From Thalassospira sp. (lineage in GTDB: Bacteria; Pseudomonadota; Alphaproteobacteria; Rhodospirillales; Thalassospiraceae), in contig NZ_JAUYHK010000019.1 of the NCBI RefSeq assembly GCF_030690045.1, positions 62,001 to 126,000 of the forward strand: 64,000 bases of DNA, read 5' to 3'. The position numbers and the translations under genes were made by a program. This document shows, in pieces, positions 1 through 64,000 of the stretch (the first letter of the stretch is position 1; each line of letters opens with the position of its first letter). The notes below the pieces were generated by a model. That model did not search any database, had not been told where the DNA came from, and saw nothing but the letters and a program-made list of their open reading frames with translations.

Positions 1-87
1 CACCGTCCAGCGCACCACCGGATTGGCGATGAAAGACGGTTTTTTCCAGGTGCGATGGCCCGTTGGTTTTTCAACGGAACTGGTCAT
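1..87 (-). CDS. phnE: Phosphonate ABC transporter permease PhnE, N-terminal fragment (cut by window edge)
   Basis: Only the first 29 codons lie in the window, reading [19 protein letters not shown] and onward with no stop before the edge. The start codon shares one base with the phnC stop (TAATG), which implies translational coupling. A short polar N-terminus before the first membrane segment fits PhnE permeases, and an ABC ATPase followed by a permease is the standard order in phosphonate/phosphite uptake operons. Identity is inferred mainly from context because no diagnostic permease motif is visible. Confidence 0.7.
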   Translation of the reverse strand, partial: MTSSVEKPTGHRTWKKPSFIANPVVRWTV

Positions 88-881
88 TATGATACGGCCT
101 CGCGCTGCAAGTCGGCCTCACCGGTTTCGCCGCGTTCTTCGGCAGGAACCCCGGCATAGATTTCTTCCATGGCGTCATGGGTCAGATCGACGGGCAGGCC
201 ATCAAAAATGATGCGGCCAAACCGCATGCCGACGATGCGCTGGGTATATTCCTTGGCCTCGGTCACATTATGGATATTGATCAGGACCGGCAGATGCAAT
301 TCCGAGGCAAGGGCGCGCAACAATTCCATGATCTGCCGTGATGTTTTTGGATCAAGGGACGCGGTCGGTTCGTCTGCCAGCAGGATTTCAGGTTCCTGCA
401 TCAGGGCGCGCACAACGCCCACACGCTGGCGCTCACCGCCGGATAATTCATCGGCGCGTTTGTTGGCGTAATGGGCAATACCGACACGTTCCATCAATTG
501 AAAGGCGCGGTCGATGTCATTTTGCGGAAAATTGCGGGTCACAGCACGCCATGTCGGCACATATCCCAGGCGACCCGACAAAACATTTTCCATCACCGTC
601 AGGCGGTTGATCAGGTTAAATCCCTGAAAAATCATCCCGATGCGCCGACGTGCCAGACGTAACCCGGTGCCCGAAAGCGTTGTCAGTTCGGTGCCGTTAA
701 GGTCAATCGACCCGGATGTCGGTTCAACCAGCCGGTTGATGCAGCGCAAAAGCGTGCTTTTGCCTGCCCCCGATGCGCCGATAATGGCAACGACGCTTTC
801 GCCGGGAACTTCAAGATTGAGATTCTTGAGGACGGGCTCGTCCTTGCCATAGCGTTTGACCAGATCTTTGATACGCAGCAT
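87..881 (-). CDS. phnC: Phosphonate ABC transporter ATP-binding protein PhnC
   Basis: This 264-residue single-domain ABC ATPase should energise import of phosphonates or a related phosphorus oxyanion at the inner membrane. Visible motifs are Walker A GASGAGKS (35-42), the ABC signature LSGGE (146-150) and Walker B ILLADEP (166-172). The N-terminus ([12 protein letters not shown]) and the length match the PhnC family. It lies between phnD upstream and phnE downstream. Some family members carry phosphite or phosphate instead, so the exact substrate is not settled. Confidence 0.9.
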
Positions 882-902
882 GAAGCTACCCCGAAAAAAG
901 AC

Positions 903-927
903 TGCCGGGACCCAAACGATCCCGGCA
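903..927 (-). terminator. Stem-loop between phnD and phnC
   Basis: TGCCGGGA (903-910) pairs with TCCCGGCA (920-927) around a 9-nt loop, just after the phnD stop on the minus strand. No strong U-run follows. It is more likely an mRNA-stabilising or attenuating hairpin that keeps binding protein above ATPase levels than a full terminator. Confidence 0.6.
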
Positions 928-948
928 GGATGTCATTGAAACAAAGGA

Positions 949-1971
949 TTACTTCAGGTTGTCCGGGGTGTATTTCACACCGTTGGCAGCCTGAATGTCA
1001 CGGATCACCGACCAGTTGTCCTTGTAATTGATCGGGACAAACTTCGAGACGCCCTTGAATTCCTCGCCCAGCGCAGTGCCCTTCATGTCGAAGGTAAAGA
1101 AGGCTTCCTTGATCTTTTCAACCAATGCCGGATCAAGATTGTGGGCATAGTTAAACGAGGTGGTCGGGAAACGGGCGGTTTCGTAAATGATTTTCACTTC
1201 TGCCGGATCATAAAGATCGCGCTGTGCCATCCGCTCGACAACTTCGGATGCGACCGGGGCCGCCTCGTAGTCACCGGCAACCACACCCAGCATCGACTGG
1301 TCATGCGACCCGGAATAAACGACTTCGTAATCGGTGTCGGGCACGATGCCAAGGCCCGGGAACAGGGCGCGCGGTGCCAGATTGCCGGAATTCGAGGTCG
1401 GCGAAGTATGCGCAACCCGTCTGCCTTTAAGGTCGGCCAGTTCGTTAATGCCGCTGTCAACACGGGTGTAAAGCTGCAAGGTGTAACCAAAATTGCCTTC
1501 GTCATTGCCCATCAGGGCAAACGGAACCGCACCGGCAAGATTGACGGCAAACGGGGTCGGCCCGGTCGAGAAACCGGCAACATGCAGGCGGCCTGACCGC
1601 ATGGCTTCGACTTCTGCCGAATTCGACTGCACGGCAAAGAAATGCACATCCTTGCCGGTAACTTCGGCCAGATGGTCGATAAAGGGCGACCAGATGTCGG
1701 CATAAACCGCCGGGTCTTCAACCGGGGTATAGGCAAAAACCAGCGTATCGGGATTGACCAGCTGATCTGCTGCCGGGGCATCGGCAACCAGATCACCATC
1801 TTCATCGCAATACATCATGTCCAGATCGCCGCGTGAAATGCAATCGGCCTGCGCCTGGGCAGAGGAAGGGGCAAATCCAAACATGCCAATGGCAGCCAAA
1901 AGCGTTGTGACCTTCAGACTGTTGGAAAGATTGATATGTTGGAGTCCGGATTTTTTCAGTTCTGAAAACAT
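949..1971 (-). CDS. phnD: Phosphonate/phosphite-type ABC transporter periplasmic binding protein PhnD
   Basis: The 340-residue protein begins at MFSELKKSG; an upstream in-frame ATG at 2058 is less likely because it would put 29 residues before the signal sequence. A hydrophobic stretch ends at SSAQAQA, typical of Sec export. The mature protein opens with a short acidic segment holding two Cys and a DEDGDLVAD loop, then the PhnD-family core: FAYTPVEDPAVY, then FFAVQSNSAEVEAMRSGRLH, then TSNSG. The family binds phosphonate, phosphite or phosphate for PhnCE. It is the first gene of the minus-strand operon. Confidence 0.88.
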   Translation of the reverse strand: MFSELKKSGLQHINLSNSLKVTTLLAAIGMFGFAPSSAQAQADCISRGDLDMMYCDEDGDLVADAPAADQLVNPDTLVFAYTPVEDPAVYADIWSPFIDHLAEVTGKDVHFFAVQSNSAEVEAMRSGRLHVAGFSTGPTPFAVNLAGAVPFALMGNDEGNFGYTLQLYTRVDSGINELADLKGRRVAHTSPTSNSGNLAPRALFPGLGIVPDTDYEVVYSGSHDQSMLGVVAGDYEAAPVASEVVERMAQRDLYDPAEVKIIYETARFPTTSFNYAHNLDPALVEKIKEAFFTFDMKGTALGEEFKGVSKFVPINYKDNWSVIRDIQAANGVKYTPDNLK

Positions 1972-2056
1972 GAATTCTTGACCTTTTTCCCTGTGAACGG
2001 CAGCGTGCCGCCATATTTTGTGTTGTTTTGTGGTTTTTGTTATTGCTTTAGCCAAC

Positions 2057-2062
2057 ATTATA
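2057..2062 (-). promoter_or_regulatory. Candidate -10 box of the phnDCE promoter
   Basis: On the minus strand there is a perfect TATAAT at 2062-2057, about 86 bp upstream of the phnD start. No good -35 hexamer sits at 16-18 bp; the upstream stretch holds TGTGACA and an AT run, which suggests an activator-dependent promoter. I could not fit a convincing Pho box. Confidence 0.4.
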
Positions 2063-2163
2063 GGCCGTGGAAAAGTTGGAAAAGCAACATAAAAATGTCA
2101 CAAACGGGCATCTTTTCTGCTGCTACTATACAGGAGGTTGGGGAAATTTCGGGGTGGCAGCAG

Positions 2164-2970
2164 ATGTTAAGGGCGCGAATGCGAAAAAAAGAACGTCATC
2201 AACTGATTTTGCAGGAACTGCAAATTCGACCACATGTGAGAGTAGCCACATTGGCGCAGCGATTCGATGTGGCGACCGAAACCATCCGGCGCGATCTGGA
2301 TGCGCTCAGCGCCGAAGGCCTGATCGACCGGGAATTTGGCGGCGCATCGGCCCGACCGATGGGCCATCAGCCCCCGGCAGAGGAACGCGGGCAAACCATC
2401 ATTGCCGAACGCGCCCGGATCGGGGCGGCGGCCTGTGCGATAATTTTGCCGGGCGAGGTGGTGATGGTCGATGCCGGATCAACCGTATCGCAACTGGCGC
2501 GGTTTTTACGGCCCGGTGCGCAACCCCGCACCTTCATCACCAATTGTTATTCGGTGGTGCGCAATATGGGCGATCAGGCCCGATCCGATCATGTCATTCT
2601 GTGTCCGGGCCGATATGATCCGCAGGAAAATGCCGTTTATGGCACGGACACGGTGGAATATCTCCGGCGGTTTCAGGCCAACAAGGCCTTCATCGGCGCA
2701 TCGGGCCTGTCGCGTCAGGGGCCCAGTGACGTCAACCGCGATGCGGTCTGGGTCAAACGTGCGATGATGGAACGATCCGGCGAAGTCTGGCTGATGATCG
2801 ATCATACCAAATTCGATCAGCGGTTTCTGGAAATCGTCACCCCGCTGGATGTTCTGACCGGCATCATTTCCGACCAATTGCCACCCCCTGCCTTGCTGGC
2901 GCAACTGGATCGCAGCAATGTCAGGGTGGTGGTGGCAGAAGGTCAGGATAATGGATTGGTGGCGATCTGA
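2164..2970 (+). CDS. DeoR-family transcriptional regulator
   Basis: From the ATG at 2164 (MLRARMRKKERHQLI) this is 268 residues, the usual DeoR size; the open frame extends further upstream but without family similarity. An N-terminal winged helix (VATLAQRFDVATETIRRDLD) is followed by the DeoR sensor domain with VVMVDAGSTVSQLARFL, a TNC motif, and DHTKF near the C-terminus. These sensor domains bind phosphorylated sugars or related phosphometabolites. It is divergent from phnDCE across about 190 bp, so control of that operon is the natural inference, unproven. Confidence 0.85.
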   Translation: MLRARMRKKERHQLILQELQIRPHVRVATLAQRFDVATETIRRDLDALSAEGLIDREFGGASARPMGHQPPAEERGQTIIAERARIGAAACAIILPGEVVMVDAGSTVSQLARFLRPGAQPRTFITNCYSVVRNMGDQARSDHVILCPGRYDPQENAVYGTDTVEYLRRFQANKAFIGASGLSRQGPSDVNRDAVWVKRAMMERSGEVWLMIDHTKFDQRFLEIVTPLDVLTGIISDQLPPPALLAQLDRSNVRVVVAEGQDNGLVAI

Positions 2971-2983
2971 TCACGATATGAGA

Positions 2984-3001
2984 TGTACTTGTATGTGTAC
3001 A
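2984..3001. promoter_or_regulatory. Paired YefM-type operator (TGTACT/TGTACA)
   Basis: TGTACT (2984-2989) and TGTACA (2996-3001) lie with a 12-bp centre-to-centre spacing, about 60 bp before the antitoxin start. The E. coli yefM-yoeB operator is known to use two palindromes with a TGTACA core at this spacing, bound by YefM and YefM-YoeB for conditional autorepression. One half here has a single mismatch to the core. Confidence 0.65.
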
Positions 3002-3059
3002 TTTTGGGGACTTTGTGCGATAAGAACAACAGCAAAGACCCAAAACGAGGATCGACATC

Positions 3060-3311
3060 ATGAATGTCGTCAATTTCACGGATATCCGAAAAAACCTGAA
3101 GGCCGAACTGGATCGGGTTGATCAGGACCATGACTATACTGTCATCGCACGCCGCAATGCCTCGAATGCAGTTGTTATGTCAGAAGCCTATTTCAATCAG
3201 ATCATGGAAACCATGCATCTGATCAAATCACCTGCAAATGCGACTCATCTGGAAAAATCCATTGCGCAATTGCGGGCCGGACAGGCTCAGGAACGCGATC
3301 TGATTGAATGA
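3060..3311 (+). CDS. yefM: YefM/Phd-family antitoxin
   Basis: An 83-residue antitoxin. The N-terminal DNA-binding fold is recognisable from NFTDIRKNLKAELDRVDQDH and ARRNASNAVVMSEAYFNQI, and a polar C-terminal tail should wrap the toxin. The start follows a GAGGA Shine-Dalgarno. The stop overlaps the toxin start as ATGA (3308-3311), which couples their translation. It is expected to neutralise YoeB and repress its own promoter through the paired TGTAC boxes upstream. Confidence 0.92.
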   Translation: MNVVNFTDIRKNLKAELDRVDQDHDYTVIARRNASNAVVMSEAYFNQIMETMHLIKSPANATHLEKSIAQLRAGQAQERDLIE

Positions 3312-3568
3312 AAAGACGGATCGCGTTTACCCCTGATGCCTGGGATGATTACCTGTATTGGCAGGGGCAGGATCGAAAAACGCTTAAACGTATCAATCAA
3401 CTGATTCGTGACATTCAACGCGAACCATTTGACGGAATCGGCAAACCTGAACCCCTTAAAGAAGGTCTTTCCGGTTTCTGGTCGCGCCGGATCGATGATA
3501 CCAACCGGCTGGTCTACGAGGTCAGCGAAGAACGGATATCGGTTGTTTCCTGTCGCTATCATTATTAA
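3308..3568 (+). CDS. yoeB: YoeB-family mRNA interferase toxin
   Basis: An 86-residue RelE-superfamily toxin that cleaves mRNA in the ribosomal A site. The E. coli YoeB catalytic set Glu46, Arg65, His83 and Tyr84 has equivalents at E48 (in KPEPLK), R67 (in TNRLVYE), H85 and Y86, each shifted by two, so the protein looks active. It overlaps the antitoxin gene by 4 bp. The pair sits alone between a regulator and fumC, as expected for a small mobile module. Confidence 0.93.
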   Translation: MKRRIAFTPDAWDDYLYWQGQDRKTLKRINQLIRDIQREPFDGIGKPEPLKEGLSGFWSRRIDDTNRLVYEVSEERISVVSCRYHY

Positions 3569-3689
3569 ATAGTGAGCGTCGCCGCCGAATTATTCCATTA
3601 ATCTGCTGGCGATGAACCATAAAATCCCTATATCGGGCACAGCGCCGGGTTCCCGCCCCGGTCAGTTTTTTCTGACACGGAGGAAGATT

Positions 3690-5084
3690 GTGACTGCACA
3701 GCCAAACAGCCGCACGGAACGCGATACGATGGGGGCGGTCGAGGTTCCCGCTGATCGTTATTGGGGCGCACAAACCCAACGATCCAAAGAAAATTTCCGC
3801 ATTGGCGGGGAACGCATGCCCGATGCCCTGATCCGGGCCTTTGGCATTCAGAAACTGGCCGCCGCACGGGCCAACCGGGCGCTGGGCGATCTGGATGCCC
3901 GATTGTCCGACGCCATTGAGGCCGCCGCCCGCGAAGTCGCCGATGGCAAGCTGATGGATCATTTCCCCCTGGTGGTCTGGCAAACCGGCAGCGGCACCCA
4001 GACCAACATGAATGTCAACGAAGTGATCGCCAACCGCGCCTGTGAAATTCTGGGAGCACCCATGGGCCAACGCGATCCCGTCCATCCCAATGATCATGTC
4101 AATCGCGGGCAATCCTCCAATGACAGTTTTCCGGCCGCCATGCATATCGCCGCTGTGATCGAGATTGAGGAAAAACTCAAACCGGCGCTGGCACATTTGC
4201 GATCCGCGCTGGAAATCAAAATGGCGGAATTTTCCACCATCGTCAAAATCGGCCGCACCCATATGCAGGATGCCGTACCCCTGACCTTGGGGCAGGAATT
4301 TTCCGGCTATGCCACGCAAATCGCCCTGGGTCTTGACCGGATCAATGATGCCCTGCCGCGTTTGTGCAAACTCGCACAGGGCGGAACTGCCCTTGGCACC
4401 GGTTTGAATGCGCCCAAGGGATTCGACGTGCAATTCGCCCGCGAGGTCAGCACCCTGACCGGGCTGGATTTCCAGACCGCCGAAAACAAGTTCGAGGCAC
4501 TGGCCGCCCATGATGCCTGTGTTGAAATGTCCGGCGTTCTGAATGTTCTGGCGGTGTCGCTGATGAAAATCGGCAACGATATCCGGTTACTGGGATCGGG
4601 GCCGCGCTGCGGGCTGGGCGAACTGGTATTGCCTGCCAATGAACCGGGATCATCCATCATGCCGGGCAAGGTCAACCCGACCCAGGCCGAAGCCCTGACG
4701 ATGGTCTGTGCGCAGGTGATGGGAAACAATGTGGCGGTGACGGTGGGCGGATCGAATGGTCATCTCGATTTGAACGTGTTCAAACCGGTGATCATTTATA
4801 ATCTGTTGCAATCCATCCGGTTGCTGGCCGATGCGGCGGTCAGTTTCACCGATCATTGCATCACCGGGCTCGAAGCCGACACGGCACGCATTGCACATTA
4901 TGTCGAACAAAGCCTGATGCTGGTGACGGCGTTGGCCCCGCATATCGGCTATGACAAGGCCGCCGCCGTTGCCAAAAAGGCCCATGCAGAACGATCCAGC
5001 CTGAAAGAAGCAACCCTTGCCCTGGGATATCTGGACGCGGCCCAGTTTGATGAACTGGTGCGGGCCGAAGACATGATCGGTTAA
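3690..5084 (+). CDS. fumC: Class II fumarate hydratase FumC
   Basis: Iron-independent fumarase of the TCA cycle (fumarate to L-malate). The GTG at 3690, preceded by GGAGGAAG, gives 464 residues starting [15 protein letters not shown], the normal length and N-terminus of FumC; the frame opens earlier at 3612 but the extra residues have no family match. Diagnostic pieces are the family start [41 protein letters not shown] and the fumarase/aspartase signature [13 protein letters not shown]. It appears monocistronic, with a hairpin just after it. Confidence 0.97.
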
Positions 5085-5095
5085 CCATCGGGTCG

Positions 5096-5119
5096 GCGGG
5101 CCGGATAGTTCCGGCCCGC
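5096..5119 (+). terminator. Hairpin downstream of fumC
   Basis: GCGGGCCGGA (5096-5105) pairs perfectly with TCCGGCCCGC (5110-5119) around a TAGT tetraloop, 11 bp past the fumC stop. The following bases (TTGATCAAAA) do not form a clean U-run, so termination may be partial. Confidence 0.6.
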
Positions 5120-5167
5120 TTGATCAAAATCATTGTTGTCGCCGACAGGATCGGGCATATCTGCCGT

Positions 5168-5575
5168 ATGCAAAAGTACCAACGCCCCTTGCGCCGGATG
5201 CAAAAACCGGCCTCTGTTTGCGCCCCTGCCGGGAAATGGCGGGCGTGGCTGGTGGCGTTTGCGGTTTTCTGGGCTGCGACCCTGCCCACAGGCATGCCCG
5301 CAGCAGCGGGGGATGGCCTTGTCCTGATTTGCACCAGCGACGGCATCCGGGCGGTTAATCCCGATACCGGCAAACCGGATGGCACGGGGGTCGTGTCGCA
5401 TGGCTTTTGTTCACTCTGCGCCAATCATCACACGGCGATTACCCCCGACCTTGCCCCGAATGCCTTGCCAACCGGGCGTGTCATGGCCCGGCAAGCTTTC
5501 ACGATGGGCGAGGATGTCCTGACCGGTTATCGCATCGGTGTCAAACATTCCCGCGCCCCGCCTTTTTTCATCTGA
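5168..5575 (+). CDS. DUF2946-like exported protein, copper-associated
   Basis: About 135 residues from the ATG at 5168; a TTG at 5120 in the same frame is possible but lies at the edge of the fumC hairpin. A basic N-terminus precedes one hydrophobic segment (WLVAFAVFWAATLP). The body has LICTSDGIRAV and a CSLCANHH motif, the arrangement of DUF2946 proteins. These small exported or membrane proteins recur beside copper genes and may bind metal through the CxxC/His cluster; function is unproven. The next gene is a periplasmic copper chaperone. Confidence 0.65.
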   Translation: MQKYQRPLRRMQKPASVCAPAGKWRAWLVAFAVFWAATLPTGMPAAAGDGLVLICTSDGIRAVNPDTGKPDGTGVVSHGFCSLCANHHTAITPDLAPNALPTGRVMARQAFTMGEDVLTGYRIGVKHSRAPPFFI

Positions 5576-5641
5576 TCCCGTATTCCCAAATCCTGTTTAC
5601 ACACTGCCGCCGCCTGTTGGCGCGGTTATCAGATGGAAAAA

Positions 5642-6148
5642 ATGATGTTGCACAAATCCTTTATGACTGTTGTTGCCGCCCTGACCCTGCTGGTTTCGGC
5701 CCCGGCCTTTGCCGATCATGATCATGCCGCAAAGGGTGATATTCACATTGCCGGAGCATGGGCCAAGGCCTCCATCGGGCAGGTGCCCAATGGGGCGGCC
5801 TTTATGACGATTGAAAATGCGGGCGCGGCGGATCGTGTGGTTGCCGCAACATCCGATATTGCGGACCGCACCGAACTGCATACGCATCTGATGGAAAACA
5901 ATGTCATGAAGATGCGTCAGGTCGATGGCATTGATGTGCCGATGCACGGATCGGTGATGCTGGAACCGGGCAGTTACCACGTCATGCTGCTGGGCCTGCA
6001 TGCCCCGCTGGTCGAAGGGGACGAAGTTTCCATTACGCTGGAATTTGAAAAGGCCGGCACAATGACTGTGCCGGTCAAGGTGGTTTCGCCCAAGGAATCC
6101 GCCCCGATGGGCGGCATGGACCATAAGGGTGCGCATAGCAGCCACTGA
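5642..6148 (+). CDS. PCu(A)C-family periplasmic copper chaperone
   Basis: About 168 residues; starts at 5633, 5642 and 5645 are all possible and 5642 has the best purine spacing. A signal peptide ends at APAFA, followed by a His-rich DHDHAAKGDIH. The core has the family copper site: HTHLMENNVMKMR and later MHGSVMLEPGSYHVMLLGL, a His/Met set that binds Cu(I). A second His/Met cluster (MGGMDHKGAHSSH) ends the protein. The family delivers copper to the CuA centre of cytochrome c oxidase. Confidence 0.9.
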   Translation: MMLHKSFMTVVAALTLLVSAPAFADHDHAAKGDIHIAGAWAKASIGQVPNGAAFMTIENAGAADRVVAATSDIADRTELHTHLMENNVMKMRQVDGIDVPMHGSVMLEPGSYHVMLLGLHAPLVEGDEVSITLEFEKAGTMTVPVKVVSPKESAPMGGMDHKGAHSSH

Positions 6149-6154
6149 CGGACC

Positions 6155-6197
6155 TTGCAAATTTGCAAAGGGGTACGGTTTGCGCCGTGCCCCTTTT
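6155..6197 (+). terminator. Terminator after the copper chaperone, preceded by a perfect palindrome
   Basis: GGGGTACGG (6170-6178) pairs with CCGTGCCCC (6185-6193) with one G-U pair, flanked by AAA and TTTT, giving a standard intrinsic terminator. Immediately upstream lies the perfect palindrome TTGCAAATTTGCAA (6155-6168), whose role is unclear. Confidence 0.7.
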
Positions 6198-6228
6198 GTG
6201 TTTTGATGGGGTAAAATCACAGGGGAAG

Positions 6229-6732
6229 ATGATGACCGACATCACGATTGACGATTTGATTTCGCAACTGCGCCTGCAACCGCATCCCGAAGGCGGATAT
6301 TTTGCCGAAACCTTTCGGGCGGTTGAAACAACCAATCCCGGCGGACGCTATGCCGCAGACCGGGCGACGGGAACGGCGATTTACTATTTGCTGACGCCCG
6401 ATACGTTTTCGGGGATGCACATCCTGACATCGGACGAGATTTTTCATTTCTATCTGGGCGATGCGGTGGAGCAATTATTGCTGTTTGCCGATGGCCGTCA
6501 CCAGATTGTCGAGATCGGCACCGATATTGCCGCCGGACAACGCCCGCAACAGATTGTCCCGAAAAATGTTTGGCAGGGGGCGCGCCTGAAACCGGGGGGC
6601 GCGTTTGCCCTTCTGGGCTGTACCGTTGCCCCCGGTTTTGATTTTGCCGATTTTGCGATGGGCAAACGCGCCGATTTGCAGGCACGCTGGCCCGCCGCAT
6701 CATCACAGATTGCCGACTTGACGCGCGATTGA
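6229..6732 (+). CDS. Cupin DUF985 family protein
   Basis: A 167-residue single-domain cupin starting MMTDITIDDLI after an AGGGGAAG Shine-Dalgarno; the longer frame from 6163 runs through the terminator and is rejected. Family hallmarks are HPEGGYFAETFRA near the N-terminus, DEIFHFYLGDAVEQLLLF in the first cupin strand set, and GCTVAPGFDFADFAMG near the end. DUF985 (Cupin_5) proteins are RmlC-like beta-barrels of unknown substrate, with a possible sugar-nucleotide epimerase-like fold. Neighbours give no clear pathway. Confidence 0.9.
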   Translation: MMTDITIDDLISQLRLQPHPEGGYFAETFRAVETTNPGGRYAADRATGTAIYYLLTPDTFSGMHILTSDEIFHFYLGDAVEQLLLFADGRHQIVEIGTDIAAGQRPQQIVPKNVWQGARLKPGGAFALLGCTVAPGFDFADFAMGKRADLQARWPAASSQIADLTRD

Positions 6733-6767
6733 ATTTGCGGCCCAATCCCGGTCAAATGGGATGATGA

Positions 6768-7424
6768 ATGGGGATGAAAATGCCGTTTGATGTGTGGGTG
6801 CTGTTTGCCGGGGCGGCTTTTGCATTATGTATGGCGCCGGGGCCGAATAACTTGCTGGCGATGTTTAACGGGGCGCGTCACGGCGTTCTGGCGGCATTGA
6901 TCGGCGGGGCCGGGCGGCTGACGGCCTTTGCCGCCATGATTGTCGTCACCGCAATGGGGCTGGGTGTGGTTCTGGCCACCAGCGAAACCGCCTTTATGAT
7001 CCTTAAATGGGGTGGGGCGGTTTATCTGGTTTATCTTGGCGTCCGGACATGGCGCAGCAAGGTGACGGGTGCGCCCGCGGATGTCTCTGTCGATAAGGGG
7101 TCGGCGGTTCTGATCGCCCATCCCGGCGCGATGACACTGGCGAGGATCGAATTTCTGACCGCGATTGGCAATCCCAAGGCGATTTTGATCTTCACGGCAT
7201 TTTTCCCGCAATTTCTGGACCCCGCTGCGGCTTATGGACCGCAATTCGCGGTGATGGGGCTGACATTTCTGGTGCTGGAGGCCTGCGTTTTGTTCGGCTA
7301 TGGCCTTGTCGGCGGACAGGTCAAGGGCCTGATCCGCTCAGCCCGGCATATGATGATCCTGAACCGGATCAGTGGCGGGCTTTTGATGGGGGCCGGGGTG
7401 TTGCTGGCAACGTCGCGGCGGTAA
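6768..7424 (+). CDS. LysE/RhtB-family amino-acid exporter
   Basis: A 218-residue inner-membrane protein with about six hydrophobic segments. The family signature lies in the first helix (CMAPGPNNLLAMFNGAR) and the central NPKAILIFTAFFPQFLDP is typical of LysE/RhtB transporters. Members export basic or neutral amino acids or related metabolites; the substrate cannot be read from sequence. The ATG at 6768 has a GGGATGA upstream; 6774 is an alternative. A terminator follows and the next genes are on the other strand. Confidence 0.9.
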   Translation: MGMKMPFDVWVLFAGAAFALCMAPGPNNLLAMFNGARHGVLAALIGGAGRLTAFAAMIVVTAMGLGVVLATSETAFMILKWGGAVYLVYLGVRTWRSKVTGAPADVSVDKGSAVLIAHPGAMTLARIEFLTAIGNPKAILIFTAFFPQFLDPAAAYGPQFAVMGLTFLVLEACVLFGYGLVGGQVKGLIRSARHMMILNRISGGLLMGAGVLLATSRR

Positions 7425-7447
7425 TACTTGTTGGTATTCCCAAGGAC

Positions 7448-7475
7448 AAAGGGGCGCAAATCATCGCGCCCCTTT
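7448..7475 (+). terminator. Intrinsic terminator after lysE-type gene
   Basis: AAAGGGGCGC (7448-7457) pairs with GCGCCCCTTT (7466-7475) around an 8-nt loop, followed by GTTTT. The terminator at 12558-12591 stands in the same relation to the second copy of the repeat at 7509. Confidence 0.8.
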
Positions 7476-7508
7476 GTTTTGATGTCGGCTTTGGTCCGGT
7501 CTGTCACG

Positions 7509-7543
7509 CGATCAGGAAATTTCCTCAACCCGGTGGCAGGCGA
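7509..7543. repeat. 35-bp direct repeat, left copy (remnant of an ABC ATPase gene 3' end)
   Basis: These 35 bases are identical to 12630-12664 in the same orientation. On the minus strand they encode ACHRVEEIS followed by a stop, exactly as at the end of dppF. Beyond the repeat toward 7600 the frame stays open but does not resemble DppF. The two copies bracket the sugar cassette, so this looks like a gene-end fragment left by insertion or recombination. Confidence 0.8.
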
Positions 7544-7593
7544 TGTTGCTGCATATCATCAAATGCCGGAACAAGGCACCCGGCAAAGACCCG

Positions 7594-8364
7594 TCAGGGG
7601 GGAAGCAGTTTGAAATTGGCACCTTCCGGCAACAGTTGCCCGCCATCGACGATAATGGTGGTGCCGGTCACATAGCTTGCATCTTCAGAGGCAAGAAACA
7701 GGAAAACATTGGCGACGTCCCGAGGGGAACCGAGGCGACCGAGGGGTATCGAATCTTCCATGTTCTTGATGAAAGCGGTGCTGCGATGAAGCTGAATGGC
7801 CTCAGTTAAAATGTTGCCTGGCTCCACACCATTGACATTGATACCGTAGGACGAAAATTCCAGCGCGGCCGAACGGATAAAGCCGTTGATCCCGGCCTTG
7901 CTCGCGGCGTAGTGGCCATGGCCCGGACTGGTTACATGCGGGCCGGTAATGGACGAAGTGAAAAGGATACGCCCCGAACCCTGTTTTTTCATCGGTGTGA
8001 GTGCGGCGCGTGCGGCATTGAAACAGCCACGCAGATTAACGGCCATCACACGATCCCAGTCTTCAGGAGACGTCGCCTCAATCAGTTGCCACGGATATAT
8101 GCCCGCATTCTGCACGATGATGTCGAGCCGACCGTGGCGTTCTATCGTGAACGTGACCGCTGCGACCGCGTCATCCATCTTCGAGATATCTGTGCGAATG
8201 AATTCGATACCAAGTTCATCTGCCGCCGCCTTGCCTTCTTCGGCCTCGAAATCGGCGAGGACGACTTTTGCACCTTCCTCCTTGAAGCGGACAGCGGTGG
8301 CCTTCCCGATCCCGCGCGCGGCACCGATGATCAGTGCTACCTTGTCTTTCAGTCTTTCTGTCAT
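7594..8364 (-). CDS. SDR-family oxidoreductase (cassette dehydrogenase)
   Basis: A 256-residue classical short-chain dehydrogenase. The nucleotide-binding GAARGIG is at 14-20, NAG at 86-88, catalytic Ser138, and the YxxxK pair Tyr152/Lys156 in GHYAASKAG. The C-terminus TTIIVDGGQLLPEG is typical. It is the last gene of a five-gene sugar operon and overlaps the permease gene by ATGA (8361-8364), so it probably oxidises the imported sugar or polyol. The substrate is unknown. Codon use looks richer in AAG/GAG/CTC than flanking core genes. Confidence 0.9.
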   Translation of the reverse strand: MTERLKDKVALIIGAARGIGKATAVRFKEEGAKVVLADFEAEEGKAAADELGIEFIRTDISKMDDAVAAVTFTIERHGRLDIIVQNAGIYPWQLIEATSPEDWDRVMAVNLRGCFNAARAALTPMKKQGSGRILFTSSITGPHVTSPGHGHYAASKAGINGFIRSAALEFSSYGINVNGVEPGNILTEAIQLHRSTAFIKNMEDSIPLGRLGSPRDVANVFLFLASEDASYVTGTTIIVDGGQLLPEGANFKLLPP

Positions 8365-9356
8365 GCGAGCCTCTGACGTAACCTTTGTTTGAATGTATCA
8401 AGAAGAACGGCCGCCAGCACCAGAAGGCCGTGGATAACCTGGGTATAGTTCGCTGGCAGCCCCATCAGGTTGATGGCTGTGTTGATGGACGAGAGCAGCA
8501 GCACACCTGCATAGACGCCGGGCAAGGCACTGACCCCGCCCTTAAGGCTGACACCCCCGATTACGACAGCGGCAAAAGCATTGAACAGCAACCCGACGCC
8601 AAGGTTTGCCGTCGCGCCTGAGGTGCGAACCGCAAGCAACCACCCGGCAAGACCGGCAATGGCACCGGCGATCATGAAGGCTATGATCAGGTTACGGGTG
8701 ACGCGGATGCCTGCGCGGAAGGTCGCGGTTTCGTTGCCTCCGATCATCACCAGGTGCCGCCCGAATGGCGTCTTCGCTATAAGGATCGAAAAGACCAGAA
8801 AACAGGTAATGGCGATCCAGGCCGATAGCGGAATGCCGAGGAAACGCTCGATCGCGAACCAGCGGATGGCAGGTGCCAGATCCTGGGCGGACCGGCCACC
8901 CGATACGGCAAGCACAATACCGCGCACCCAGATAAAGGAGGCAAGTGTGATGATGAAGGCGCTCATCTTCAGTTTGACAATGAGAAAGCCATTGAAGAGA
9001 CCGATCAGTGCCCCAATGGTACAGGCGACCAGCAGAGAGACGGGAATCATCAGCCATTCTGGTGAAAACGTGATGCCGAGCCCGATTCCTGCCGAGCAGA
9101 AAAGGATGCCGACCGCCATAGCCGAGAGAGCGGCAACCGATTCAACCGAGAGATCCATGTGACCCGTAATGATCACCAGTGCGAGACCGATCGACATGAC
9201 GCCGAGCACGCTTGACGCCTCAATGATATTGACAAAGATACCGGGCTGAAAATAGTTCGGGATCAGCGCCGAAAATATGGCCAGCACGAAAATCAGCATG
9301 AACCAGACGAGATTGTCGAGGACGAATTCGAGAGTCTTTCGGGTACGGGGCGTCAT
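8361..9356 (-). CDS. Sugar ABC transporter permease (RbsC-like)
   Basis: A 331-residue inner-membrane permease with about eight to ten hydrophobic segments, from FVLDNLVWFMLIFVLAIFSA to LLVLAAVLLDTFKQ. The family pattern (LALVIITGHMDLSVESVAAL, then ALIGLFNGFLIVKL, then GGVSALPGVYAGVLLLS) is that of RbsC/BPD_transp_2 ribose-type permeases. It lies between the binding-protein gene and the SDR in one operon. A single permease gene suggests a homodimeric channel. Confidence 0.92.
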   Translation of the reverse strand: MTPRTRKTLEFVLDNLVWFMLIFVLAIFSALIPNYFQPGIFVNIIEASSVLGVMSIGLALVIITGHMDLSVESVAALSAMAVGILFCSAGIGLGITFSPEWLMIPVSLLVACTIGALIGLFNGFLIVKLKMSAFIITLASFIWVRGIVLAVSGGRSAQDLAPAIRWFAIERFLGIPLSAWIAITCFLVFSILIAKTPFGRHLVMIGGNETATFRAGIRVTRNLIIAFMIAGAIAGLAGWLLAVRTSGATANLGVGLLFNAFAAVVIGGVSLKGGVSALPGVYAGVLLLSSINTAINLMGLPANYTQVIHGLLVLAAVLLDTFKQRLRQRLA

Positions 9357-9418
9357 GCGGTAAATCCCGATTGGAGGGGAGGAACCCGGGGCCTTCCGCC
9401 CCGGGGAGGAACGATTGA

Positions 9419-10459
9419 CTATTTGACGGATTCTACCGCTGCCGTCGGGGGCTTCATATTGCCCCAGAATGCCGGATCATCGACATTCTCTTTGGTGATC
9501 ACAGCTCCCGGGATTTTGATGTTTGGTCCCCAATCCTCGATTGTCACGACACTCTTAAGACCGAGTACGTCATACTCGCCGGGTTTGATTTCCTGCTTTT
9601 CGACGATCTTGTCCATAAACATGGCAATGGCGGCTGCCTGGGCATAGAGCGGTTGCTCGACCTCGGTGTTGAGCCATCCTTTTCGGATCAGGTCGAGGCC
9701 GACAGGAGCACCGTTTGAACTCATCATCATGACTTCGCCGGGTTTTTTACCGGCGGCCTCAAGCGAGGCGACAGCCGCAACCGAAAGATGGGCCGCGTGC
9801 AGGAAAATCAGGTCGATGTCGGGATTGGCAAGCATCTGGTCGGAGACTATCGTTCCCGCATTGCTCGCTTCCCATTGCATGGCGGGGACTGAAACGATGG
9901 TCACATCCGGAAAGGCAATCATCTTTTCCTCGAAGCCCTTCTGGATGTCGAGTGTGTAGGGATCGCCGGGATCGCCGAGAACTTGCAGGATTTTGCCCTT
10001 CACTTCACCATGCCTGGTTTTGAGCATTTCTTCTGCCTGATCGGCGGCGACTTGGCCGATTTCGATTGTTCCGGCGACAGAGGTGAAGTCGGACGGGGTA
10101 GAAGTAATCTGGCGGTCAAACTCGACGACCGGTATACCGGCGGCACGCGCAGCCTCAATCGAAGGTTTGAGGGCATTAAAATCGACTGCGGCGAGGACGA
10201 TGGCCGCAGGTTTCAGCGCGATGACGTCGTTCATCTGCGATTGCTGGACGTCGGTTTTATTGTCGGCATTGAGCGTTTTCATCTCGTAGCCCGTCTGCTC
10301 AAGAAACATCTCCAACGCACTGACCGAACCGGTCTGGAATTCGTCAAGCAATGTCGGCACAAGGTAGTAAACCGTACTCTTGGTCTGGGCCATCGCCGTC
10401 GTGAGCATGGAAAGGCCGAGTACCAGAACACTTAGCAAGCCTGGGATTATTCGCTTCAT
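9419..10459 (-). CDS. Sugar ABC transporter periplasmic binding protein (RbsB-like)
   Basis: The protein starts at [10 protein letters not shown] with GGAGAG seven bases upstream, giving 346 residues; the longer frame to 10495 is unlikely. A signal peptide ends TTAMAQ. The body matches the Peripla_BP_4/RbsB family: [44 protein letters not shown] and [18 protein letters not shown]. It captures a sugar or cyclitol for the adjacent permease and ATPase. The substrate cannot be assigned. Confidence 0.9.
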
Positions 10460-10494
10460 GATCATTCTCTCCAGTTGAGCCGGACCCCTTTCCA

Positions 10495-11262
10495 TTATCT
10501 GCCCTCCGGTCCGGCTCCGGAGAGGCTTTGCCCTGTGATCATCTGGATCACTGCATCCGGGCTTGTTTTACTGCTCTCGACATCTCCGGCGACGACGCCG
10601 TGGCGGATGACGACAATGCGATCAGCGACCTGAAAGGCCTGCTGCATTATGTGTGTGATGATGATGACGCCGATGCCCTGATCTGCAACATGGCGGATCA
10701 TGTCCAGCCCGCGCCGCGTCTGTTCGACGCCAAGCGCGGCAAAAGGCTCGTCAAGCAGGACGAGCTTGCCCCCCCAATGGACAAAGCGGTTAAGTTCAAT
10801 TGCCTGACGTTGACCGCCAGACAGATGCTCGACTTTGGTCCGCATGGAGGGAATACGGGTGCCTGCGCTGGCCAGCGCCTTGCTTGTGATGTCCTCCATC
10901 GCGCGTTCATTGAGAAAGGGAATACCGGCGATCTTGCGGCAAATTTCCCGTCCCATGAAGAAATTCCCGACCACATCGACATTGGTGCAAAGCGACAGGT
11001 CTTGATAGACTGTTTCAATGCCTGCGGCCTTGGCTTCGGCAGGTGTTTTTGCCTGATATTCTGCGCCTTCAAAAAGCATGCTGCCAGACGTCGGTTGCTG
11101 GCCGCCCGAGATGATTTTCACCAATGTCGATTTTCCGGCGCCATTGTCACCGAGAAGGGCCACAACTTCGCCCTTTCCAATCGAAAAACTGATACCTTTG
11201 AGAGCTTCGATAGCACCGAAATTCTTGCGTAAATCATTCAGGACAAGCAGTTTGTCGGTCAT
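10495..11262 (-). CDS. Sugar ABC transporter ATP-binding protein, single domain
   Basis: A 255-residue ATPase with Walker [10 protein letters not shown], the Q-loop region TVYQDLSLC, signature LSGGQRQ and Walker [13 protein letters not shown]. Unlike RbsA or XylG, which have two fused ATPase halves, it has only one, like the FrcA type. Its start overlaps the ROK regulator stop as ATGA (11259-11262), so regulator and transporter are co-transcribed. Confidence 0.92.
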
Positions 11263-12398
11263 GCGGCATCCCCTTTCTCTGGAGTTTCAAACATCTGGCC
11301 GAAGCGTGGCGACAGGACACCGAAGACAGCGAGTGCCGCAGCACCGCGCAGTGCCGAATGCTGGCAATCGCTGGCGACGATAACCCGGGGGTGAGGGCGG
11401 TTGGCGCGGGCGGAAACCGAATTGTTAAGCCCGTCGGCAAGCGTTGCGAGTTGCTCGACCAACGGCTGTGGGGCCAGACCGCCAAGCACGATGGTTTCCG
11501 GGTCGAACAGATTTTCGATCGTGCGGATCGCATTGCGAAAGATTGGCGCGATCTTGTGGACCCAGTCTGCCTCTGACAGGCCACTCCTTTTGAAGGCATC
11601 AAGCGAAAGATACCGTTCGAGGCAGCCGTGGTTTCCGCAGGGACAAGGTTCCCCTTCCGGTATGGCCGGGATATGGCCAATTTCACCGGCATTTCCCCAC
11701 GCACCGCGCATGACCGAACCATCACTCATCATGGCACCGCCAAGGCCCACGCTGAAAAAGAGGTAATAATAGTGTGAAAGCTGTTGTCCGAGACCGTAAA
11801 GCTGTTCGCCTAAGGCTGCGGCGGCCATGTCGTTTTCTATAAAGGCAGGCAGACCCGTCACCGTGGCGAGGCGCTGGCGTATATCGACATTTTTCCAGCC
11901 CGTCATGGTGGTAGGGCCAACAAAGCTCATCGACTCAACATCGAATGGACCCGGCAGTGCCATGCCAGCGCCAAGAAGTCGACCTCGGCTGGGGCTTGCC
12001 TTGAGTTCGTCCACCAACTCGCCGATCAGGGCAAATGCTTCATCCGGCATCGGGTTCGACGCGTGGCGGTGACGGCTTTCGACCACATCGCCGCGAAGAT
12101 TGACCAGTGCCGCCTCTATACCCAGCGGTGTCAGGTGGATGCCAACAGCATGCCCCCCTTCTGGATTGATGGTCAGAACCGAGGGTGGAATGCCGCGTCC
12201 CTTGGGCTTTTCCCGCACAGACAGGATAAGGCCCTGCTCCTCAAGTTCACGGATGATTGTGGAAACAGTCTGGACAGTAAGACCCACACGGCTGGCGATA
12301 TCGCCCCGCGTCATTGGCCCATGCAAACGGATCGATTCCAGAACGATCCGTCTGTTATAGGGTCTCCCTGATTCTTGGTTTGTACCGCGCAGTGTCAT
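11259..12398 (-). CDS. ROK-family transcriptional repressor (NagC/XylR-like)
   Basis: A 379-residue regulator. An N-terminal winged helix (MTRGDIASRVGLTVQTVSTI, about residues 29-48) is followed by a ROK domain with the zinc motif CPCGNHGCLE (Cys252, Cys254, Cys259). The ATP-binding DxGxT of ROK kinases is replaced by GIHLTPLG, so it should act as a sugar-responsive repressor, not a kinase. It is the first gene of the sugar operon, preceded by an A/T-rich inverted repeat that may be its operator. Confidence 0.92.
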   Translation of the reverse strand: MTLRGTNQESGRPYNRRIVLESIRLHGPMTRGDIASRVGLTVQTVSTIIRELEEQGLILSVREKPKGRGIPPSVLTINPEGGHAVGIHLTPLGIEAALVNLRGDVVESRHRHASNPMPDEAFALIGELVDELKASPSRGRLLGAGMALPGPFDVESMSFVGPTTMTGWKNVDIRQRLATVTGLPAFIENDMAAAALGEQLYGLGQQLSHYYYLFFSVGLGGAMMSDGSVMRGAWGNAGEIGHIPAIPEGEPCPCGNHGCLERYLSLDAFKRSGLSEADWVHKIAPIFRNAIRTIENLFDPETIVLGGLAPQPLVEQLATLADGLNNSVSARANRPHPRVIVASDCQHSALRGAAALAVFGVLSPRFGQMFETPEKGDAA

Positions 12399-12433
12399 TT
12401 TAAAACCTCCGCTTTTGAAAAGACTGGCATCGT

Positions 12434-12470
12434 TTTTTTATTTAGTCAAATGGTTTTCAAAAATAAAAAA
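12434..12470. promoter_or_regulatory. A/T-rich inverted repeat upstream of the ROK gene (possible operator)
   Basis: TTTTTTATTT (12434-12443) is matched by AAATAAAAAA (12461-12470), 17 bp apart and 36 bp before the ROK start. NagC/Mlc operators use TTATTT/AAATAA half-sites with a shorter centre, so this is a plausible but atypical autoregulatory site. Confidence 0.4.
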
Positions 12471-12557
12471 GACAGATATGTCCGGCTTATTCGCAGGAAT
12501 CAGCGGGATGAGGACCGCGTTTTCCAACGAAACAAACCCGTGATTCTGGCACAAACC

Positions 12558-12591
12558 AAAACGGGGCGCACCGCATGATGCACCCCGTTTT
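12558..12591. terminator. Bidirectional-type terminator downstream of dppF
   Basis: AAAACGGGGCGCA (12558-12570) pairs with TGCACCCCGTTTT (12579-12591) with one mismatch. Runs of A on the left and T on the right allow termination on the minus strand after dppF, and also on the plus strand. Confidence 0.75.
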
Positions 12592-12629
12592 CGCTGATAA
12601 TGTCTGATAGTGTTCGCTTTGACCGGCTT

Positions 12630-12664
12630 CGATCAGGAAATTTCCTCAACCCGGTGGCAGGCGA
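12630..12664. repeat. 35-bp direct repeat, right copy (3' end of dppF)
   Basis: Identical over 35 bases to 7509-7543. This copy covers the last nine codons and stop of the intact dppF gene. A sugar operon of about 4.8 kb lies between the two copies. Confidence 0.85.
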
Positions 12665-13631
12665 CGCTGCGGCCATCGAACGGGCGCAGTTCCGGACGGA
12701 TCTGGGCGCATTGTTCGGTGGCAAACGGGCATCGTTTGTGAAAGGTGCAACCCGATGGCGGGTTGATCGGCGATGGCAATTCACCGGTCAGCGGTTCTGA
12801 TTTGATCCGCTGTGCCGGGTCAATACGCGGGGCCGATGCCAGCAAGGCGCGGGTATAGGGATGCAGGGGGCGTTTGAAAAGTTCCTCGGTCGGGCCTTTT
12901 TCGGCCACCCGGCCCAGATACATCACCATCACATCATCGGCAATATGGCGCACCACCGACAGATCGTGCGAAATGAAGACATAGGCGACATTCATCTCGT
13001 CTTGCAGATCCATCATCAGGTTCAAAACCTGGGCCTGCACCGACACGTCAAGGGCGGAAACCGGTTCATCGGCCACGATGATTTTCGGTTCCAGAATCAA
13101 TGCCCGGGCAATCGCAATGCGCTGGCGCTGGCCACCTGAAAACATATGCGGATACCGGCCAATGAATTCAGGCCGCAGGCCAACCTTGGCCATGGTTTCC
13201 TGTACCCGTTCGGTGCGTTCCTTGCGGCCCAGATGATCCATGTTCAGCAAAACCGGTTCGGCCAGAATCTGCCCGACCTTTTTGCGCGGGTTCAGCGACC
13301 CGTAAGGATTCTGGAAAATCATCTGCACCGTGCGGCGAAACAGCTTGGCATCGGCATCGGACAATTTGCCGACCGGCGCACCATTGATTTTAAGCGCACC
13401 GGCGCTGGGCTTTTCAATCAGGGTCAACTGGCGGCCAAGGGTCGATTTGCCACAACCGGATTCGCCGACAACCGCAAGGGTTTTGGCGGTTTCCAGGGTA
13501 AAGGAAACCCCGTCCAGCGCCTTGACGACGGCATCGCCCCGGCCAAGGCCGCGACTAACCGTGTAATGCCGTACCAGATCATCGGATTCCAGCAACGGCA
13601 CGCCGGGTTTGCTGTCAAGAAAGCTCATCAT
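12633..13631 (-). CDS. dppF: Dipeptide ABC transporter ATP-binding protein DppF
   Basis: A 332-residue ATPase with Walker [10 protein letters not shown], signature [15 protein letters not shown], Walker [15 protein letters not shown] and the C-terminal oligopeptide-transporter Cys segment [10 protein letters not shown]. With DppD it forms the ATPase heterodimer of the dipeptide importer. It ends with [10 protein letters not shown], the sequence repeated at 7509. The start overlaps the dppD stop (13628-13631). It is the last gene of the dppABCDF operon. Confidence 0.94.
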
Positions 13632-14617
13632 GCGGTCCTCCCGGTCGGTTGCCCCTGATCGTCAAGCGGATAAAAACAGCGTACATCATGGCCGCCAAAG
13701 GCGGTGATGGCCGGTTGTTCGGACACGCAACGATCATTGGCATAACGGCACCGCGGGGCCAAAAGACAGCCTTGCGGGCGGTCATACTGACCCGGCACAA
13801 CACCGGGAATGGTCCGCAAACGATGATGGCCTTCGGACCGTTCAGGCAGGGCTTCAAGCAGGGCCTGGGTATAGGGGTGGCGCGGCTTGTCAAACAATCC
13901 TTCGGACGGGGCACTTTCAAACAATTGCCCGGCATACATCACCTGAATGCGGTCCGCCGCCTCGGACACCAGCGCCAGATCATGGGTGATCAGGATCAGG
14001 GCCATGTCGCTGTCTTCTTGCAGTTTCAGCAACAGATCAATGATCTGGGCCTGAATGGTCACATCCAGCGCGGTGGTCGGTTCGTCGGCGACCAGCAAAC
14101 GCGGATTGCAGGCAATCGCCATGGCAATCACAATCCGCTGGCTCATACCGCCCGACAATTGATGCGGATAGGCGGTCATGCGCGATTTGGCATCGGGAAT
14201 GCCAACCTGATTGAGCAATTCCATCGTGCGGTCGCGCAACTGGCGTTTTGATCCGCCTTCATGGACTTTCAGGGCCTCCATAATCTGCGCTTCGACGGTG
14301 AAGCACGGATTAAGCGAGGACATCGGGTCCTGAAAGATCATGGCAATATCCTTGCCGGTGATCTGGCGGCGGCGGCGGGCGGACATTTTTAACAGATCCT
14401 GCCCGTCAAAACTCAGGCGGTCGGCCGTGACGCGGCCCGGATAATCGATCAGCCCCATAATGGCAAGCGAACTGACCGATTTGCCCGACCCGGATTCACC
14501 GACAATGCCCAGAACTTCGCCCCGGTCAACGTGGTAGCTGACGGTATCAACAGCCCGGAACGGTTTGTCTTCCGATCCGAACTCGACCGTAAGGTTTTGG
14601 ATTTCGAGAAGAGCCAT
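13628..14617 (-). CDS. dppD: Dipeptide ABC transporter ATP-binding protein DppD
   Basis: A 329-residue ATPase with Walker [10 protein letters not shown], the Q-loop region [12 protein letters not shown], signature [14 protein letters not shown], Walker [14 protein letters not shown] and the C-terminal oligo/dipeptide domain with Cys residues ([15 protein letters not shown]). It works with DppF to drive peptide import through DppBC. It sits 3 bp after dppC on the minus strand. Confidence 0.94.
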
Positions 14618-14620
14618 AAC

Positions 14621-15535
14621 TTACCGTTTCATCTTGGGATCAAGGGCATCGCGCAAGCCATCACCCATCAGGTTAAAGGCCAGAACCGTGGTCAGAATGC
14701 ACAGGCCGGGGAAGGTAATCACCCACCAGGCAGATCCGACAAATTCGCGGGCTTCGGACAACATGGTGCCCCATTCCGGCAAGGGCGGCTGTGCGCCAAG
14801 GCCAAGGAAACCAAGGGCAGCAGCATCCAGAATGGCGCTCGATACGCCCAGCGTGCCCTGCACGATCAATGGCGCCATGCAATTGGGCAGGATGTTGATA
14901 AACATCTGTCGCGTATGCCCGGCCCCGGCAATCTGGGAGGCAATGACATATTCCTTGTTCAGTTCAGACACCACCGATGCGCGGGTCAGGCGCACATAAT
15001 GGGGCAACTGGACAATGGCGATGGCCAGCATGGCATTTTCCAGCCCCGGGCCGAGAATGGCGACAATCGCCAGTGCCAGCACCAGACTGGGCAGGGCCAG
15101 CATGATATCCATCAGGCGCATCACGCCGACTTCGATCCAGCCCCGGAAATATCCGGCAACCAGACCCAGCGTAATGCCTGCAACCATCGAAATGATGACG
15201 ACAAAAACACCAATCGAGACGGACAATTGCGCCCCGTGGATCAGGCGCGACATAATGTCGCGGCCAACCGCATCGGTGCCCAGCCAATAACGCGGATCGG
15301 CACCTTCCATCCAAAAGGGCGGTTTCAAAAAGGCGGTGCGGTCCTGCGTGATCGGATCATAGGGCGCGATATATTGTGCAAAGGCGGCAACAAACAAAAT
15401 CACGCCAATCACGATCAGTCCGACCAGTGCGCCGCGATTGCGGCGGAAATACTGCCAGAATTCCTGAAACGGGGTCGGCGGTGCCGCATGGATATCGGCG
15501 GATTCTGCGGTGGTTTTAAGGGTTTGATTGCTCAT
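14621..15535 (-). CDS. dppC: Dipeptide ABC transporter permease DppC
   Basis: A 304-residue permease with the N-terminal OppC-type cytoplasmic segment (FQEFWQYFRRNRGALVGLIV), then about six membrane spans. The periplasmic insertion ADPRYWLGTDAVGRDIMSRLI and the EAA loop around AGAGHTRQMFINILPNCMAP are diagnostic. It pairs with DppB to form the peptide channel and lies 9 bp after dppB. Confidence 0.94.
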   Translation of the reverse strand: MSNQTLKTTAESADIHAAPPTPFQEFWQYFRRNRGALVGLIVIGVILFVAAFAQYIAPYDPITQDRTAFLKPPFWMEGADPRYWLGTDAVGRDIMSRLIHGAQLSVSIGVFVVIISMVAGITLGLVAGYFRGWIEVGVMRLMDIMLALPSLVLALAIVAILGPGLENAMLAIAIVQLPHYVRLTRASVVSELNKEYVIASQIAGAGHTRQMFINILPNCMAPLIVQGTLGVSSAILDAAALGFLGLGAQPPLPEWGTMLSEAREFVGSAWWVITFPGLCILTTVLAFNLMGDGLRDALDPKMKR

Positions 15536-15544
15536 GACGATCTC

Positions 15545-16555
15545 CTAGCGCCGGTGCCGGATGCGCGGATTAATGACCCCATACAGCAGGTCAACCAGCA
15601 GATTCACGGACATCATCAAAAAGGCGATCATCAGAATGCCGCCCTGAATGGTCGGATAATCGCGACGGCCCAGCGCCTCGACGATCCATTTGCCAATTCC
15701 CGGCCACGAAAAAATGGTTTCGGTCAGAATGGCCCCCGCCAGCAAAACACCGACCTGAAGGCCGATCACCGTAATCACCGGGATCAGGGCATTGCGCAGG
15801 GCATGAACCATAATGACCCGCATCGGGGCAAGGCCCTTGGCGCGCGCAACACGGATATAATCCTCGCCCAGAACTTCCAGCATCGAGGATCGCGTCATGC
15901 GGGCAATCACCGCCATCGGAATGGTGCCCAGTGCAATGGTCGGCAGGATCAGATGGCGCAGCGCACTGACAAAGGCACCTTTTTCACCACTGATCAATGT
16001 ATCGATCAACATGAAACCGGTAACCGGTTCGATGTAATAGAAAATCGACAGCCGACCTGAAACCGGGGTCCAGCCAAGGGTCGTGGAAAAGAACATGATC
16101 AGCAGCAACGCCCACCAGAAAATCGGCATGGAATAGCCGGTCAGCGAAATGGTCATGGTGGTATGATCGACGATGGTGCCACGTTTGATGGCGGCAATCA
16201 CGCCCAGGGGCAGGCCAATGATCACGGCAAACAGGATACCCATGATGCTCAGTTCAACCGTTGCCGGGAACAGGGTCATGAATTCCTCAAAGACCGGTTT
16301 TTTGGTCACAAAGGACCGGCCAAGATCGCCCTGAAAAACGCCCACCAGATAATGGTAATATTGCACAATAACCGGCTGATCGAACCCGTATTGGGCTTGC
16401 AGTTCGGCATAGCGAACCGCGTCAACACCACGTTCACCGGCCATCATCAGGATGGGGTCGCCGGGGATCAGGCGGATCAGGAAAAATACCAGCAAGGTGA
16501 CACCGAAAAAGGTCGGGATGATGTCACCCAGGCGGCGTAACAGAAATCCGAGCAT
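15545..16555 (-). CDS. dppB: Dipeptide ABC transporter permease DppB
   Basis: Starting at MLGFLLRRLGDIIPTFFGVT this is 336 residues, the normal DppB size; the frame opens 48 bases earlier but the family N-terminus begins here. Features are LIRLIPGDPI after the first span, six membrane segments, and the EAA loop (ARAKGLAPMRVIMVHALRNA). It is the first permease gene after dppA, separated from it by a strong hairpin. Confidence 0.94.
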   Translation of the reverse strand: MLGFLLRRLGDIIPTFFGVTLLVFFLIRLIPGDPILMMAGERGVDAVRYAELQAQYGFDQPVIVQYYHYLVGVFQGDLGRSFVTKKPVFEEFMTLFPATVELSIMGILFAVIIGLPLGVIAAIKRGTIVDHTTMTISLTGYSMPIFWWALLLIMFFSTTLGWTPVSGRLSIFYYIEPVTGFMLIDTLISGEKGAFVSALRHLILPTIALGTIPMAVIARMTRSSMLEVLGEDYIRVARAKGLAPMRVIMVHALRNALIPVITVIGLQVGVLLAGAILTETIFSWPGIGKWIVEALGRRDYPTIQGGILMIAFLMMSVNLLVDLLYGVINPRIRHRR

Positions 16556-16653
16556 GCCATGGGGCCTTTTTATTCGTCCGTGCCCGGCAGGGCGACCTTG
16601 CATGTCAGGATGCAGGTGCTGCGGGCAGGGGCGTCTCTCTCTTTATGGAACAA

Positions 16654-16681
16654 GAAGAGGCCCGGAAAACCGGGCCTCTTC
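16654..16681 (-). terminator. Strong hairpin between dppA and dppB
   Basis: GAAGAGGCCCGG (16654-16665) pairs perfectly with CCGGGCCTCTTC (16670-16681) over an AAAA loop. Only a broken T-run (CTTGTT) follows on the minus strand. It likely limits read-through and protects dppA mRNA, so binding protein is made in excess. Confidence 0.8.
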
Positions 16682-16699
16682 GGCAAGGTGTTGTTTTTG

Positions 16700-18307
16700 T
16701 TATTCTTTGATGTCAACGCCATAGAAGATGTGACCGCCAAACGGGTCAATCTTGTAATCGACAACTTCGTTGCGGATCGGTTCAAAAACGATCGAATGCG
16801 CAATGGTTGCCCACGGTGCTTCGCGTTTGAACACGGTCTGGGCTTCTTCGTACAGACGGGTGCGTTCCAGAACATCTGCCGTGGTCTTTGCCTGCTGGAT
16901 CAGACCATCAAACTCGTCATTGCACCAGCGCGAACGGTTGGCACTGCCAACAGCATCACAGCCAAGCAGAACGGCCAGGAAGTTGTCGGGGTCGCCATTG
17001 TCACCGGTCCAGCCAAGCATGAAGGTGCCCTGTTCGCCCTGTTTGGTGCGTTCAAGATATTCGCCCCACTCATAGGAAACGATTTCCGCCGTCACACCGA
17101 TTGCCGCCCAGTCCGCCTGAATCATTTCGGCCATACGACGGGCATTCGGGTTGTAGGGACGCTGTACCGGCATCGCCCAGATGTCGGTGGTGAAGCCATC
17201 CGGATAACCGGCATCGGCCAGCATCTTTTTGGCGGCTTCCGGATCAAAGGGATCGTCAACGGTATCGTTGTTGTACGACCAGATCGTCGGCGGCAGCGGG
17301 TTTTTGGCAACTGCACCGGCCCCCTGATAAACCGCTTCGATGATGGCTTCCTTGTTGATCGCCATGTTCAAAGCCTTGCGGACTTCGGCTTTGGTGAAGG
17401 GTTCTTTTTCGGTGTTGTAACCAAGATACCCGACATTGAGGCCTTCCTGACTCATCAGGTTGACATCGGCATCGGCTTCCATTGCGGCCAAGTCGGCCGG
17501 GTTCGGATAGGGCATGACATGGCATTCACCGGCTTTCAGCTTCTGGTAACGTACCGTGCTGTCCGGGGTGATGGCAAAGATCAGGTTGTCAATGGCAGCC
17601 GGACCTTCCCAGTAATCCGGGTTGGCCTTGTAACGGATGACCGCATCTTTTTGATACTGGACCAACTGGAACGGACCGGTACCGACCGGATTCAGGTCAA
17701 CATTTTCCGGGGTCCCGGCTTCCAGCATATTGTCGGCATATTCGCCCGACAGAACCGATGCAAAATCCATCGCAAGGTTGGCGATGAACGGTGCTTCGGG
17801 GCGGTTCAGGACGAATTTGACGGTGTAATCGTCAACTTTGACGATGTCCTTGATCAGGTCAGGCATCGACATCGAGTTGAAATATTCGTACGAGCCACCC
17901 GATACGCCGTTATAGGGATGATCCTTGCTCCACTGACGCATGAAGGTAAACATGATGTCGTCAGCATTGAAATCACGGGTCGGGGTGAAATCGCCGGTGG
18001 TGTGGAATTTCACACCCTCGCGCAGATGGAAGGTATATTCCGTGCCATCGGCTGAAATATCCCAACTGGTTGCCAGACCCGGAACGATGGTGGTGGTGCC
18101 GCGTTTGAACTGGACCAGACGGTTGAACACCTGACGCGAAGATGCGTCAAAGGTCGTACCGGCGGTATAAAGTGCGGGGTTGAACCCTTCCGGGCTGCCT
18201 TCCGAGCAATATACCAAGGTCTTTGCCGAAGCGGCGGTCGGTGCGGCCAGCGCAGTGGTCGCGAGCAGAGCAGCGCCGATGGCCACTTTGACGAAATTCG
18301 ATTTCAT
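16700..18307 (-). CDS. dppA: Dipeptide-binding periplasmic protein DppA
   Basis: A 535-residue SBP_bac_5 family protein. A signal peptide ends APTAASA, then KTLVYCSEGSPEGFNPALYT, matching DppA. Other family blocks are YTFHLREGVKFH, PVGTGPFQLVQY, YNPNARRMAEMIQ and MLGWTGDNGDPDNFL. It delivers dipeptides to DppBC and can also serve chemotaxis or haem uptake in some bacteria. The start follows a GGGAGG Shine-Dalgarno. It is first in the dpp operon. Confidence 0.96.
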   Translation of the reverse strand: MKSNFVKVAIGAALLATTALAAPTAASAKTLVYCSEGSPEGFNPALYTAGTTFDASSRQVFNRLVQFKRGTTTIVPGLATSWDISADGTEYTFHLREGVKFHTTGDFTPTRDFNADDIMFTFMRQWSKDHPYNGVSGGSYEYFNSMSMPDLIKDIVKVDDYTVKFVLNRPEAPFIANLAMDFASVLSGEYADNMLEAGTPENVDLNPVGTGPFQLVQYQKDAVIRYKANPDYWEGPAAIDNLIFAITPDSTVRYQKLKAGECHVMPYPNPADLAAMEADADVNLMSQEGLNVGYLGYNTEKEPFTKAEVRKALNMAINKEAIIEAVYQGAGAVAKNPLPPTIWSYNNDTVDDPFDPEAAKKMLADAGYPDGFTTDIWAMPVQRPYNPNARRMAEMIQADWAAIGVTAEIVSYEWGEYLERTKQGEQGTFMLGWTGDNGDPDNFLAVLLGCDAVGSANRSRWCNDEFDGLIQQAKTTADVLERTRLYEEAQTVFKREAPWATIAHSIVFEPIRNEVVDYKIDPFGGHIFYGVDIKE

Positions 18308-18643
18308 TAAATGCCTCCCTCAAGGCTAGTGTTACCCGAACCGGCACGTATGCCGGAATCGACGAGGGGAAAATAATCAGGGTTTCTGGGTATCGTCAAC
18401 GCCTGCTGCGGGATTTTGCGTAGATGTCGGGGGGCGTTGAATGATGAATTTATGTCAAGTGTTTGTTATTTTTATGAAATTGTTCGGTCTATTTACGTAT
18501 GGGTGGTGTGCATTTTTTTCAGGGCTTGTTGCTTTCGGGTAGAAAAACACGCCCGTAAAGTACATTTCGGGCGTGTTTTTTGATCCTGTCTGTATATTGT
18601 TTACGGATTCGTTTTATCTTTCAGCTTGTTAGCTGCGGCGGCA
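18308..18643. other. Gap upstream of dppA
   Basis: This 336-bp gap holds the dppA leader (a G-rich Shine-Dalgarno just before its start), an AT-rich promoter stretch with TTGACA on the minus strand near 18455-18460 but no clear -10 partner, and the terminator of the next gene at 18543-18580. I see no coding frame worth calling. Confidence 0.6.
18543..18580. terminator. Terminator downstream of the threonine aldolase gene
   Basis: AAAAACACGCCCG (18543-18555) pairs perfectly with CGGGCGTGTTTTT (18568-18580) over a 12-nt loop. On the minus strand the stem ends in a U-run, so it terminates the aldolase transcript; it could also work in the other direction. Confidence 0.85.
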
Positions 18644-19669
18644 TTATCCTGCCAGACGCTGTCCCAGTGCCCGGATATCGTCAAGGCTGCTGTTCCATGC
18701 GGTCACAAAACGATACACATCCGCGCCCAATGCCGTCCATGCATGGAACGACACCCCGTTATCGCGCAAACGTTTCGCCAGATCGTCGGGAATATGCAGG
18801 AACAATTCATTGCTGCATGACGCATGGACAGGACGTGCGCCCAGCGTGACCAGCATGTCATTCAGGGTTTTGGCGGCGTCATTGGCGCTGCGGGCATTGT
18901 TCAGCCAGACATCATTTTTGATGTAGGCCAGCAATTGCGCCGCCAGATAACGGTGTTTGGAATGCAGATGGCCGCTGCGCTTGCGGGCCTGTTCGATGCG
19001 AAACCGCAGGGATGTGTCAAACAGAACAATGGCATCGACCGCCATCGCACCGTTTTTGGTCGCGCCAAAGCTCAACACATCAACCCCGGCCTTCCATGTG
19101 ACATCGGCAGGCGCACAGTCCAGCCATGCCATCGCATTGGCAAAGCGCGCCCCGTCCATAAACAGGCGCAAATCGTGGCTTTTACAGACATCACCAATCG
19201 CGGCAACTTCATCGGGGCTGTAAACCGCGCCCAGTTCGGTGGCCTGGGTGATGGCAACGCATTCGGCGGCAACATTATGCACCCCGCGTGCGGGCATGGC
19301 CGCCAGATAAGCCGTCAGGGCATCGGGTTCCAGTTTGGCCACCGGGCCATCCATCAGCAACAACTGCGCCCCGCCGGTAAAAAACGCCGGTCCGGTCAGT
19401 TCGGCATCATTGATATGCGCATCATGATGGCAAATGATCCCGCCATAGGGCGATGTCAGGGCCGATAATGAAATACAATTGGCCGCTGTCCCCGTGGCAA
19501 CCGGCAAAACCGCAACATCGGTGTCAAACAGATCGGAAAAAACACGATCCAGCCTTTGCGTCGGATCATCCCCGCCATAGGCCGGGGCATTGCCACTGGC
19601 CTCGGCGCTCAGGGCTTCAAGGATTTCAGGACACAGGGGCGATACATTGTCGGAGGCAAAATTCATCAA
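18644..19669 (-). CDS. ltaE: Low-specificity L-threonine aldolase
   Basis: A 341-residue PLP enzyme of the beta-eliminating lyase family that splits L-threonine or allo-threonine to glycine and acetaldehyde. Visible blocks are FASDNVSPLCPEILEAL at the start, GTAANCISLSALT, HHDAHINDAE, LRLFMDGARFANA and the PLP-lysine segment LSFGATKNGAMAVDA. Length is normal. Methionine codons at 19669 and 19666 are both possible starts. It follows the cyclase operon on the same strand but a hairpin separates them. Confidence 0.93.
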   Translation of the reverse strand: MMNFASDNVSPLCPEILEALSAEASGNAPAYGGDDPTQRLDRVFSDLFDTDVAVLPVATGTAANCISLSALTSPYGGIICHHDAHINDAELTGPAFFTGGAQLLLMDGPVAKLEPDALTAYLAAMPARGVHNVAAECVAITQATELGAVYSPDEVAAIGDVCKSHDLRLFMDGARFANAMAWLDCAPADVTWKAGVDVLSFGATKNGAMAVDAIVLFDTSLRFRIEQARKRSGHLHSKHRYLAAQLLAYIKNDVWLNNARSANDAAKTLNDMLVTLGARPVHASCSNELFLHIPDDLAKRLRDNGVSFHAWTALGADVYRFVTAWNSSLDDIRALGQRLAG

Positions 19670-19683
19670 AAGTCTCTCATTTT

Positions 19684-19705
19684 ATGCCCCGATTTATCGG
19701 GGCAT
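19684..19705 (-). terminator. Stem-loop between cyclase gene and ltaE
   Basis: ATGCCCCGAT (19684-19693) is complementary to ATCGGGGCAT (19696-19705). The stem is tight and followed on the minus strand by AAAA, not U, so it may attenuate or process the transcript, not end it fully. Confidence 0.5.
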
Positions 19706-19780
19706 ATCGTTTCGGAACTTTGCCAGTCTTTCTCCGATCTGCCGGGGATTGCAAGCCTGTATCGCGGTGGCGGCCAAACT

Positions 19781-22048
19781 CTATTTGCTGGTCGCCACAT
19801 ATACCCCGTCCCAATCGGGGCCGGGCGGGGTGGCGCGGAAACTGGCAATACGGTCTTCATACAGCCCGTAAAGCGTCTCAAGGCTGTCGATATCGGCGCT
19901 GCGGCATGTTGCGATCAAGTGTTCGGCCTGATCCCAGTTCTGACTGCGATAGGCGGCCAGCATGGCCTCATGATTCTGCGACAGCGCAATGAATGTCGGG
20001 TCGGTCCGCAGTGTATCATCCCCCAAAAGGGCAAAAATCCGCACCGCTTCGGTTTTGCCTTTCACGGCAATCAGGTCGAGTTGCACAATTGCAAACCGGT
20101 CCTGTGCGGCGGCGGCTGTATCGGGACCAAGGACGATATCAACGCCATAACTTTTTGATTGTCCTTCCAGACGCGCCGCCAGATTAACCGCATCGCCCAG
20201 AACCGAATAATCAAACCGCTGATCCGATCCCATATTGCCCACCACGCAAGGCCCGCTATTGATGCCCGCGCCAATCATCAGGGGCAAAAACGGAACCCCT
20301 TCTGCCTCGGCTTCGGCCTTGCGTTCGGCATTCAGGACATCCAGCGCCTTGAACATCGCAAGGGCAGAATCGCAGGCATTGACCGGGTGGGCGGGCACAT
20401 CAAGCGGGGCGTTCCAGAACGCCATGATGCAGTCGCCCATATATTTGTCGATGGTGCCCTGCCGTGCCAGAATGCAATCGGTCAACGGGGTCAGCAACCG
20501 GTTGATCAGACGGGTCAGGCCTTGCGGATCGGACTTGAAGGTTTCGGAAATGGTGGTAAATCCCCGCACATCGCAAAACAGCAAGGTCATGTCGCGGGTT
20601 TCCCCGCCCAGTTTCAACCGTTCGGGATGCTGGGCAAGCTGTTCGACCAGGGCGGGCGACAAATAGCTGGCAAAGGCGGTCCGCACCTGCCGTTTTTCAC
20701 CTTCGGTTCGCATGAAACCGATAAAACTGCCAATCACATAAACGGCCATCAGGGTAATAGTGGCATAGGCCGGATCAATCAGCATCAGATGGGTCTGATA
20801 GGCCCACCACGATACATAAATCGCCCCGCCAATCAAAACGACGCCAAAAATTGCAGGCCACACCGCGCCCAGACGCGGAATGGCGAATACCAGCATCAAT
20901 CCGGCAATCAGCAGCGCCAGCGTTTCGGCCTCGGCACTCCAATAGGGGCGGGTCAGGAAATGTTCCAGCAACATCTGTTCCAGCATTTCGGCATGAATTT
21001 CCACCCCCGGCAGGATCGGGTTCAGCGGCGAGGACCGCAAATCCAGCAACCCTGCGGCACTGGTGCCAATCAATATGGCGGTATTTGCCAGTTCATCCGG
21101 ACCAACCCGGTCATGAAGGACATCGGATGCCGAAATATAACGTTCGGGTTTGTGGCCGGTATAATGCACCCACATATAGCCATTCTGATCGGTTGGAATG
21201 GTGATGGCACCGACGCGGATGGCATCAATCCCCTCGGTCGAGGTCCAGCGCACCTTGCCGCCCGATCCCGACATACGGACATTCATGGTGCGCGGTGCCT
21301 GTTGCAAAACCCGCAGCATTTCCATCGACAGGGTGGGGTAAACCGGCTTGCCGATCACCGGCAATTCCATATCCAGTGCCAACATCAACGGCACCCGCCG
21401 CACCACGCCATCCCCGCCGGGGGCGACATTGACCAGACCATTACCGGCAGCAGCATTTTCAAGTTGCGACAGGCTGGAATTTGCGCCGGGCAGAACCGGG
21501 ATGAAATCAAACAATTGCCGCCCGGCTTCGCCACCAACCGAAAAATTGCCGATTTGCGCCGGGGCGCGGTCGGCGGTATCGCGGGTCAGTTGGGCGACGG
21601 TGACAATATTGCCAACCCCGCCAATGAATTGTGCAAACAGATCGTCATGGTCGGGCAGGGTGGCGGCAAGGTCGCGGATGGTTTGCATATCGTCATTTTG
21701 CGGCCAGCTTTCGACAACGCGCATCGGCGATGTCCGGTCGGCCTCGGCAAAGACAATGTCGAACCCGACAATCGCCGCCCCGCCTGCACGCAGACGATAA
21801 ACCAGTTCGGCCATGCGGGTACGCGGCCACGGCCATTGACCCAGTTCGGCCAGACTTTTTTCGTCAATATCCAGAATCCGAACGCCAACATCCTCAAATT
21901 CGCGCGGGGCAATCTGCTGATAGGTATCAAACAGCGTGGCGCGCAACTGCCCGACCATCGGCACATCCTGCCAGCGCAACACAATGGCCGCGACCAGAAC
22001 CGCAAGCGGCACCAGATAATGAAGCGCCTTCAGATATTTGGCTGGCAT
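19781..22048 (-). CDS. CHASE2-domain class III adenylate/guanylate cyclase
   Basis: A 755-residue membrane enzyme. One N-terminal span (about 10-25) is followed by a periplasmic CHASE2 sensor (about 30-365, with RILDIDEKSLAELGQWPWPR), three spans (about 375-445) and a cytoplasmic class III cyclase (about 485-680). Metal-binding Asp493 (FCDVRGF) and Asp539 (DKYMGD), and Asn622/Arg626 in GDAVNLAARLE are present, so it should be active; the Lys in DKYMGD favours ATP and cAMP. It is last in an operon with FecR and Slam-like genes, which suggests it reads their state at the envelope. Confidence 0.92.
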   Translation of the reverse strand: MPAKYLKALHYLVPLAVLVAAIVLRWQDVPMVGQLRATLFDTYQQIAPREFEDVGVRILDIDEKSLAELGQWPWPRTRMAELVYRLRAGGAAIVGFDIVFAEADRTSPMRVVESWPQNDDMQTIRDLAATLPDHDDLFAQFIGGVGNIVTVAQLTRDTADRAPAQIGNFSVGGEAGRQLFDFIPVLPGANSSLSQLENAAAGNGLVNVAPGGDGVVRRVPLMLALDMELPVIGKPVYPTLSMEMLRVLQQAPRTMNVRMSGSGGKVRWTSTEGIDAIRVGAITIPTDQNGYMWVHYTGHKPERYISASDVLHDRVGPDELANTAILIGTSAAGLLDLRSSPLNPILPGVEIHAEMLEQMLLEHFLTRPYWSAEAETLALLIAGLMLVFAIPRLGAVWPAIFGVVLIGGAIYVSWWAYQTHLMLIDPAYATITLMAVYVIGSFIGFMRTEGEKRQVRTAFASYLSPALVEQLAQHPERLKLGGETRDMTLLFCDVRGFTTISETFKSDPQGLTRLINRLLTPLTDCILARQGTIDKYMGDCIMAFWNAPLDVPAHPVNACDSALAMFKALDVLNAERKAEAEAEGVPFLPLMIGAGINSGPCVVGNMGSDQRFDYSVLGDAVNLAARLEGQSKSYGVDIVLGPDTAAAAQDRFAIVQLDLIAVKGKTEAVRIFALLGDDTLRTDPTFIALSQNHEAMLAAYRSQNWDQAEHLIATCRSADIDSLETLYGLYEDRIASFRATPPGPDWDGVYVATSK

Positions 22049-22079
22049 GGGATGCTCCGCTTGCGCAATCGGGAATTGG

Positions 22080-23714
22080 TTAGTCTTCAGTCATGGTCAG
22101 GGTGCCACCCAGGCCATCCGGATGTCCATCTGTTCGCAAGTGGAAATCAACATCGGTAATGCTTTTGAATGTCGCTGTCGCAGAACATCCGGCTGCACCG
22201 CAATCGAACGGATTTCCGAAGATGAGCATCTGGCTGCTATCAAGCGTCACCGCGCCATTCAATGATGAGTAATCTATGGGGCCGGTCTCGCCGCCATAGT
22301 AAAGATTATTGTCAACGACGACGTTGCTAAATCCTGCTCCCAGCGTCCGGTCCGCAAAATTCACATTGGCGGAAAAAGTGTAGCTTATAGGGTCACCACC
22401 TGACCCGACATTCGTGTTCCCGCTATATGATCCTGATGTAACCTGACGCATCGCCTCAAAGGTGTAGGCGGCCGGGGTGTTGGTCGTCGTGTCGGCCTCG
22501 GTTACGGCATTGACGGTCTGGGCCGTTTCCGCCGGATTGCTGTTACCCGATGATTGCGTGGTGACACGGGTCTGGGTCACTGCGGTATTGAGCACGGCGG
22601 CCATGGTCTGGCCGGTCTGGTTGCTGGCCATTGTGATGGCACCGCTGCCCAGCGAACCGCGTGCGACGGTTGAACTTCTTGTGGTCGTGCTGCCGCTGCC
22701 CGATGTTGCCGAACCGCCATCCGAAGTTGTCGATGTGGATGAGGATGCCGTCTGGCTGCCGCCTTCGGACGAAGAACCACCTTCGCCATCGCTATTGGCA
22801 CTCTCGCCATTGCCGTCGCCGCCGCCTTCACCATCGCCATCGGTTCCGGCAGATGCGGTTTCGGCGGTGGATTCAGTCCCGCCACTGTTCTCGCTGTCCG
22901 ATCCGTCCTGCCCCTGATCCTCATTGTCCGATTCGCCATCCGGGCTTTGGGTTGCGGCCAGACCAAAGTCAAAAGCCCCCATTTGCGGTGGAAACCGTGT
23001 CGGTTCGGTCACAAATCCCTGACCGACAAAAACCCCGAAATTTTCCCCCGTCACCGGTTGTTCCGACCCGCTGGCCGATGTGACGACAAAAGCGCCGGGG
23101 CGCGATCCGGAATCATTGCGCCCCAATCCTGGCCCCTGATTGACGGCGCTGAACACCAGATTGCCGCCGGACCCGCCACCGCCATTATCGGGCAGGGACG
23201 ATCCCAGATTTTCACTGCTGGCCTGATTGGCCTGTTCGGGATCATAGGATTGAATAAGGCCAATCGTGCCTCGAATGCCGATTGATCCGACCGGCAGATT
23301 GATATTCATGCTTGATGGATTGTTTTGCGCCACCTGTCCTGTGACAAACCGCATGACGCCGCGTGTCATGCTGGCGGTCAGGCGGCCATTGCCGGTTGCC
23401 GGGTCATAGACGAAATCATCAATGGCGATTTCGCTGTTGGGGCCGATGGTAAACACCGTTTCATCCATCAGCAAAATCTGCATGCCCGACTCCGCCGAGG
23501 AGGTAATCAGATCCCCCAGATAAATCGCCTCGCCGCTTTCAACCTTGCGGCCCACGGCCCCTGTGGCGGCGGCCAGTTCAACCGTTCCCTTGACCGCGGC
23601 AGAAACCCCGGCCTGTTCGCCGCGATCTGCCATGGCGATGCCGGGCAGGGTGGTAAAAGACACAGCCGCGGCAATAAGGCCGGATTTAATCGTAAAGTGC
23701 CAGACATGTTTCAT
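22080..23714 (-). CDS. Secreted FecR-domain protein with Ser/Gly-rich linker and C-terminal beta domain
   Basis: Starting at MKHVWHFTIKSG (GGAG upstream) this is 544 residues. A signal peptide ends PGIAMA with no lipobox. A FecR domain (about 30-155) has AIYLGDLITSSAESGMQILL, TVFTIGPNSEIAIDDFVYD and VGSIGIRGT. A long acidic, then Ser/Gly/Thr-rich stretch follows, then a C-terminal beta-rich domain of about 130 residues (YTFSANVNFADRTLGAGFSN). This end resembles, by eye only, TbpB-like barrel domains of Slam (type XI) clients. It sits 40 bp after the Slam-like gene and 31 bp before the CHASE2 cyclase. Confidence 0.8.
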   Translation of the reverse strand: MKHVWHFTIKSGLIAAAVSFTTLPGIAMADRGEQAGVSAAVKGTVELAAATGAVGRKVESGEAIYLGDLITSSAESGMQILLMDETVFTIGPNSEIAIDDFVYDPATGNGRLTASMTRGVMRFVTGQVAQNNPSSMNINLPVGSIGIRGTIGLIQSYDPEQANQASSENLGSSLPDNGGGGSGGNLVFSAVNQGPGLGRNDSGSRPGAFVVTSASGSEQPVTGENFGVFVGQGFVTEPTRFPPQMGAFDFGLAATQSPDGESDNEDQGQDGSDSENSGGTESTAETASAGTDGDGEGGGDGNGESANSDGEGGSSSEGGSQTASSSTSTTSDGGSATSGSGSTTTRSSTVARGSLGSGAITMASNQTGQTMAAVLNTAVTQTRVTTQSSGNSNPAETAQTVNAVTEADTTTNTPAAYTFEAMRQVTSGSYSGNTNVGSGGDPISYTFSANVNFADRTLGAGFSNVVVDNNLYYGGETGPIDYSSLNGAVTLDSSQMLIFGNPFDCGAAGCSATATFKSITDVDFHLRTDGHPDGLGGTLTMTED

Positions 23715-23754
23715 TTCGGTGGCTCCATTACCGGGGGGCTTGCCCTGTGACAGC

Positions 23755-25215
23755 CTAAAAATCCCAACGCCGCGACAGCAGAATCTGCGCCCGCATGTTT
23801 TCGTATTCGTAATTGGTGATGTTGGATCGTGCGCCCTGATATTCACCGGTTACAGACCATGAAATCGGGGCCAGAAAATCATAAACCTCGCGACCGGCAC
23901 CCTCGGCATCGAACCAGTCGGATTCCATCAGATTGCCAAGGCGCGCCCCATAGGTCAGGCGCAACCGCATCGGATTGTCGGTCCGCCGGATCGGTGATGT
24001 TGTGCCGGTTACCAGGGTATCGGCTTCCTGATACTGATCCAGCCCATAGGTCAGGCCGCCAATCACATATTTACCGCCCGGCAACAGATAGGTGTGATTG
24101 ATATCACCTGAAATGCTGCGCGATGTGTAATAGCCGCGTGCGGCTTCCTTGCGCGACCAGGTGGCGGCAACTGACGTCCGTTGGCTTTCATTCCAGGTAT
24201 AATGGCTGCCAACCGTTCCGGTGTATCTTTGCCCGGCACGCTGGACAAGGGCGGAGGAGTCGGTTGTGGACTGGAACCGTTCATCGGAATAGGCGACCTG
24301 CCCAAACAGGATGGTATCGGGTCGCACATTCCAGTCGGCACGAAGCTGTGCGGTACGTGCCGTCAGGAATTTTTCACGGCTGAGTGCCTGGGCTGTTTGC
24401 GAGATCGAAGGTGTGATCACCAGATCAAGGGCGCGCCAGCGTGCGCCGATTTCAACATCGGCGGACATGACATCAAGTGAGTCAAGTTGTACCTGATCGT
24501 CGGTATAGCCGCTCAGGGCAGCGAAAACCTCGTGGCCTTCCTGATATCCCAGATCATAGGAAACGTCATAACGCACCGCGCCGATAAAGCCGATATCATC
24601 CTGACGCAGATCGGCATCGGTTGAAATCGCGGTGCGTGTCCCGGTGACCAGTTGTTCCTTGCTGGTGGGCGATGCGTTTTTATTGGTGTCGTAATGGGTG
24701 CCAAAACTGACGGTCAGGGCCTGTTTTACCCGTTGGCGGCGTTCACGGATCAGGCGCAGATATTCATTGATCTGCCGGGCAGCTTCGCCGTCCAGTTCAA
24801 GGGTTTGCAACAGTTCAAACTGGGATCGCGCCTCGTCAAGACTGTCAAGGCGAAACAGGACAATGGCATAATACAGTCGTACAGGCGCCAGCGACGGATC
24901 AAGCACCAGAATACGTTCAAGCGTTGACACCGCCCCGCGCATATTGCCGCGTGCCATCTGGGCCTTGGCCCAGCGGAAATTCAAAAGGATGTCATCGGGA
25001 TTGGCCAGAATATCGCCAAAGGTGATGTCCGCCCCGTCATCGGTCATCAACAACATTTGCGACCGTTCGGTGGCATCGGTTATCGTATTGAAATCCTGAA
25101 AGAACTGTTCTGATTGACGGGTAACATTTTGCAACGAATCCTGCGCGTTGGCCGCGCCGGTTCCGGTTATTCCCGACAATAAAACGGTTATGAAGGCCAT
25201 CCTGGCCTTTGACAT
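23755..25215 (-). CDS. Slam-like (DUF560) TPR plus outer-membrane beta-barrel protein
   Basis: About 486 residues from the ATG at 25215; a TTG at 25242 and an ATG at 25200 are alternatives. A signal peptide (MAFITVLLSGITGTGAANAQ) precedes a TPR-like helical region (about 60-160, with RWAKAQMARGNMRGAVSTLE). The rest is amphipathic beta strands ending in a terminal Phe (ILLSRRWDF), the signature of outer-membrane barrels. Size and order match Slam/DUF560 type XI secretion proteins, which export partner proteins encoded next door. The partner here would be the FecR-domain protein. Confidence 0.75.
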   Translation of the reverse strand: MSKARMAFITVLLSGITGTGAANAQDSLQNVTRQSEQFFQDFNTITDATERSQMLLMTDDGADITFGDILANPDDILLNFRWAKAQMARGNMRGAVSTLERILVLDPSLAPVRLYYAIVLFRLDSLDEARSQFELLQTLELDGEAARQINEYLRLIRERRQRVKQALTVSFGTHYDTNKNASPTSKEQLVTGTRTAISTDADLRQDDIGFIGAVRYDVSYDLGYQEGHEVFAALSGYTDDQVQLDSLDVMSADVEIGARWRALDLVITPSISQTAQALSREKFLTARTAQLRADWNVRPDTILFGQVAYSDERFQSTTDSSALVQRAGQRYTGTVGSHYTWNESQRTSVAATWSRKEAARGYYTSRSISGDINHTYLLPGGKYVIGGLTYGLDQYQEADTLVTGTTSPIRRTDNPMRLRLTYGARLGNLMESDWFDAEGAGREVYDFLAPISWSVTGEYQGARSNITNYEYENMRAQILLSRRWDF

Positions 25216-25369
25216 ACACCGCAAAGCATTATCCCCCGACAAGCTTTATGGCAGAATTGTTTACCGGATTGATTCCTTCAGTCCGAAAAACGCCATGTTG
25301 GCCTGTACATTAGGCGGGATTGGAACTGTTGAAAAGGGGGAAACTGTCCATTTGTATAATTTACTAATA

Positions 25370-25403
25370 AAAAGTGCCGCCAACACGGGGCGGCGGCACT
25401 TTT
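25370..25403 (-). terminator. Terminator downstream of tldD
   Basis: AAAAGTGCCGCC (25370-25381) pairs with GGCGGCACTTTT (25392-25403). On the minus strand the stem ends in TTTTTATTAG, a good intrinsic terminator for tldD. Confidence 0.85.
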
Positions 25404-25425
25404 AAGGATCAGGGCAGGCGGTCGA

Positions 25426-26859
25426 TCACATCGCCGTGCCGCCCACGGTCAGGCCGTCAATGCGCAGGGTCGGCTGGCCGACGCCAACCGGAACGCCTTG
25501 CCCGTCCTTGCCACAGGTGCCGATCCCGTCATCCAGTTTCATGTCATTGCCGATCATTGAAACCTTGGTCAGGCTGTCGGGGCCATTACCGATCAGGGTC
25601 GCGCCCTTGACCGGCGCGCCGATCTTGCCGTTTTCAATCAGATAGGCTTCGGACGCGGCAAAAACGAATTTGCCCGATGTGATATCGACCTGCCCGCCAC
25701 CGAAATTGACCGCATAAAGGCCTTTTTTGACCGAGGCCAGAACCTCTGCCGGGTCATGTTGCCCGCCCAGCATATAGGTATTGGTCATGCGCGGCATCGG
25801 CGCATGGGCATAGGATTGCCGACGGCCATTGCCGGTGGATTTGACCCCGGTCAGGCGGGCATTGAGGCGGTCCTGCATGAAACCGGTCAGAATGCCGTCC
25901 TCAATCAGAACCGTGCGTTGGGTCGGTGTGCCTTCATCGTCAATCGACAATGACCCGCGCCGGTCATGGATGGTGCCGTCATCAACCACCGTCACACCGG
26001 GGGCGGCAATGCGTTTGCCCAGCAACCCGGCAAAGGCCGATGTGCCCTTGCGGTTGAAATCGCCTTCAAGACCATGCCCGATTGCTTCATGCAGCAAAAT
26101 CCCCGGCCAGCCCGGCCCCAGAACAACCGTCATCTCGCCCGCCGGGGCGGCGACGGATTCCAGATTGACGCAGGCCTGCCGCAAGGCTTCGTCTACGGCC
26201 GATTTCCAGGTTTTTTCATCGAAAAACCCGTCATAGCCAATGCGCCCGCCCTGTCCGTGCGACCCGGTTTCCATGCGGTCGCCCTGGGTGACAACGACCG
26301 AGACATTAAACCGAACCAGCGGACGAATATCGCCCAGCCGCAATCCGCCCGCCCGCCAGATTTGCACCGCCTGCCAGTTGCCCGAAATCGAGGCGGACAC
26401 CTGTGATACGCGCGGGTCGCGGGCGCGGGCATAGGCATCGATTTGCGCCAGCAAATCAACCTTGGCCTGAAACGTTGCCTCGCCCAGCGGATTGATATCG
26501 GTATAAAGCGACACATTGGTGCCGGTGGCCCCCAGATCGACCTTGCCCGACCGGGCATTGCCGATGGCGCGCACGGTGTCGGCGGCACGGGCAACCGCAT
26601 CGTTTGACAATTCGCTGGAATGGGAAAACGCCGCCGTTTCATCGGCCACCGCCCGCAGGCCAAATCCCTGTGCGGTATCGAAATTGGCACTGCGCAGACG
26701 GCCATCATCCCATGACAGGCTTTCGGACTGGCGATATTCAAGGAACAGTTCCCCGTCTTCCGCATCACCCAGCGCCGCATTGACCTGCGCCTCAAGACGG
26801 TCGCGGTCAAGCTCACTTTTGCCGAAAAACAGATTGTCGGTTTTGCTCAGATCGGTCAT
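25426..26859 (-). CDS. tldD: Metalloprotease TldD
   Basis: The start at MTDLSKTDNLFFG, six or so bases after GGAGG, gives 477 residues, close to E. coli TldD (481). The zinc site HEAIGHGLEGDFN is present, along with the family blocks DDEGTPTQRTVLIEDG and AHAPMPRMTNTYM. TldD with TldE (PmbA) degrades unfolded peptides and matures microcin-type peptides. No tldE is in the window; the two genes are often unlinked. Confidence 0.96.
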   Translation of the reverse strand: MTDLSKTDNLFFGKSELDRDRLEAQVNAALGDAEDGELFLEYRQSESLSWDDGRLRSANFDTAQGFGLRAVADETAAFSHSSELSNDAVARAADTVRAIGNARSGKVDLGATGTNVSLYTDINPLGEATFQAKVDLLAQIDAYARARDPRVSQVSASISGNWQAVQIWRAGGLRLGDIRPLVRFNVSVVVTQGDRMETGSHGQGGRIGYDGFFDEKTWKSAVDEALRQACVNLESVAAPAGEMTVVLGPGWPGILLHEAIGHGLEGDFNRKGTSAFAGLLGKRIAAPGVTVVDDGTIHDRRGSLSIDDEGTPTQRTVLIEDGILTGFMQDRLNARLTGVKSTGNGRRQSYAHAPMPRMTNTYMLGGQHDPAEVLASVKKGLYAVNFGGGQVDITSGKFVFAASEAYLIENGKIGAPVKGATLIGNGPDSLTKVSMIGNDMKLDDGIGTCGKDGQGVPVGVGQPTLRIDGLTVGGTAM

Positions 26860-27046
26860 CGAACCTCCTTGCGGCTGTCGGAGAATCCCGGCAACCAGTG
26901 TCATTCATACCCGGCAAGAACAGGCCCTGTGACAGTAATTTCCCTGACGCTTTAGGGGCTTTCTGTCATGTTTGACTTTGGTCTATACAGGTTTATCGCT
27001 GGCTTCCTATATAGAACGCCAGAACCAAAGATGAAAGCCCGTGGCA

Positions 27047-28315
27047 ATGTTTGTTGAACATCCGCAGCGCGTCGCCCTTCATAACGAAATCCATGCAAGG
27101 CCGTTTGGCGGCGTGGAATCGCCCGCAAGGTGCAGTTGCCTTGCCTTTCATGCAGGCGAAGACCTTGATTCTAGTGTCCGGCAGCATTTCCGGATTTTCT
27201 GCGAACGCTACAGCCTGACACCGCCCGCCGCCGAACAAAAATATTTCGAGGCGGCCTGCGACGGCTTTACCGTGATCTGGGAACGCCATGCCGAATTTAC
27301 GGTCTATGTGTTCAAGCGCCACGCCCCGTTCGATCAACCCTTTGACGACCCGGTGATCAATCTGATTCCGCAGGACTGGCTGGAAAGCACACCGGGGCAG
27401 TTGCTGGTTGGCTTGCACATCGCCATCGACCGCGATCAACGCAGCCCCGAAGAAATTTCGCGCCTGTTTGACCATAACGGCCTGACCGGAAGCCGCGTAA
27501 TGGGCGGCTCGGCCATGGTCTGGACCGATTTTCGCCTGCATGGCGATGGCTTTGGCCGCATTCTGGTGCGCGATAACGGGCTGGAACCCTTGCAGGCCGG
27601 GCGGCTGATTCAGCGGTTAAAGGAACTGGAAGTTTACCGGATGATGGCCTTGCTGGCCTTTCCTTACGCCCATTGCGCCACGCCCAAGGTGTCGGAAATT
27701 GATGCGCGGCTGTCCGATATTACCGCCGAAATGGCCAGCAAAGCCCACACCAATGACGAAGAAACCCTGCATAAACTGACCGATCTGGCCGCCCAGACCG
27801 AGGAAATGGCGGCATCGCTCAATTACCGGTTTGGCGCGGCGCGGGCCTATTACAAAATTGTGCAGGCCCGCCTTGCCGAATTGCGCGAGGAACGCATCGA
27901 AGGGCTGCAAACCGTGACCGAGTTTATGGAACGCCGTCTGGCCCCGGCCATGCGCACCTGCCAGAATATTGGCGACCGTCTGGAAGTCCTCTCGAAACGG
28001 GTGGCACGCGCCAACAATCTGCTGCGCACACGGGTCGATATTCTGCTCGAAGCCCAGAACCGCGATTTGCTCGCCAGCATGGACCGCCGCGTCAAACTGC
28101 AATTGCGTTTGCAACAAACCGTCGAAGGATTGTCGGTTGCCGCCATCACCTATTATGCCGTCGGCTTGCTCGGCTATCTGTTCAAGGCGATCCACGACGC
28201 CGGGGTGCCGCTCAATGACCGCATCGCCACCGGCCTGTCGGTGCCCGTCGTGCTGGCCGTGATCTGGTATGGCATGCGCCGCGTCAAAAAAGCCCTGCAC
28301 CGGGAGGAGGGGTGA
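27047..28315 (+). CDS. DUF3422 family membrane protein
   Basis: About 422 residues from the ATG at 27047 (a GTG at 27041 is also possible). The conserved N-terminus EHPQRVALHNEIHARPF is typical of DUF3422. The middle is soluble with a coiled-coil-rich region (about 190-350), and two hydrophobic segments near the C-terminus (ITYYAVGLLGYLFKAI and GLSVPVVLAVIWYGM) anchor it in the membrane. The family is common in alphaproteobacteria and its function is unknown. The AT-rich insertion starts directly after it. Confidence 0.9.
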   Translation: MFVEHPQRVALHNEIHARPFGGVESPARCSCLAFHAGEDLDSSVRQHFRIFCERYSLTPPAAEQKYFEAACDGFTVIWERHAEFTVYVFKRHAPFDQPFDDPVINLIPQDWLESTPGQLLVGLHIAIDRDQRSPEEISRLFDHNGLTGSRVMGGSAMVWTDFRLHGDGFGRILVRDNGLEPLQAGRLIQRLKELEVYRMMALLAFPYAHCATPKVSEIDARLSDITAEMASKAHTNDEETLHKLTDLAAQTEEMAASLNYRFGAARAYYKIVQARLAELREERIEGLQTVTEFMERRLAPAMRTCQNIGDRLEVLSKRVARANNLLRTRVDILLEAQNRDLLASMDRRVKLQLRLQQTVEGLSVAAITYYAVGLLGYLFKAIHDAGVPLNDRIATGLSVPVVLAVIWYGMRRVKKALHREEG

Positions 28316-28327
28316 GGTCGCTTGGAA

Positions 28328-28337
28328 GTCCCTTTTT
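28328..28337. repeat. Inverted repeat flanking the island, left arm
   Basis: GTCCCTTTTT here is the exact reverse complement of AAAAAGGGAC at 31958-31967. The two arms enclose the island genes and the tRNA-like fragment. Ten bases with a T-run could match by chance, but both fall at the points where composition changes. Confidence 0.45.
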
Positions 28338-28343
28338 ATTGAT

Positions 28344-28369
28344 GCTCGTCAGGCTCATAACCTGAAGGT
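28344..28369 (+). repeat. 26-bp fragment matching the anticodon arm of initiator tRNA-Met
   Basis: The stretch from GCTCGTCAGGCTCATAACCT to GAAGGT equals, as I recall it, the part of bacterial initiator tRNA-Met from the end of the D-arm through the CAT anticodon to the variable loop. No acceptor stem or T-arm is present, so it is not a tRNA gene. Such pieces mark old integration (att) sites of elements that target tRNA genes. Confidence 0.65.
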
Positions 28370-28685
28370 GTCAGGCCAAAATTGTGCCAAATAAACAAAT
28401 AATATCAATAATTTATTTGATAAGTAGGATAAATCGTTTTTGCATTTGGAAGCATTTTGTAAGCTCCAGAGGCTCAGGTCACAGAGCATCTATAATAGAA
28501 TATGTGAATTAGTATATACTGTTAATGGGAATGTATGCTCCAAATGTTCGACTAAGTATCAAGCGTTATGACACTGCACGCCTCAAGCCCATTTTTTGCT
28601 GACCTGTGTCTTATGATAGGCGCAACTGAAAAGCTTGCGATGGGTACAAGTGGTCTTTGGCAATCAATGCGGAAAGGGTGAGAAG

Positions 28686-28946
28686 ATGGATGTAAGAGAA
28701 ATAGTAAAGAGCTTAGATTCTGAGATTGCAGCCCGCACTTCCGACAGATTCGGCATCAAAATGGGATACGCCCTTATGAAAGCGCTTGCCGAAGATGGGC
28801 TGGTTACTCTTGAGAAATTCAGCATCATGGGCAGCGGTGTCTTTGAGCATGAGCTTCTTACTTACAAAAGGAAATATGCCGTTACGATTGACTATGACAT
28901 GGCCGATTACGATTTTGCCCTAGGGGTGGCTAGGCCACAGATGTAA
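28686..28946 (+). CDS. Small hypothetical protein preceding the PHP-ATPase gene
   Basis: An 86-residue protein starting MDVREIVKSLDSEIAAR after a G-rich Shine-Dalgarno (GGAAAGGG); the longer frame from 28635 is less likely. I do not recognise a family. It looks like a compact alpha/beta protein with acidic pI and a YKRKYAVTIDYDMADYDF segment near the end, no signal peptide and no membrane span. It ends 16 bp before the large ATPase gene, so the two are probably one operon. It could be a regulator, inhibitor or cofactor of the ATPase. Confidence 0.6.
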   Translation: MDVREIVKSLDSEIAARTSDRFGIKMGYALMKALAEDGLVTLEKFSIMGSGVFEHELLTYKRKYAVTIDYDMADYDFALGVARPQM

Positions 28947-28962
28947 TTGAAGGAATTTATCT

Positions 28963-31944
28963 ATGTCAGACGCATGCCGCAGCGTTGGATCGGTCTGGAA
29001 GAGATGGGATCTTCATCTTCATGCGCCTGGCACAAAACTTTCCAATGGTTTTGGTGAGGCTTCCGAAGAGAACTTGCTGCGATATGTTGAAGCGCTGGAG
29101 GCTTCGGAAGTTCAGGTGTTTGGGATCACTGACTACTTCTCGTTTGATAGTTATCTCGTTGTGAGTGAGGCGTATCAGGCGGCGTATCCCGATGGGAAAA
29201 AACTCTTCATCCCGAATATCGAGTTCCGTTTGACGGAAACGATCAGCAAAGATGCAAGGCATGTTCACACCCATGTTCTTATTGATCCTAAAGCAGGCAC
29301 GAAAGCTAAGCTTACAACTCTGCTGAGTGATTTGCTGACGCACATTACGCGAGATGGGGGGCGGCGTGTGAGATGTGGCGAACTGTCATCAACGAGTGAC
29401 TACGAACAAGCTACTGTCAGTATTACCGAGCTGGGCAAGGCGCTTGATGCGGTTTTTTCCGACCGCACCGCTTACATAATCGTGACCGCAGCGAATAATG
29501 ACGGGCTCAAGGGGGTGGATACGAAATCACCGAGAAGCATGTCGATTTCGGACGAACTTGACAAAGCCAGCGATGCTTTCTTCGGATCTTCAAAGAATTC
29601 CGACTATTTCTTGGGAATAGAGCGTTACGAAGACAAAACACCGTCTGAACCGAAACCTGTGTTTTCAGGGTCAGACGCTCACTCGTTTGACGATCTTGCG
29701 AGGTTATCGGGAGACGAGGCGGGCTACGAGGGAACCTGGATTAAGGCCGACTTAACATTTCGTGGACTTAGGCAGACGCTCTTCGAACCTAAGGGGCGTG
29801 TCCATCTTGGAGAGCGACCGCCAGTGTTGAAACGGCAGGATCAAGACGCTACCCGGTTCATCACCGCACTTGAGATTGATCATGTAGCTGGATACTCAGG
29901 CGCAAACGGATCTTGGTTCAAGGATATTATTATACCCTTTAATCCCGAACTAACGGCAATCATCGGCAACAAGGGTAGCGGCAAGAGTGCTGTGGCAGAT
30001 ATTATCGGCTTGCTTGGAGAGTCACGACAGTTCGAGCATTTTTCTTTTCTCACCGATAAGATGCAAAATCGCAAATTTCGCCAGAAGGGTTTCGCCGAGA
30101 GTTTCGTTGGAACGCTGTCATGGGCAAGCGGCGCGAAACCCCAGAAACGGCTCGACCAAGATGTTGATCTGAGTAAACCCGAGGTAGTGAAGTATCTTCC
30201 CCAGAACTATTTCGAGAGCCTGACGAACGAGATCGAGGTCAAAGCGTTCAGGGGGGAAGTCGAAAAGGTCGTGTTCTCGCACGTGGAAGAGTCTGACCGC
30301 ATGGGCAAATCGACCTTCTTGGAGCTGGAGGAACTAAAAACTGCACAGAGCAAGAGCGATATCAGTACGCTGAAAGTGCGTCTGCAGGAACTGAACATAG
30401 AAATTGTCGAGTTGGAGGGGCAGGCAACCCCCGCGACCAAGGCCGCACTTTCCGAACAGCTCAAGCAAAAGCAGGAAGAATATCGCGTTCTGGAGGCTTC
30501 AATACCGACCGAAGTCCCTAAGCCCGAGAGTGAAACCAGTGAGCAGATAGCGATTGGCGATCAGATCGAAAAAGTTAGGCGGAATCAGTCCGACCTTGAG
30601 AGCCGTGGAAAGGAAACCGTCGAAAGGCTGTCCTCACTCAAGAGCGATCTTGTGGGCTTGGGTGACATCAAGGAAGCGGTCATAGGGCTTGATTCACAGA
30701 TCAAGGATGCCAAGGAAGAGCTGCGGGCAGCTTGTACAAGGTTAGATATGGATGTCGATGCGATCATCAAGCATGGGATCGATACATCAACTGTTGACGC
30801 AAAGATCGCTGATATTTCGGCGAGGATCAAGGTGCTCGAAGCAGATAGCGAAGTTGCTGTCACAGATGCGACAGAGTTTTCATCGCTTGTCAGCGTTCCC
30901 GATCTACGCCGCGCGCACCAGTTTTTGTCCGAAAAGTTGAAGGGGTTGCAGGAAACGCTGTCAGCTCCGCAACGCCGCTATCAGCGCTACGTTCAGGCGG
31001 TTTCGGATTTGGCGACTAAGATGACAGACGTCATGGGCAATGAGGAGAACCCAAAGCCCGGAACGATCAAGTATATCGAGCATCGCATTCGCTACATTGA
31101 GAATGAGCTGACAGCAAAGCTTGAGGCCAAATATACCGACCGAGATCAGATCGCCCGTTCTATATTCGAAGCGAAGAAGAAGGTTCGTGTGTTCTACGAG
31201 GCGTTGAAGTCGAGTGTTGAAGAGCGATTGGCAAGTGTGCGATCAGAAGAGTTTGAAGTTACAATTGATGCCTCGTTTGTTCCATCATACGAGTTTCCTG
31301 AGCTGTTCTTTGATCTCGTGAATCAAGCTTCGAGCGGTCCGTTTCGGGGAACGGCTCAAGGTGGAGCGGAGTTGGAGGCGCGTCTGGCCGAAACTGATTG
31401 GAACAATGTGGACCGCGTTCTTGGGTTTGCCAACGGCATTATCGACGCTATTCGCACCGAAGACGTGAGCAAGCAGGTTAAGGACGTCAAACGCTTATAT
31501 GATCTGTTATTCTCGTTTGAATATTTTGATGCACGGTATGAACTGCGATTGGGCGGCAAGAACCTGAACCAACTTTCTCCAGGTGAGAAAGGTCTGTTGC
31601 TCCTCGTTTTTTATCTCCACCTGGACAAGGAGAAGACGCCGCTCATTATCGACCAACCCGAAGATAACCTAGATAATGACAGCATTTTCAGCGTTCTGGC
31701 TAACTGCATCAGGCAGGCAAAGAAAACCCGACAGGTTATTCTAGTAACCCATAACCCGAACCTCGCCGTTGGCGCTGATGCGGAGCAAGTCCTCTATGTG
31801 TCGCTGGATAAGGCTGCGGGCTACAAGTTCTCTTATGAGTCCGGTGCAATAGAAAACCCAAGGATCAATGACATAATAGTTAAGATTCTCGAAGGTTCGA
31901 AACCGGCATTTGTTCAGCGACGGCTGAAATACCAGATAAAGTAG
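28963..31944 (+). CDS. PHP-domain SMC-like ATPase, Ppl/TrlF-type putative defence protein
   Basis: A 993-residue protein. An N-terminal PHP phosphoesterase-like domain has H18xH20 (WDLHLH), D57, E87, H102/H104 and SDAH (237-240). An SMC/RecN-like ATPase follows with Walker A GNKGSGKS (335-342), long coiled coils (about 450-760), signature LSPGEKG (871-877), Walker B LIIDQPEDNLD (894-904) and the H-loop VTH (918-920). This architecture matches the Ppl anti-phage proteins and TrlF-family ATPases. The likely role is nuclease or phosphatase activity triggered on infection. It lies in AT-rich DNA between housekeeping genes. Confidence 0.8.
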   Translation: MSDACRSVGSVWKRWDLHLHAPGTKLSNGFGEASEENLLRYVEALEASEVQVFGITDYFSFDSYLVVSEAYQAAYPDGKKLFIPNIEFRLTETISKDARHVHTHVLIDPKAGTKAKLTTLLSDLLTHITRDGGRRVRCGELSSTSDYEQATVSITELGKALDAVFSDRTAYIIVTAANNDGLKGVDTKSPRSMSISDELDKASDAFFGSSKNSDYFLGIERYEDKTPSEPKPVFSGSDAHSFDDLARLSGDEAGYEGTWIKADLTFRGLRQTLFEPKGRVHLGERPPVLKRQDQDATRFITALEIDHVAGYSGANGSWFKDIIIPFNPELTAIIGNKGSGKSAVADIIGLLGESRQFEHFSFLTDKMQNRKFRQKGFAESFVGTLSWASGAKPQKRLDQDVDLSKPEVVKYLPQNYFESLTNEIEVKAFRGEVEKVVFSHVEESDRMGKSTFLELEELKTAQSKSDISTLKVRLQELNIEIVELEGQATPATKAALSEQLKQKQEEYRVLEASIPTEVPKPESETSEQIAIGDQIEKVRRNQSDLESRGKETVERLSSLKSDLVGLGDIKEAVIGLDSQIKDAKEELRAACTRLDMDVDAIIKHGIDTSTVDAKIADISARIKVLEADSEVAVTDATEFSSLVSVPDLRRAHQFLSEKLKGLQETLSAPQRRYQRYVQAVSDLATKMTDVMGNEENPKPGTIKYIEHRIRYIENELTAKLEAKYTDRDQIARSIFEAKKKVRVFYEALKSSVEERLASVRSEEFEVTIDASFVPSYEFPELFFDLVNQASSGPFRGTAQGGAELEARLAETDWNNVDRVLGFANGIIDAIRTEDVSKQVKDVKRLYDLLFSFEYFDARYELRLGGKNLNQLSPGEKGLLLLVFYLHLDKEKTPLIIDQPEDNLDNDSIFSVLANCIRQAKKTRQVILVTHNPNLAVGADAEQVLYVSLDKAAGYKFSYESGAIENPRINDIIVKILEGSKPAFVQRRLKYQIK

Positions 31945-31957
31945 GATATGGGACAAC

Positions 31958-31967
31958 AAAAAGGGAC
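31958..31967. repeat. Inverted repeat flanking the island, right arm
   Basis: AAAAAGGGAC, reverse complement of 28328-28337, lies 13 bp after the ATPase stop and is followed by AGATTTATTTTT. GC content rises again immediately beyond, at the ctaA end. Confidence 0.45.
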
Positions 31968-32012
31968 AGATTTATTTTTAGCAGCGACTTTTGGGGCGCA
32001 CGTGTTTTGCCA

Positions 32013-33101
32013 TCAAACCCCGCCAACACCCCGATCTTCCGACAGCTTGTAAGCCGCATAAGTCATGGCCCCGACAAGCACCACCGCCCCGGCCTGATGC
32101 GCCACACCCAGCGGCAACCAGACGACGGACAGCAATGTTGAAATCCCCAGCGTGACTTGCAGGCAAACGGCGGCCAGCACCAGATGGGTGGCGATGCGCT
32201 GATCGCGCGCAAGGTTCCATGTCCCGGCCCGCCACCAGAACAGCAGCACGGCGGCAAAGGTGATTTTCGCCAGCCAGCGATGATCCCACTGCACCGTCAT
32301 ATGGTCCTCAAACGGGGCCAGCCATGCCGGGCTGTAGTCAAACAGGCCATCGGGGATGATCTGCCCGTCCATCAACGGGAAGGTGTTATAGATATGCCCG
32401 GCATTGATCCCGGCAACAAATCCGCCGGAAAGGGTCGTGATGAAAATCAGGCCCAGTACCATCCAGCCGCGTTTCGAGGCAATGGTCGCTATCGGGCGCG
32501 GCGCATATTGTTGCAGCCCCACCCACAACAGCGCGATGAAAATGATCAGCGCCAGACCGAAATGCGCAGTCAGGCGATACTGGCTGACATCGGGGTTATC
32601 GACCAGGCCGCTCATCACCATGTACCAGCCCATCACCCCCTGCAAACCGCCCAGAATGAACAGGCCCCACAATTTCCATTTGGTCGTGCGGTCAAGATGG
32701 CCTTTGACCAGAAACCAGACGAACGGCACGAAAAACACCACGCCAATCAACCGCCCCCACAGGCGATGGATATATTCCAGCCAGAAGATGTTTTTGAAAT
32801 CCTCAACCGACATCCAGGCATTGATTTTCTGAAATTCCGGATACTGGCTATATTGCAGATACAGATTGTGCCAGTCGGCCTCGCTCAGGGGCGGCAGAAT
32901 GCCGGTAAAAGGCCGCCATTCGACAATCGACAGGCCCGATTCCGTCAGGCGGGTCAAGCCGCCAATCACCACCATGATGAAAACCATCGCACTGCACACA
33001 AACAGCCAAACCGCGACAGAACGATGCGGCGTGGGTGCCGCAAGAAGGGCGGCAGCAGGAGCGGACGGCGTTGGGGCGGCGGACGAAGCGGAATGCGACA
33101 T
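32013..33101 (-). CDS. ctaA: Haem A synthase CtaA (COX15 type)
   Basis: A 362-residue inner-membrane enzyme that oxidises the haem O methyl group to make haem A for cytochrome c oxidase. About eight membrane spans are visible. Conserved blocks include GGLTRLTESGLSIVEWRPFT, WLEYIHRLWGRLIG with its haem-ligand His, GWYMVMSGL and VQWDHRWLAK. A Pro/Ala-rich N-terminus precedes the first span. It is oriented toward the island on its 3' side. Confidence 0.95.
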   Translation of the reverse strand: MSHSASSAAPTPSAPAAALLAAPTPHRSVAVWLFVCSAMVFIMVVIGGLTRLTESGLSIVEWRPFTGILPPLSEADWHNLYLQYSQYPEFQKINAWMSVEDFKNIFWLEYIHRLWGRLIGVVFFVPFVWFLVKGHLDRTTKWKLWGLFILGGLQGVMGWYMVMSGLVDNPDVSQYRLTAHFGLALIIFIALLWVGLQQYAPRPIATIASKRGWMVLGLIFITTLSGGFVAGINAGHIYNTFPLMDGQIIPDGLFDYSPAWLAPFEDHMTVQWDHRWLAKITFAAVLLFWWRAGTWNLARDQRIATHLVLAAVCLQVTLGISTLLSVVWLPLGVAHQAGAVVLVGAMTYAAYKLSEDRGVGGV

Positions 33102-33252
33102 GGCGGTTATTCTCTTGGCTTGCGGAATCGGGCGACACTATAGGCAAAAATTCGCAAAAGTGCAGGAAAAGCTGCAAGCCGTTGATACGAAGCACTTTAC
33201 CGAATGGTTCGCAGCCCATGGGTGCAATTTAATAAACATTAATTTTATGTAT

Positions 33253-33258
33253 TATAAT
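33253..33258 (+). promoter_or_regulatory. Candidate -10 of the cysG-cysH promoter in an AT-rich inverted repeat
   Basis: TATAAT (33253-33258) lies between TTTTATGT (33243-33250) and ACATAAAA (33267-33274), an 8-bp inverted repeat. A factor bound to it would cover the promoter. No good -35 is present, so activation is likely; sulfur control would be logical for the genes downstream. Confidence 0.45.
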
Positions 33259-33348
33259 ATATAAACACATAAAAAATGTATTGAATTAAATAAAGCACAT
33301 CGGCATAGTAAATTCCAAAGAGAGAGAACCCAGAATTAAGGATCGCCG

Positions 33349-33906
33349 ATGTTTCCCATCAATCTTGATCTGGCGCGGCTTGCCGTCGTGTTGGTCGGCG
33401 ACGGTCGGGCCACGCTCAACCGCCTCAAACAGCTTGACGATGACGGTGCCACCCATGTCACCGTCTATAGCGAAAATCCCGAATCCGCGCTGGTTGATCA
33501 GGCCGGGGACCGGCTGCATCGGTATTTGCCCAATTCCGCCGATATCAACGCAGCCGCGGTGATGTTTGTTGCCGACCTTGCCGCAGAAAAATCGGCCGAA
33601 CTGGCGACGATGGCGCGCGCCGTTGGCACGATTGTCAATGTCGAGGATGTAAAGGATTATTGCGATTTTCATTCGCCCGCGCGCATGGTGCGCGGCGATC
33701 TGATGGTCACGGTATCCACCAATGGTGCCAGCCCCCGTCTCGCCGGGCGCATTCGCCGGGCGATTGAAAACTGGCTGTTGCCCAACTGGGCCGAACGGCT
33801 TGATGAACTTGCCGCCCAGCGTGCCCGCTGGCAGGCATCGGGGGCAGATATGCAAAAACTGATCCGCCTGACCGATGATTATATCGACCGGCGCGGGTGG
33901 CTGTGA
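33349..33906 (+). CDS. Siroheme-synthase N-domain protein (precorrin-2 dehydrogenase type)
   Basis: A 185-residue protein matching only the N-terminal dehydrogenase/ferrochelatase part of CysG: INLDLARLAVVLVGDGRATL, then a Rossmann core, VNVEDVKDYCDFHSPARM, and VSTNGASPRLAGRIRRAIE. It should turn precorrin-2 into sirohydrochlorin and possibly insert iron, giving sirohaem for sulfite reductase. The usual GGGxVAxRK reads GDGRATLNRLK here, a notable change. Its stop overlaps the cysH start (TGATG at 33904-33908). Confidence 0.85.
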   Translation: MFPINLDLARLAVVLVGDGRATLNRLKQLDDDGATHVTVYSENPESALVDQAGDRLHRYLPNSADINAAAVMFVADLAAEKSAELATMARAVGTIVNVEDVKDYCDFHSPARMVRGDLMVTVSTNGASPRLAGRIRRAIENWLLPNWAERLDELAAQRARWQASGADMQKLIRLTDDYIDRRGWL

Positions 33907-34649
33907 TGACGGTGATGCGCGAAGACGATATTGTGACGGGCGGCAGCATGTCGGTCGAAGAATCCGCTGATCGGGCGCGCGATCTTTTGGCGCGTTATGG
34001 CCATTTGCAGGGCATTTCCCTGATCGAACCGATGGTGCATGAAGAATTCAATGGCCGCATCACCATGACCTCGTCCTTCGGGACCGAGGCGGCGGCATTG
34101 CTGGCATTGGTGGCCGAAGTGGACCCGAACTTGCCGGTGATTTTCCTCGATACCCGCAAGCTGTTTGGTGAAACCCACCGCTATCGCGAACAATTGGTCG
34201 ATCAACTGGGCCTGACCAATATCCGCATCATGCGCCCCGATGAAACCCTGCTGGCGGCCGAAGACCCCAAAGGCATGCTGTTTGCCTCGGACACCAACCG
34301 CTGCTGTTTCTTGCGCAAGGTCGAACCGTTGCAACGTGCCCTGACGGGCTATGATGCGTGGCTGACCGGGCGCAAGCGCTTTCACGGGGGCGAACGCGGG
34401 GCCTTGCCCGCGATCGAGGCGGCGGGAACCCGGATCAAGATCAATCCGCTGGCCGGGTATCAGCGCCAGGATATCGAGGATATCTTTGAAAACCGCGCCC
34501 TGCCGCGCCATCCGCTGGAGGCGGAGGGATATTTGTCGATCGGCTGCATGCCCTGCACCGACCGCGCCGCCCCCGACAGCAACGACGTCCGCGCCGGGCG
34601 CTGGGCCGGGCAGGATAAAACCGAATGCGGGATTCACTATATTATCTGA
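33906..34649 (+). CDS. cysH: Adenylyl-sulfate reductase CysH, 4Fe-4S type
   Basis: A 247-residue reductase starting MTVMREDDIVTGG at the overlap with the previous stop. The nucleotide-binding SSFGTEAAALL is present. The two Cys pairs, CCFLRK and GCMPC, that hold the 4Fe-4S cluster of APS-type reductases are seen, as is the C-terminal ECGIH that carries the catalytic Cys. It reduces APS to sulfite for cysteine synthesis. The gene pairs naturally with sirohaem synthesis upstream; sulfite reductase is not in the window. Confidence 0.92.
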   Translation: MTVMREDDIVTGGSMSVEESADRARDLLARYGHLQGISLIEPMVHEEFNGRITMTSSFGTEAAALLALVAEVDPNLPVIFLDTRKLFGETHRYREQLVDQLGLTNIRIMRPDETLLAAEDPKGMLFASDTNRCCFLRKVEPLQRALTGYDAWLTGRKRFHGGERGALPAIEAAGTRIKINPLAGYQRQDIEDIFENRALPRHPLEAEGYLSIGCMPCTDRAAPDSNDVRAGRWAGQDKTECGIHYII

Positions 34650-34668
34650 TCCCGGATTGGGCCGGTGG

Positions 34669-36138
34669 TCAGATGGTAATCCCCTGCAATTTGCGAAACA
34701 GGGTAACGGCATAGCGGTCCGTCATGCCGGAAATATAATCCATCACCCGCATGATTTTTTCATACAGCCCGACGGTTTCCGACAGGCGCCCCGACAGCAG
34801 TTTGTCGATGCGGTCGGCCTGCGGCGGCAGGCGTTTGCCGTGAATCTGATGTTCTTCGATGTCAATGGCGGCCCGGACAAAACTGTCAAGCAGGCCGTGA
34901 ATCACCTCGAACCCGGCAATTTCAATCGGCAGGACATGCGGCGCGTTATAAATCTTGCGCACCGCCAGTTTCTTGCAGTTTTTGGCATCAACGCCCAGCG
35001 GCGTATTGGCCAGCAAATCGCCGTCAAGCGTCCCGGTCAGAAGCGCATCCTCGTTGGCGATAAAGGCATCGACGGCGGCCTTGACCAGATTGCCAATCGC
35101 CTTGCCGCGCAAAAAACCGATGCGATCATCTTCCGATTTTTCGGCGTACCAGCCCTCGGCCCGCAAATCGGCCCAGCGTTGATCCGCATTGCCGGGGTAT
35201 TTTTCCGGGTGGCGGGCAATCGGGGCAAGGGCGCGTTCGACTTCTTCAAAGGTCACACAGCCCAGTTCCCAGCCATCCTCAAGATCAACCACCGAATAAC
35301 AGATATCATCGGCCGCCTCGACCAGATACACCAGCGGATGCCGCCGCCATGCCCCGTCCAGCCCGTCGAGCGGCAACAGGCCGCACACATTGGCAATGGC
35401 GCGGGCAATATTGCGTTCCGCCTGATAATATCCGGGCTTTTTCAGGCCGGTATAATCCTTGCGGCGCTCTTCGGGCACAGAAGTAGACCGGGGATATTTG
35501 ATAAAACTGCCCAGCGTGCCATAGGTCAGGTTCAACCCGCCGTCAAAGCGTTTCATTTCAATCTGGCTGATAATGCGCAAGCCCTGGGCATTGCCCTCGA
35601 AATGGCGCAAATCTTCCAGTTGCGGGCCGGTCAGGCGGCCGCTTAATTCATCCTTTGCCAGCCTTGATGTGGCAAACCATTCATTGATCGCATCCTCGCC
35701 GGAATGACCAAAGGGCGGATTGCCGATATCATGGGCCAGACAGGCCGCCTGCACCATATAGCCGATATCGGCAATGGTAATCGTGCTGTCGGGGCCCAGT
35801 TGCGGCACAATATGCGCGCCTGCCATCAGGCCCAGCGACTGCCCGACCGATCCGACCTCGATGGTATGGGTCAGGCGGGTATGAACATGATCATTTTCCG
35901 ACAGCGGATGCACCTGCGTCTTGTTTTGCAAGCGCCGGAACGATGACGAAAAAATGATCCGGTCCACATCAATCTGAAACGGGCTTCGGCCATCGGGAGC
36001 CGGAAAAACCGGCCCGTCAGGCACCATGATCCTGCCATCCTGCATCTCAAGCCGATGGGCCGAAAGCAAATCCTGCCAGCGCATTCTGGCTGGTGTTGTC
36101 AAAGATACCGGATGTGCCGGGGTGGGCGGGGTCGTCAT
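34669..36138 (-). CDS. dgt: dGTP triphosphohydrolase-like protein (Dgt family)
   Basis: Starting at MTTPPTPAHPVSLTTP the protein is 489 residues. It is an HD-domain dNTP triphosphohydrolase: FSSSFRRLQNKTQVHPL, RLTHTIEVGSVG, AHDIGNPPFGHSGEDAI (the HD metal site) and GLLPLDGLDGAWRRHPLVYL. Such enzymes hydrolyse dNTPs to deoxynucleosides and triphosphate and balance or restrict dNTP pools. The family includes dGTP-specific and broader types; specificity is not readable here. Confidence 0.92.
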   Translation of the reverse strand: MTTPPTPAHPVSLTTPARMRWQDLLSAHRLEMQDGRIMVPDGPVFPAPDGRSPFQIDVDRIIFSSSFRRLQNKTQVHPLSENDHVHTRLTHTIEVGSVGQSLGLMAGAHIVPQLGPDSTITIADIGYMVQAACLAHDIGNPPFGHSGEDAINEWFATSRLAKDELSGRLTGPQLEDLRHFEGNAQGLRIISQIEMKRFDGGLNLTYGTLGSFIKYPRSTSVPEERRKDYTGLKKPGYYQAERNIARAIANVCGLLPLDGLDGAWRRHPLVYLVEAADDICYSVVDLEDGWELGCVTFEEVERALAPIARHPEKYPGNADQRWADLRAEGWYAEKSEDDRIGFLRGKAIGNLVKAAVDAFIANEDALLTGTLDGDLLANTPLGVDAKNCKKLAVRKIYNAPHVLPIEIAGFEVIHGLLDSFVRAAIDIEEHQIHGKRLPPQADRIDKLLSGRLSETVGLYEKIMRVMDYISGMTDRYAVTLFRKLQGITI

Positions 36139-36190
36139 GGTGGTGCGGCTCCTGTCCGTCACAAGGGATATCGGCGACTGTACCGGGCGA

Positions 36191-36610
36191 TCAGCCAAAC
36201 ATCCAGCTTTGCGGATCGTCAATCGGCCGCTCATTAAGCGCCCGCAAAATGCCGATCACATTGCGGCCAATGAACCATGCGACGGTGTAAAGGCTCATGA
36301 TCCCGACAATCGCCCAGCCAATCAGCGGAACCCACCCGATGAACAGTGCCACGCACCCGGTCAGGATGGTATAAAGGATGCTGATCCAGAAAGTGCGAAT
36401 GATGAAGGTGTAATGGCTGTTGGTCCAATGCCCGTCGCGTTCGCGCGAGACATAGGCAATGATCACCGCCACCAGCCCGGTGGCAAAGGCGGTAAACAAT
36501 GTCGCCAGCATCAGGGCATAACACACCACCGCCCCGTTGCCGCCGCGTGTATCGGCATATTGCGGGGCATGGTCAAACGCGGCATCCTGCCCACTCATCC
36601 GGTCGCTCAT
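36191..36610 (-). CDS. DUF4870-type small membrane protein
   Basis: A 139-residue protein starting MSDRMSGQDAAFDH after AGGAAAAAG. Three hydrophobic segments (MLATLFTAFATGLVAVIIAY, ISILYTILTGCVALFIGWV, LIGWAIVGIMSLYTVAWFI) and the motif GRNVIGILRALN near the end match DUF4870 proteins. Function is unknown. It lies 52 bp upstream of dgt on the same strand and may be co-transcribed. Confidence 0.8.
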   Translation of the reverse strand: MSDRMSGQDAAFDHAPQYADTRGGNGAVVCYALMLATLFTAFATGLVAVIIAYVSRERDGHWTNSHYTFIIRTFWISILYTILTGCVALFIGWVPLIGWAIVGIMSLYTVAWFIGRNVIGILRALNERPIDDPQSWMFG

Positions 36611-36684
36611 GGGTCTTTTTCCTGTTATGTTGCAAGGGCACAAATTTCTGCGCGATATTCATCGCAGCATATAGCGATAACGGC

Positions 36685-37335
36685 TCAGGGGCGCAAACCA
36701 TCGATCATCAACCGCACACCCAACGCGCCCAAAATCAGACTTGCAAAACGATCCACCCATGTCTTGCCCCCCAGATAGACCCGTCTGATGCGATGTCCCG
36801 AAAACAACAGGGCGACAATTGCATACCAGCCGGCCTCGATCATGAAAATCAGCGGCGGCAAGGCCAGCAACATCCAAAGTGGCGGCTCGGCAGGCAGAAG
36901 GCTTGCGAAAATGCTGGCATAAACCATGGCGGTTTTCGGATTGCTGATCTGGGTCAGCATGGCAAGGGTAAAGGATGTTGAGGCGGATGCCGGTTTCAGG
37001 GTGGCATCCGTGCCATTCAGGCTATCGGCTTCAATCTCCAGCGGCTCGGACGCATGTCGCCATATCCGGATGCCGAGATAAACCAGATACGCACCGCCCG
37101 CAATTTTGAACACCAGATAAAGCCACCCGACCTGGGATAAAACGGTTGCCAGTCCAAGAATTGCAAGGCTTGCGAACAATGCGCCGCCTGCACCCATACC
37201 AAGGGCGGCGGCCAATCCGTTGCGGCGCGATGAGGATACCGCAATCCGCGTTACCATGACAAAGCTGGGCCCGGGGCTGATGGCACCAATCAGCAGGGCA
37301 CCCAATATTCCAGCCAGAATGACCGCATCGTGCAT
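36685..37335 (-). CDS. LysE/RhtB-family exporter (second copy in window)
   Basis: The start at MHDAVILAGILG follows a strong GGGGAGG and gives 216 residues. Six hydrophobic segments are visible, with GAISPGPSFVMVTRIAVSSS in the first and ISNPKTAMVYASIFASLLP in the middle. It probably exports an amino acid or homoserine-lactone-like solute. It is not a close duplicate of the exporter at 6768. Confidence 0.9.
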   Translation of the reverse strand: MHDAVILAGILGALLIGAISPGPSFVMVTRIAVSSSRRNGLAAALGMGAGGALFASLAILGLATVLSQVGWLYLVFKIAGGAYLVYLGIRIWRHASEPLEIEADSLNGTDATLKPASASTSFTLAMLTQISNPKTAMVYASIFASLLPAEPPLWMLLALPPLIFMIEAGWYAIVALLFSGHRIRRVYLGGKTWVDRFASLILGALGVRLMIDGLRP

Positions 37336-37496
37336 AACATCCTCCCCTTTTTGCCATGCAAGGCCTGTGACAGGGGGCGAGGATATCACAGCCGGGTAAA
37401 AATTGAACTTTTGTTGGCTTTTACCTCGACTCTTCTGATTTCCGGCCTACATTTGCCGCCATATAGCGGGGATCTTTCGAGACAAGGAAAAGACGC

Positions 37497-38858
37497 ATGT
37501 CTGAATATGATTATGATCTGTTTGTGATCGGTGCCGGGTCGGGCGGGGTGCGTGCCGCCCGTGTGGCATCGGGATATGGCGCCAAAGTGGCAATTGCCGA
37601 AGAAAGCCGGGTGGGTGGCACCTGTGTCATTCGCGGCTGTGTCCCCAAAAAGCTTCTGGTTTACGGCGCGCATTTCGCCGAGGATTTCGAGGATGCGGCC
37701 GCCTATGGCTGGACCCTGCCGGGCAAGCCGGAATTTTCATGGAAAACCCTGATTGCCAACAAGGATGCCGAGATTGAACGCCTGAACGGCATTTATAAAA
37801 AACTGCTGGCCGGGTCCAATGTCGAACTGTTTGAAAGCCGCGCAGTTCTGCAAGACGCTCATACCATCAAGGTCGGCGATAAAACCGTGACGGCGGACCG
37901 GATTTTGATTGCGGTGGGCGGCACGCCGACCCTGCCCGATATTCCGGGTATCGAACATGCGATTTCCTCGAACGAGGCCTTTCACCTTGAAGAATTGCCC
38001 GGCCGCATTGCCGTGGTTGGCGGCGGTTATATTGCGGTGGAATTCGCCGGGATTTTTGCCGGGCTGGGCGCACAGGTCACACAGTTTTATCGCGGCGATC
38101 AGATTTTGCGCGGCTTTGATCACGATATCCGCACCCATCTGGCGCAGGAAATTGTCAAAAAGGGCATTGACCTGAAACTGCACACCAATGTCACGGCGAT
38201 TGAAAAGCAGGATGACGGGACGCTTTGCCTCACCCTGACCGGCGGCGGGCATCAGGTGGTCGATGCCATCATGTTTGCCACCGGGCGCAATCCCAAAACC
38301 CACGGCATGGGCCTTGAACAGGCCGGGGTGGAACTGAAAAACAACAATGCCATCATCACCAATGCGGCACTTCAAACCAGTGTGCCCAATATTTATGCCG
38401 TGGGCGATGTCCGCGATCATGTGCAACTGACGCCGGTGGCAATCAAGGAAGGCATGGCCTTTGCCGACAGTGTCTTTGGCGGCAAACCGTGGTCGATGTC
38501 CTATCACGCCATCCCGACGGCGGTGTTCAGCCAGCCGCCGGTCGGCACCGTGGGATTAAGCGAGGAAGAAGCGCGTGCCAAAGGCGGCGAGGTGGTGATT
38601 TACAAATCCACCTTCAAACCGATGCGCCATACCCTTTCGGGGCGTGATGAAAAAACCCTGATGAAACTGATCGTCGATAAAACCACCGATGTGGTTTTGG
38701 GTGCCCACATGGTCGGCCCCGATGCCGCCGAAATCATTCAGGGCATCGGCATTGCGGTCCGCATGGGCGCAACCAAGGCACAGTTTGACCAGACGGTGGC
38801 GGTGCATCCGTCGGCGGCAGAGGAATTTGTGACGATGCGCTTCCCGGTCGGCGGCTGA
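37497..38858 (+). CDS. gor: Glutathione-disulfide reductase
   Basis: A 453-residue flavoprotein that reduces GSSG with NADPH. FAD-binding GAGSGGVRAARVA is at the N-terminus, followed by the redox disulfide CVIRGCVPKKL, the NADPH-binding GGGYIAVEFAGIF, FATGRNPKT, VGDVRDHVQLTPVA and the C-terminal dimer-interface catalytic HPSAAEEFV. Length is normal. A strong terminator follows; beyond that the composition changes at the GHKL gene. Confidence 0.96.
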   Translation: MSEYDYDLFVIGAGSGGVRAARVASGYGAKVAIAEESRVGGTCVIRGCVPKKLLVYGAHFAEDFEDAAAYGWTLPGKPEFSWKTLIANKDAEIERLNGIYKKLLAGSNVELFESRAVLQDAHTIKVGDKTVTADRILIAVGGTPTLPDIPGIEHAISSNEAFHLEELPGRIAVVGGGYIAVEFAGIFAGLGAQVTQFYRGDQILRGFDHDIRTHLAQEIVKKGIDLKLHTNVTAIEKQDDGTLCLTLTGGGHQVVDAIMFATGRNPKTHGMGLEQAGVELKNNNAIITNAALQTSVPNIYAVGDVRDHVQLTPVAIKEGMAFADSVFGGKPWSMSYHAIPTAVFSQPPVGTVGLSEEEARAKGGEVVIYKSTFKPMRHTLSGRDEKTLMKLIVDKTTDVVLGAHMVGPDAAEIIQGIGIAVRMGATKAQFDQTVAVHPSAAEEFVTMRFPVGG

Positions 38859-38871
38859 TCTTAAAAGCTAA

Positions 38872-38906
38872 AGCCTTCTGATATGCAATAGGTATATCAG
38901 AAGGCT
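38872..38906 (+). terminator. Terminator after gor
   Basis: AGCCTTCTGATAT (38872-38884) pairs perfectly with ATATCAGAAGGCT (38894-38906) over a 9-nt loop, followed by GCGTTTTTG. Confidence 0.9.
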
Positions 38907-38995
38907 GCGTTTTTGCTTAACTGTTGTAAAGGTTGTGTCGACTATGACATGATCGGCTTAAAGTAAATGGTTGGCGCCAGTTTTGAGGGGGGGAG

Positions 38996-40927
38996 ATGCA
39001 GCAAACTGAATTGTTTTATGATGAGCGCTTTCTTGAAAGTTGGGCTGGCTCAATCGTATCTGTTCCGAGTACCGCTTTGGTTGAATTGGTTGCCAACTGT
39101 TGGGATGCTTATGCGACAAAAGTGGATATCACGTGCGCTGATTTTTCCGAGCAAACTCAATTCTCAATTGTAGATAACGGCAAAGGGATGACGCTAGACG
39201 AGTTCCAGTTTATTTGGAAGACGATGTCTTACAACCGTTTGAATTATGGCGGAGAATCTGTACTACCCCCGAATGACATCAAGGGAAATCCACGTCCAGT
39301 CTTTGGTCGAAACGGCAAAGGACGCTTCGCTGCATTCTGTTTTTCAGATTCATATGTTGTTAAATCCCGAAGCAATGGGGAAGAGTTTGAGTGCAAGGTT
39401 TATCGCACGTCAAGTAGACCGCTAGTCATCGAAGAGATAAGCTACACGGCGACCGGCGTTGAGGGGCACGGTACAGAGATTCGAGGCGTTGGTTCGATTA
39501 CTCAACTTAAGTTCTCAGAAGACGAGGCGCGAGAGGTTATCGGAGGACGATTTCTAGCTAACCCTGGTTTTGAAGTGTTTGTAAATAAAAGGAAAGTTAC
39601 CTTTTCAGATTTACCAGATAGTGCTCTGCGCACTGAGATGGTTGATGTGCCTGGATATGGGGCTCTTAAGATTATCCATATCGATTCTAGGCAGGCGGAT
39701 AAAACAACCAAACAGCACGGTATTGCATGGTGGGTGGCTGGTCGAGCCGTTGGTGAATGTAGGTGGAGTGGCAGTGACCTTGAGAGAGTTCTTGATGGCA
39801 GGACGAACGAAGCCAAGAGATTCACATTTATTGTCCAAGCCGATTTTCTAAAAGATAATTCGGCTGTCGAGGCCGATTGGTCCTCTTTTATCGAGGATAA
39901 CCAAGCTTGGCAGGCAGCTAGAGCTATTGCCCAGAACAAGATCAAAGAAATAATTGATGGCGTAAATCTATCAGAGCGAGATGTAAGAAAACGCTCAGTT
40001 ATTAAGAAGATTGGTAGTGGCATCGACCGATTGCCCCCACTCAGTAAAGATCGCGTTTCCAATTTTGTTGATCAAGTAGTAGATCAGTGTCCGAGCTTAC
40101 GTGAAAGCGATATCGTTCATTTGAGTTCTATTCTCGCCAATCTTGAGAAAAGTAGTTCGCAATTTGGTTTGCTTGAGCTTCTTCATGATCAAGCTCCGCA
40201 TGATTTAGATGCCTTGCACGATATTTTAACTAAGTGGTCAATTGGCATGGCTAAAATTGTGTTAGATGAAATACAGACTCGCCTAAAGATTGTGCATGAA
40301 CTTAAAGAAAAAGTTCAAATTGATCGTGTCGATGAGGTTCACGAATTACAGCCTTTGTTTGAAAAGGGGTTGTGGATGTTCGGACCCCAATTTGAGTCTA
40401 TTGAGTTCACATCTAACAAAGGCATGACAACTGTTATTCGTGAATTATTCAAAGACTCAGAATTAAAAGGTACTCGTAATCGTCCAGATTTCGTAATTCT
40501 TCCAGATACGAGCATCGGATTTTATGCTCGGAACTCATATGATGAGGAGTTTAACGAGAATGGGATTGATCACTTGGTTGTTGTTGATTTGAAAACAACT
40601 AAGTTGCCTCTTGGGAGTGTGGAGAAAGAGCAAGTATGGAAATACATAAAAGAGCTTAAATCCAAAGGGAAGATCCAAGCTCATACTAGGGTGGATGGCT
40701 TCGTTCTCGGCACGGAAATAGAGCCTGGAGAAGGCGATCATACGACGCACGGTAGCAACGTCCGGGTTATACCTATGTTATACGACACTGTTCTGGCGAG
40801 AGCGGAAACAAGACTACTAAACCTTTATGATCAAGTGAAAGAAGCTCCGTTCCTGCGTGAGCACAAGGACGATCTAGCACAATTTGTCCAAGCTTCTTCT
40901 TCTGACCAAGGTAGTTTAGCTGTTTAG
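38996..40927 (+). CDS. GHKL ATPase fused to DUF4263/Shedu-like PD-(D/E)XK domain, putative defence protein
   Basis: A 643-residue cytosolic protein. An HSP90/MutL/MORC-type GHKL ATPase occupies about 15-330: N-box ELVANCWDAY (30-39), DNGKGM (60-65), GRNGKGRFAAF (104-114) and HGTEIRG (158-164). A helical linker follows (about 340-445). The C-terminus starts with LQPLFEKGLWMFGPQFE (451-467), like DUF4263, and has a nuclease-like core: Asp498 (RPDFVIL), D531-L-K533 and Q546 (EQVWKY). It is A/T-rich, stands alone after the gor terminator, and suits an ATP-gated defence nuclease. Function is inferred. Confidence 0.75.
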   Translation: MQQTELFYDERFLESWAGSIVSVPSTALVELVANCWDAYATKVDITCADFSEQTQFSIVDNGKGMTLDEFQFIWKTMSYNRLNYGGESVLPPNDIKGNPRPVFGRNGKGRFAAFCFSDSYVVKSRSNGEEFECKVYRTSSRPLVIEEISYTATGVEGHGTEIRGVGSITQLKFSEDEAREVIGGRFLANPGFEVFVNKRKVTFSDLPDSALRTEMVDVPGYGALKIIHIDSRQADKTTKQHGIAWWVAGRAVGECRWSGSDLERVLDGRTNEAKRFTFIVQADFLKDNSAVEADWSSFIEDNQAWQAARAIAQNKIKEIIDGVNLSERDVRKRSVIKKIGSGIDRLPPLSKDRVSNFVDQVVDQCPSLRESDIVHLSSILANLEKSSSQFGLLELLHDQAPHDLDALHDILTKWSIGMAKIVLDEIQTRLKIVHELKEKVQIDRVDEVHELQPLFEKGLWMFGPQFESIEFTSNKGMTTVIRELFKDSELKGTRNRPDFVILPDTSIGFYARNSYDEEFNENGIDHLVVVDLKTTKLPLGSVEKEQVWKYIKELKSKGKIQAHTRVDGFVLGTEIEPGEGDHTTHGSNVRVIPMLYDTVLARAETRLLNLYDQVKEAPFLREHKDDLAQFVQASSSDQGSLAV

Positions 40928-40989
40928 TTAGAGAAGTTTGGGTGCTTGGCATTGCGGATGGTTTCAATCGTGGTGCTTTTCGCGAGTAT

Positions 40990-41010
40990 AAAAGGGGACT
41001 GTCCCCTTTT
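40990..41010. terminator. GGGGACTGTCCCC palindrome after the GHKL gene
   Basis: AAAAGGGGAC (40990-40999) and GTCCCCTTTT (41001-41010) form a near-perfect palindrome, capable of a hairpin with A- and T-runs. It may terminate transcription in both directions. The GGGAC core recalls the island-flanking arms at 28328 and 31958. Confidence 0.6.
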
Positions 41011-41038
41011 ATAAGGAATGTGTTGCCGTGAGGGTTCT

Positions 41039-41503
41039 TCAGAATGGCAGCGGCGCATTATCCACCACCTCTTTCATGACAAAAAACGTCCGCGTTTGCC
41101 GCACGCCGGGCAGGGCAATCAGTTGTTCGCCGTGCAGATGGTTGAAATCCGCCATGTCGCGCACCCGGATTTTCAGGAAATAGTCAAAATCCCCGGCCAC
41201 CAGATGGCAATCAAGGATAAAGGGCAGTTTGCGGCACGCGGTTTCAAATTCGGCAAAGCTGTCAGGCGTGGACCGGTCCAACACCACACCGACCATCACC
41301 AGCGCCCCGCGATCCACCTTGTCGGGTGCGATGTGGGCGCGGACCGATGTGACATAGCCATCGTCAAACAATCGTTGCATCCGGCGGTGGCAGGTTGCCG
41401 GGCTGACATTGACCCGTTTGGCAATCTCGGCATTGCCCATGCGACCATCGCTTTGCAACAGGCGCAAAATCTTTTGATCGATGCGGTCGATAGTATCGGG
41501 CAT
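41039..41503 (-). CDS. acdR: Lrp/AsnC-family regulator AcdR
   Basis: A 154-residue regulator. The N-terminal helix-turn-helix (GNAEIAKRVNVSPATCHRRM) is followed by the Lrp effector/oligomer domain (CHLVAGDFDYFLKIRVRDM). It is divergent from the ACC deaminase gene over a 167-bp AT-rich spacer, the arrangement known in Pseudomonas and Azospirillum, where AcdR activates acdS in response to ACC. The gene symbol rests on this context. Confidence 0.85.
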   Translation of the reverse strand: MPDTIDRIDQKILRLLQSDGRMGNAEIAKRVNVSPATCHRRMQRLFDDGYVTSVRAHIAPDKVDRGALVMVGVVLDRSTPDSFAEFETACRKLPFILDCHLVAGDFDYFLKIRVRDMADFNHLHGEQLIALPGVRQTRTFFVMKEVVDNAPLPF

Positions 41504-41670
41504 GAAAGAACCTTCCGGAAATTTGATCTGTTATGGAATTTTGCGCATATTTTTTGTCGGGATGAAAGTCCGGTATGAAATTTTATCCCCAAATTCGAGC
41601 GCACCTTTCATCGCGAGTGCGATAGCCTTTCCCGGTCTTCTTCTTCGTTCTACACATCAGGGAATGCGCA

Positions 41671-42687
41671 ATGAATCTGAACAAATTTGAAAAATATCCG
41701 CTGACCTTCGGCCCGACGCCGATTGAAACCCTGCCGCGTCTGTCCGCCCATCTGGGCGGTGATGTTGAATTGTTCGCCAAGCGCGAGGATTGCAATTCCG
41801 GCCTGGCCTTTGGCGGCAATAAGGTCCGCAAGATGGAATATATCATTCCCGATGCGATCAAATCGGGGGCCGATACCCTGGTGACGATTGGCGGGGTGCA
41901 ATCCAACCATACAAGGCAGGTCGCCGCGATTGCCGCCAAGATCGGCATGAAATGCCGTCTGGTGCAGGAAAGCTGGGTGCCGTTCAATGATGCGGTCTAT
42001 GACCGGGTGGGCAACATCCTGATGAGCCGCGTTCTGGGCGCACAGATTGAACTGGTCGATGAAGGATTTGATATCGGCATCCGCGAAAGCTGGGAAAATG
42101 CCATTGCCGATGTCAAGGCGAAGGGCGGCGTGCCCTATGCCATTCCGGCGGGCGCATCGGTGCATAAATATGGCGGGCTGGGCTTTGTCGGCTTTGCCGA
42201 AGAAGTCCGCGCACAGGAAGCCGAACTGGGTTTCAAATTCGATTATATCGTGGTCTGTACCGTAACGGGCTCCACCCATGCCGGAATGCTGGTTGGCTTT
42301 GCCGCCGATGGCCGGGCGCGTCAGGTAATCGGCATCGATGCCTCGGCTACCCCCGATCAAACCCGCGCACAGGTTCTCGATATTGCACAGAAAACCGCAA
42401 ATCTGGTCGAACTGGGTCAGGATATCGTGAATGACGATGTGGTGCTGATCGAGGATTACGCCTATCCGCTGTATGGCGTGCCATCCAAAGAAACCAACGA
42501 GGCAATGCGCCTGTGCGCCCGGATGGAAGGCATGATGACCGACCCGGTTTATGAAGGCAAATCGATGCAGGGCATGATTGATCTGGTCAAAAAGGGCTAT
42601 TTCCCCAAGGGATCAAAGGTGCTGTATGCCCATCTGGGCGGCGTTCCGGCGATCAATGGCTATAGCTATCTGTATCGCAACGGCTGA
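41671..42687 (+). CDS. acdS: 1-aminocyclopropane-1-carboxylate deaminase
   Basis: A PLP enzyme of exactly 338 residues, like Pseudomonas AcdS, that splits ACC to 2-oxobutyrate and ammonia. PLP Lys51 lies in [10 protein letters not shown]. The residues that separate true deaminases from D-cysteine desulfhydrases, Glu295 (VYEGKSMQG) and Leu322 (YAHLGGVP), are both conserved at the same numbers. It would let the bacterium use ACC as nitrogen and lower ethylene in plant or algal hosts. A terminator follows. Confidence 0.95.
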
Positions 42688-42707
42688 TCCGTGGCGATCT
42701 GAATTGA

Positions 42708-42741
42708 AAAAGGGGAAGCCTGAAACCGGGCTTCCCCTTTT
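42708..42741. terminator. Shared terminator of acdS and the TRAP operon
   Basis: AAAAGGGGAAGCC (42708-42720) pairs with GGGCTTCCCCTTTT (42728-42741) between two converging genes. Runs at both ends allow two-way termination. Confidence 0.85.
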
Positions 42742-42765
42742 GTCTTTTGTGTTGGCACCCCAATC

Positions 42766-44073
42766 CTAACGCCCGGTAATCCCCGGAAAGATGATCAGGA
42801 CGGCAACGGCCAGAATCTGAAGGCAGATAAACGGCACAAGGGCGCGGAAAATCGTGCCCAGCGAGATATCGGGCGGGGCCACCGATTTCAGGTAAAACGC
42901 CGCCGGGCCAAAGGGCGGGGTCAGGAAGGAAATCTGCATATTCATGGCAAACAACACCCCGAACCACACCGGGTCATAGCCCAGATCGCGGATCACAGGC
43001 ACAAAGATCGGCATGGTCAAAAGCGCAATGCCGACCCAGTCCAGAAACATGCCAAGCACAAACAGGATCAGCATCATAAACAGCAGGATGGTGGTCGGAT
43101 CATCGGAAATGCCGGTGATCATGCCCGACACAAACTTGATCCCGCCCATCAGGTTAAACACCCCGACCAAAGCCGACGCGCCAATGCCGATCCAGACAAT
43201 CATGCCACAGGTCGAAAGCGTCTGGACCGCGGCGGATTTCAACATATGCAGCGAAAATTCGCGGCGCATGATGGTCGATACGATCACCCCGGCCACCCCG
43301 ACTGCGGATGCCTCGGTGACCGAGGCAATCCCGCCATAAATCGATCCCAAAACGCAAACCACCACCAGCAAGGGCAGGAACAATCCCTTAAGTAGACGGA
43401 TTTTTTCGGAATGCGGGATCGGTTCGGTTTGCGGCGGCGGGGCGATGTTTTTGCCGGTGTAACAGCGGATCAGGATATAGGCGACGTAAAACCCGGCCAA
43501 CATGAAACCCGGCACAAAGGCCGAGGTAAACAGATCGCCAATCGACACATTGGCCGTCAGGCCATAAATGATCAGGACGATGGACGGCGGCACCATGGTG
43601 CCCAACGACCCACCGGCACATACCACGCCAATTGCCAGATTGCGGTCATACCCCTGTCGCAACATTTGCGGCAGGGCGATCATGCCAAGCAACACAATCT
43701 CGCCGCCGATGATACCACTCATGGCGGCCAGAATAACGGCGACAAAAATCGTCTGAACCGCCACCCCGCCCTTAAGCCGCCCGCCAAACAGGCGCATCGC
43801 CTCGAACAGATCACGCGCAATGCCCGACCGGTCCAGAATGGCCGCCATCAGGACAAACATCGGCACCGACACAAAAACAAAGGACGACACAAACGAAAAT
43901 ACCCGGCTGGTAATCAGTGGCACAGCCATCGGCCCGAACCAGCCCAGGGTAAAGATCAGCGCGATCAGCAAGGTGACAAAGGCCAGTGGCATCCCGGTCA
44001 GCAAAAAGCCGATCAGCATGACCAGCATGACCAGCGTACCGTATTCAATGCCCAGAGATTGCAAGTCAAACAT
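42766..44073 (-). CDS. dctM: TRAP transporter large permease DctM
   Basis: A 435-residue membrane protein with about 12 spans, the sodium-coupled translocation subunit of a TRAP transporter. Typical DctM blocks are LIGFLLTGMPLAFVTLLIAL near the start, AAMSGIIGGEIVLLGMIALP, GGSLGTMVPPSIVLIIYG and NMQISFLTPPFGPAAFYLKS near the end. It is last in the gntK-dctP-dctQ-dctM operon. Confidence 0.95.
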   Translation of the reverse strand: MFDLQSLGIEYGTLVMLVMLIGFLLTGMPLAFVTLLIALIFTLGWFGPMAVPLITSRVFSFVSSFVFVSVPMFVLMAAILDRSGIARDLFEAMRLFGGRLKGGVAVQTIFVAVILAAMSGIIGGEIVLLGMIALPQMLRQGYDRNLAIGVVCAGGSLGTMVPPSIVLIIYGLTANVSIGDLFTSAFVPGFMLAGFYVAYILIRCYTGKNIAPPPQTEPIPHSEKIRLLKGLFLPLLVVVCVLGSIYGGIASVTEASAVGVAGVIVSTIMRREFSLHMLKSAAVQTLSTCGMIVWIGIGASALVGVFNLMGGIKFVSGMITGISDDPTTILLFMMLILFVLGMFLDWVGIALLTMPIFVPVIRDLGYDPVWFGVLFAMNMQISFLTPPFGPAAFYLKSVAPPDISLGTIFRALVPFICLQILAVAVLIIFPGITGR

Positions 44074-44132
44074 CGAAACTTATCCTGTATGGCCAAAGGC
44101 ACAGATCAGACAGATCGGAAAAAAACACCGGA

Positions 44133-44762
44133 TTATGACGCCGAAGGATTATCAGCCGCCGGGTCCGAAGGACGGGGCGCACGGGCATAATTGATGGCCA
44201 GAACAATGAATTGCACCGTCAGAATAACCAGCACCACCAGCATGAAAATCTTGAGAACACCCGGATAGGGGGCGTTAAAGGCGCTGCCGGTGGTTTCCAG
44301 ATGAATGCCGCCATCGCGGAAAAACACTGCACGGCCGACCATCTGCCAGGCGGCCCAGGCAAAAAACGCCGATGACAGGGCACAAATCAGCGATATGGCA
44401 ATATCAAGTCCCCGCCGGGTATGCGGGCCGACAATGTCATAAAGAATGACAACGCGGATATGTTTGTTATGGGCGGCACAATACAGCCCGCCAAACACAA
44501 ACCCGATGGCGCACAGGAAAATTGTTGTTTCATGCGCCCACAGGGTCGGACGGTTAAAAACATGGCGCATGAAAATTTCGGTGATCAAAACCCCCATCGA
44601 GACCAGAAAACACAGGGCAAAAAACGGCCCTGTCTTATCGACGATGCGGCCCAAAATCCCGGATTCCGGGCAGGCAGGCGGCGGGGCTTCGCCAATGATT
44701 TCGATGGCTGTTTCGTCAATGACGGGCGGTGTCGTCGGCGCAATTTTGGGATTATCGGTCAT
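44133..44762 (-). CDS. dctQ: TRAP transporter small permease DctQ
   Basis: Starting at MTDNPKIAPTTPP the protein has 209 residues, with a long soluble N-terminus and four hydrophobic segments. The family pattern EIFMRHVFNRPTLWAHE and the GLYCAAHNKHIRVVILYD segment identify DctQ. It pairs with DctM. The frame opens at 44840 but the later ATG is nearer the usual start. Confidence 0.9.
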   Translation of the reverse strand: MTDNPKIAPTTPPVIDETAIEIIGEAPPPACPESGILGRIVDKTGPFFALCFLVSMGVLITEIFMRHVFNRPTLWAHETTIFLCAIGFVFGGLYCAAHNKHIRVVILYDIVGPHTRRGLDIAISLICALSSAFFAWAAWQMVGRAVFFRDGGIHLETTGSAFNAPYPGVLKIFMLVVLVILTVQFIVLAINYARAPRPSDPAADNPSAS

Positions 44763-44845
44763 TTCTGAACGATCCTTTGCGGTGCCGCCCGGCGGGATAA
44801 CCGCCGGGCGGAACTGTTCACGGAATTCCGAAAGGTCCAAAGACC

Positions 44846-45877
44846 TTACAGCATACCCTGCGCTTCAAGATACGTCATCAGGGTCTCATAGACCTTTTTG
44901 GCGTTTTCCGACCGGTCGGCGACTTTCTGCCACTGGCTGGTGGCGATTTTGCGGAACTTGTTGCGTTCTTCGGCCGACCAGTTGTGGATGGTGATATCCC
45001 CCTTGGCGCGGGCGGCGGCAACGGCTTCAAGATCCTTCATCGCCAGTTGGGCATCCATGTCACGGGCCAGATCACGGACCGAAACCGTCAGGATGGCCTG
45101 CAAATCGGCAGGCATCGATTCCCATTTGGTCTTGTTCACCGAAACTTCCAGCATCGGCATGGAATGGAAACCCGGATAGACCGGATGTTTGGCGATATCA
45201 TGCAGGCCCATCGCCTGATTGGTCGAAAATACCGTGGCGTCGGCGGCATCAATCACTTTTTTATCCAGCGATGTGAACACTTCCGATTGCGGAATATTGA
45301 CCGGCGATGCCCCGGCGGCGGCAAAAACTTCCTGTACCATGCCTTCCGGCGCGCGGACTTTCAAACCCTGCATATCGGCGACGCTGTCAAGCGGCTTGGC
45401 CGATACAAAGGCTTCAAGTCCCGGCGTGACCGCGCCGACAAAATACAGGCCATACGGGGCCAGCATTTCATTCATCAATTCCTTGCCGCCTCCATATTCA
45501 ACAAACCGCAGCATTTCAGACGGGGCCGACCATGCGCCCACCGGATTGGCGATCAGGCCGAATGCCGGGTCCTTGCCGGTGAAATAGCTGGTATCGGTGA
45601 TGTGACCATCGATGATCCCGGCGGAAATGGCGTCCTGGGTTTCGGCATGTTCGACAACCGATCCGACCGGCAACATTTCAACGGCAATCCGGCCGCCGGA
45701 CATGGCGCCAACCCGTTCGGCCCATTCCTGTTCAATCACGAAATTCGGCACGCCCGCATTGTCGCTGGACTGGATTTTAAAGGTAAATTCCTGGGCCTGG
45801 GCCGCAAAGGGGGCGACCGATACCAGAAGAGTGGCCGCAAAGGCGGCTCCGGCAAGTGAGGTGAAACGGCGTTTCAT
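44846..45877 (-). CDS. dctP: TRAP transporter periplasmic binding protein DctP
   Basis: A 343-residue extracytoplasmic solute receptor with a signal peptide ending FAAQAQ. DctP-family blocks include IQSSDNAGVPNFVIEQEWAE, MQGLKVRAPEGMVQEVFAA and GFHSMPMLEVSVNKTKWESM. It binds an organic or sugar acid; its linkage to gluconokinase suggests gluconate or a similar aldonate. Its start overlaps the gntK stop as ATGA (45874-45877). Confidence 0.93.
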   Translation of the reverse strand: MKRRFTSLAGAAFAATLLVSVAPFAAQAQEFTFKIQSSDNAGVPNFVIEQEWAERVGAMSGGRIAVEMLPVGSVVEHAETQDAISAGIIDGHITDTSYFTGKDPAFGLIANPVGAWSAPSEMLRFVEYGGGKELMNEMLAPYGLYFVGAVTPGLEAFVSAKPLDSVADMQGLKVRAPEGMVQEVFAAAGASPVNIPQSEVFTSLDKKVIDAADATVFSTNQAMGLHDIAKHPVYPGFHSMPMLEVSVNKTKWESMPADLQAILTVSVRDLARDMDAQLAMKDLEAVAAARAKGDITIHNWSAEERNKFRKIATSQWQKVADRSENAKKVYETLMTYLEAQGML

Positions 45878-46452
45878 TTGTTTTCTCCCTGATGTGCCGG
45901 TTTCCCGGCAGGGGTGGGGCCTGATGTTACAGGGCCACCCTGTTGATGCACGGCCAGACCGGCCAGTGCAGTGTTGACGATGGTTTCAATCGGGGCATCA
46001 ATCGAGACCGTCAGCGGATCTTCATCCGGCCCCGGCGGTTCAAGATCGCCAAGCTGACTGTCAAGCAGGCTGGACGGCATGAAATGACCGGTCCGGCGTT
46101 CCAGCCGGGCAAGGATCAGATCGCGGGAACCTTCCAGAAACACAAAGCATACCGGGGCAAGACGGTTGCGCAGAAAATCGCGATAACGGCGTTTAAGTGC
46201 CGAACAGGCCATAAAAACCGGGGCTTCGGTGCGGATATCCTGTGCAGCAATACACAACGCGCCCAGCCACGGCCAGCGCATCTCGTCATTCAACGGCAAT
46301 CCGCGCCGCATATATTCGACATTTTCCAACGGATGATGATCATCGGCATCCAGCCACGCCCCGCCGGTGCGCTCTGCCAGACGGCGTGCGATCTCGGTCT
46401 TGCCCGACCCACTCACACCCATCACGATGACGAAACCGGCTTTGATGGTCAT
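45874..46452 (-). CDS. gntK: Gluconokinase
   Basis: From MTIKAGFVIVMGVSG (after GGGAGGA) this is 192 residues, somewhat longer than E. coli GntK through a Pro/Gly-rich tail. P-loop GVSGSGKTEIA, DADDHHPLENVEYMRRGLPL, and CSALKRRYRDFLR are diagnostic. It phosphorylates gluconate to 6-phosphogluconate for the Entner-Doudoroff or pentose phosphate path. It is first in an operon with a TRAP importer. Confidence 0.92.
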   Translation of the reverse strand: MTIKAGFVIVMGVSGSGKTEIARRLAERTGGAWLDADDHHPLENVEYMRRGLPLNDEMRWPWLGALCIAAQDIRTEAPVFMACSALKRRYRDFLRNRLAPVCFVFLEGSRDLILARLERRTGHFMPSSLLDSQLGDLEPPGPDEDPLTVSIDAPIETIVNTALAGLAVHQQGGPVTSGPTPAGKPAHQGENK

Positions 46453-46499
46453 TCCTCCCGCCGTCTTTATTTTGTGCAGGTGATCTTGTTTCCCTGCGT

Positions 46500-46539
46500 T
46501 GTTAGCGCTAACATAATAAAGCAATCAGGTTTGAGTCAA
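46500..46539 (-). promoter_or_regulatory. gntK promoter with GntR-type operator
   Basis: On the minus strand, TTGACT (46539-46534) and TATGTT (46515-46510) make a -35/-10 pair with an 18-bp spacer. The perfect palindrome TGTTAGCGCTAACA (46500-46513) overlaps the -10. It has the form of a LacI-family operator, so the regulator encoded divergently should block this promoter until gluconate or its product binds. Confidence 0.7.
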
Positions 46540-46638
46540 CAGATATTCTATGGTCACATGCCATGCCGGACCCTATAAGGGGCCGCCGGTTGCAGAAAAA
46601 AGGCACAAGGCTAGAAAGTGCCACAGGGAGGATTTTTG

Positions 46639-46677
46639 ATGCCGATCCAAATCACTATGTGCGATTTTCCGTTCTGA
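46639..46677 (+). CDS. Possible 12-residue leader peptide before gntR
   Basis: A strong GGGAGGA Shine-Dalgarno seven bases upstream precedes a short frame MPIQITMCDFPF whose TGA (46675-46677) ends one base before the gntR start (46679). The regulator itself has no good Shine-Dalgarno, so translation may be coupled through this leader. It is out of frame with gntR and so is not an N-terminal extension. Confidence 0.4.
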   Translation: MPIQITMCDFPF

Positions 46678-46678
46678 G

Positions 46679-47734
46679 ATGACAGGGCAGGAAGACAAAC
46701 CGGCCCGCAAACGCCGGGGCGGCGGGCGACCGACGATTGCCGATGTTGCGGCACGGGCCGGGGTCAGTACGATCACGGTATCGCGGGCCTTGCGTGACCC
46801 GCACAAGGTTTCCGAAACCCTGCGCGACCGGATTGATCAGGCGGTACGCGATCTTGATTATGTCCCCGACAGCCACGCCAGCGCGTTGGCTTCGGCACGA
46901 ACCAATGTGCTGGGCGTTGTGGTGCCGTCCCTGACCAACAATGTGTTTTCCGATACCTTGCGCGCCATTTATGACGGGCTGGAAGGCGGGCCGCTTCGGG
47001 TGCAGCTTGGCAATTCGCGCTATTCGGCGGCCGAAGAAGAACGTCTGCTGCGCATCTTCCTCAGCCAGCGGCCCTGTGCCCTGATTGTTGCGGGCAATGA
47101 CCAGACTCCCGCCGCCCGCGAGATGCTGGAAAATGCCGATTGCCCGGTGGTGCAGATCATGGAGGTTTCCCCCGATCCGGTCGATATGATGGTCGGGTTT
47201 TCGCATTTTGAAGGCGGACGGGCGGCAGGCGCACATCTGATTGCGCAAGGATACCGCCATATCGGGTTTGTAGGCGCACGCATGGACCCGCGCACCAAAC
47301 GCAGGCAGGCCGGTTTTGCCCAGGCGATGAAAGATGCGGGGATGTATGACCCTGCTCTCATCATGACCACGGCCACCTCTTCCAGCGTCGCACTGGGCGG
47401 CTGGTTGTTACGCGAATTGCGGCAAAAACGCCCCGATCTGGATGCGGTTTTTTGCAATAACGATGACCTTGCCCTGGGTGCCTTGTTTGAATGCCAGCGA
47501 TCCGGTATTTCCGTGCCCGATGAATTTGGCATTTCGGGTTTTAACGATCTTGAAATGATGGCGGCCGCCTTTCCGACCCTGACCAGTGTCCGGACGGACC
47601 GGTATGGCATCGGTCTGCGGGCGGTGGAAATGATCCGCGCCTGTCTGGATGGTCATCCCCCGGCCCGCAAGATCCTCGATCTTGGCTTTGCCGTGCAGGC
47701 AAGGCAAAGCACGGCCCGCAGTCCTCGGGACTGA
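46679..47734 (+). CDS. gntR: LacI-family gluconate-operon repressor GntR
   Basis: A 351-residue regulator. The LacI helix-turn-helix (TIADVAARAGVSTITVSRAL) is at about 19-38, with hinge YVPDSHASALASARTNVLGV, then a ribose-binding-protein-like effector domain ending in the family LTSVRTDRYGIGLRAVEMI. Its position facing gntK, and the palindrome between them, support the GntR assignment; the effector is inferred to be gluconate or a phosphorylated derivative. Confidence 0.88.
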   Translation: MTGQEDKPARKRRGGGRPTIADVAARAGVSTITVSRALRDPHKVSETLRDRIDQAVRDLDYVPDSHASALASARTNVLGVVVPSLTNNVFSDTLRAIYDGLEGGPLRVQLGNSRYSAAEEERLLRIFLSQRPCALIVAGNDQTPAAREMLENADCPVVQIMEVSPDPVDMMVGFSHFEGGRAAGAHLIAQGYRHIGFVGARMDPRTKRRQAGFAQAMKDAGMYDPALIMTTATSSSVALGGWLLRELRQKRPDLDAVFCNNDDLALGALFECQRSGISVPDEFGISGFNDLEMMAAAFPTLTSVRTDRYGIGLRAVEMIRACLDGHPPARKILDLGFAVQARQSTARSPRD

Positions 47735-48244
47735 CCAGGCAGGGGAACTGTTGCGCAAATGCGCATCGGCATCCGCCCGCTGCGCACCCCACCCACCAAA
47801 ACCGTCTTCCCATGACCGGTGGACCCCGGACAAGCCTCGGGCGTCTGCCAGCCTTGCCAACAAGCCCGCCAACGGTCCCCGACAAAACCGGACGCTGCCC
47901 GAAACTGTAAGGAAATGTTGCCACCATGCACGCCGCCGACAAGACGCAACTCGGGCGTCTTGACAAATGACCGGGTCAGACCGCCTGCGCACTGCCCCCG
48001 TAATGGCTCCTCCACCCGCCAGTCATAATCTTGCGGGGTCGCCCGCCGCCTTGTCTGTCTTTATATCGCTGCATCATCATCGCCTCTTTCACCTGCCGCC
48101 AAACGCAAAAAAACCGCAAGACACAAGGCCTTGCGGGTTTCGGACCGGGCGGATTTGTCCCGTTGATTTTTCTGTTATGCCACAGCAAAAAGAACAAATC
48201 AAGAACTTTTTCAAAAATCCGAAAAAACTTTACATCAATCCGGA
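47735..48244. other. C-rich, strand-asymmetric gap after gntR
   Basis: From 47740 to about 48010 the plus strand is rich in C and poor in G, unlike the coding around it, and holds a hairpin CAAGACGC (47940-47947) with GCGTCTTG (47955-47962). A 34-residue Arg-rich frame on the minus strand (48080-47976, MMMQRYKDRQ onward) has a possible Shine-Dalgarno but no recognised family. The rest is the terminator region of the tauE-type gene. Nothing else is supported. Confidence 0.4.
48111..48140 (-). terminator. Terminator downstream of the TauE/SafE gene
   Basis: AAACCGCAAG (48111-48120) pairs with CTTGCGGGTTT (48130-48140) with one bulged base. On the minus strand the stem is followed by TTTTTTT, a good terminator about 100 bp past the exporter stop. 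Confidence 0.75.
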
Positions 48245-49000
48245 TCAGGCCAACCCCGCCTTGCCCATCAGGATCACACCAAAAATCATCAGCATCACCA
48301 GCACCAGCTTGCGAAAGGTTTCAGCATCCAGCCGGGCCCGCACCAGACTGCCCAGTTTGGTGCCCGCATAAACCGGCACCAGCCCGAACAGCGAAATCCA
48401 CACGCTTTCCTGTGTCATCAGCCCCAGATGCGTCAGCCCGACGGCCATCACAAGGCTGGACAGGCTAAACGATATGTTGATCGCCTGGATAAAACGTTTG
48501 GGGTCCAGCCGCATCGCCAGCAAAAAGGGCAATACCGGCATCACCTGTGATCCGGTAATGCCATTGATGATCCCCGTGGCAAAACCGATAACCGGGGCCA
48601 ATGGCCGGGCCATGCGACCCGGCAGGACCGCACCGGCGCGGCGCAGACTGATCGCGCCATAAATCATCAAAACCGCCCCCAGAACGGCCCCGGCCAAAAG
48701 ACCATCCACCAGATCCAGCAGAAAAAGACCCAGCACCAGCCCGGGCAGGGTGGCAATAAACATCGGCCAGAACCGCGTCACGGTTTCGCGAAAATGTCCG
48801 GCACCGATCATCACGATCAGATTGCTGGCCAATGACGGAATGATCACCAGCGGCATCGCGGCCTTCAACCCGATGCCAAGGGCCAGCACCGGCAATGCCG
48901 ATGTCGAAAAACCCAGCCCGGTCGCGCCCTTGACAAAGGCGGCAATGAAATAGGCACAGGCGATGATCGCAATGGTTTCAAGGGGCATGTCGGCGGGCAT
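48245..49000 (-). CDS. TauE/SafE-family anion exporter
   Basis: From [17 protein letters not shown] (AGGA upstream) this is 251 residues with about eight hydrophobic segments. The duplicated family motifs are visible: [20 protein letters not shown] in the first half and [20 protein letters not shown] in the second. Members move sulfite, sulfoacetate or other small anions across the inner membrane. It is divergent from aroG across about 400 bp. Confidence 0.88.
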
Positions 49001-49403
49001 GATTGTCCTGTGGGTGGGGCCGGAAACACCGGGTGCAGTCTGCCGCCGAATCCGGCGCAACGCAATGACGATCCGCCCGGTGATGGCTTGCGATACAGCC
49101 GGATTCGGCCCATATCCGGGAAATAATGTCGGGATGCCGACATATTTCGGCATAATCCTGTGGGTGCAGGCAACCGTGAATTGGGGTTTTGGGTTGAATT
49201 TTGCGCAAGATTACGGCTGTTTGGCAAAATTTTGCGATAATGCGGTTTGGGCCGTGCGGGAAAAGCTGGAAACCGGGGGCCAAAACCCGTATCAAGTTGG
49301 ACCCGGCGCAGATTGCCGGGAAAACGGGCGATACGCCGCCCGGATGGTGCATTTGAATGTTAAAGGAACGGCACGGCAAACGTGCCGGATGGAGAGGAAG
49401 CAT
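49001..49403. other. Divergent gap between tauE-type gene and aroG
   Basis: This region carries a 12-bp inverted repeat, GCCGAATCCGGC (49045-49056) and GCCGGATTCGGC (49098-49109), that could fold in either leader, and two copies of AATTTTGCG about 30 bp apart near 49197 and 49226. A frame in phase with aroG stays open through most of it but lacks family similarity, so the gap is treated as regulatory. Confidence 0.5.
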
Positions 49404-50786
49404 ATGAGCAAGAGCTGGAGCATTGAAAGTTGGCGCAAACTGCCTGTGACGCAGATGCCTGCTTATCCGGATGCGCAGGCCCTCGAGGCCGTTGAAAAAG
49501 AGCTCGGCAGCTATCCTCCGCTGGTATTTGCCGGAGAAGCGCGCGCGCTTCAGGAAAAGCTTGGCGCGGTGGCCGAAGGCAAGGCGTTTTTGTTGCAGGG
49601 CGGCGATTGCGCCGAAAGTTTCAAGGAATTTCACCCCAACAATATCCGCGACACCTTCAAGATGATGTTGCAGATGGCGGTTGTGCTGACCTATGGCGCG
49701 GCGTGCCCGGTGGTCAAGGTCGGCCGGATGGCCGGCCAGTTTGCCAAACCGCGTTCGGCCGATAACGAAACCATTGATGGCATTGAACTGCCCAGCTATC
49801 GCGGCGATATCATCAATGGCATCGAATTCACACCCGACGCCCGCATTCCCGATCCGCAACGGCAAATTCGCGCCTATAACCAGTCGGCATCGACGCTGAA
49901 CCTGTTGCGGGCCTTTGCGCAGGGCGGTTTTGCCGATCTTAGCAAAATTCATCGCTGGAACCTGTCCTTTGTCGATAACAGCCCGGCGGGCGAACGTTAT
50001 GGCAAAATGACGCAGCAGATCGACGAGGCGGTGGCCTTCATGAAGGCCTGCGGCATTACCGCAGAAACCGCGCCGCAAATGCGCGAAACCGATTTCTATA
50101 CCTCGCACGAGGCCCTGTTGCTGGGTTATGAGCAGGCCCTGACCCGTCAGGACAGCCTGACCGGCGATTATTACGATTGTTCGGCGCATATGCTGTGGAT
50201 CGGGGATCGCACCCGTCAACCCGGCGGCGCGCATGTTGAATTCCTGCGCGGGGTTAAAAACCCGATTGGCCTGAAATGCGGCCCGTCGCTGGATGAAGCC
50301 GAACTGATCCGCCTGATTGATATCCTCAATCCGGCCAACGAAGCCGGTCGTCTGACGCTGATTGCGCGGATGGGGTCGGGCAAAGTGGCCGAACATCTGT
50401 CGCGTCTGGTGCGGCGGGTGCAGGCCGAAGGCCGCAAGGTGGTATGGTCATGCGATCCGATGCACGGCAACACGGTCAAGGCCAGCAACGGTTACAAAAC
50501 CCGCGCCTTTGATTCGATCCTGTCCGAAGTCAAAACCTTCTTTGACATCCACAAGGCCGAAGGCACCCATGCTGGTGGCGTTCATTTTGAAATGACCGGC
50601 ACCGATGTTACCGAATGCATCGGTGGTGCCCAGGAAATCACCGAAGACAGCCTGTCAGATCGTTACCACACCCATTGCGACCCGCGCCTGAACGGTGCGC
50701 AGGCATTGGAACTGGCGTTTCTGATGGCCGAAATGATCAAACAGGAACGCGATAATGTCCGTCAGGAACTGGCCGCATCGGCCTGA
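49404..50786 (+). CDS. aroG: Class II 3-deoxy-7-phosphoheptulonate synthase
   Basis: The first step of the shikimate pathway, joining PEP and erythrose-4-phosphate. Starting at [15 protein letters not shown] after GGAGAGG it has 460 residues, the plant/class II length. Diagnostic blocks are [65 protein letters not shown] and [10 protein letters not shown]. The long upstream extension of the frame is not part of the protein. A terminator follows. Confidence 0.97.
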
Positions 50787-50802
50787 TCCTGACCAAAACC
50801 GG

Positions 50803-50839
50803 AAAAAGGGCGTTTCGCATGCCGCGGGACGCCTTTTTT
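50803..50839 (+). terminator. Terminator after aroG
   Basis: AAAAAGGGCGT (50803-50813) pairs with GACGCCTTTTTT (50828-50839) with a bulge, ending in a T-run. Confidence 0.8.
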
Positions 50840-50862
50840 GTATGGGCTGTATTGCGATGTCA

Positions 50863-50891
50863 TTGACATAAAGCATGCAATTCCGAATGAT
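50863..50891 (+). promoter_or_regulatory. Promoter of the membrane glycosyltransferase-like gene
   Basis: TTGACA (50863-50868), a 17-bp spacer and AATGAT (50886-50891, four of six to consensus) form a good sigma-70 type promoter 40 to 60 bp before the gene. Confidence 0.6.
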
Positions 50892-50929
50892 CACCGACAT
50901 GTTTTTTTATGGGGTCAAGAAAGTTTTCA

Positions 50930-52414
50930 ATGTCTTTTTTTACGGATTATTTGCCCACCCGTGATGCATCTCGTCAGATGGTCTTGATGGCAGCAGTTCT
51001 TGCGGCGGTGTTCATGGCAAAGCTTGTGGCGTTGATCGTTTGGGGGCCGGGCATGCAACCCGATTCGGGTGGTTATATTGCCTATGCGGCCCGTTTGATG
51101 AATGACCGACAGTGGATGACCGATGCCGAACTGGAAAGTGCGATGATGCCGGTGACGGTGTTTCGGGTCATTGGCTATCCGGCCCTTATTGCGGTTATGC
51201 AACTTTTGTCCGCGCAATTTTGGGACTGGTTCCTGATTTTATTGCAGATGACATTGTCAATAATCACCCTTGGGGTTTGTTTTGTGCTGGCGATACGGCT
51301 TGGCCTTGGCAAGGGTTTTGCTGTTTTTGCCGTGCTGGCATCGGGGTTGTCCCTTTCCTTCACGCTGGATCAGTTCATTCTGACCGACAGCCTGTTTGCG
51401 AGTCTCTTTATTCTGGTCATATCGACGCTCGCCCTCGGTGCTCTTGCCTGTCGGCCCCTTGGTCTTGGAGAGGCACTGGCCTTGGGCGTGTTGCTTTCCC
51501 TGGCGCTGCTTTTGCGCGAAGGTGCTGGGATCTTATCGGTTTTGTTTCTTTTGCTGTTGGGCTGCCGGATTTTTCTATCACCGCAAGGGCAACGCCTAAA
51601 ATCTTGCATCGGAGCGGTTAGTGTTTTTGTTCCACTTTTTTTGACATCGCAAATTTATCAGGGGTGGAATGAAAACCGGACGGGTGACAGATTTATCACC
51701 ACCGGGGGACAGACGGTTTATTTGCAGGGGCTGGTCGATGCTGCAAGGCGGGATACGCTGATTTTTTCCGGCGATACGGATATGGATTTGGCCGCGAGGG
51801 ATATTCTGGCAGACTATTCGTTTGCGGAAGTGCTTCAGATTCTCTCCCGACTTTATGATGAGGGATATCAGGCTCCGGCATTGGCGGCGATGTCGCGTGG
51901 AAAATATATGCAAGCGTGGGTCGAAAGGCCGTCCTCCATGCTGCGCATGACAGTTGGTCATATGCGGGAAAGTCTGGCTTTTATGACATTCCAGCCCTTG
52001 GCGGCAATAAGGGATACCGGATTTTGGGCAACCGGTGAACGCCCGTGGCCGGACTATTCGGGATTAAAGCGCAATCTGTCTGACGGGACCGGCACGATCA
52101 TCCTGTTCGGGTTTGAAAGTTTGGAAAGAGTAACCGGCATTCTTCTTACCCTGTCGTTTTTATTGACGCCGGCGGTTTGGCTGGTGCGTGCATTCCGTCG
52201 CCGGGACTGGAATACATTGTTATCCGGGCCGGTTCTGGTCCCCGTCGCATTGTGGCTTTTCTATCTTGGTTTCATGATTGCGCACGCCATGGTGCATTTG
52301 GAGACCCGCTATATGGCCCCGGTCTTACCTTTTTCAATTATGATCGGGCTTTTGGGAATACAGGGGATATATATCGCTGTCAGGCAACGGATCAGGGGGC
52401 GGAATGCTTCCTGA
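50930..52414 (+). CDS. Polytopic membrane protein, GT-C glycosyltransferase-like
   Basis: About 494 residues from MSFFTDYLPTRDASR; an ATG at 50909 in frame is possible. After the first span, a loop has MQPDSGGYIAYAARLMNDRQ, an acidic motif placed as in GT-C enzymes that use polyprenyl-phosphate sugars. About ten to twelve spans follow. No family is recognised with certainty. It converges on a gtrA/gtrB glycan cluster, leaving a 1-bp gap, so a role in lipid-linked sugar transfer is plausible. Substrate is unknown. Confidence 0.6.
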   Translation: MSFFTDYLPTRDASRQMVLMAAVLAAVFMAKLVALIVWGPGMQPDSGGYIAYAARLMNDRQWMTDAELESAMMPVTVFRVIGYPALIAVMQLLSAQFWDWFLILLQMTLSIITLGVCFVLAIRLGLGKGFAVFAVLASGLSLSFTLDQFILTDSLFASLFILVISTLALGALACRPLGLGEALALGVLLSLALLLREGAGILSVLFLLLLGCRIFLSPQGQRLKSCIGAVSVFVPLFLTSQIYQGWNENRTGDRFITTGGQTVYLQGLVDAARRDTLIFSGDTDMDLAARDILADYSFAEVLQILSRLYDEGYQAPALAAMSRGKYMQAWVERPSSMLRMTVGHMRESLAFMTFQPLAAIRDTGFWATGERPWPDYSGLKRNLSDGTGTIILFGFESLERVTGILLTLSFLLTPAVWLVRAFRRRDWNTLLSGPVLVPVALWLFYLGFMIAHAMVHLETRYMAPVLPFSIMIGLLGIQGIYIAVRQRIRGRNAS

Positions 52415-52415
52415 T

Positions 52416-52778
52416 TTATGCCATCGGGTCACGGACCCAGCGTCTTCCGGCAAGATATTGTAACGGTGCGCCGATGACGATTACCAACAGGGGCGCGATC
52501 AGGGGCGGGACACCAAGATATAAAACAATCCACATTAACCCGGCAAAAAGTGACGAATATCCCGCATAAATCAGCATTGAAATTGCCGCACGGCCAAAAG
52601 TCAGATCCGCCCGAAAAACAAAGGGCGCCATCAGGCAAGCCTGAATGATCAGGGAAACCCCGACGGCGATACCGTAGGCCGACATGGGGGGTAATATCTG
52701 CAAGGCTGCGACATATGTCGTATAGCTTGCCGCCGTTGTAATGACCCCAAGTGCGACAAACCGGACCGCAGATTTCAT
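52416..52778 (-). CDS. GtrA-family membrane protein
   Basis: A 120-residue protein with four hydrophobic segments. The start FVALGVITTAASYTTYVAAL and the end APLQYLAGRRWV match the GtrA/DPMS family of putative flippases or partners for polyprenyl-phosphate sugars. It overlaps the methyltransferase gene by ATGA (52775-52778) and is last in a four-gene operon that starts with a GtrB-type transferase, the usual GtrA partner. Confidence 0.9.
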   Translation of the reverse strand: MKSAVRFVALGVITTAASYTTYVAALQILPPMSAYGIAVGVSLIIQACLMAPFVFRADLTFGRAAISMLIYAGYSSLFAGLMWIVLYLGVPPLIAPLLVIVIGAPLQYLAGRRWVRDPMA

Positions 52779-53521
52779 GAGGCGGAGGCGGGACGTTGTG
52801 CCAAGGTTAATGCTGAAACCCCAAATGGTGCATGGATCAAGGGTGCGACCCGACAGTCAATCTCGAAGATCGTGGTGAGAACCGCGTTGATGGCAGGGTT
52901 GTTGAGTTCATTCTCGCTTTTCAGGTTGGGACGTGTAGCCCGGATCAGGCGGCGGGCCAGCCAGATAGGCCCAAAAAGAACGAAATTGAAATAATATGAT
53001 TTTTGCGGAGTCAGGCCTGCGATTGATATGGCTGTGTTCAGGGATTGTTTGCGATAACGCCGTTTGTGATGGGACACATCGTCTTGCAGTCCCCACAGGC
53101 TTTGAAAGGCGGGCACTGTAATCAGGATATGTCCGCCAGGGCGCAAGGCGCGTGACAGTTCCAGGAGTGCGGTGGCATCCTCGTCAACATGTTCGATAAT
53201 GTCTGTTGCAAGAATAAGATCGAATGTCGCGTCGGGAAAAGGCAGATTGCAGATATCCCCTTGCTGAACAGTCCCCAAATCTTTTTCGGCACAATATCTA
53301 ATGGCCTCCGGGCTGGAATCCAGTCCTGTCACATTTCTAAAACCCAACGATTTTAGCATGCGCAGGTTAGTACCGGTACTTGTTCCAACATCAAGGATGC
53401 TGGCACCGGGATCAAGTTGCAATTTGCCAATTTCCCGACCGAACAATCGACGCCGACCCTTAAACCACCAGTGAGTTGCCTCGACTTTGGCTTCGGCCTC
53501 ATAGGTGGCAATATCCATCAT
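52775..53521 (-). CDS. Class I SAM-dependent methyltransferase
   Basis: A 248-residue enzyme with the SAM-binding motif ILDVGTSTGTNLRMLKSLG (about residues 40-58), acidic motif FRNVTGLDSSPEAI, DLILATDIIEHVDED and LRPGGHILITVPAF. It resembles the Methyltransf_11/UbiE-like small-molecule group. It lies between asnB and gtrA in one operon with 4-bp overlaps at both ends, so its target is probably the sugar or lipid built by this cluster. Confidence 0.88.
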   Translation of the reverse strand: MMDIATYEAEAKVEATHWWFKGRRRLFGREIGKLQLDPGASILDVGTSTGTNLRMLKSLGFRNVTGLDSSPEAIRYCAEKDLGTVQQGDICNLPFPDATFDLILATDIIEHVDEDATALLELSRALRPGGHILITVPAFQSLWGLQDDVSHHKRRYRKQSLNTAISIAGLTPQKSYYFNFVLFGPIWLARRLIRATRPNLKSENELNNPAINAVLTTIFEIDCRVAPLIHAPFGVSALTLAQRPASAS

Positions 53522-55392
53522 TCTGCTCCGGTTTGTAGAGGGGTTCCCAGAACATGTTGCAGGCTAAGCCATGTCCAAAGAAAAAGGCGATGATCCGCCT
53601 TGTCTTGACGGTGGTCGTCCCATGCACTTTTGACCCAGTTCATTTTCATGCCAGGTACCGGCATCAGGGGCGGGTTTTGGGGCACGTGCCGCATCCAGTC
53701 TGCAAGAGGAATTCCAAAACCCTTTTTGCGCCGGTAAATGATATCGTGTGGCAACAGGGGCTCAAGTGCTTTTTTCAGGATAAATTTACGCTCACCGTTT
53801 CGGTATTTGAAATGCGCCGGAAGGCGGCAGCAAAGATCAACGAGATCGTTGTCCAGAAAAACGGCGCGGGTTTCCAAGGAGGACATCATCGAGGCCCGAT
53901 CCACCTTGGTCAGAATGTTGTCCTGAAGATAGAGGATAGTGAAAAATTGCAGCAGGCGGTCTAGCCGCGTCTTGGCTGGGCCACTTTCCCAAAGTTCCAT
54001 GGCCTCGCTATATAAGTCTTCGGGGCGCATCGGGTCGTCAAACAGGTCGACCATGGACTCCGGATCGACCGGGGCCATCCATGCAGGTGCCCATGCTGAT
54101 TGTGGTTGCGACAACCCCATCAGCGTCCGGCGAATTTTGAAATCCAGACTCATATTCGTATTGGAATGGGGTAACATTCCGGCAATCTTACGCAAAAAGC
54201 GATGCAACGTGCGCGGTACGCATTTGTTATACAGGCTTGCCGGACCAAGGGCGCGAAAGGGGTCATACCCGGCAAATAATTCATCTCCACCATCGCCCGA
54301 CAGCGCAACAGTCACATGCTCACGGGTGAATGCACTGAGCAGATGAGTCGGTAATAACGATGCGTCGCCAAGCGGTTCACCCATTCTGGAGAGGACATAT
54401 GGAATAAGGTCGCGAGCCTGTTCCATATCAAGTACGCGCAGATGGTGCTTGGAACCAACATGTTTGGCAACCTGACTGGCGAAAGAAGATTCGTCGTAGG
54501 ACGGTTCGTTAAAGCCGATAGTAAAAGTAGCGAGGCTTGATCCATCAACATGCTGTGCCGCTGCCGCGAGAATCGCACTGGAATCCACTCCGCCGCTCAG
54601 GAATATTCCAAGAGGAACATCGCTCACAAGGCGGCGTCCGACAGCTTGTATGAAGAGGGAGCGTAGTTCCTCGGCTATCGCCTCGTCATCCCGTGCAGTA
54701 AGAGCATCATCGGCGGCAAGGGTGAACTGCCAGTAAGGTTGAATGACAGGTTCTAACGAGTGAAGATCAACTGTCATGAAATGGCCACCCGGAAGTTTGG
54801 CCGTATTTTGGTATAATGTGTGCGGGGCGGGAAAATAGCCATAAGCAAATAATTTTTGGAGTGCTATGGAAGATAGTGATCGAGAAATTTTGGTGTGTTG
54901 CGTGAGGGATCCCAGTTCGCTTGCAAAGGCAAAGAGACCGGATTGATGGGCATAATATAATGGCTTTTCGCCAAAACGGTCACGTGCCAGGTAAAGACGG
55001 TTGCAGTCTGTATCGAGAATGGCAAAGGCAAACATGCCGTTTAGTCGTTCTGCCAGCCCTGTTCCCCAATGGGCATAACCGTGAACCAGAATTTCAGTAT
55101 CGGAATGGCTGGTACGAAAAACATATCCTGCGGCGCAGAGTTCGGCACGCAAATCATCACAATTATATATTTCGCCGTTATAGACGACACCGATTGTGCC
55201 AGATATGTTCCACATCGGCTGGTCACCACCGCTGATATCGCGGACTGCCAGTCGGCGATGACCCAAATATACTGCCCGGTCAGGATCAATGTGGAAACCC
55301 TCGCCATCGGGGCCCCGATGTTTGAGGGCTGTCGTCATCGTCTCAAGATCGGCCCGGTTCCCGGTGCCAACAAAGCCGACGATCCCGCACAT
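53518..55392 (-). CDS. asnB: Asparagine synthase (glutamine-hydrolysing), AsnB type
   Basis: A 624-residue two-domain enzyme. The N-terminal glutamine amidotransferase starts MCGIVGFVG with nucleophile Cys2; the C-terminal synthetase has the PPi-loop SGGVDSSAI and LSGDGGDELFAGYDPF. It lies in a glycan operon, so it may amidate a sugar acid or lipid-linked intermediate instead of making bulk asparagine; enzymes of this kind recur in polysaccharide loci. It follows gtrB with no gap. Confidence 0.9.
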   Translation of the reverse strand: MCGIVGFVGTGNRADLETMTTALKHRGPDGEGFHIDPDRAVYLGHRRLAVRDISGGDQPMWNISGTIGVVYNGEIYNCDDLRAELCAAGYVFRTSHSDTEILVHGYAHWGTGLAERLNGMFAFAILDTDCNRLYLARDRFGEKPLYYAHQSGLFAFASELGSLTQHTKISRSLSSIALQKLFAYGYFPAPHTLYQNTAKLPGGHFMTVDLHSLEPVIQPYWQFTLAADDALTARDDEAIAEELRSLFIQAVGRRLVSDVPLGIFLSGGVDSSAILAAAAQHVDGSSLATFTIGFNEPSYDESSFASQVAKHVGSKHHLRVLDMEQARDLIPYVLSRMGEPLGDASLLPTHLLSAFTREHVTVALSGDGGDELFAGYDPFRALGPASLYNKCVPRTLHRFLRKIAGMLPHSNTNMSLDFKIRRTLMGLSQPQSAWAPAWMAPVDPESMVDLFDDPMRPEDLYSEAMELWESGPAKTRLDRLLQFFTILYLQDNILTKVDRASMMSSLETRAVFLDNDLVDLCCRLPAHFKYRNGERKFILKKALEPLLPHDIIYRRKKGFGIPLADWMRHVPQNPPLMPVPGMKMNWVKSAWDDHRQDKADHRLFLWTWLSLQHVLGTPLQTGAE

Positions 55393-56373
55393 TTACTTTG
55401 TCTCCAGATTAAGCGTTTCGCGCACCAGATAAACGCTGCGCTGCTGGGATTCAAAATAGGTGCGCACAAGCATTTCTGCCAAAAGGCCCATCAAAATACA
55501 CATGACGCCGACCAAAAATGTCATGGCAACCAGAAGGGGAAGGGGGGTTAATATCATCGAAACCCCTTCAACCAGTTTCAGCCACATCATCCAGACCGTG
55601 CCCAGAAATGATATGATCAGAGAAGTGATACCGATACTGCCAAAAACATAAATTGGTTTGACGAAATGGCGGTCGAGAAATTTGACAACCATCAGGTCAA
55701 GCAACACCTTGACGATACGTTCCAGACCGTATTTCGATTTGCCAAACTGGCGTTGATGATGACGCACCGGGATTTCACAGACCCGCGCCCCCATCCATGT
55801 GGCATAAATAGGAATAAAGCGGTGCATTTCCCCATACAGGCGAATGCCTTTCACCACATCCCGACGATAAGCCTTCAGGGTGCAGCCATAATCATGCAAA
55901 TGAACACCCGATATCCTCGAAATAAGGCGATTGGCCATCCGGCTGACCATGTTTCTGCGGATGGCGGCATCCTGACGGTCTTTACGCCATCCTGATACGA
56001 CATCATATCCTTCTTCTATTTTGGCAAGAAGAAGGGGGATATCTTCCGGGTCGTTTTGTAAATCGGCGTCGATTGGAATAATAATTTCACCGCTGGCATG
56101 GTCGATTCCCGCCATCATGGCGGCGGTTTGGCCATAATTGCGCCGGAAACTGACAACTTTCAGTTCAGGGCGCAACGTTGTTTCCTGTCTCAGGATTTCC
56201 AGAGACCGGTCGCTGCTGCCATCATTTACGCAAATAATTTCAAAAGGACGCCCTAGGAGATCAAGGACGGCCAAAAGAGCCTGGCAAAGGCCCGGAATGC
56301 TGTCTTCTTCATTATAAATTGGTACAATTACCGAGATGTAGGTTGTTTGCCCGGCTAAAAGATTTTCTGACAT
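55393..56373 (-). CDS. GtrB-type polyprenyl-phosphate glycosyltransferase
   Basis: A 326-residue GT2 enzyme. The N-terminal catalytic domain has ISVIVPIYNEEDSIPGL, ICVNDGSSDRSLEIL and IIPIDADLQNDPEDIP, with acidic residues for metal and sugar nucleotide. Two C-terminal spans (FGSIGITSLIISFLGTVWMM and LLVAMTFLVGVMCILMGLLA) match GtrB/ArnC/DPM1-like transferases that load a sugar onto undecaprenyl phosphate. It is first of the gtrB-asnB-methyltransferase-gtrA operon, preceded by an AT-rich promoter region. Confidence 0.92.
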   Translation of the reverse strand: MSENLLAGQTTYISVIVPIYNEEDSIPGLCQALLAVLDLLGRPFEIICVNDGSSDRSLEILRQETTLRPELKVVSFRRNYGQTAAMMAGIDHASGEIIIPIDADLQNDPEDIPLLLAKIEEGYDVVSGWRKDRQDAAIRRNMVSRMANRLISRISGVHLHDYGCTLKAYRRDVVKGIRLYGEMHRFIPIYATWMGARVCEIPVRHHQRQFGKSKYGLERIVKVLLDLMVVKFLDRHFVKPIYVFGSIGITSLIISFLGTVWMMWLKLVEGVSMILTPLPLLVAMTFLVGVMCILMGLLAEMLVRTYFESQQRSVYLVRETLNLETK

Positions 56374-56645
56374 AAAATGGGTTCCAAATTTTTGTCTTTA
56401 TCTTCTGGTCGGACATCAAATGCTTTGATCGCCAAAAGATCATTTTTGAGTAAATAAGAGGGTAATTTTTATTTCAAATCAATATGTTGTGCGAAATCGA
56501 GCGTATTTGAACCAAAAATATCTTTATTGGCTGAGACCTGCAACCTTTATCTGAAAAGCATGGAGGTGATTGATATACGGTCGCGGCTTAAATATATAAA
56601 CAGTCAGAACATTGCGGTTCGGTGTTGAAGAGGAAAAGTTGCCAA

Positions 56646-57131
56646 ATGGCCGGGGACGACGATTTTGCAGTCTGGCAACAGCGGGTTGAGGGCACGAATA
56701 TTTCTTCGGCAAGCCTGCTTGCGACCGACTATCTGAACCATTTCAACGAAATCGTCATGTTGCTGGAAATGGTGCCCGACATGCCCGACATGATCGAGGA
56801 TTGCAAGGAATGGGCACCGAAAAGCTATCAGGACCATTTTCGTGACAGCGGCTTTTCCGACCGGGAACTGGCGATTGCCGCCTATGACCATGTGCCCGAA
56901 AAATACCGCCGCCCGTTCGAGGAAACGGTTGATCATATGAACGCGATTGTGGCCCGTGCCACCGATCAGCTTGAAGTCGCAATTGAAAACGGCCCTCCCG
57001 AACAGGTTCAACTGACCGCCCGCGCCGCCACCGGGGCCTTGCAACGGTTTATGGATGTCGCCAGCGCCATCATCCACGGTTCCGCCAAGACCATGAGTCA
57101 GGACGAAATTGACGCGGCGATGGCGCTTTAG
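56646..57131 (+). CDS. Hypothetical cytosolic protein
   Basis: A 161-residue protein starting MAGDDDFAVWQQRVEG after GAGGAAAAG; a longer frame from 56622 is possible. It is acidic and largely helical, with no signal peptide, span or known motif; LLEMVPDMPDMIEDCKEW and HVPEKYRRPFEETVDHMNAI are its most distinctive segments. I do not recognise it. It stands alone, convergent with the membrane protein gene at 57144. Confidence 0.7.
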   Translation: MAGDDDFAVWQQRVEGTNISSASLLATDYLNHFNEIVMLLEMVPDMPDMIEDCKEWAPKSYQDHFRDSGFSDRELAIAAYDHVPEKYRRPFEETVDHMNAIVARATDQLEVAIENGPPEQVQLTARAATGALQRFMDVASAIIHGSAKTMSQDEIDAAMAL

Positions 57132-57143
57132 ACATCCGGATTG

Positions 57144-57719
57144 CTAATCCAGAAGGCTGGATAACTGGCTTTCGTGGTCGTCAATTGCCGCCAGTATAAG
57201 CGGCAGGATATCGGCACGGGTTTGTTCGGCTGCTGCTTTCATGTCCTGCATCGCCCTGTTGGCAAGGACATTGGGCAGGTTCTGGGCGGTTACGATATTG
57301 CGCGCACTTTCAACCGCTGCATAAAACCGCCGGACCCCGGTCAGGATATCGGCATCCAGTTCAAAGGTCCGCGGAGAATACCGCATGGTCATCCAGATGG
57401 TGGTGTCCAGTTGATGCCGTTCGCGCGGTGAAAAGGCCGGATCGTGCCAGACCATCGGCCCGTCGCGATAGGTATCCGCCCAGTTTTCGACGGTTGCGAT
57501 ATTGTCGCTGACCTCGGCATAAAGCGACCGTTCGATATGCCGGACATCCGACAGGCTTTGATAATGGTCGAAATTTACCGCAATCTGAAAACCGGCCAGA
57601 CTGGCGAGATAGACCCCCATGACGGTCGATACCAGAATGATCGCCTGGGTCAGCCAGAACTGAATATTCGGTTTTTTATCGACATTCAGAAAACGAAAAG
57701 GAGAGATGAAAAAGCGCAT
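57144..57719 (-). CDS. Hypothetical single-span membrane protein
   Basis: A 191-residue protein with one N-terminal membrane span (FWLTQAIILVSTVMGVYLAS, about 21-40) and a helical periplasmic domain. No known motif. It lies 14 bp downstream of the M48 protease gene on the same strand, so it is probably co-transcribed with it and ybjQ and may be a partner or substrate adaptor of the protease. Confidence 0.7.
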   Translation of the reverse strand: MRFFISPFRFLNVDKKPNIQFWLTQAIILVSTVMGVYLASLAGFQIAVNFDHYQSLSDVRHIERSLYAEVSDNIATVENWADTYRDGPMVWHDPAFSPRERHQLDTTIWMTMRYSPRTFELDADILTGVRRFYAAVESARNIVTAQNLPNVLANRAMQDMKAAAEQTRADILPLILAAIDDHESQLSSLLD

Positions 57720-57733
57720 AAGCCTTTCCTTTC

Positions 57734-59038
57734 TTATTCAATGTTTGCAAGATAATCTGCAAAAGCCTGTTCCAGCGGAATGCCGTCTTTGACCGGCAGG
57801 TCGCGCTTCGCGATCATGGCGTCCAGAATGCGGACCCGTTCCATCGGATGGGGATGGGTTGTCAGATAATCCAGCACCCCTTCTTCGGGGGCACCGTAAC
57901 CGAGTTTCTCAAATACCCCGGAAACACCCCCTGCATGGCCGTATTTCGCCATGGCGATATCCAGTCCCCAAATATCGGCATCCAGCTCCTGACTGCGTGA
58001 ATAATGAAGATCGGCAAGGATTTTCGGCCATCCGGCGATCCAGACAGTCAGAACCGCATCGGTCTGAAACAGCATTGCGGACAGGGCAACGCCAACCACG
58101 CTGCGTCCCAGCCCTTCCAGATGATCGCGGCCATTGTAATGACCGATTTCATGCCCCAGAACGGCCAGAAGCTCGTTCTCGGTTTCCACCAGATCAAGCA
58201 TTCCCGTATGGACCAGAATGCGTCCACCCGGCAGGGCGGCGGCATTGGGAATGTCATTGGGGATGACAAACACATCGAAATCATAGGCGGCGGCTTCGCC
58301 AAGGGCTTCTTTGGGAATGGAAAGGATCAGGTCGCGCAGATACCGTTCAACCGGATAGCGTTCCGCATCGCTGCGTTTGGGCCAGTCGGTTTCCCCTTCG
58401 GTTACTTCGGACCAGATCGCGATTTCGTCTTCGACTGAAATCTGATGCGTGGCCCATTCGGTCATAAACCCGCTGGCGGTATAGACGAGCCAGCACAGTA
58501 ATGCAAAGGACGTGCTGGCGGAAAACAGTTCCAGCAACAGGCTTTTGCGTTTGACCTCGATGGCGCGTTTGGGAAGGGTAGAAGGGGCACCACCCGCCGG
58601 TTTTTTGTCGGTAAAAAGGGCGGTGCCATAGGCGGCCATTTCAATCATGCCCCGGCCCAGCGAGGCTGATACAAACCGCACACCAACAATATGCGTCGCA
58701 CTTTTGGCCTGAACCCGCATGCGCAGCATCGCTTCGCGCTGGGCACGTTCAATGGCGGCATCATGTGCCACCAGTGTTCCGCCGACGAAAACCCGCAACC
58801 GCGATAACAGATTGCGGAAACGGTCCTCGCCGATCACAACACAGCCCGATACCATCTGGCTGTAAATCATATTGATCTCGCCGGGGAAATCCTCGTCGGT
58901 TGATATATCCTGCCGGGGCAGGGCGGCTTCGTCACGCGATAGCGCGGTTTCATGAAGCCGGTCGGCAATGCGACCGGTGATAAAGGCGATCCCGATCAGG
59001 CATGACAACAGGATCGCCGGGACAAGCAGCTCTTCCAT
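57734..59038 (-). CDS. M48-family metalloprotease with N-terminal YbjQ-like domain
   Basis: A 434-residue membrane protein. One N-terminal span is followed by a domain (about 50-145) with MIYSQMVSGCVVIGEDRFRN, AQREAMLRMRVQAKSATHIV and EMAAYGTALF, clearly like the YbjQ/DUF74 protein encoded next door. A second span (LFSASTSFALLCWLVYTASG, about 169-188) and an M48 peptidase domain with HEIGHYNGRDH follow. It probably cuts envelope proteins, like HtpX or BepA relatives. The fusion plus a free YbjQ suggests paired function. Confidence 0.88.
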   Translation of the reverse strand: MEELLVPAILLSCLIGIAFITGRIADRLHETALSRDEAALPRQDISTDEDFPGEINMIYSQMVSGCVVIGEDRFRNLLSRLRVFVGGTLVAHDAAIERAQREAMLRMRVQAKSATHIVGVRFVSASLGRGMIEMAAYGTALFTDKKPAGGAPSTLPKRAIEVKRKSLLLELFSASTSFALLCWLVYTASGFMTEWATHQISVEDEIAIWSEVTEGETDWPKRSDAERYPVERYLRDLILSIPKEALGEAAAYDFDVFVIPNDIPNAAALPGGRILVHTGMLDLVETENELLAVLGHEIGHYNGRDHLEGLGRSVVGVALSAMLFQTDAVLTVWIAGWPKILADLHYSRSQELDADIWGLDIAMAKYGHAGGVSGVFEKLGYGAPEEGVLDYLTTHPHPMERVRILDAMIAKRDLPVKDGIPLEQAFADYLANIE

Positions 59039-59059
59039 AGGGGGGGCTCCTGTCCCGGG

Positions 59060-59404
59060 TTATTTCAGTTTGATGGCTGTGCCATAGGCGAATATTTCGG
59101 CGGCCTTATAGGCAATTTGCGATGTTGAAAAATGCACATCGACAACCGCATCCGCCCCAATGGCTTCGGCCTGTCGGGCCATGCGATCCACCGCTTCTTT
59201 CTGGGCGGTATCAAGCAATTTGGTATAGGCGCGGATTTCACCGCCAAACATGTTGCGAAAAGTGGCAAAAATATCGAACAGGAAGCTGCGGCTTTGCACG
59301 CTGCTGCCAAATACAATGCCAAGATTTTCGGTAATGTCGCGGCCCGGAATATTGGAAATGGTCACGACTTCGACGCCGCTGACGGTTTTGTTAACTGTGC
59401 TCAT
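59060..59404 (-). CDS. YbjQ-family (DUF74) heavy-metal-binding-like protein
   Basis: A 114-residue soluble protein beginning MSTVNKTVSGVEVVTISNIP, with RSFLFDIFATFRNMFGGEIR, AYTKLLDTAQKEAVDRM, AIGADAVVDVHFSTSQI and FAYGTAIKL, the complete YbjQ pattern. These proteins form pentamers and are annotated as heavy-metal binding on weak grounds. It is first in a three-gene operon with the M48 protease, which carries its own copy of the domain. Confidence 0.92.
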   Translation of the reverse strand: MSTVNKTVSGVEVVTISNIPGRDITENLGIVFGSSVQSRSFLFDIFATFRNMFGGEIRAYTKLLDTAQKEAVDRMARQAEAIGADAVVDVHFSTSQIAYKAAEIFAYGTAIKLK

Positions 59405-59626
59405 GATGTCCCGTTTGTTTTTTTTGAGATTGCAGAAAATTTAATGAAGACAATCTGTTGATGAATTGCAAGCAACAATTTTGGGCCCGTGGGCGGCGAT
59501 TTTGCATAGCACAAATCGATCCGCAGATTTTGGGGAATGGTTTGGTAATGCCGGAAAGATGCCAAATCGTCTGTGTGGCCGGGCAAGGGTTCCGGATTTG
59601 GCATTGGTGATGCCTGCATTCGGCAA

Positions 59627-59655
59627 TTGACTTGGGCCGGGCGCACTCTTATTCC
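59627..59655 (+). promoter_or_regulatory. nadE promoter, possibly giving a leaderless transcript
   Basis: TTGACT (59627-59632), a 17-bp spacer and TATTCC (59650-59655) place the expected transcription start at or next to the ATG (59662). No Shine-Dalgarno lies before that ATG. Upstream, ATGCCAAATC (59559-59568) and GATTTGGCAT (59595-59604) form an inverted repeat that might bind a regulator. Confidence 0.5.
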
Positions 59656-59661
59656 AACAAC

Positions 59662-61335
59662 ATGACAAAAACACTCGCCATTGCCATTGCCCAGCTTAAT
59701 CCGATTGTCGGCGACATTGCCGGGAATGCGGAAAAGGTTTTTGCGGCCTGGGAATCCGCGGCCCTTCAGGGCGCGGATATTGTGGTGTATTCCGAACTGG
59801 TATTGTCAGGTTATCCGCCCGAAGACCTGGTAATGAAACCGGCCTTTATGCGCCATATCCATGCGGCGGTGGATGATCTGTGTGCCCGTACCGGTACGCT
59901 GGCGAATGGCCCGGCCCTGTTGCTGACCACGCCTTGGGAAATTGACGGGGCCCGTCATAATACGGTGTTGCTGATTGATCAGGGCCGGATCGAAGCCGTT
60001 CGGGCCAAGCATGATTTGCCCAATTATGGCGTGTTTGACGAAAAACGGGTGTTTCGCGCCGGGCCCTTGCCCGATAGCGTGGCATTTCGTGGTGTGATGC
60101 TGGGCCTGCCGGTGTGCGAGGATGTCTGGACGCCCGATGTGGTGGCGCATCTGAAATCGCGCGGGGCGGAAATCCTGCTGGTGCCGAACGGATCGCCGTT
60201 CGAGGCCTCCAAGGATGATGTGCGTCGCAATCTGATTTGCGACCGGGTCCGCGAAAGCGGCCTGCCGATGATTTATTGCAATGAAGTCGGCGGGCAGGAT
60301 GAACTGGTGTTTGACGGCGGATCATTCGGGCTGAATGGTGACGGATCATTGGCTGTTGCCCTGCCTGCCTTTGCCGAGGCGGTTGTCGTGACGCAGTGGC
60401 AGCAGATCGACGGTGCATGGATTTGTGCCGATGACGCGCCCAAAGCCGCCTATCCCGCCGGGTTGGAGGCGATTTATCGCGCCCTGGTTCTGGGCTTGCG
60501 CGATTATGTTGCCAAAAACGGGTTCCCCGGTGTGGTGATTGGCATGTCGGGCGGGATTGATTCCGCCCTGTCGGCGGCGGTGGCGGTGGATGCGCTGGGC
60601 GCAGACAAGGTGCGCCTTGTGATGATGCCGTCGCCCTATACCTCGGGCGAAAGCCTTGAAGATGCCGCCAGTTGTGCCGCGATGCTGGGAACGGGGATCG
60701 AAAGCATCAATATCGGCCCGGCAATGGCGGCCTTTGGCGAGATGCTGGCCCCGGCGTTTGCCGGGCGTGATGCCGATATCACCGAAGAAAACATTCAGGC
60801 CCGGTCGCGTGGCATTCTGTTGATGGCGCTATCGAACAAATTCGGGCATATGGTGCTGACGACCGGGAACAAATCTGAAATGTCGGTGGGCTATGCGACA
60901 TTATATGGCGATATGTGCGGCGGGTATTCGGTTCTGAAAGACCTTTATAAAACCACCGTATTTGCCCTGTGCCACTGGCGCAACGCCCATCATCCCGAAG
61001 GGGCAATTGGGCCACAGGGGCGGGTGATCCCGGAACGGATCATTACCAAACCGCCATCGGCCGAATTGCGCCCCGATCAAAAAGACGAAGACAGTTTGCC
61101 ACCTTATGACATTCTGGATGATATACTGGCGCAATTGATCGAAGGCGAACGGGCGGTGTCCGACATTGTCGCAAGCGGCCATGACGAAGCCACGGTGCGC
61201 CGGGTGTGGCGGATGCTGGACCGGGCCGAATACAAACGTAGACAAGCCCCGCCGGGGGTCAAAATCACGCCGCGCGCCTTTGGGCGCGACCGCCGCTATC
61301 CCATTACCAACGGTTTCACAAATTTAGTCACATGA
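59662..61335 (+). CDS. nadE: Glutamine-dependent NAD+ synthase
   Basis: A 557-residue fusion starting MTKTLAIAIAQLNP. The N-terminal nitrilase-type amidase has Glu in VVYSELVLSGYPPEDL, Lys in RAKHDLPNYGVFDE and Cys in LPVCEDVW. The C-terminal synthetase has the PPi-loop GMSGGIDSALSAAVAVDALG and TGNKSEMSVGYATLYGD. It makes NAD+ from deamido-NAD with glutamine as nitrogen donor. The stop overlaps the gltX start by ATGA (61332-61335). Confidence 0.96.
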   Translation: MTKTLAIAIAQLNPIVGDIAGNAEKVFAAWESAALQGADIVVYSELVLSGYPPEDLVMKPAFMRHIHAAVDDLCARTGTLANGPALLLTTPWEIDGARHNTVLLIDQGRIEAVRAKHDLPNYGVFDEKRVFRAGPLPDSVAFRGVMLGLPVCEDVWTPDVVAHLKSRGAEILLVPNGSPFEASKDDVRRNLICDRVRESGLPMIYCNEVGGQDELVFDGGSFGLNGDGSLAVALPAFAEAVVVTQWQQIDGAWICADDAPKAAYPAGLEAIYRALVLGLRDYVAKNGFPGVVIGMSGGIDSALSAAVAVDALGADKVRLVMMPSPYTSGESLEDAASCAAMLGTGIESINIGPAMAAFGEMLAPAFAGRDADITEENIQARSRGILLMALSNKFGHMVLTTGNKSEMSVGYATLYGDMCGGYSVLKDLYKTTVFALCHWRNAHHPEGAIGPQGRVIPERIITKPPSAELRPDQKDEDSLPPYDILDDILAQLIEGERAVSDIVASGHDEATVRRVWRMLDRAEYKRRQAPPGVKITPRAFGRDRRYPITNGFTNLVT

Positions 61336-62684
61336 AAAAACCTGTTCTCAGATTTGCCCCCAGCCCGACCGGCCTTTTGCATGTCGGCAATGCCCGAGTT
61401 GCCATGATGAACTGGCTATATGCCCGCAAACATGGCGGGACCTTTATCTTGCGGTTTGACGATACCGATCCGGAACGCTCCAAGGAAGAATATGTCGAGG
61501 CCATCCGCGAGGATTTGCGCTGGCTTGGCATTGACTGGGACCGTGAGGAACGCCAGTCGCTGCGTCAGACGCAATATGACGCGGTGATTGATGACCTGAA
61601 AAAGCAGGAATTGCTCTATCCGTGCTATGAGACCGAGGGGGAACTGAACTGGAAACGCAAGGCCGCCCGCCAGCGTCATCAGCCTTTTATCTATGACCGC
61701 AAGGCATTGACCCTGAGCGATGACGAAATCGCCGCCTATGAAGCCGAAGGCCGCAAGCCGCACTGGCGCTTCATGCTGGCTGATGGGGTTATCGAATGGC
61801 AGGATTTGTGCCGGGGCCTGTGCCATTTCGATACCGAACATGTGTCCGATCCGGTTCTGATCCGCGAAGACGGATCGTTGCTGTATATGTTGGGATCGGT
61901 GGTCGATGACCTTGAAATGGGTGTCACCCATATCATTCGCGGCGAAGACCATGTGACCAATACGGTCGCACAGATTTTACTCTATATGGCGTTGGGTGGC
62001 AAACCGGGCGGGCTTGAATTTGCCCATATGCCGCTTTTGTCGGGTCCTGGTGGCACGCAGCTTTCCAAACGTCTGGGCAGTCTCAGTTTGCGCGAATTGC
62101 GCAATGACGGGTTCGAGGTTCCGGCGCTGGTCGGGCTTCTGACCGGGCTGGGTGCATCGGACCGGATCGAGGCGGCCCGCCTGACCGATGTTCTGGACCG
62201 GTTCGATCTGTCGCATTATGGCCGGTCCACCCCGAAATTTGATCCGGCGGAACTGGCGGCCCTTAATGAAAAAGTCGTTCATGACATGGGCTTTGACGAT
62301 GCTGCGCCGAAACTGGCGTCGGCAGGCATGGAGGGGGCCGATGAAACGTTCTGGAATGCAGTGCGCGGCAATTGCTGGCGCGTTGCCGAGGCATCGGAAT
62401 GGTGGCATGTCATTCATAGTCGGGTGATCCCGGAAATTGACGACGAAGATCGGGATTTTCTGACGCAGGCCGCCAATGTCTTGCCTGCCGGGGACCTTGA
62501 TAATGACAGCTGGAAAAGCTGGACCACTGCCCTGAAAGACGCCACCGGTCGCAAGGGAAAACAGCTTTTCATGCCGTTGCGCAAGGCCCTGACCGGGCGG
62601 GAACACGGCCCGGAAATGTCGGTGATGTTGCAGATGATCGGGTCGGAAAAGGCCCGGGCGCGGTTGTGTGGTACGGCGGTCTGA
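61332..62684 (+). CDS. gltX: Glutamate--tRNA ligase
   Basis: A 450-residue class I synthetase. The HIGH-like LLHVGNARVAMMNWLYA, FDDTDPERSKEEY, and the KMSKS-like QLSKRLGSLS are present. Alphaproteobacteria often have two GltX paralogues, one of which may charge tRNA-Gln for the amidotransferase route; this could be either one. It is translated directly after nadE and followed by cysS, making a NAD/aminoacylation cluster. Confidence 0.94.
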   Translation: MKKPVLRFAPSPTGLLHVGNARVAMMNWLYARKHGGTFILRFDDTDPERSKEEYVEAIREDLRWLGIDWDREERQSLRQTQYDAVIDDLKKQELLYPCYETEGELNWKRKAARQRHQPFIYDRKALTLSDDEIAAYEAEGRKPHWRFMLADGVIEWQDLCRGLCHFDTEHVSDPVLIREDGSLLYMLGSVVDDLEMGVTHIIRGEDHVTNTVAQILLYMALGGKPGGLEFAHMPLLSGPGGTQLSKRLGSLSLRELRNDGFEVPALVGLLTGLGASDRIEAARLTDVLDRFDLSHYGRSTPKFDPAELAALNEKVVHDMGFDDAAPKLASAGMEGADETFWNAVRGNCWRVAEASEWWHVIHSRVIPEIDDEDRDFLTQAANVLPAGDLDNDSWKSWTTALKDATGRKGKQLFMPLRKALTGREHGPEMSVMLQMIGSEKARARLCGTAV

Positions 62685-62750
62685 TTTACCTCAGATCGCC
62701 GGAAAACCTCCTGCCTTTTCCCGAATACATCTGCAAAACGGACCTTTATC

Positions 62751-64000
62751 ATGACCAGTGCGACCACCGAAACCACACCGATCCTTCGCATCTATGACAG
62801 CCTGACCCGACAAAAACAGGTGTTTGAGCCGCTTGATCCCGAGCATGTCCGGCTTTATGTCTGCGGACCGACGGTTTATGACTATGCCCATGTCGGCAAT
62901 GCGCGTCCGGTGGTGGTGTTTGATACGCTGGTACGGGTGTTGCGCCATTTGTTTTCCATGGTGACCTATGTTCGCAACGTGACCGACGTTGATGACAAGA
63001 TCAATGCCCGGGCGAAAGAAAGTGGCGAACCGATTTCGGTGATCACGGCGCGCACCCATCAGGCTTATCTTGATGATATGGGCGCACTGAATGCTGCGAA
63101 ACCCGATGTCGAACCGCGGGCGACCGAACATATCGCCGAAATGATTGTGATGTGCGAAAGCCTGATTGCACAGGGTTTTGCCTATGAGGCCGAAGGCCAT
63201 GTGCTGTTTTCCGTCGCGTCTTATGGCGATTACGGAAAATTGTCGCGGCGCAACCGCGATGAAATGATCGCCGGTGCCCGTGTCGAAATTGCGCCTTATA
63301 AAAAAGACCCGGCCGATTTCGTTTTGTGGAAACCGTCCGAAGACGACACACCGGGTTGGGACAGCCCGTGGGGCCGGGGGCGTCCGGGCTGGCATATTGA
63401 ATGCTCCGCCATGTCAACACGCTATCTGGGTGAAAACTTCGATATTCATGGGGGCGGATCAGACCTTGTCTTTCCGCATCATGAAAATGAAATTGCCCAA
63501 AGCTGCTGCGCGAATGCGGGTTCCAGCTACGCCAAATACTGGATGCATAACGGCCATTTGATGGTCGAAGGCGAAAAAATGTCAAAATCGCTTGGCAATT
63601 TTGTCACGGTTCATGAGCTTTTGGAAAAATGGCCAGGCGAGGCAATCCGCCTTGCGATGCTGGGCACCCATTATCATCAACCGATCAACTGGACCGAAGA
63701 CAACCTGAAACAGGCGAAAGAAACGCTGGACCGGTTTTATTCCGCCCTGCGTCAGACCATCCATTGCAAGCCCCGCGATATGGCAGTACCCGGTGGGGTT
63801 CTGGGTGCGTTGTGTGATGATTTGAATACGCCGCTGGCGATTGCCGAACTGCATGAACTGGTGACCCAGCTGAATAAAACAGATCCGGGCCACACTCATG
63901 CCTTGGCCAAGGCGCGGGCAAAGGTGATGGCGGCGGCAAGCCTTCTGGGCCTGTTGCAGCAGGACCCGGATGCCTGGTTTACCGGCGATGCCGATGAAGA
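62751..64000 (+). CDS. cysS: Cysteine--tRNA ligase, 3' end cut by window edge
   Basis: The frame opens at [17 protein letters not shown] and stays open for 416 codons to the edge. CysRS hallmarks are complete up to there: [20 protein letters not shown] (zinc Cys and HIGH-like site), [20 protein letters not shown] and KMSKSLGNF. It follows gltX by 66 bp on the same strand. The C-terminal anticodon-binding end is outside the window. Confidence 0.96.

What the first reader, a model, noticed from the sequence alone, without database searches (positions are those of the whole stretch)
38996..40927. GHKL ATPase fused to a Shedu/DUF4263-like nuclease domain in a lone AT-rich gene
Seen: a complete GHKL ATP site (N-box, DNGKGM, GRNGKG, HGTE) in the N-terminal half, and a C-terminal half with LQPLFEKGLWMFG, an Asp498/D531-L-K533 core and Q546. 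The gene is A/T-rich and sits alone between the gor terminator and acdR. Known: prokaryotic MORC-like GHKL proteins occur in restriction and defence loci, and Shedu (DUF4263) is an anti-phage nuclease family with variable N-terminal domains. Inference: a single-gene defence system in which ATP-driven clamp closure controls a nuclease. I do not know this exact fusion as a named system.
Basis: partly seen in the sequence, partly recalled or inferred. Interest (0 to 1): 0.75.

Follow-up and report, generated by a model that had tools for sequence, protein, structure and literature searches.

The report
ATP-gated Shedu-like defence nuclease gene
A lone, horizontally gained bacterial gene encodes one protein that joins an ATP-driven clamp to a DNA-cutting domain, very probably a virus- or plasmid-defence enzyme of a design first tested in the cholera bacterium in 2025, but from a separate branch that the Shedu models used here do not recognise.

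Summary
Window 38996-40927 (+) encodes a 643-aa protein with a complete GHKL ATP site and a C-terminal PD-(D/E)xK nuclease domain. Pfam's Shedu model (PF14082) misses that domain; profile-profile comparison finds it (Shedu SduA_C E 1.4e-7, GHKL-Shedu fusions E 8.7e-14; shuffled, Mrr and RecB controls fail). The top structural match is the Shedu nuclease (Z 9.2, tied with Nt.BspD6I). Catalytic E447, D498, D/E531, K533, Q546 are kept in 35 of 35 family members. The gene is accessory: 2 of 29 congeneric genomes have it, in a variable slot after gor that in others holds an NgoMIV-type restriction-modification system with HipBA, AIPR, or non-defence genes. Some homologues sit beside DRT, DISARM-type, type IIG or UvrD-helicase defence genes, on plasmids and in viral contigs. 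The architecture is published: paraMORC3 (2008) and VcSduA (2025, anti-phage, needing ATPase and nuclease). This family is a separate clade (100/99) and, unlike sister BbrUII/HgiDII-type restriction enzymes, has no linked C5 methyltransferase (0 of 36 loci). Best reading: single-gene defence nuclease gated by an ATP clamp, not guarded by C5 methylation. Trigger and specificity are unknown; nothing was tested at the bench.

The parts
38996..40927 (+). Whole gene: 643-aa GHKL ATPase - PD-(D/E)xK nuclease fusion (P0001)
   Evidence: 25-sequence alignment
39068..39388 (+). GHKL (Bergerat-fold) ATPase domain, residues 25-131 (Pfam HATPase_c_3)
   Evidence: E 9.4e-14; Hsp90/TRAP1/MORC rows for the full model
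39083..39106 (+). Motif I / N-box, residues 30-37 (E30 general base by analogy, N34, D37)
   Evidence: E30, N34 and D37 each 35 of 35
39173..39190 (+). Motif II DNGKGM, residues 60-65
   Evidence: D60, G62, G64 each 35 of 35
39305..39322 (+). Motif III GRNGKG (ATP lid), residues 104-109
   Evidence: G104, G107, G109 35 of 35; N106 34 of 35
39467..39478 (+). Motif IV HGTE, residues 158-161
   Evidence: G159 35 of 35, H158 30 of 35, T160 33 of 35
39518..39895 (+). S5/transducer-like middle domain, residues about 175-300, with conserved K274
   Evidence: Alpha/beta elements in the model; K274 34 of 35; the name S5 is by analogy with MutL/MORC, not tested
39902..40315 (+). Helical connector, residues about 303-440
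   Evidence: Helices 303-344, 348-364, 370-387, 391-397, 404-440 in the model
40316..40861 (+). C-terminal PD-(D/E)xK nuclease domain, residues about 441-622, Shedu-like
   Evidence: VIA-align Z 9.2 to Shedu 8ti9; hhalign E 1.4e-7 to SduA_C, E 8.7e-14 to GHKL-Shedu fusions
40334..40336 (+). E447, first acidic residue of the nuclease motif
   Evidence: 35 of 35
40487..40489 (+). D498, metal-binding Asp (by analogy)
   Evidence: 35 of 35; pairs with the Shedu Asp in the profile alignment
40586..40594 (+). D531-L532-K533, the (D/E)xK core
   Evidence: 531 is D in 20 and E in 15; K533 35 of 35
40631..40633 (+). Q546, helix Gln after the (D/E)xK core
   Evidence: 35 of 35
38872..38906 (+). Intrinsic terminator-like stem-loop of gor; left boundary of the inserted stretch
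   Evidence: 15 pairs, then T-run
37497..38858 (+). gor-like glutathione reductase, left flank, matched in 29 of 29 congeneric genomes
   Evidence: Pfam Pyr_redox_2 and Pyr_redox_dim
41039..41503 (-).
   Evidence: Pfam AsnC_trans_reg

Best explanation
The gene is a horizontally acquired, single-gene immunity enzyme against foreign DNA. The N-terminal GHKL and transducer-like domains form an ATP-dependent dimeric clamp. When the clamp meets DNA in a state typical of an invader (free ends, unusual topology or replication intermediates; which one is unknown), ATP-driven closure licenses the C-terminal Shedu-like PD-(D/E)xK domains to cut that DNA. It has no linked C5 methyltransferase, so it probably discriminates by DNA state or by a phage product rather than by protected sites. 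Shown here: domain anatomy, conserved catalytic sites, relation to Shedu and to GHKL-Shedu fusions, accessory distribution, defence genes near part of the homologues, absence of linked C5 methyltransferases. Shown by others for the related VcSduA: anti-phage activity that needs both the ATPase Glu and the nuclease Lys. Inferred: dimerisation, ATP gating, trigger, substrate, independence of methylation.
For: ATP site intact. Nuclease fold: (Shedu 8ti9_A Z 9.2, rmsd 3.2, 150 aligned; Nt.BspD6I 8.9; E. coli SduA 8.5; FokI 8.1). Homology: SduA_C score 52.6, best of 40 column shuffles 20.8; fusion profile score 93.6, best shuffle 17.5; Mrr E 0.38, RecB-type E 0.053. Active site in 35 of 35. Accessory: 2 of 29 congeneric genomes; 3 full-length of 397 in the phylum sample, own genome included. 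Slot exchange: NgoMIV-type RE + C5 MTase + HipBA in one sister species, AIPR in another. Defence neighbours in at least 7 of 28 loci: Drt1a, IIG, DISARM-type DrmMI/DrmD, NERD+UvrD, a partial PifA match; on annotated plasmids AbiEii, an ATP-binding/UvrD-helicase pair, MmeI + cas9 + cas1, a Shedu protein. Background: 43 window ORFs match 6 PADLOC families, 103 neighbours match 137, though one protein can match a dozen or more related models. No C5 MTase in the DNA held for 36 of 36 homologue loci and none found in this genome. Purifying selection against the G020 copy, pN 0.149 against pS 0.81. Function of the same architecture: PMC12137116, passages.
Against: No phage or plasmid assay exists for this clade as far as my searches show. 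PF14082, PADLOC and NCBIfam do not recognise the C-terminal domain. The nuclease model is only moderate (pLDDT 67; residues around D498 under 50), and Foldseek alone gives no hit at or under E 0.001. In this genome the flanks are housekeeping genes, not a defence island. The slot after gor also holds cargo with no sign of defence in several sister species. I had no VcSduA sequence to compare with. Of 20 long neighbours scanned one by one, 13 matched no PADLOC family at 1e-30. Type IIG enzymes, which carry their own methyltransferase, lie within 4 kb in 5 of 35 loci.
Confidence: 0.75

Rival explanations
1. It is the restriction half of a type II restriction-modification system, like BbrUII/HgiDII: it cuts a fixed sequence and the host is protected by a methyltransferase, here unlinked.
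For: The NCBIfam BbrUII/HgiDII model matches its GHKL part at 78.9 bits, and PADLOC's REase_II models match the GHKL part weakly (31.6 bits, residues 14-130). L134, a clear member of that enzyme family, has the same GHKL plus PD-(D/E)xK layout, and its relatives usually have an adjacent C5 methyltransferase (4 of 5 plasmid loci fetched). M.HgiDII recognises GTCGAC (PMC5867850, passages). The genome holds one clear N6/N4 MTase and a low-scoring N6_Mtase match (22.7 bits, cut-off 20.4).
Against: 78.9 bits against a cut-off of 550. No C5 MTase ORF in the DNA held for 36 of 36 homologue loci, and none found in this genome, which is held as a 97% complete draft (PF00145). The family is a separate clade.
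Confidence: 0.1
2. It is a DNA-repair or recombination factor of the host (a MutL-like enzyme with its own nuclease).
For: MutL models match the N-box region weakly (TIGR00585, 33.9 bits). GHKL plus nuclease is also the layout of many MutL proteins (PMC2292703, section 6 passage).
Against: TIGR00585 cut-off is 180 bits. Only 2 of 29 congeneric genomes have the gene, and a separate 635-aa frame with a MutL-like N-box match is present in this genome (MutL is my inference). The nuclease is of the PD-(D/E)xK type.
Confidence: 0.04
3. It is mainly an anti-plasmid or anti-conjugation nuclease, or a competition device of mobile elements, rather than an anti-phage system.
For: Homologues sit on 8 plasmid records at 45-49% identity, beside a recombinase or a transposase; in viral contigs beside integrases (L079, L080) and, for a divergent one, after phage head and tail genes (L081).
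Against: Part of the chromosomal copies lie among anti-phage genes. The closest tested architecture acts on phages (PMC12137116).
Confidence: 0.1

Closest known systems
VcSduA (V. cholerae Shedu, type I-D; PMC12137116, passages seen)
   Same: Single gene; N-terminal GHKL ATPase with motifs I-IV; C-terminal PD-(D/E)xK (DUF4263) nuclease; catalytic Glu and Lys in the same order (27 and 557 there, 30 and 533 here).
   Different: I had no sequence of it, so identity is unknown. VcSduA is assigned to DUF4263 by its authors; the window protein does not reach PF14082. No activity data here.
paraMORC3 family (Iyer, Abhiman and Aravind 2008, PMC2292703, section 5 read, other passages seen)
   Same: GHKL plus S5 plus C-terminal RE-fold nuclease with E-D-ExK; sporadic in proteobacteria; a subset is stand-alone.
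   Different: Their member list was not compared. Position 531 is Asp in 20 of 35 members here, Glu in 15.
BbrUII/HgiDII family restriction enzymes (NCBIfam NF050001)
   Same: Same domain order and the same kind of nuclease domain; L134, a clear member (797 bits), also matches PF14082 at 24.5 bits (below its cut-off of 27).
   Different: Adjacent C5 methyltransferase in 4 of 5 related plasmid loci fetched; separate clade; P0001 scores 78.9 bits against a cut-off of 550.
Shedu SduA (B. cereus 8ti8/8ti9, E. coli 8ps4/8ps5)
   Same: Homologous nuclease domain by profile and fold; D, (D/E)xK and Q align.
   Different: N-terminal parts differ (no GHKL ATPase, recalled); the window family has about 18 extra residues (roughly 507-524) between the two catalytic strands.
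MORC, MutL and Hsp90 GHKL ATPases
   Same: ATP-binding fold and following alpha/beta domain.
   Different: Low identity (11-15% in the Foldseek rows); no PD-(D/E)xK nuclease in the same chain in MORC and Hsp90 (recalled).

Membership tests
Shedu / DUF4263 (PF14082) | Match to the SduA_C sequence model | tested here: not met
   No PF14082 hit at E up to 1; PF14082 search of the own genome finds none
Shedu / DUF4263 (PF14082) | PD-(D/E)xK nuclease fold of the Shedu type | tested here: met
   Shedu 8ti9_A top at Z 9.2, tied within 1 with Nt.BspD6I 8.9 and E. coli SduA 8.5; model only moderate
Shedu / DUF4263 (PF14082) | Homology of the nuclease domain to SduA_C sequences | tested here: met
   hhalign E 1.4e-7, 160 columns, against 25 SduA_C sequences; best of 40 shuffles scores 20.8 against 52.6; Mrr and RecB-type controls negative
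Shedu / DUF4263 (PF14082) | Anti-phage activity that depends on the nuclease | not testable with these tools
   Needs an experiment
GHKL-Shedu fusion (VcSduA, type I-D) | N-terminal GHKL ATPase with motifs I-IV | tested here: met
GHKL-Shedu fusion (VcSduA, type I-D) | C-terminal nuclease homologous to fusion proteins of which several match PF14082 | tested here: met
   hhalign E 8.7e-14, probability 98.1 against six fusion C-termini (L064, L065, L037, L116, L117, L134); four of the six have PF14082 matches of 21.6-28.2 bits (L116 and L117 not scanned); co-linear alignment
GHKL-Shedu fusion (VcSduA, type I-D) | Sequence relation to VcSduA itself | not tested
   No VcSduA sequence at hand
paraMORC3 | GHKL plus S5 plus C-terminal RE-fold nuclease with E-D-ExK | tested here: met
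   the ExK Glu is Asp in 20 of 35 members; S5 judged from the order of elements only
paraMORC3 | Groups with the published paraMORC3 members | not tested
   Published member list not held
BbrUII/HgiDII restriction enzymes (NF050001) | Model score over the cut-off of 550 bits | tested here: not met
   78.9 bits, best stretch residues 26-205
BbrUII/HgiDII restriction enzymes (NF050001) | Linked C5 methyltransferase | tested here: not met
   0 of 36 homologue loci and 0 in about 10 kb on either side of the gene in the window; 0 in the own genome
MutL | TIGR00585 over the cut-off of 180 bits | tested here: not met
   33.9 bits

The most novel reading that the evidence does not exclude
GHKL-Shedu enzymes form one superfamily that runs from methylation-guarded site-specific restriction enzymes (BbrUII/HgiDII) to methyltransferase-free immune nucleases. 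The clade found here is an uncharacterised branch of the second kind, in which the ATP clamp itself tells self from non-self by reading a state of the DNA (ends, topology, crossings) instead of a methyl mark.
Probability: 0.35. Interest if true: 0.65.

Novelty: new member of a known kind. Interest (0 to 1): 0.42.

Why it matters
The clade is missed by Pfam's Shedu model and by NCBIfam; PADLOC gives only a weak type II restriction-enzyme match to its ATPase part; annotated plasmid copies are called 'ATP-binding protein'. Defence surveys that rely on such models would probably miss it. It extends a design with one tested example that I know of to a second, distinct branch found in alpha-, beta- and gammaproteobacteria, on plasmids and in viral contigs. 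It also puts a restriction-enzyme family (BbrUII/HgiDII) beside Shedu on one tree, which makes a concrete question testable: how the same kind of ATP-clamp nuclease spares the host genome with and without a methyltransferase.

Tried and rejected
Sequence search of the PDB with the whole protein gave only weak GHKL hits (best E 0.038), and with the C-terminal profile only one chance hit at E 0.55. Foldseek with the full-length model (pLDDT 74, pTM 0.51) showed only Hsp90, TRAP1, GRP94 and MORC rows among the 50 listed of 1192, so the C-terminal domain was predicted alone; Foldseek then gave nothing at or under E 0.001 and the VIA second look was used. tblastn against phage records gave no match, yet PHROGs holds a family of unknown function (phrog_6203, E 6e-33, residues 19-626) and IMG/VR holds homologues.

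MutL-like repair was rejected on score and distribution. A type II restriction enzyme with a linked C5 methyltransferase was rejected; other kinds of methyltransferase were looked for only in the own genome and through. A conserved partner gene was sought among 35 loci within 4 kb: the most frequent family, type IIG/MmeI/DrmMI-type enzymes, recurs in 5. A gene of about 249 aa lies 15-27 bases downstream in three loci; it was not identified.

The attempt to place VcSduA by residue spacing (Glu to Lys 530 there; 503 here, 477 in L065, 506 in L119, 517 in L134, 575 in L118) was inconclusive.

The tree has long branches. The single-clade result for the window family (100/99) is used; the order of the other groups (support 84/54) is not. 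Of its F3 group only L134 passes the NF050001 cut-off; L004 (269 bits) and L118 (187.5) fall below it and L186-L190 were not scanned. Rows left out of the tree: partial loci L024, L030, L036, the frame-split L003, and L112 and L114. PF14082 does not match L004, L118, L119 or L081 at E 0.01. In the Shedu profile, L048 (stop), L051 (edge) and three N-terminally partial sequences (L059, L062, L063) were left out, and of the loci seven (L126, L128-L131, L133, L137) were not taken up. The methyltransferase profile was trained on seven sequences, six of them from the sister-group loci, so its 6 of 8 there is not independent; the 0 of 36 is the informative number, and some of those loci are short (L030 6.1 kb, L036 9.9 kb). 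The 103 neighbours are the two nearest ORFs per side, at most 1400 aa, of the 152 listed; the counts 137 and 6 are of models, not of genes, and only 25 of the 137 are shown. The 20 scanned singly were chosen for length, and one of them (L026:4270-6921) is not among the 103. The ORFs are mechanical, not gene calls.
Full report
WHAT IS THERE. The ORF at 38996-40927 (+) encodes 643 residues. The C-terminal half has no credible Pfam match (one chance-level hit, E 0.15) and no NCBIfam match. The gene has 43.7% GC and 39.5% GC3, against 57.4% and 66.2% in gor. It lies between the terminator-like stem-loop of gor (38872-38906) and a convergent AsnC/Lrp gene.

RELATIVES. Twenty-six loci in one-per-species genomes encode relatives at 44-61% identity, 23 of them over nearly the whole length. 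Eight plasmid records hold near-full-length relatives at 45-49%, three of them near copies of one another. Viral contigs hold four, two at 46% and two at 33-35%, plus one short match. Among 29 genomes of the genus only this one and G020 (77% identity, same site) carry the gene. In a phylum sample full-length members occur in 3 of 397 genomes, this genome included; a fourth match covers the ATPase part only. In 35 aligned members the ATP-site residues E30, N34, D60, G62, G64, G104, G107 and G109 and the nuclease residues E447, D498, K533 and Q546 are invariant; position 531 is Asp in 20 and Glu in 15. Against the G020 copy pN is 0.149 and pS 0.81 (saturated), so the protein is under purifying selection.

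THE NUCLEASE DOMAIN. Residues 408-643 were modelled alone from 30 sequences (pLDDT 67, pTM 0.64; the stretch around D498 is poor). In the VIA-align second look the top row is the Shedu nuclease domain of B. cereus (8ti9_A, Z 9.2, rmsd 3.2, 150 aligned), tied with Nt.BspD6I (8.9) and E. coli SduA (8.5), then FokI (8.1). All of these are PD-(D/E)xK nucleases (recalled). Foldseek alone was weak (best E 3.7e-3, BspD6I small subunit; Shedu 8ti8_D at rank 12, E 0.081). Independent of structure, the profile of the domain aligns over 160 columns with 25 SduA_C sequences collected with PF14082 (E 1.4e-7, probability 94) and over 164 columns with the C-termini of six GHKL fusion proteins (five of group F2 and L134 of group F3), four of which have PF14082 matches of 21.6-28.2 bits around the cut-off of 27 (E 8.7e-14, probability 98). 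D498, D531/K533 and Q546 fall on the Shedu Asp, Glu-x-Lys and Gln in that alignment. Forty column shuffles reach scores of at most 20.8 and 17.5, against 52.6 and 93.6. Profiles of Mrr (18 sequences) and RecB-type nucleases (19) give E 0.38 and 0.053. So the domain is a distant but specific relative of Shedu that PF14082 itself misses.

LOCATION AND NEIGHBOURS. Downstream of gor lies a variable slot. Of the 28 other genomes of the genus, 18 have acdR after gor: in eight the two are 81-152 bases apart (G001, G016, G017, G019, G022, G023, G027, G028), in G020 the homologue lies between, and in nine there is other cargo of 0.9-8.9 kb. G024 carries an NgoMIV-type restriction enzyme with a C5 methyltransferase and HipBA. 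Other cargos show no sign of defence: a 1690-1697-aa protein with a penicillin-binding-type protein in G007, G010 and G025 (judged by eye), and proteins without a Pfam match in G011, G018 and G026. In the remaining ten genomes acdR was not found in the 13-14 kb fetched after gor; there G009 carries an AIPR protein right after gor, and the other nine carry various genes, of which one protein (G003) was scanned, without a match. Elsewhere, homologues have as neighbours a Drt1a reverse transcriptase (L011), type IIG enzymes (L017, L021, L026), DISARM-type DrmMI and DrmD (L024), a NERD+UvrD protein (L015) and a partial PifA match (L022): at least 7 of 28 loci, a lower bound since not every neighbour was scanned singly. 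On five annotated plasmids there are AbiEii (L039, L040), an ATP-binding/UvrD-helicase pair (L040), MmeI with cas9 and cas1 (L041), a Shedu protein (L042) and a HepT-like protein (L043). PADLOC at 1e-10 finds 137 models matched among 103 neighbours against 6 among 43 ORFs of this window; one protein may match a dozen or more related models. Thirteen of 20 long neighbours scanned singly gave no match at 1e-30. No neighbour family is shared by more than 5 of 35 loci, so the gene seems to work alone or with host factors.

COMPARISON WITH KNOWN SYSTEMS. Iyer and colleagues described paraMORC3: GHKL plus S5 plus a C-terminal RE-fold nuclease, partly stand-alone (PMC2292703, section 5 read, passages). 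VcSduA of V. cholerae has a GHKL N-terminus and a DUF4263 nuclease, protects against Drexlerviridae and vibriophage X29, and loses activity with E27A or K557A; its authors hypothesise that the ATPase controls the nuclease (PMC12137116, passages; also PMC12409362, passages). EcSduA binds DNA ends (review PMC12904381, passages). The papers of Gu and of Loeff were not read (the look-up of Gu failed) and are known here only through these citations. A clear member of the NCBIfam BbrUII/HgiDII restriction-enzyme family (L134, 797 bits) also matches PF14082 (24.5 bits, below the cut-off of 27), so that enzyme family seems to have the same layout. On a tree of 49 proteins the window family (35 rows) is one clade (100/99), apart from the fusion group F2 (5 rows), the restriction-enzyme-like group F3 (8 rows) and L119. 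Four of five F3 plasmid loci fetched have an adjacent C5 methyltransferase; none of 36 window-family loci has one in the DNA held, and none was found in this genome. It has one clear N6/N4 methyltransferase and a low-scoring N6_Mtase match.

CONCLUSION. Since a defining sequence model (PF14082) was tested and not met, it is not filed as a Shedu member; it is related to the GHKL-Shedu fusions and very probably works like them. The kind is known since 2008 by sequence and 2025 by function. New here, as far as my searches reach, are the clade, its invisibility to the models used, its lack of a linked C5 methyltransferase and its link with BbrUII/HgiDII enzymes. My searches for DUF4263 with GHKL, paraMORC, Shedu type I-D with GHKL, BbrUII or HgiDII, VcSduA and GHKL with restriction endonuclease or BbrUII listed no paper whose title or abstract start joins BbrUII/HgiDII to Shedu; only open-licence papers are searched.

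Noticed in passing
L084 (G024 gor-acdR interval), 893-4809: The same chromosomal slot in a sister species carries an NgoMIV-type restriction enzyme, a C5 methyltransferase and HipBA; the gor-downstream slot looks like an exchange site that can hold defence cargo.
   Followed up: partly
L107 10258-11928 (-) (G009, downstream of gor): AIPR (abortive infection phage resistance) family protein next to gor in another sister species.
   Followed up: partly
L134 1195-3171 (-): A full-scoring BbrUII/HgiDII family restriction enzyme also matches the Shedu SduA_C model (24.5 bits, cut-off 27), which suggests that this known restriction-enzyme family uses a Shedu-type nuclease under a GHKL ATPase.
   Followed up: partly
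L004 1471-3318: A BbrUII-like GHKL protein beside a C5 methyltransferase reads LEFMRPG where the other members have ExK; the catalytic Lys is missing at the usual place.
   Followed up: no
L081 479-10085: A divergent homologue (35%) lies after head, neck and tail tape-measure genes of a phage or prophage contig.
   Followed up: partly
window:38996-40927: The protein matches PHROG family 6203 (unknown function) over residues 19-626 at 6e-33.
   Followed up: no
L018 11953-12699, L020 11944-12687, L022 11917-12663: A related gene of about 249 aa lies 15-27 bases downstream of the homologue in three loci; a possible operon partner in a subset.
   Followed up: no
L003 (G032:C64): A 48% homologue is split over two frames (residues 7-87 and 91-627): a decayed copy or a sequencing error.
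   Followed up: no
window:40987-41013: 27-base near-perfect palindrome around AAAAGGGGACTGTCCCCTTTT between the gene and acdR; it matches its own reverse strand.
   Followed up: no
window:28963-31944: 993-aa ORF in a stretch of 48-52% GC, lower than its surroundings; Ppl (partial) and mad3 PADLOC matches.
   Followed up: no
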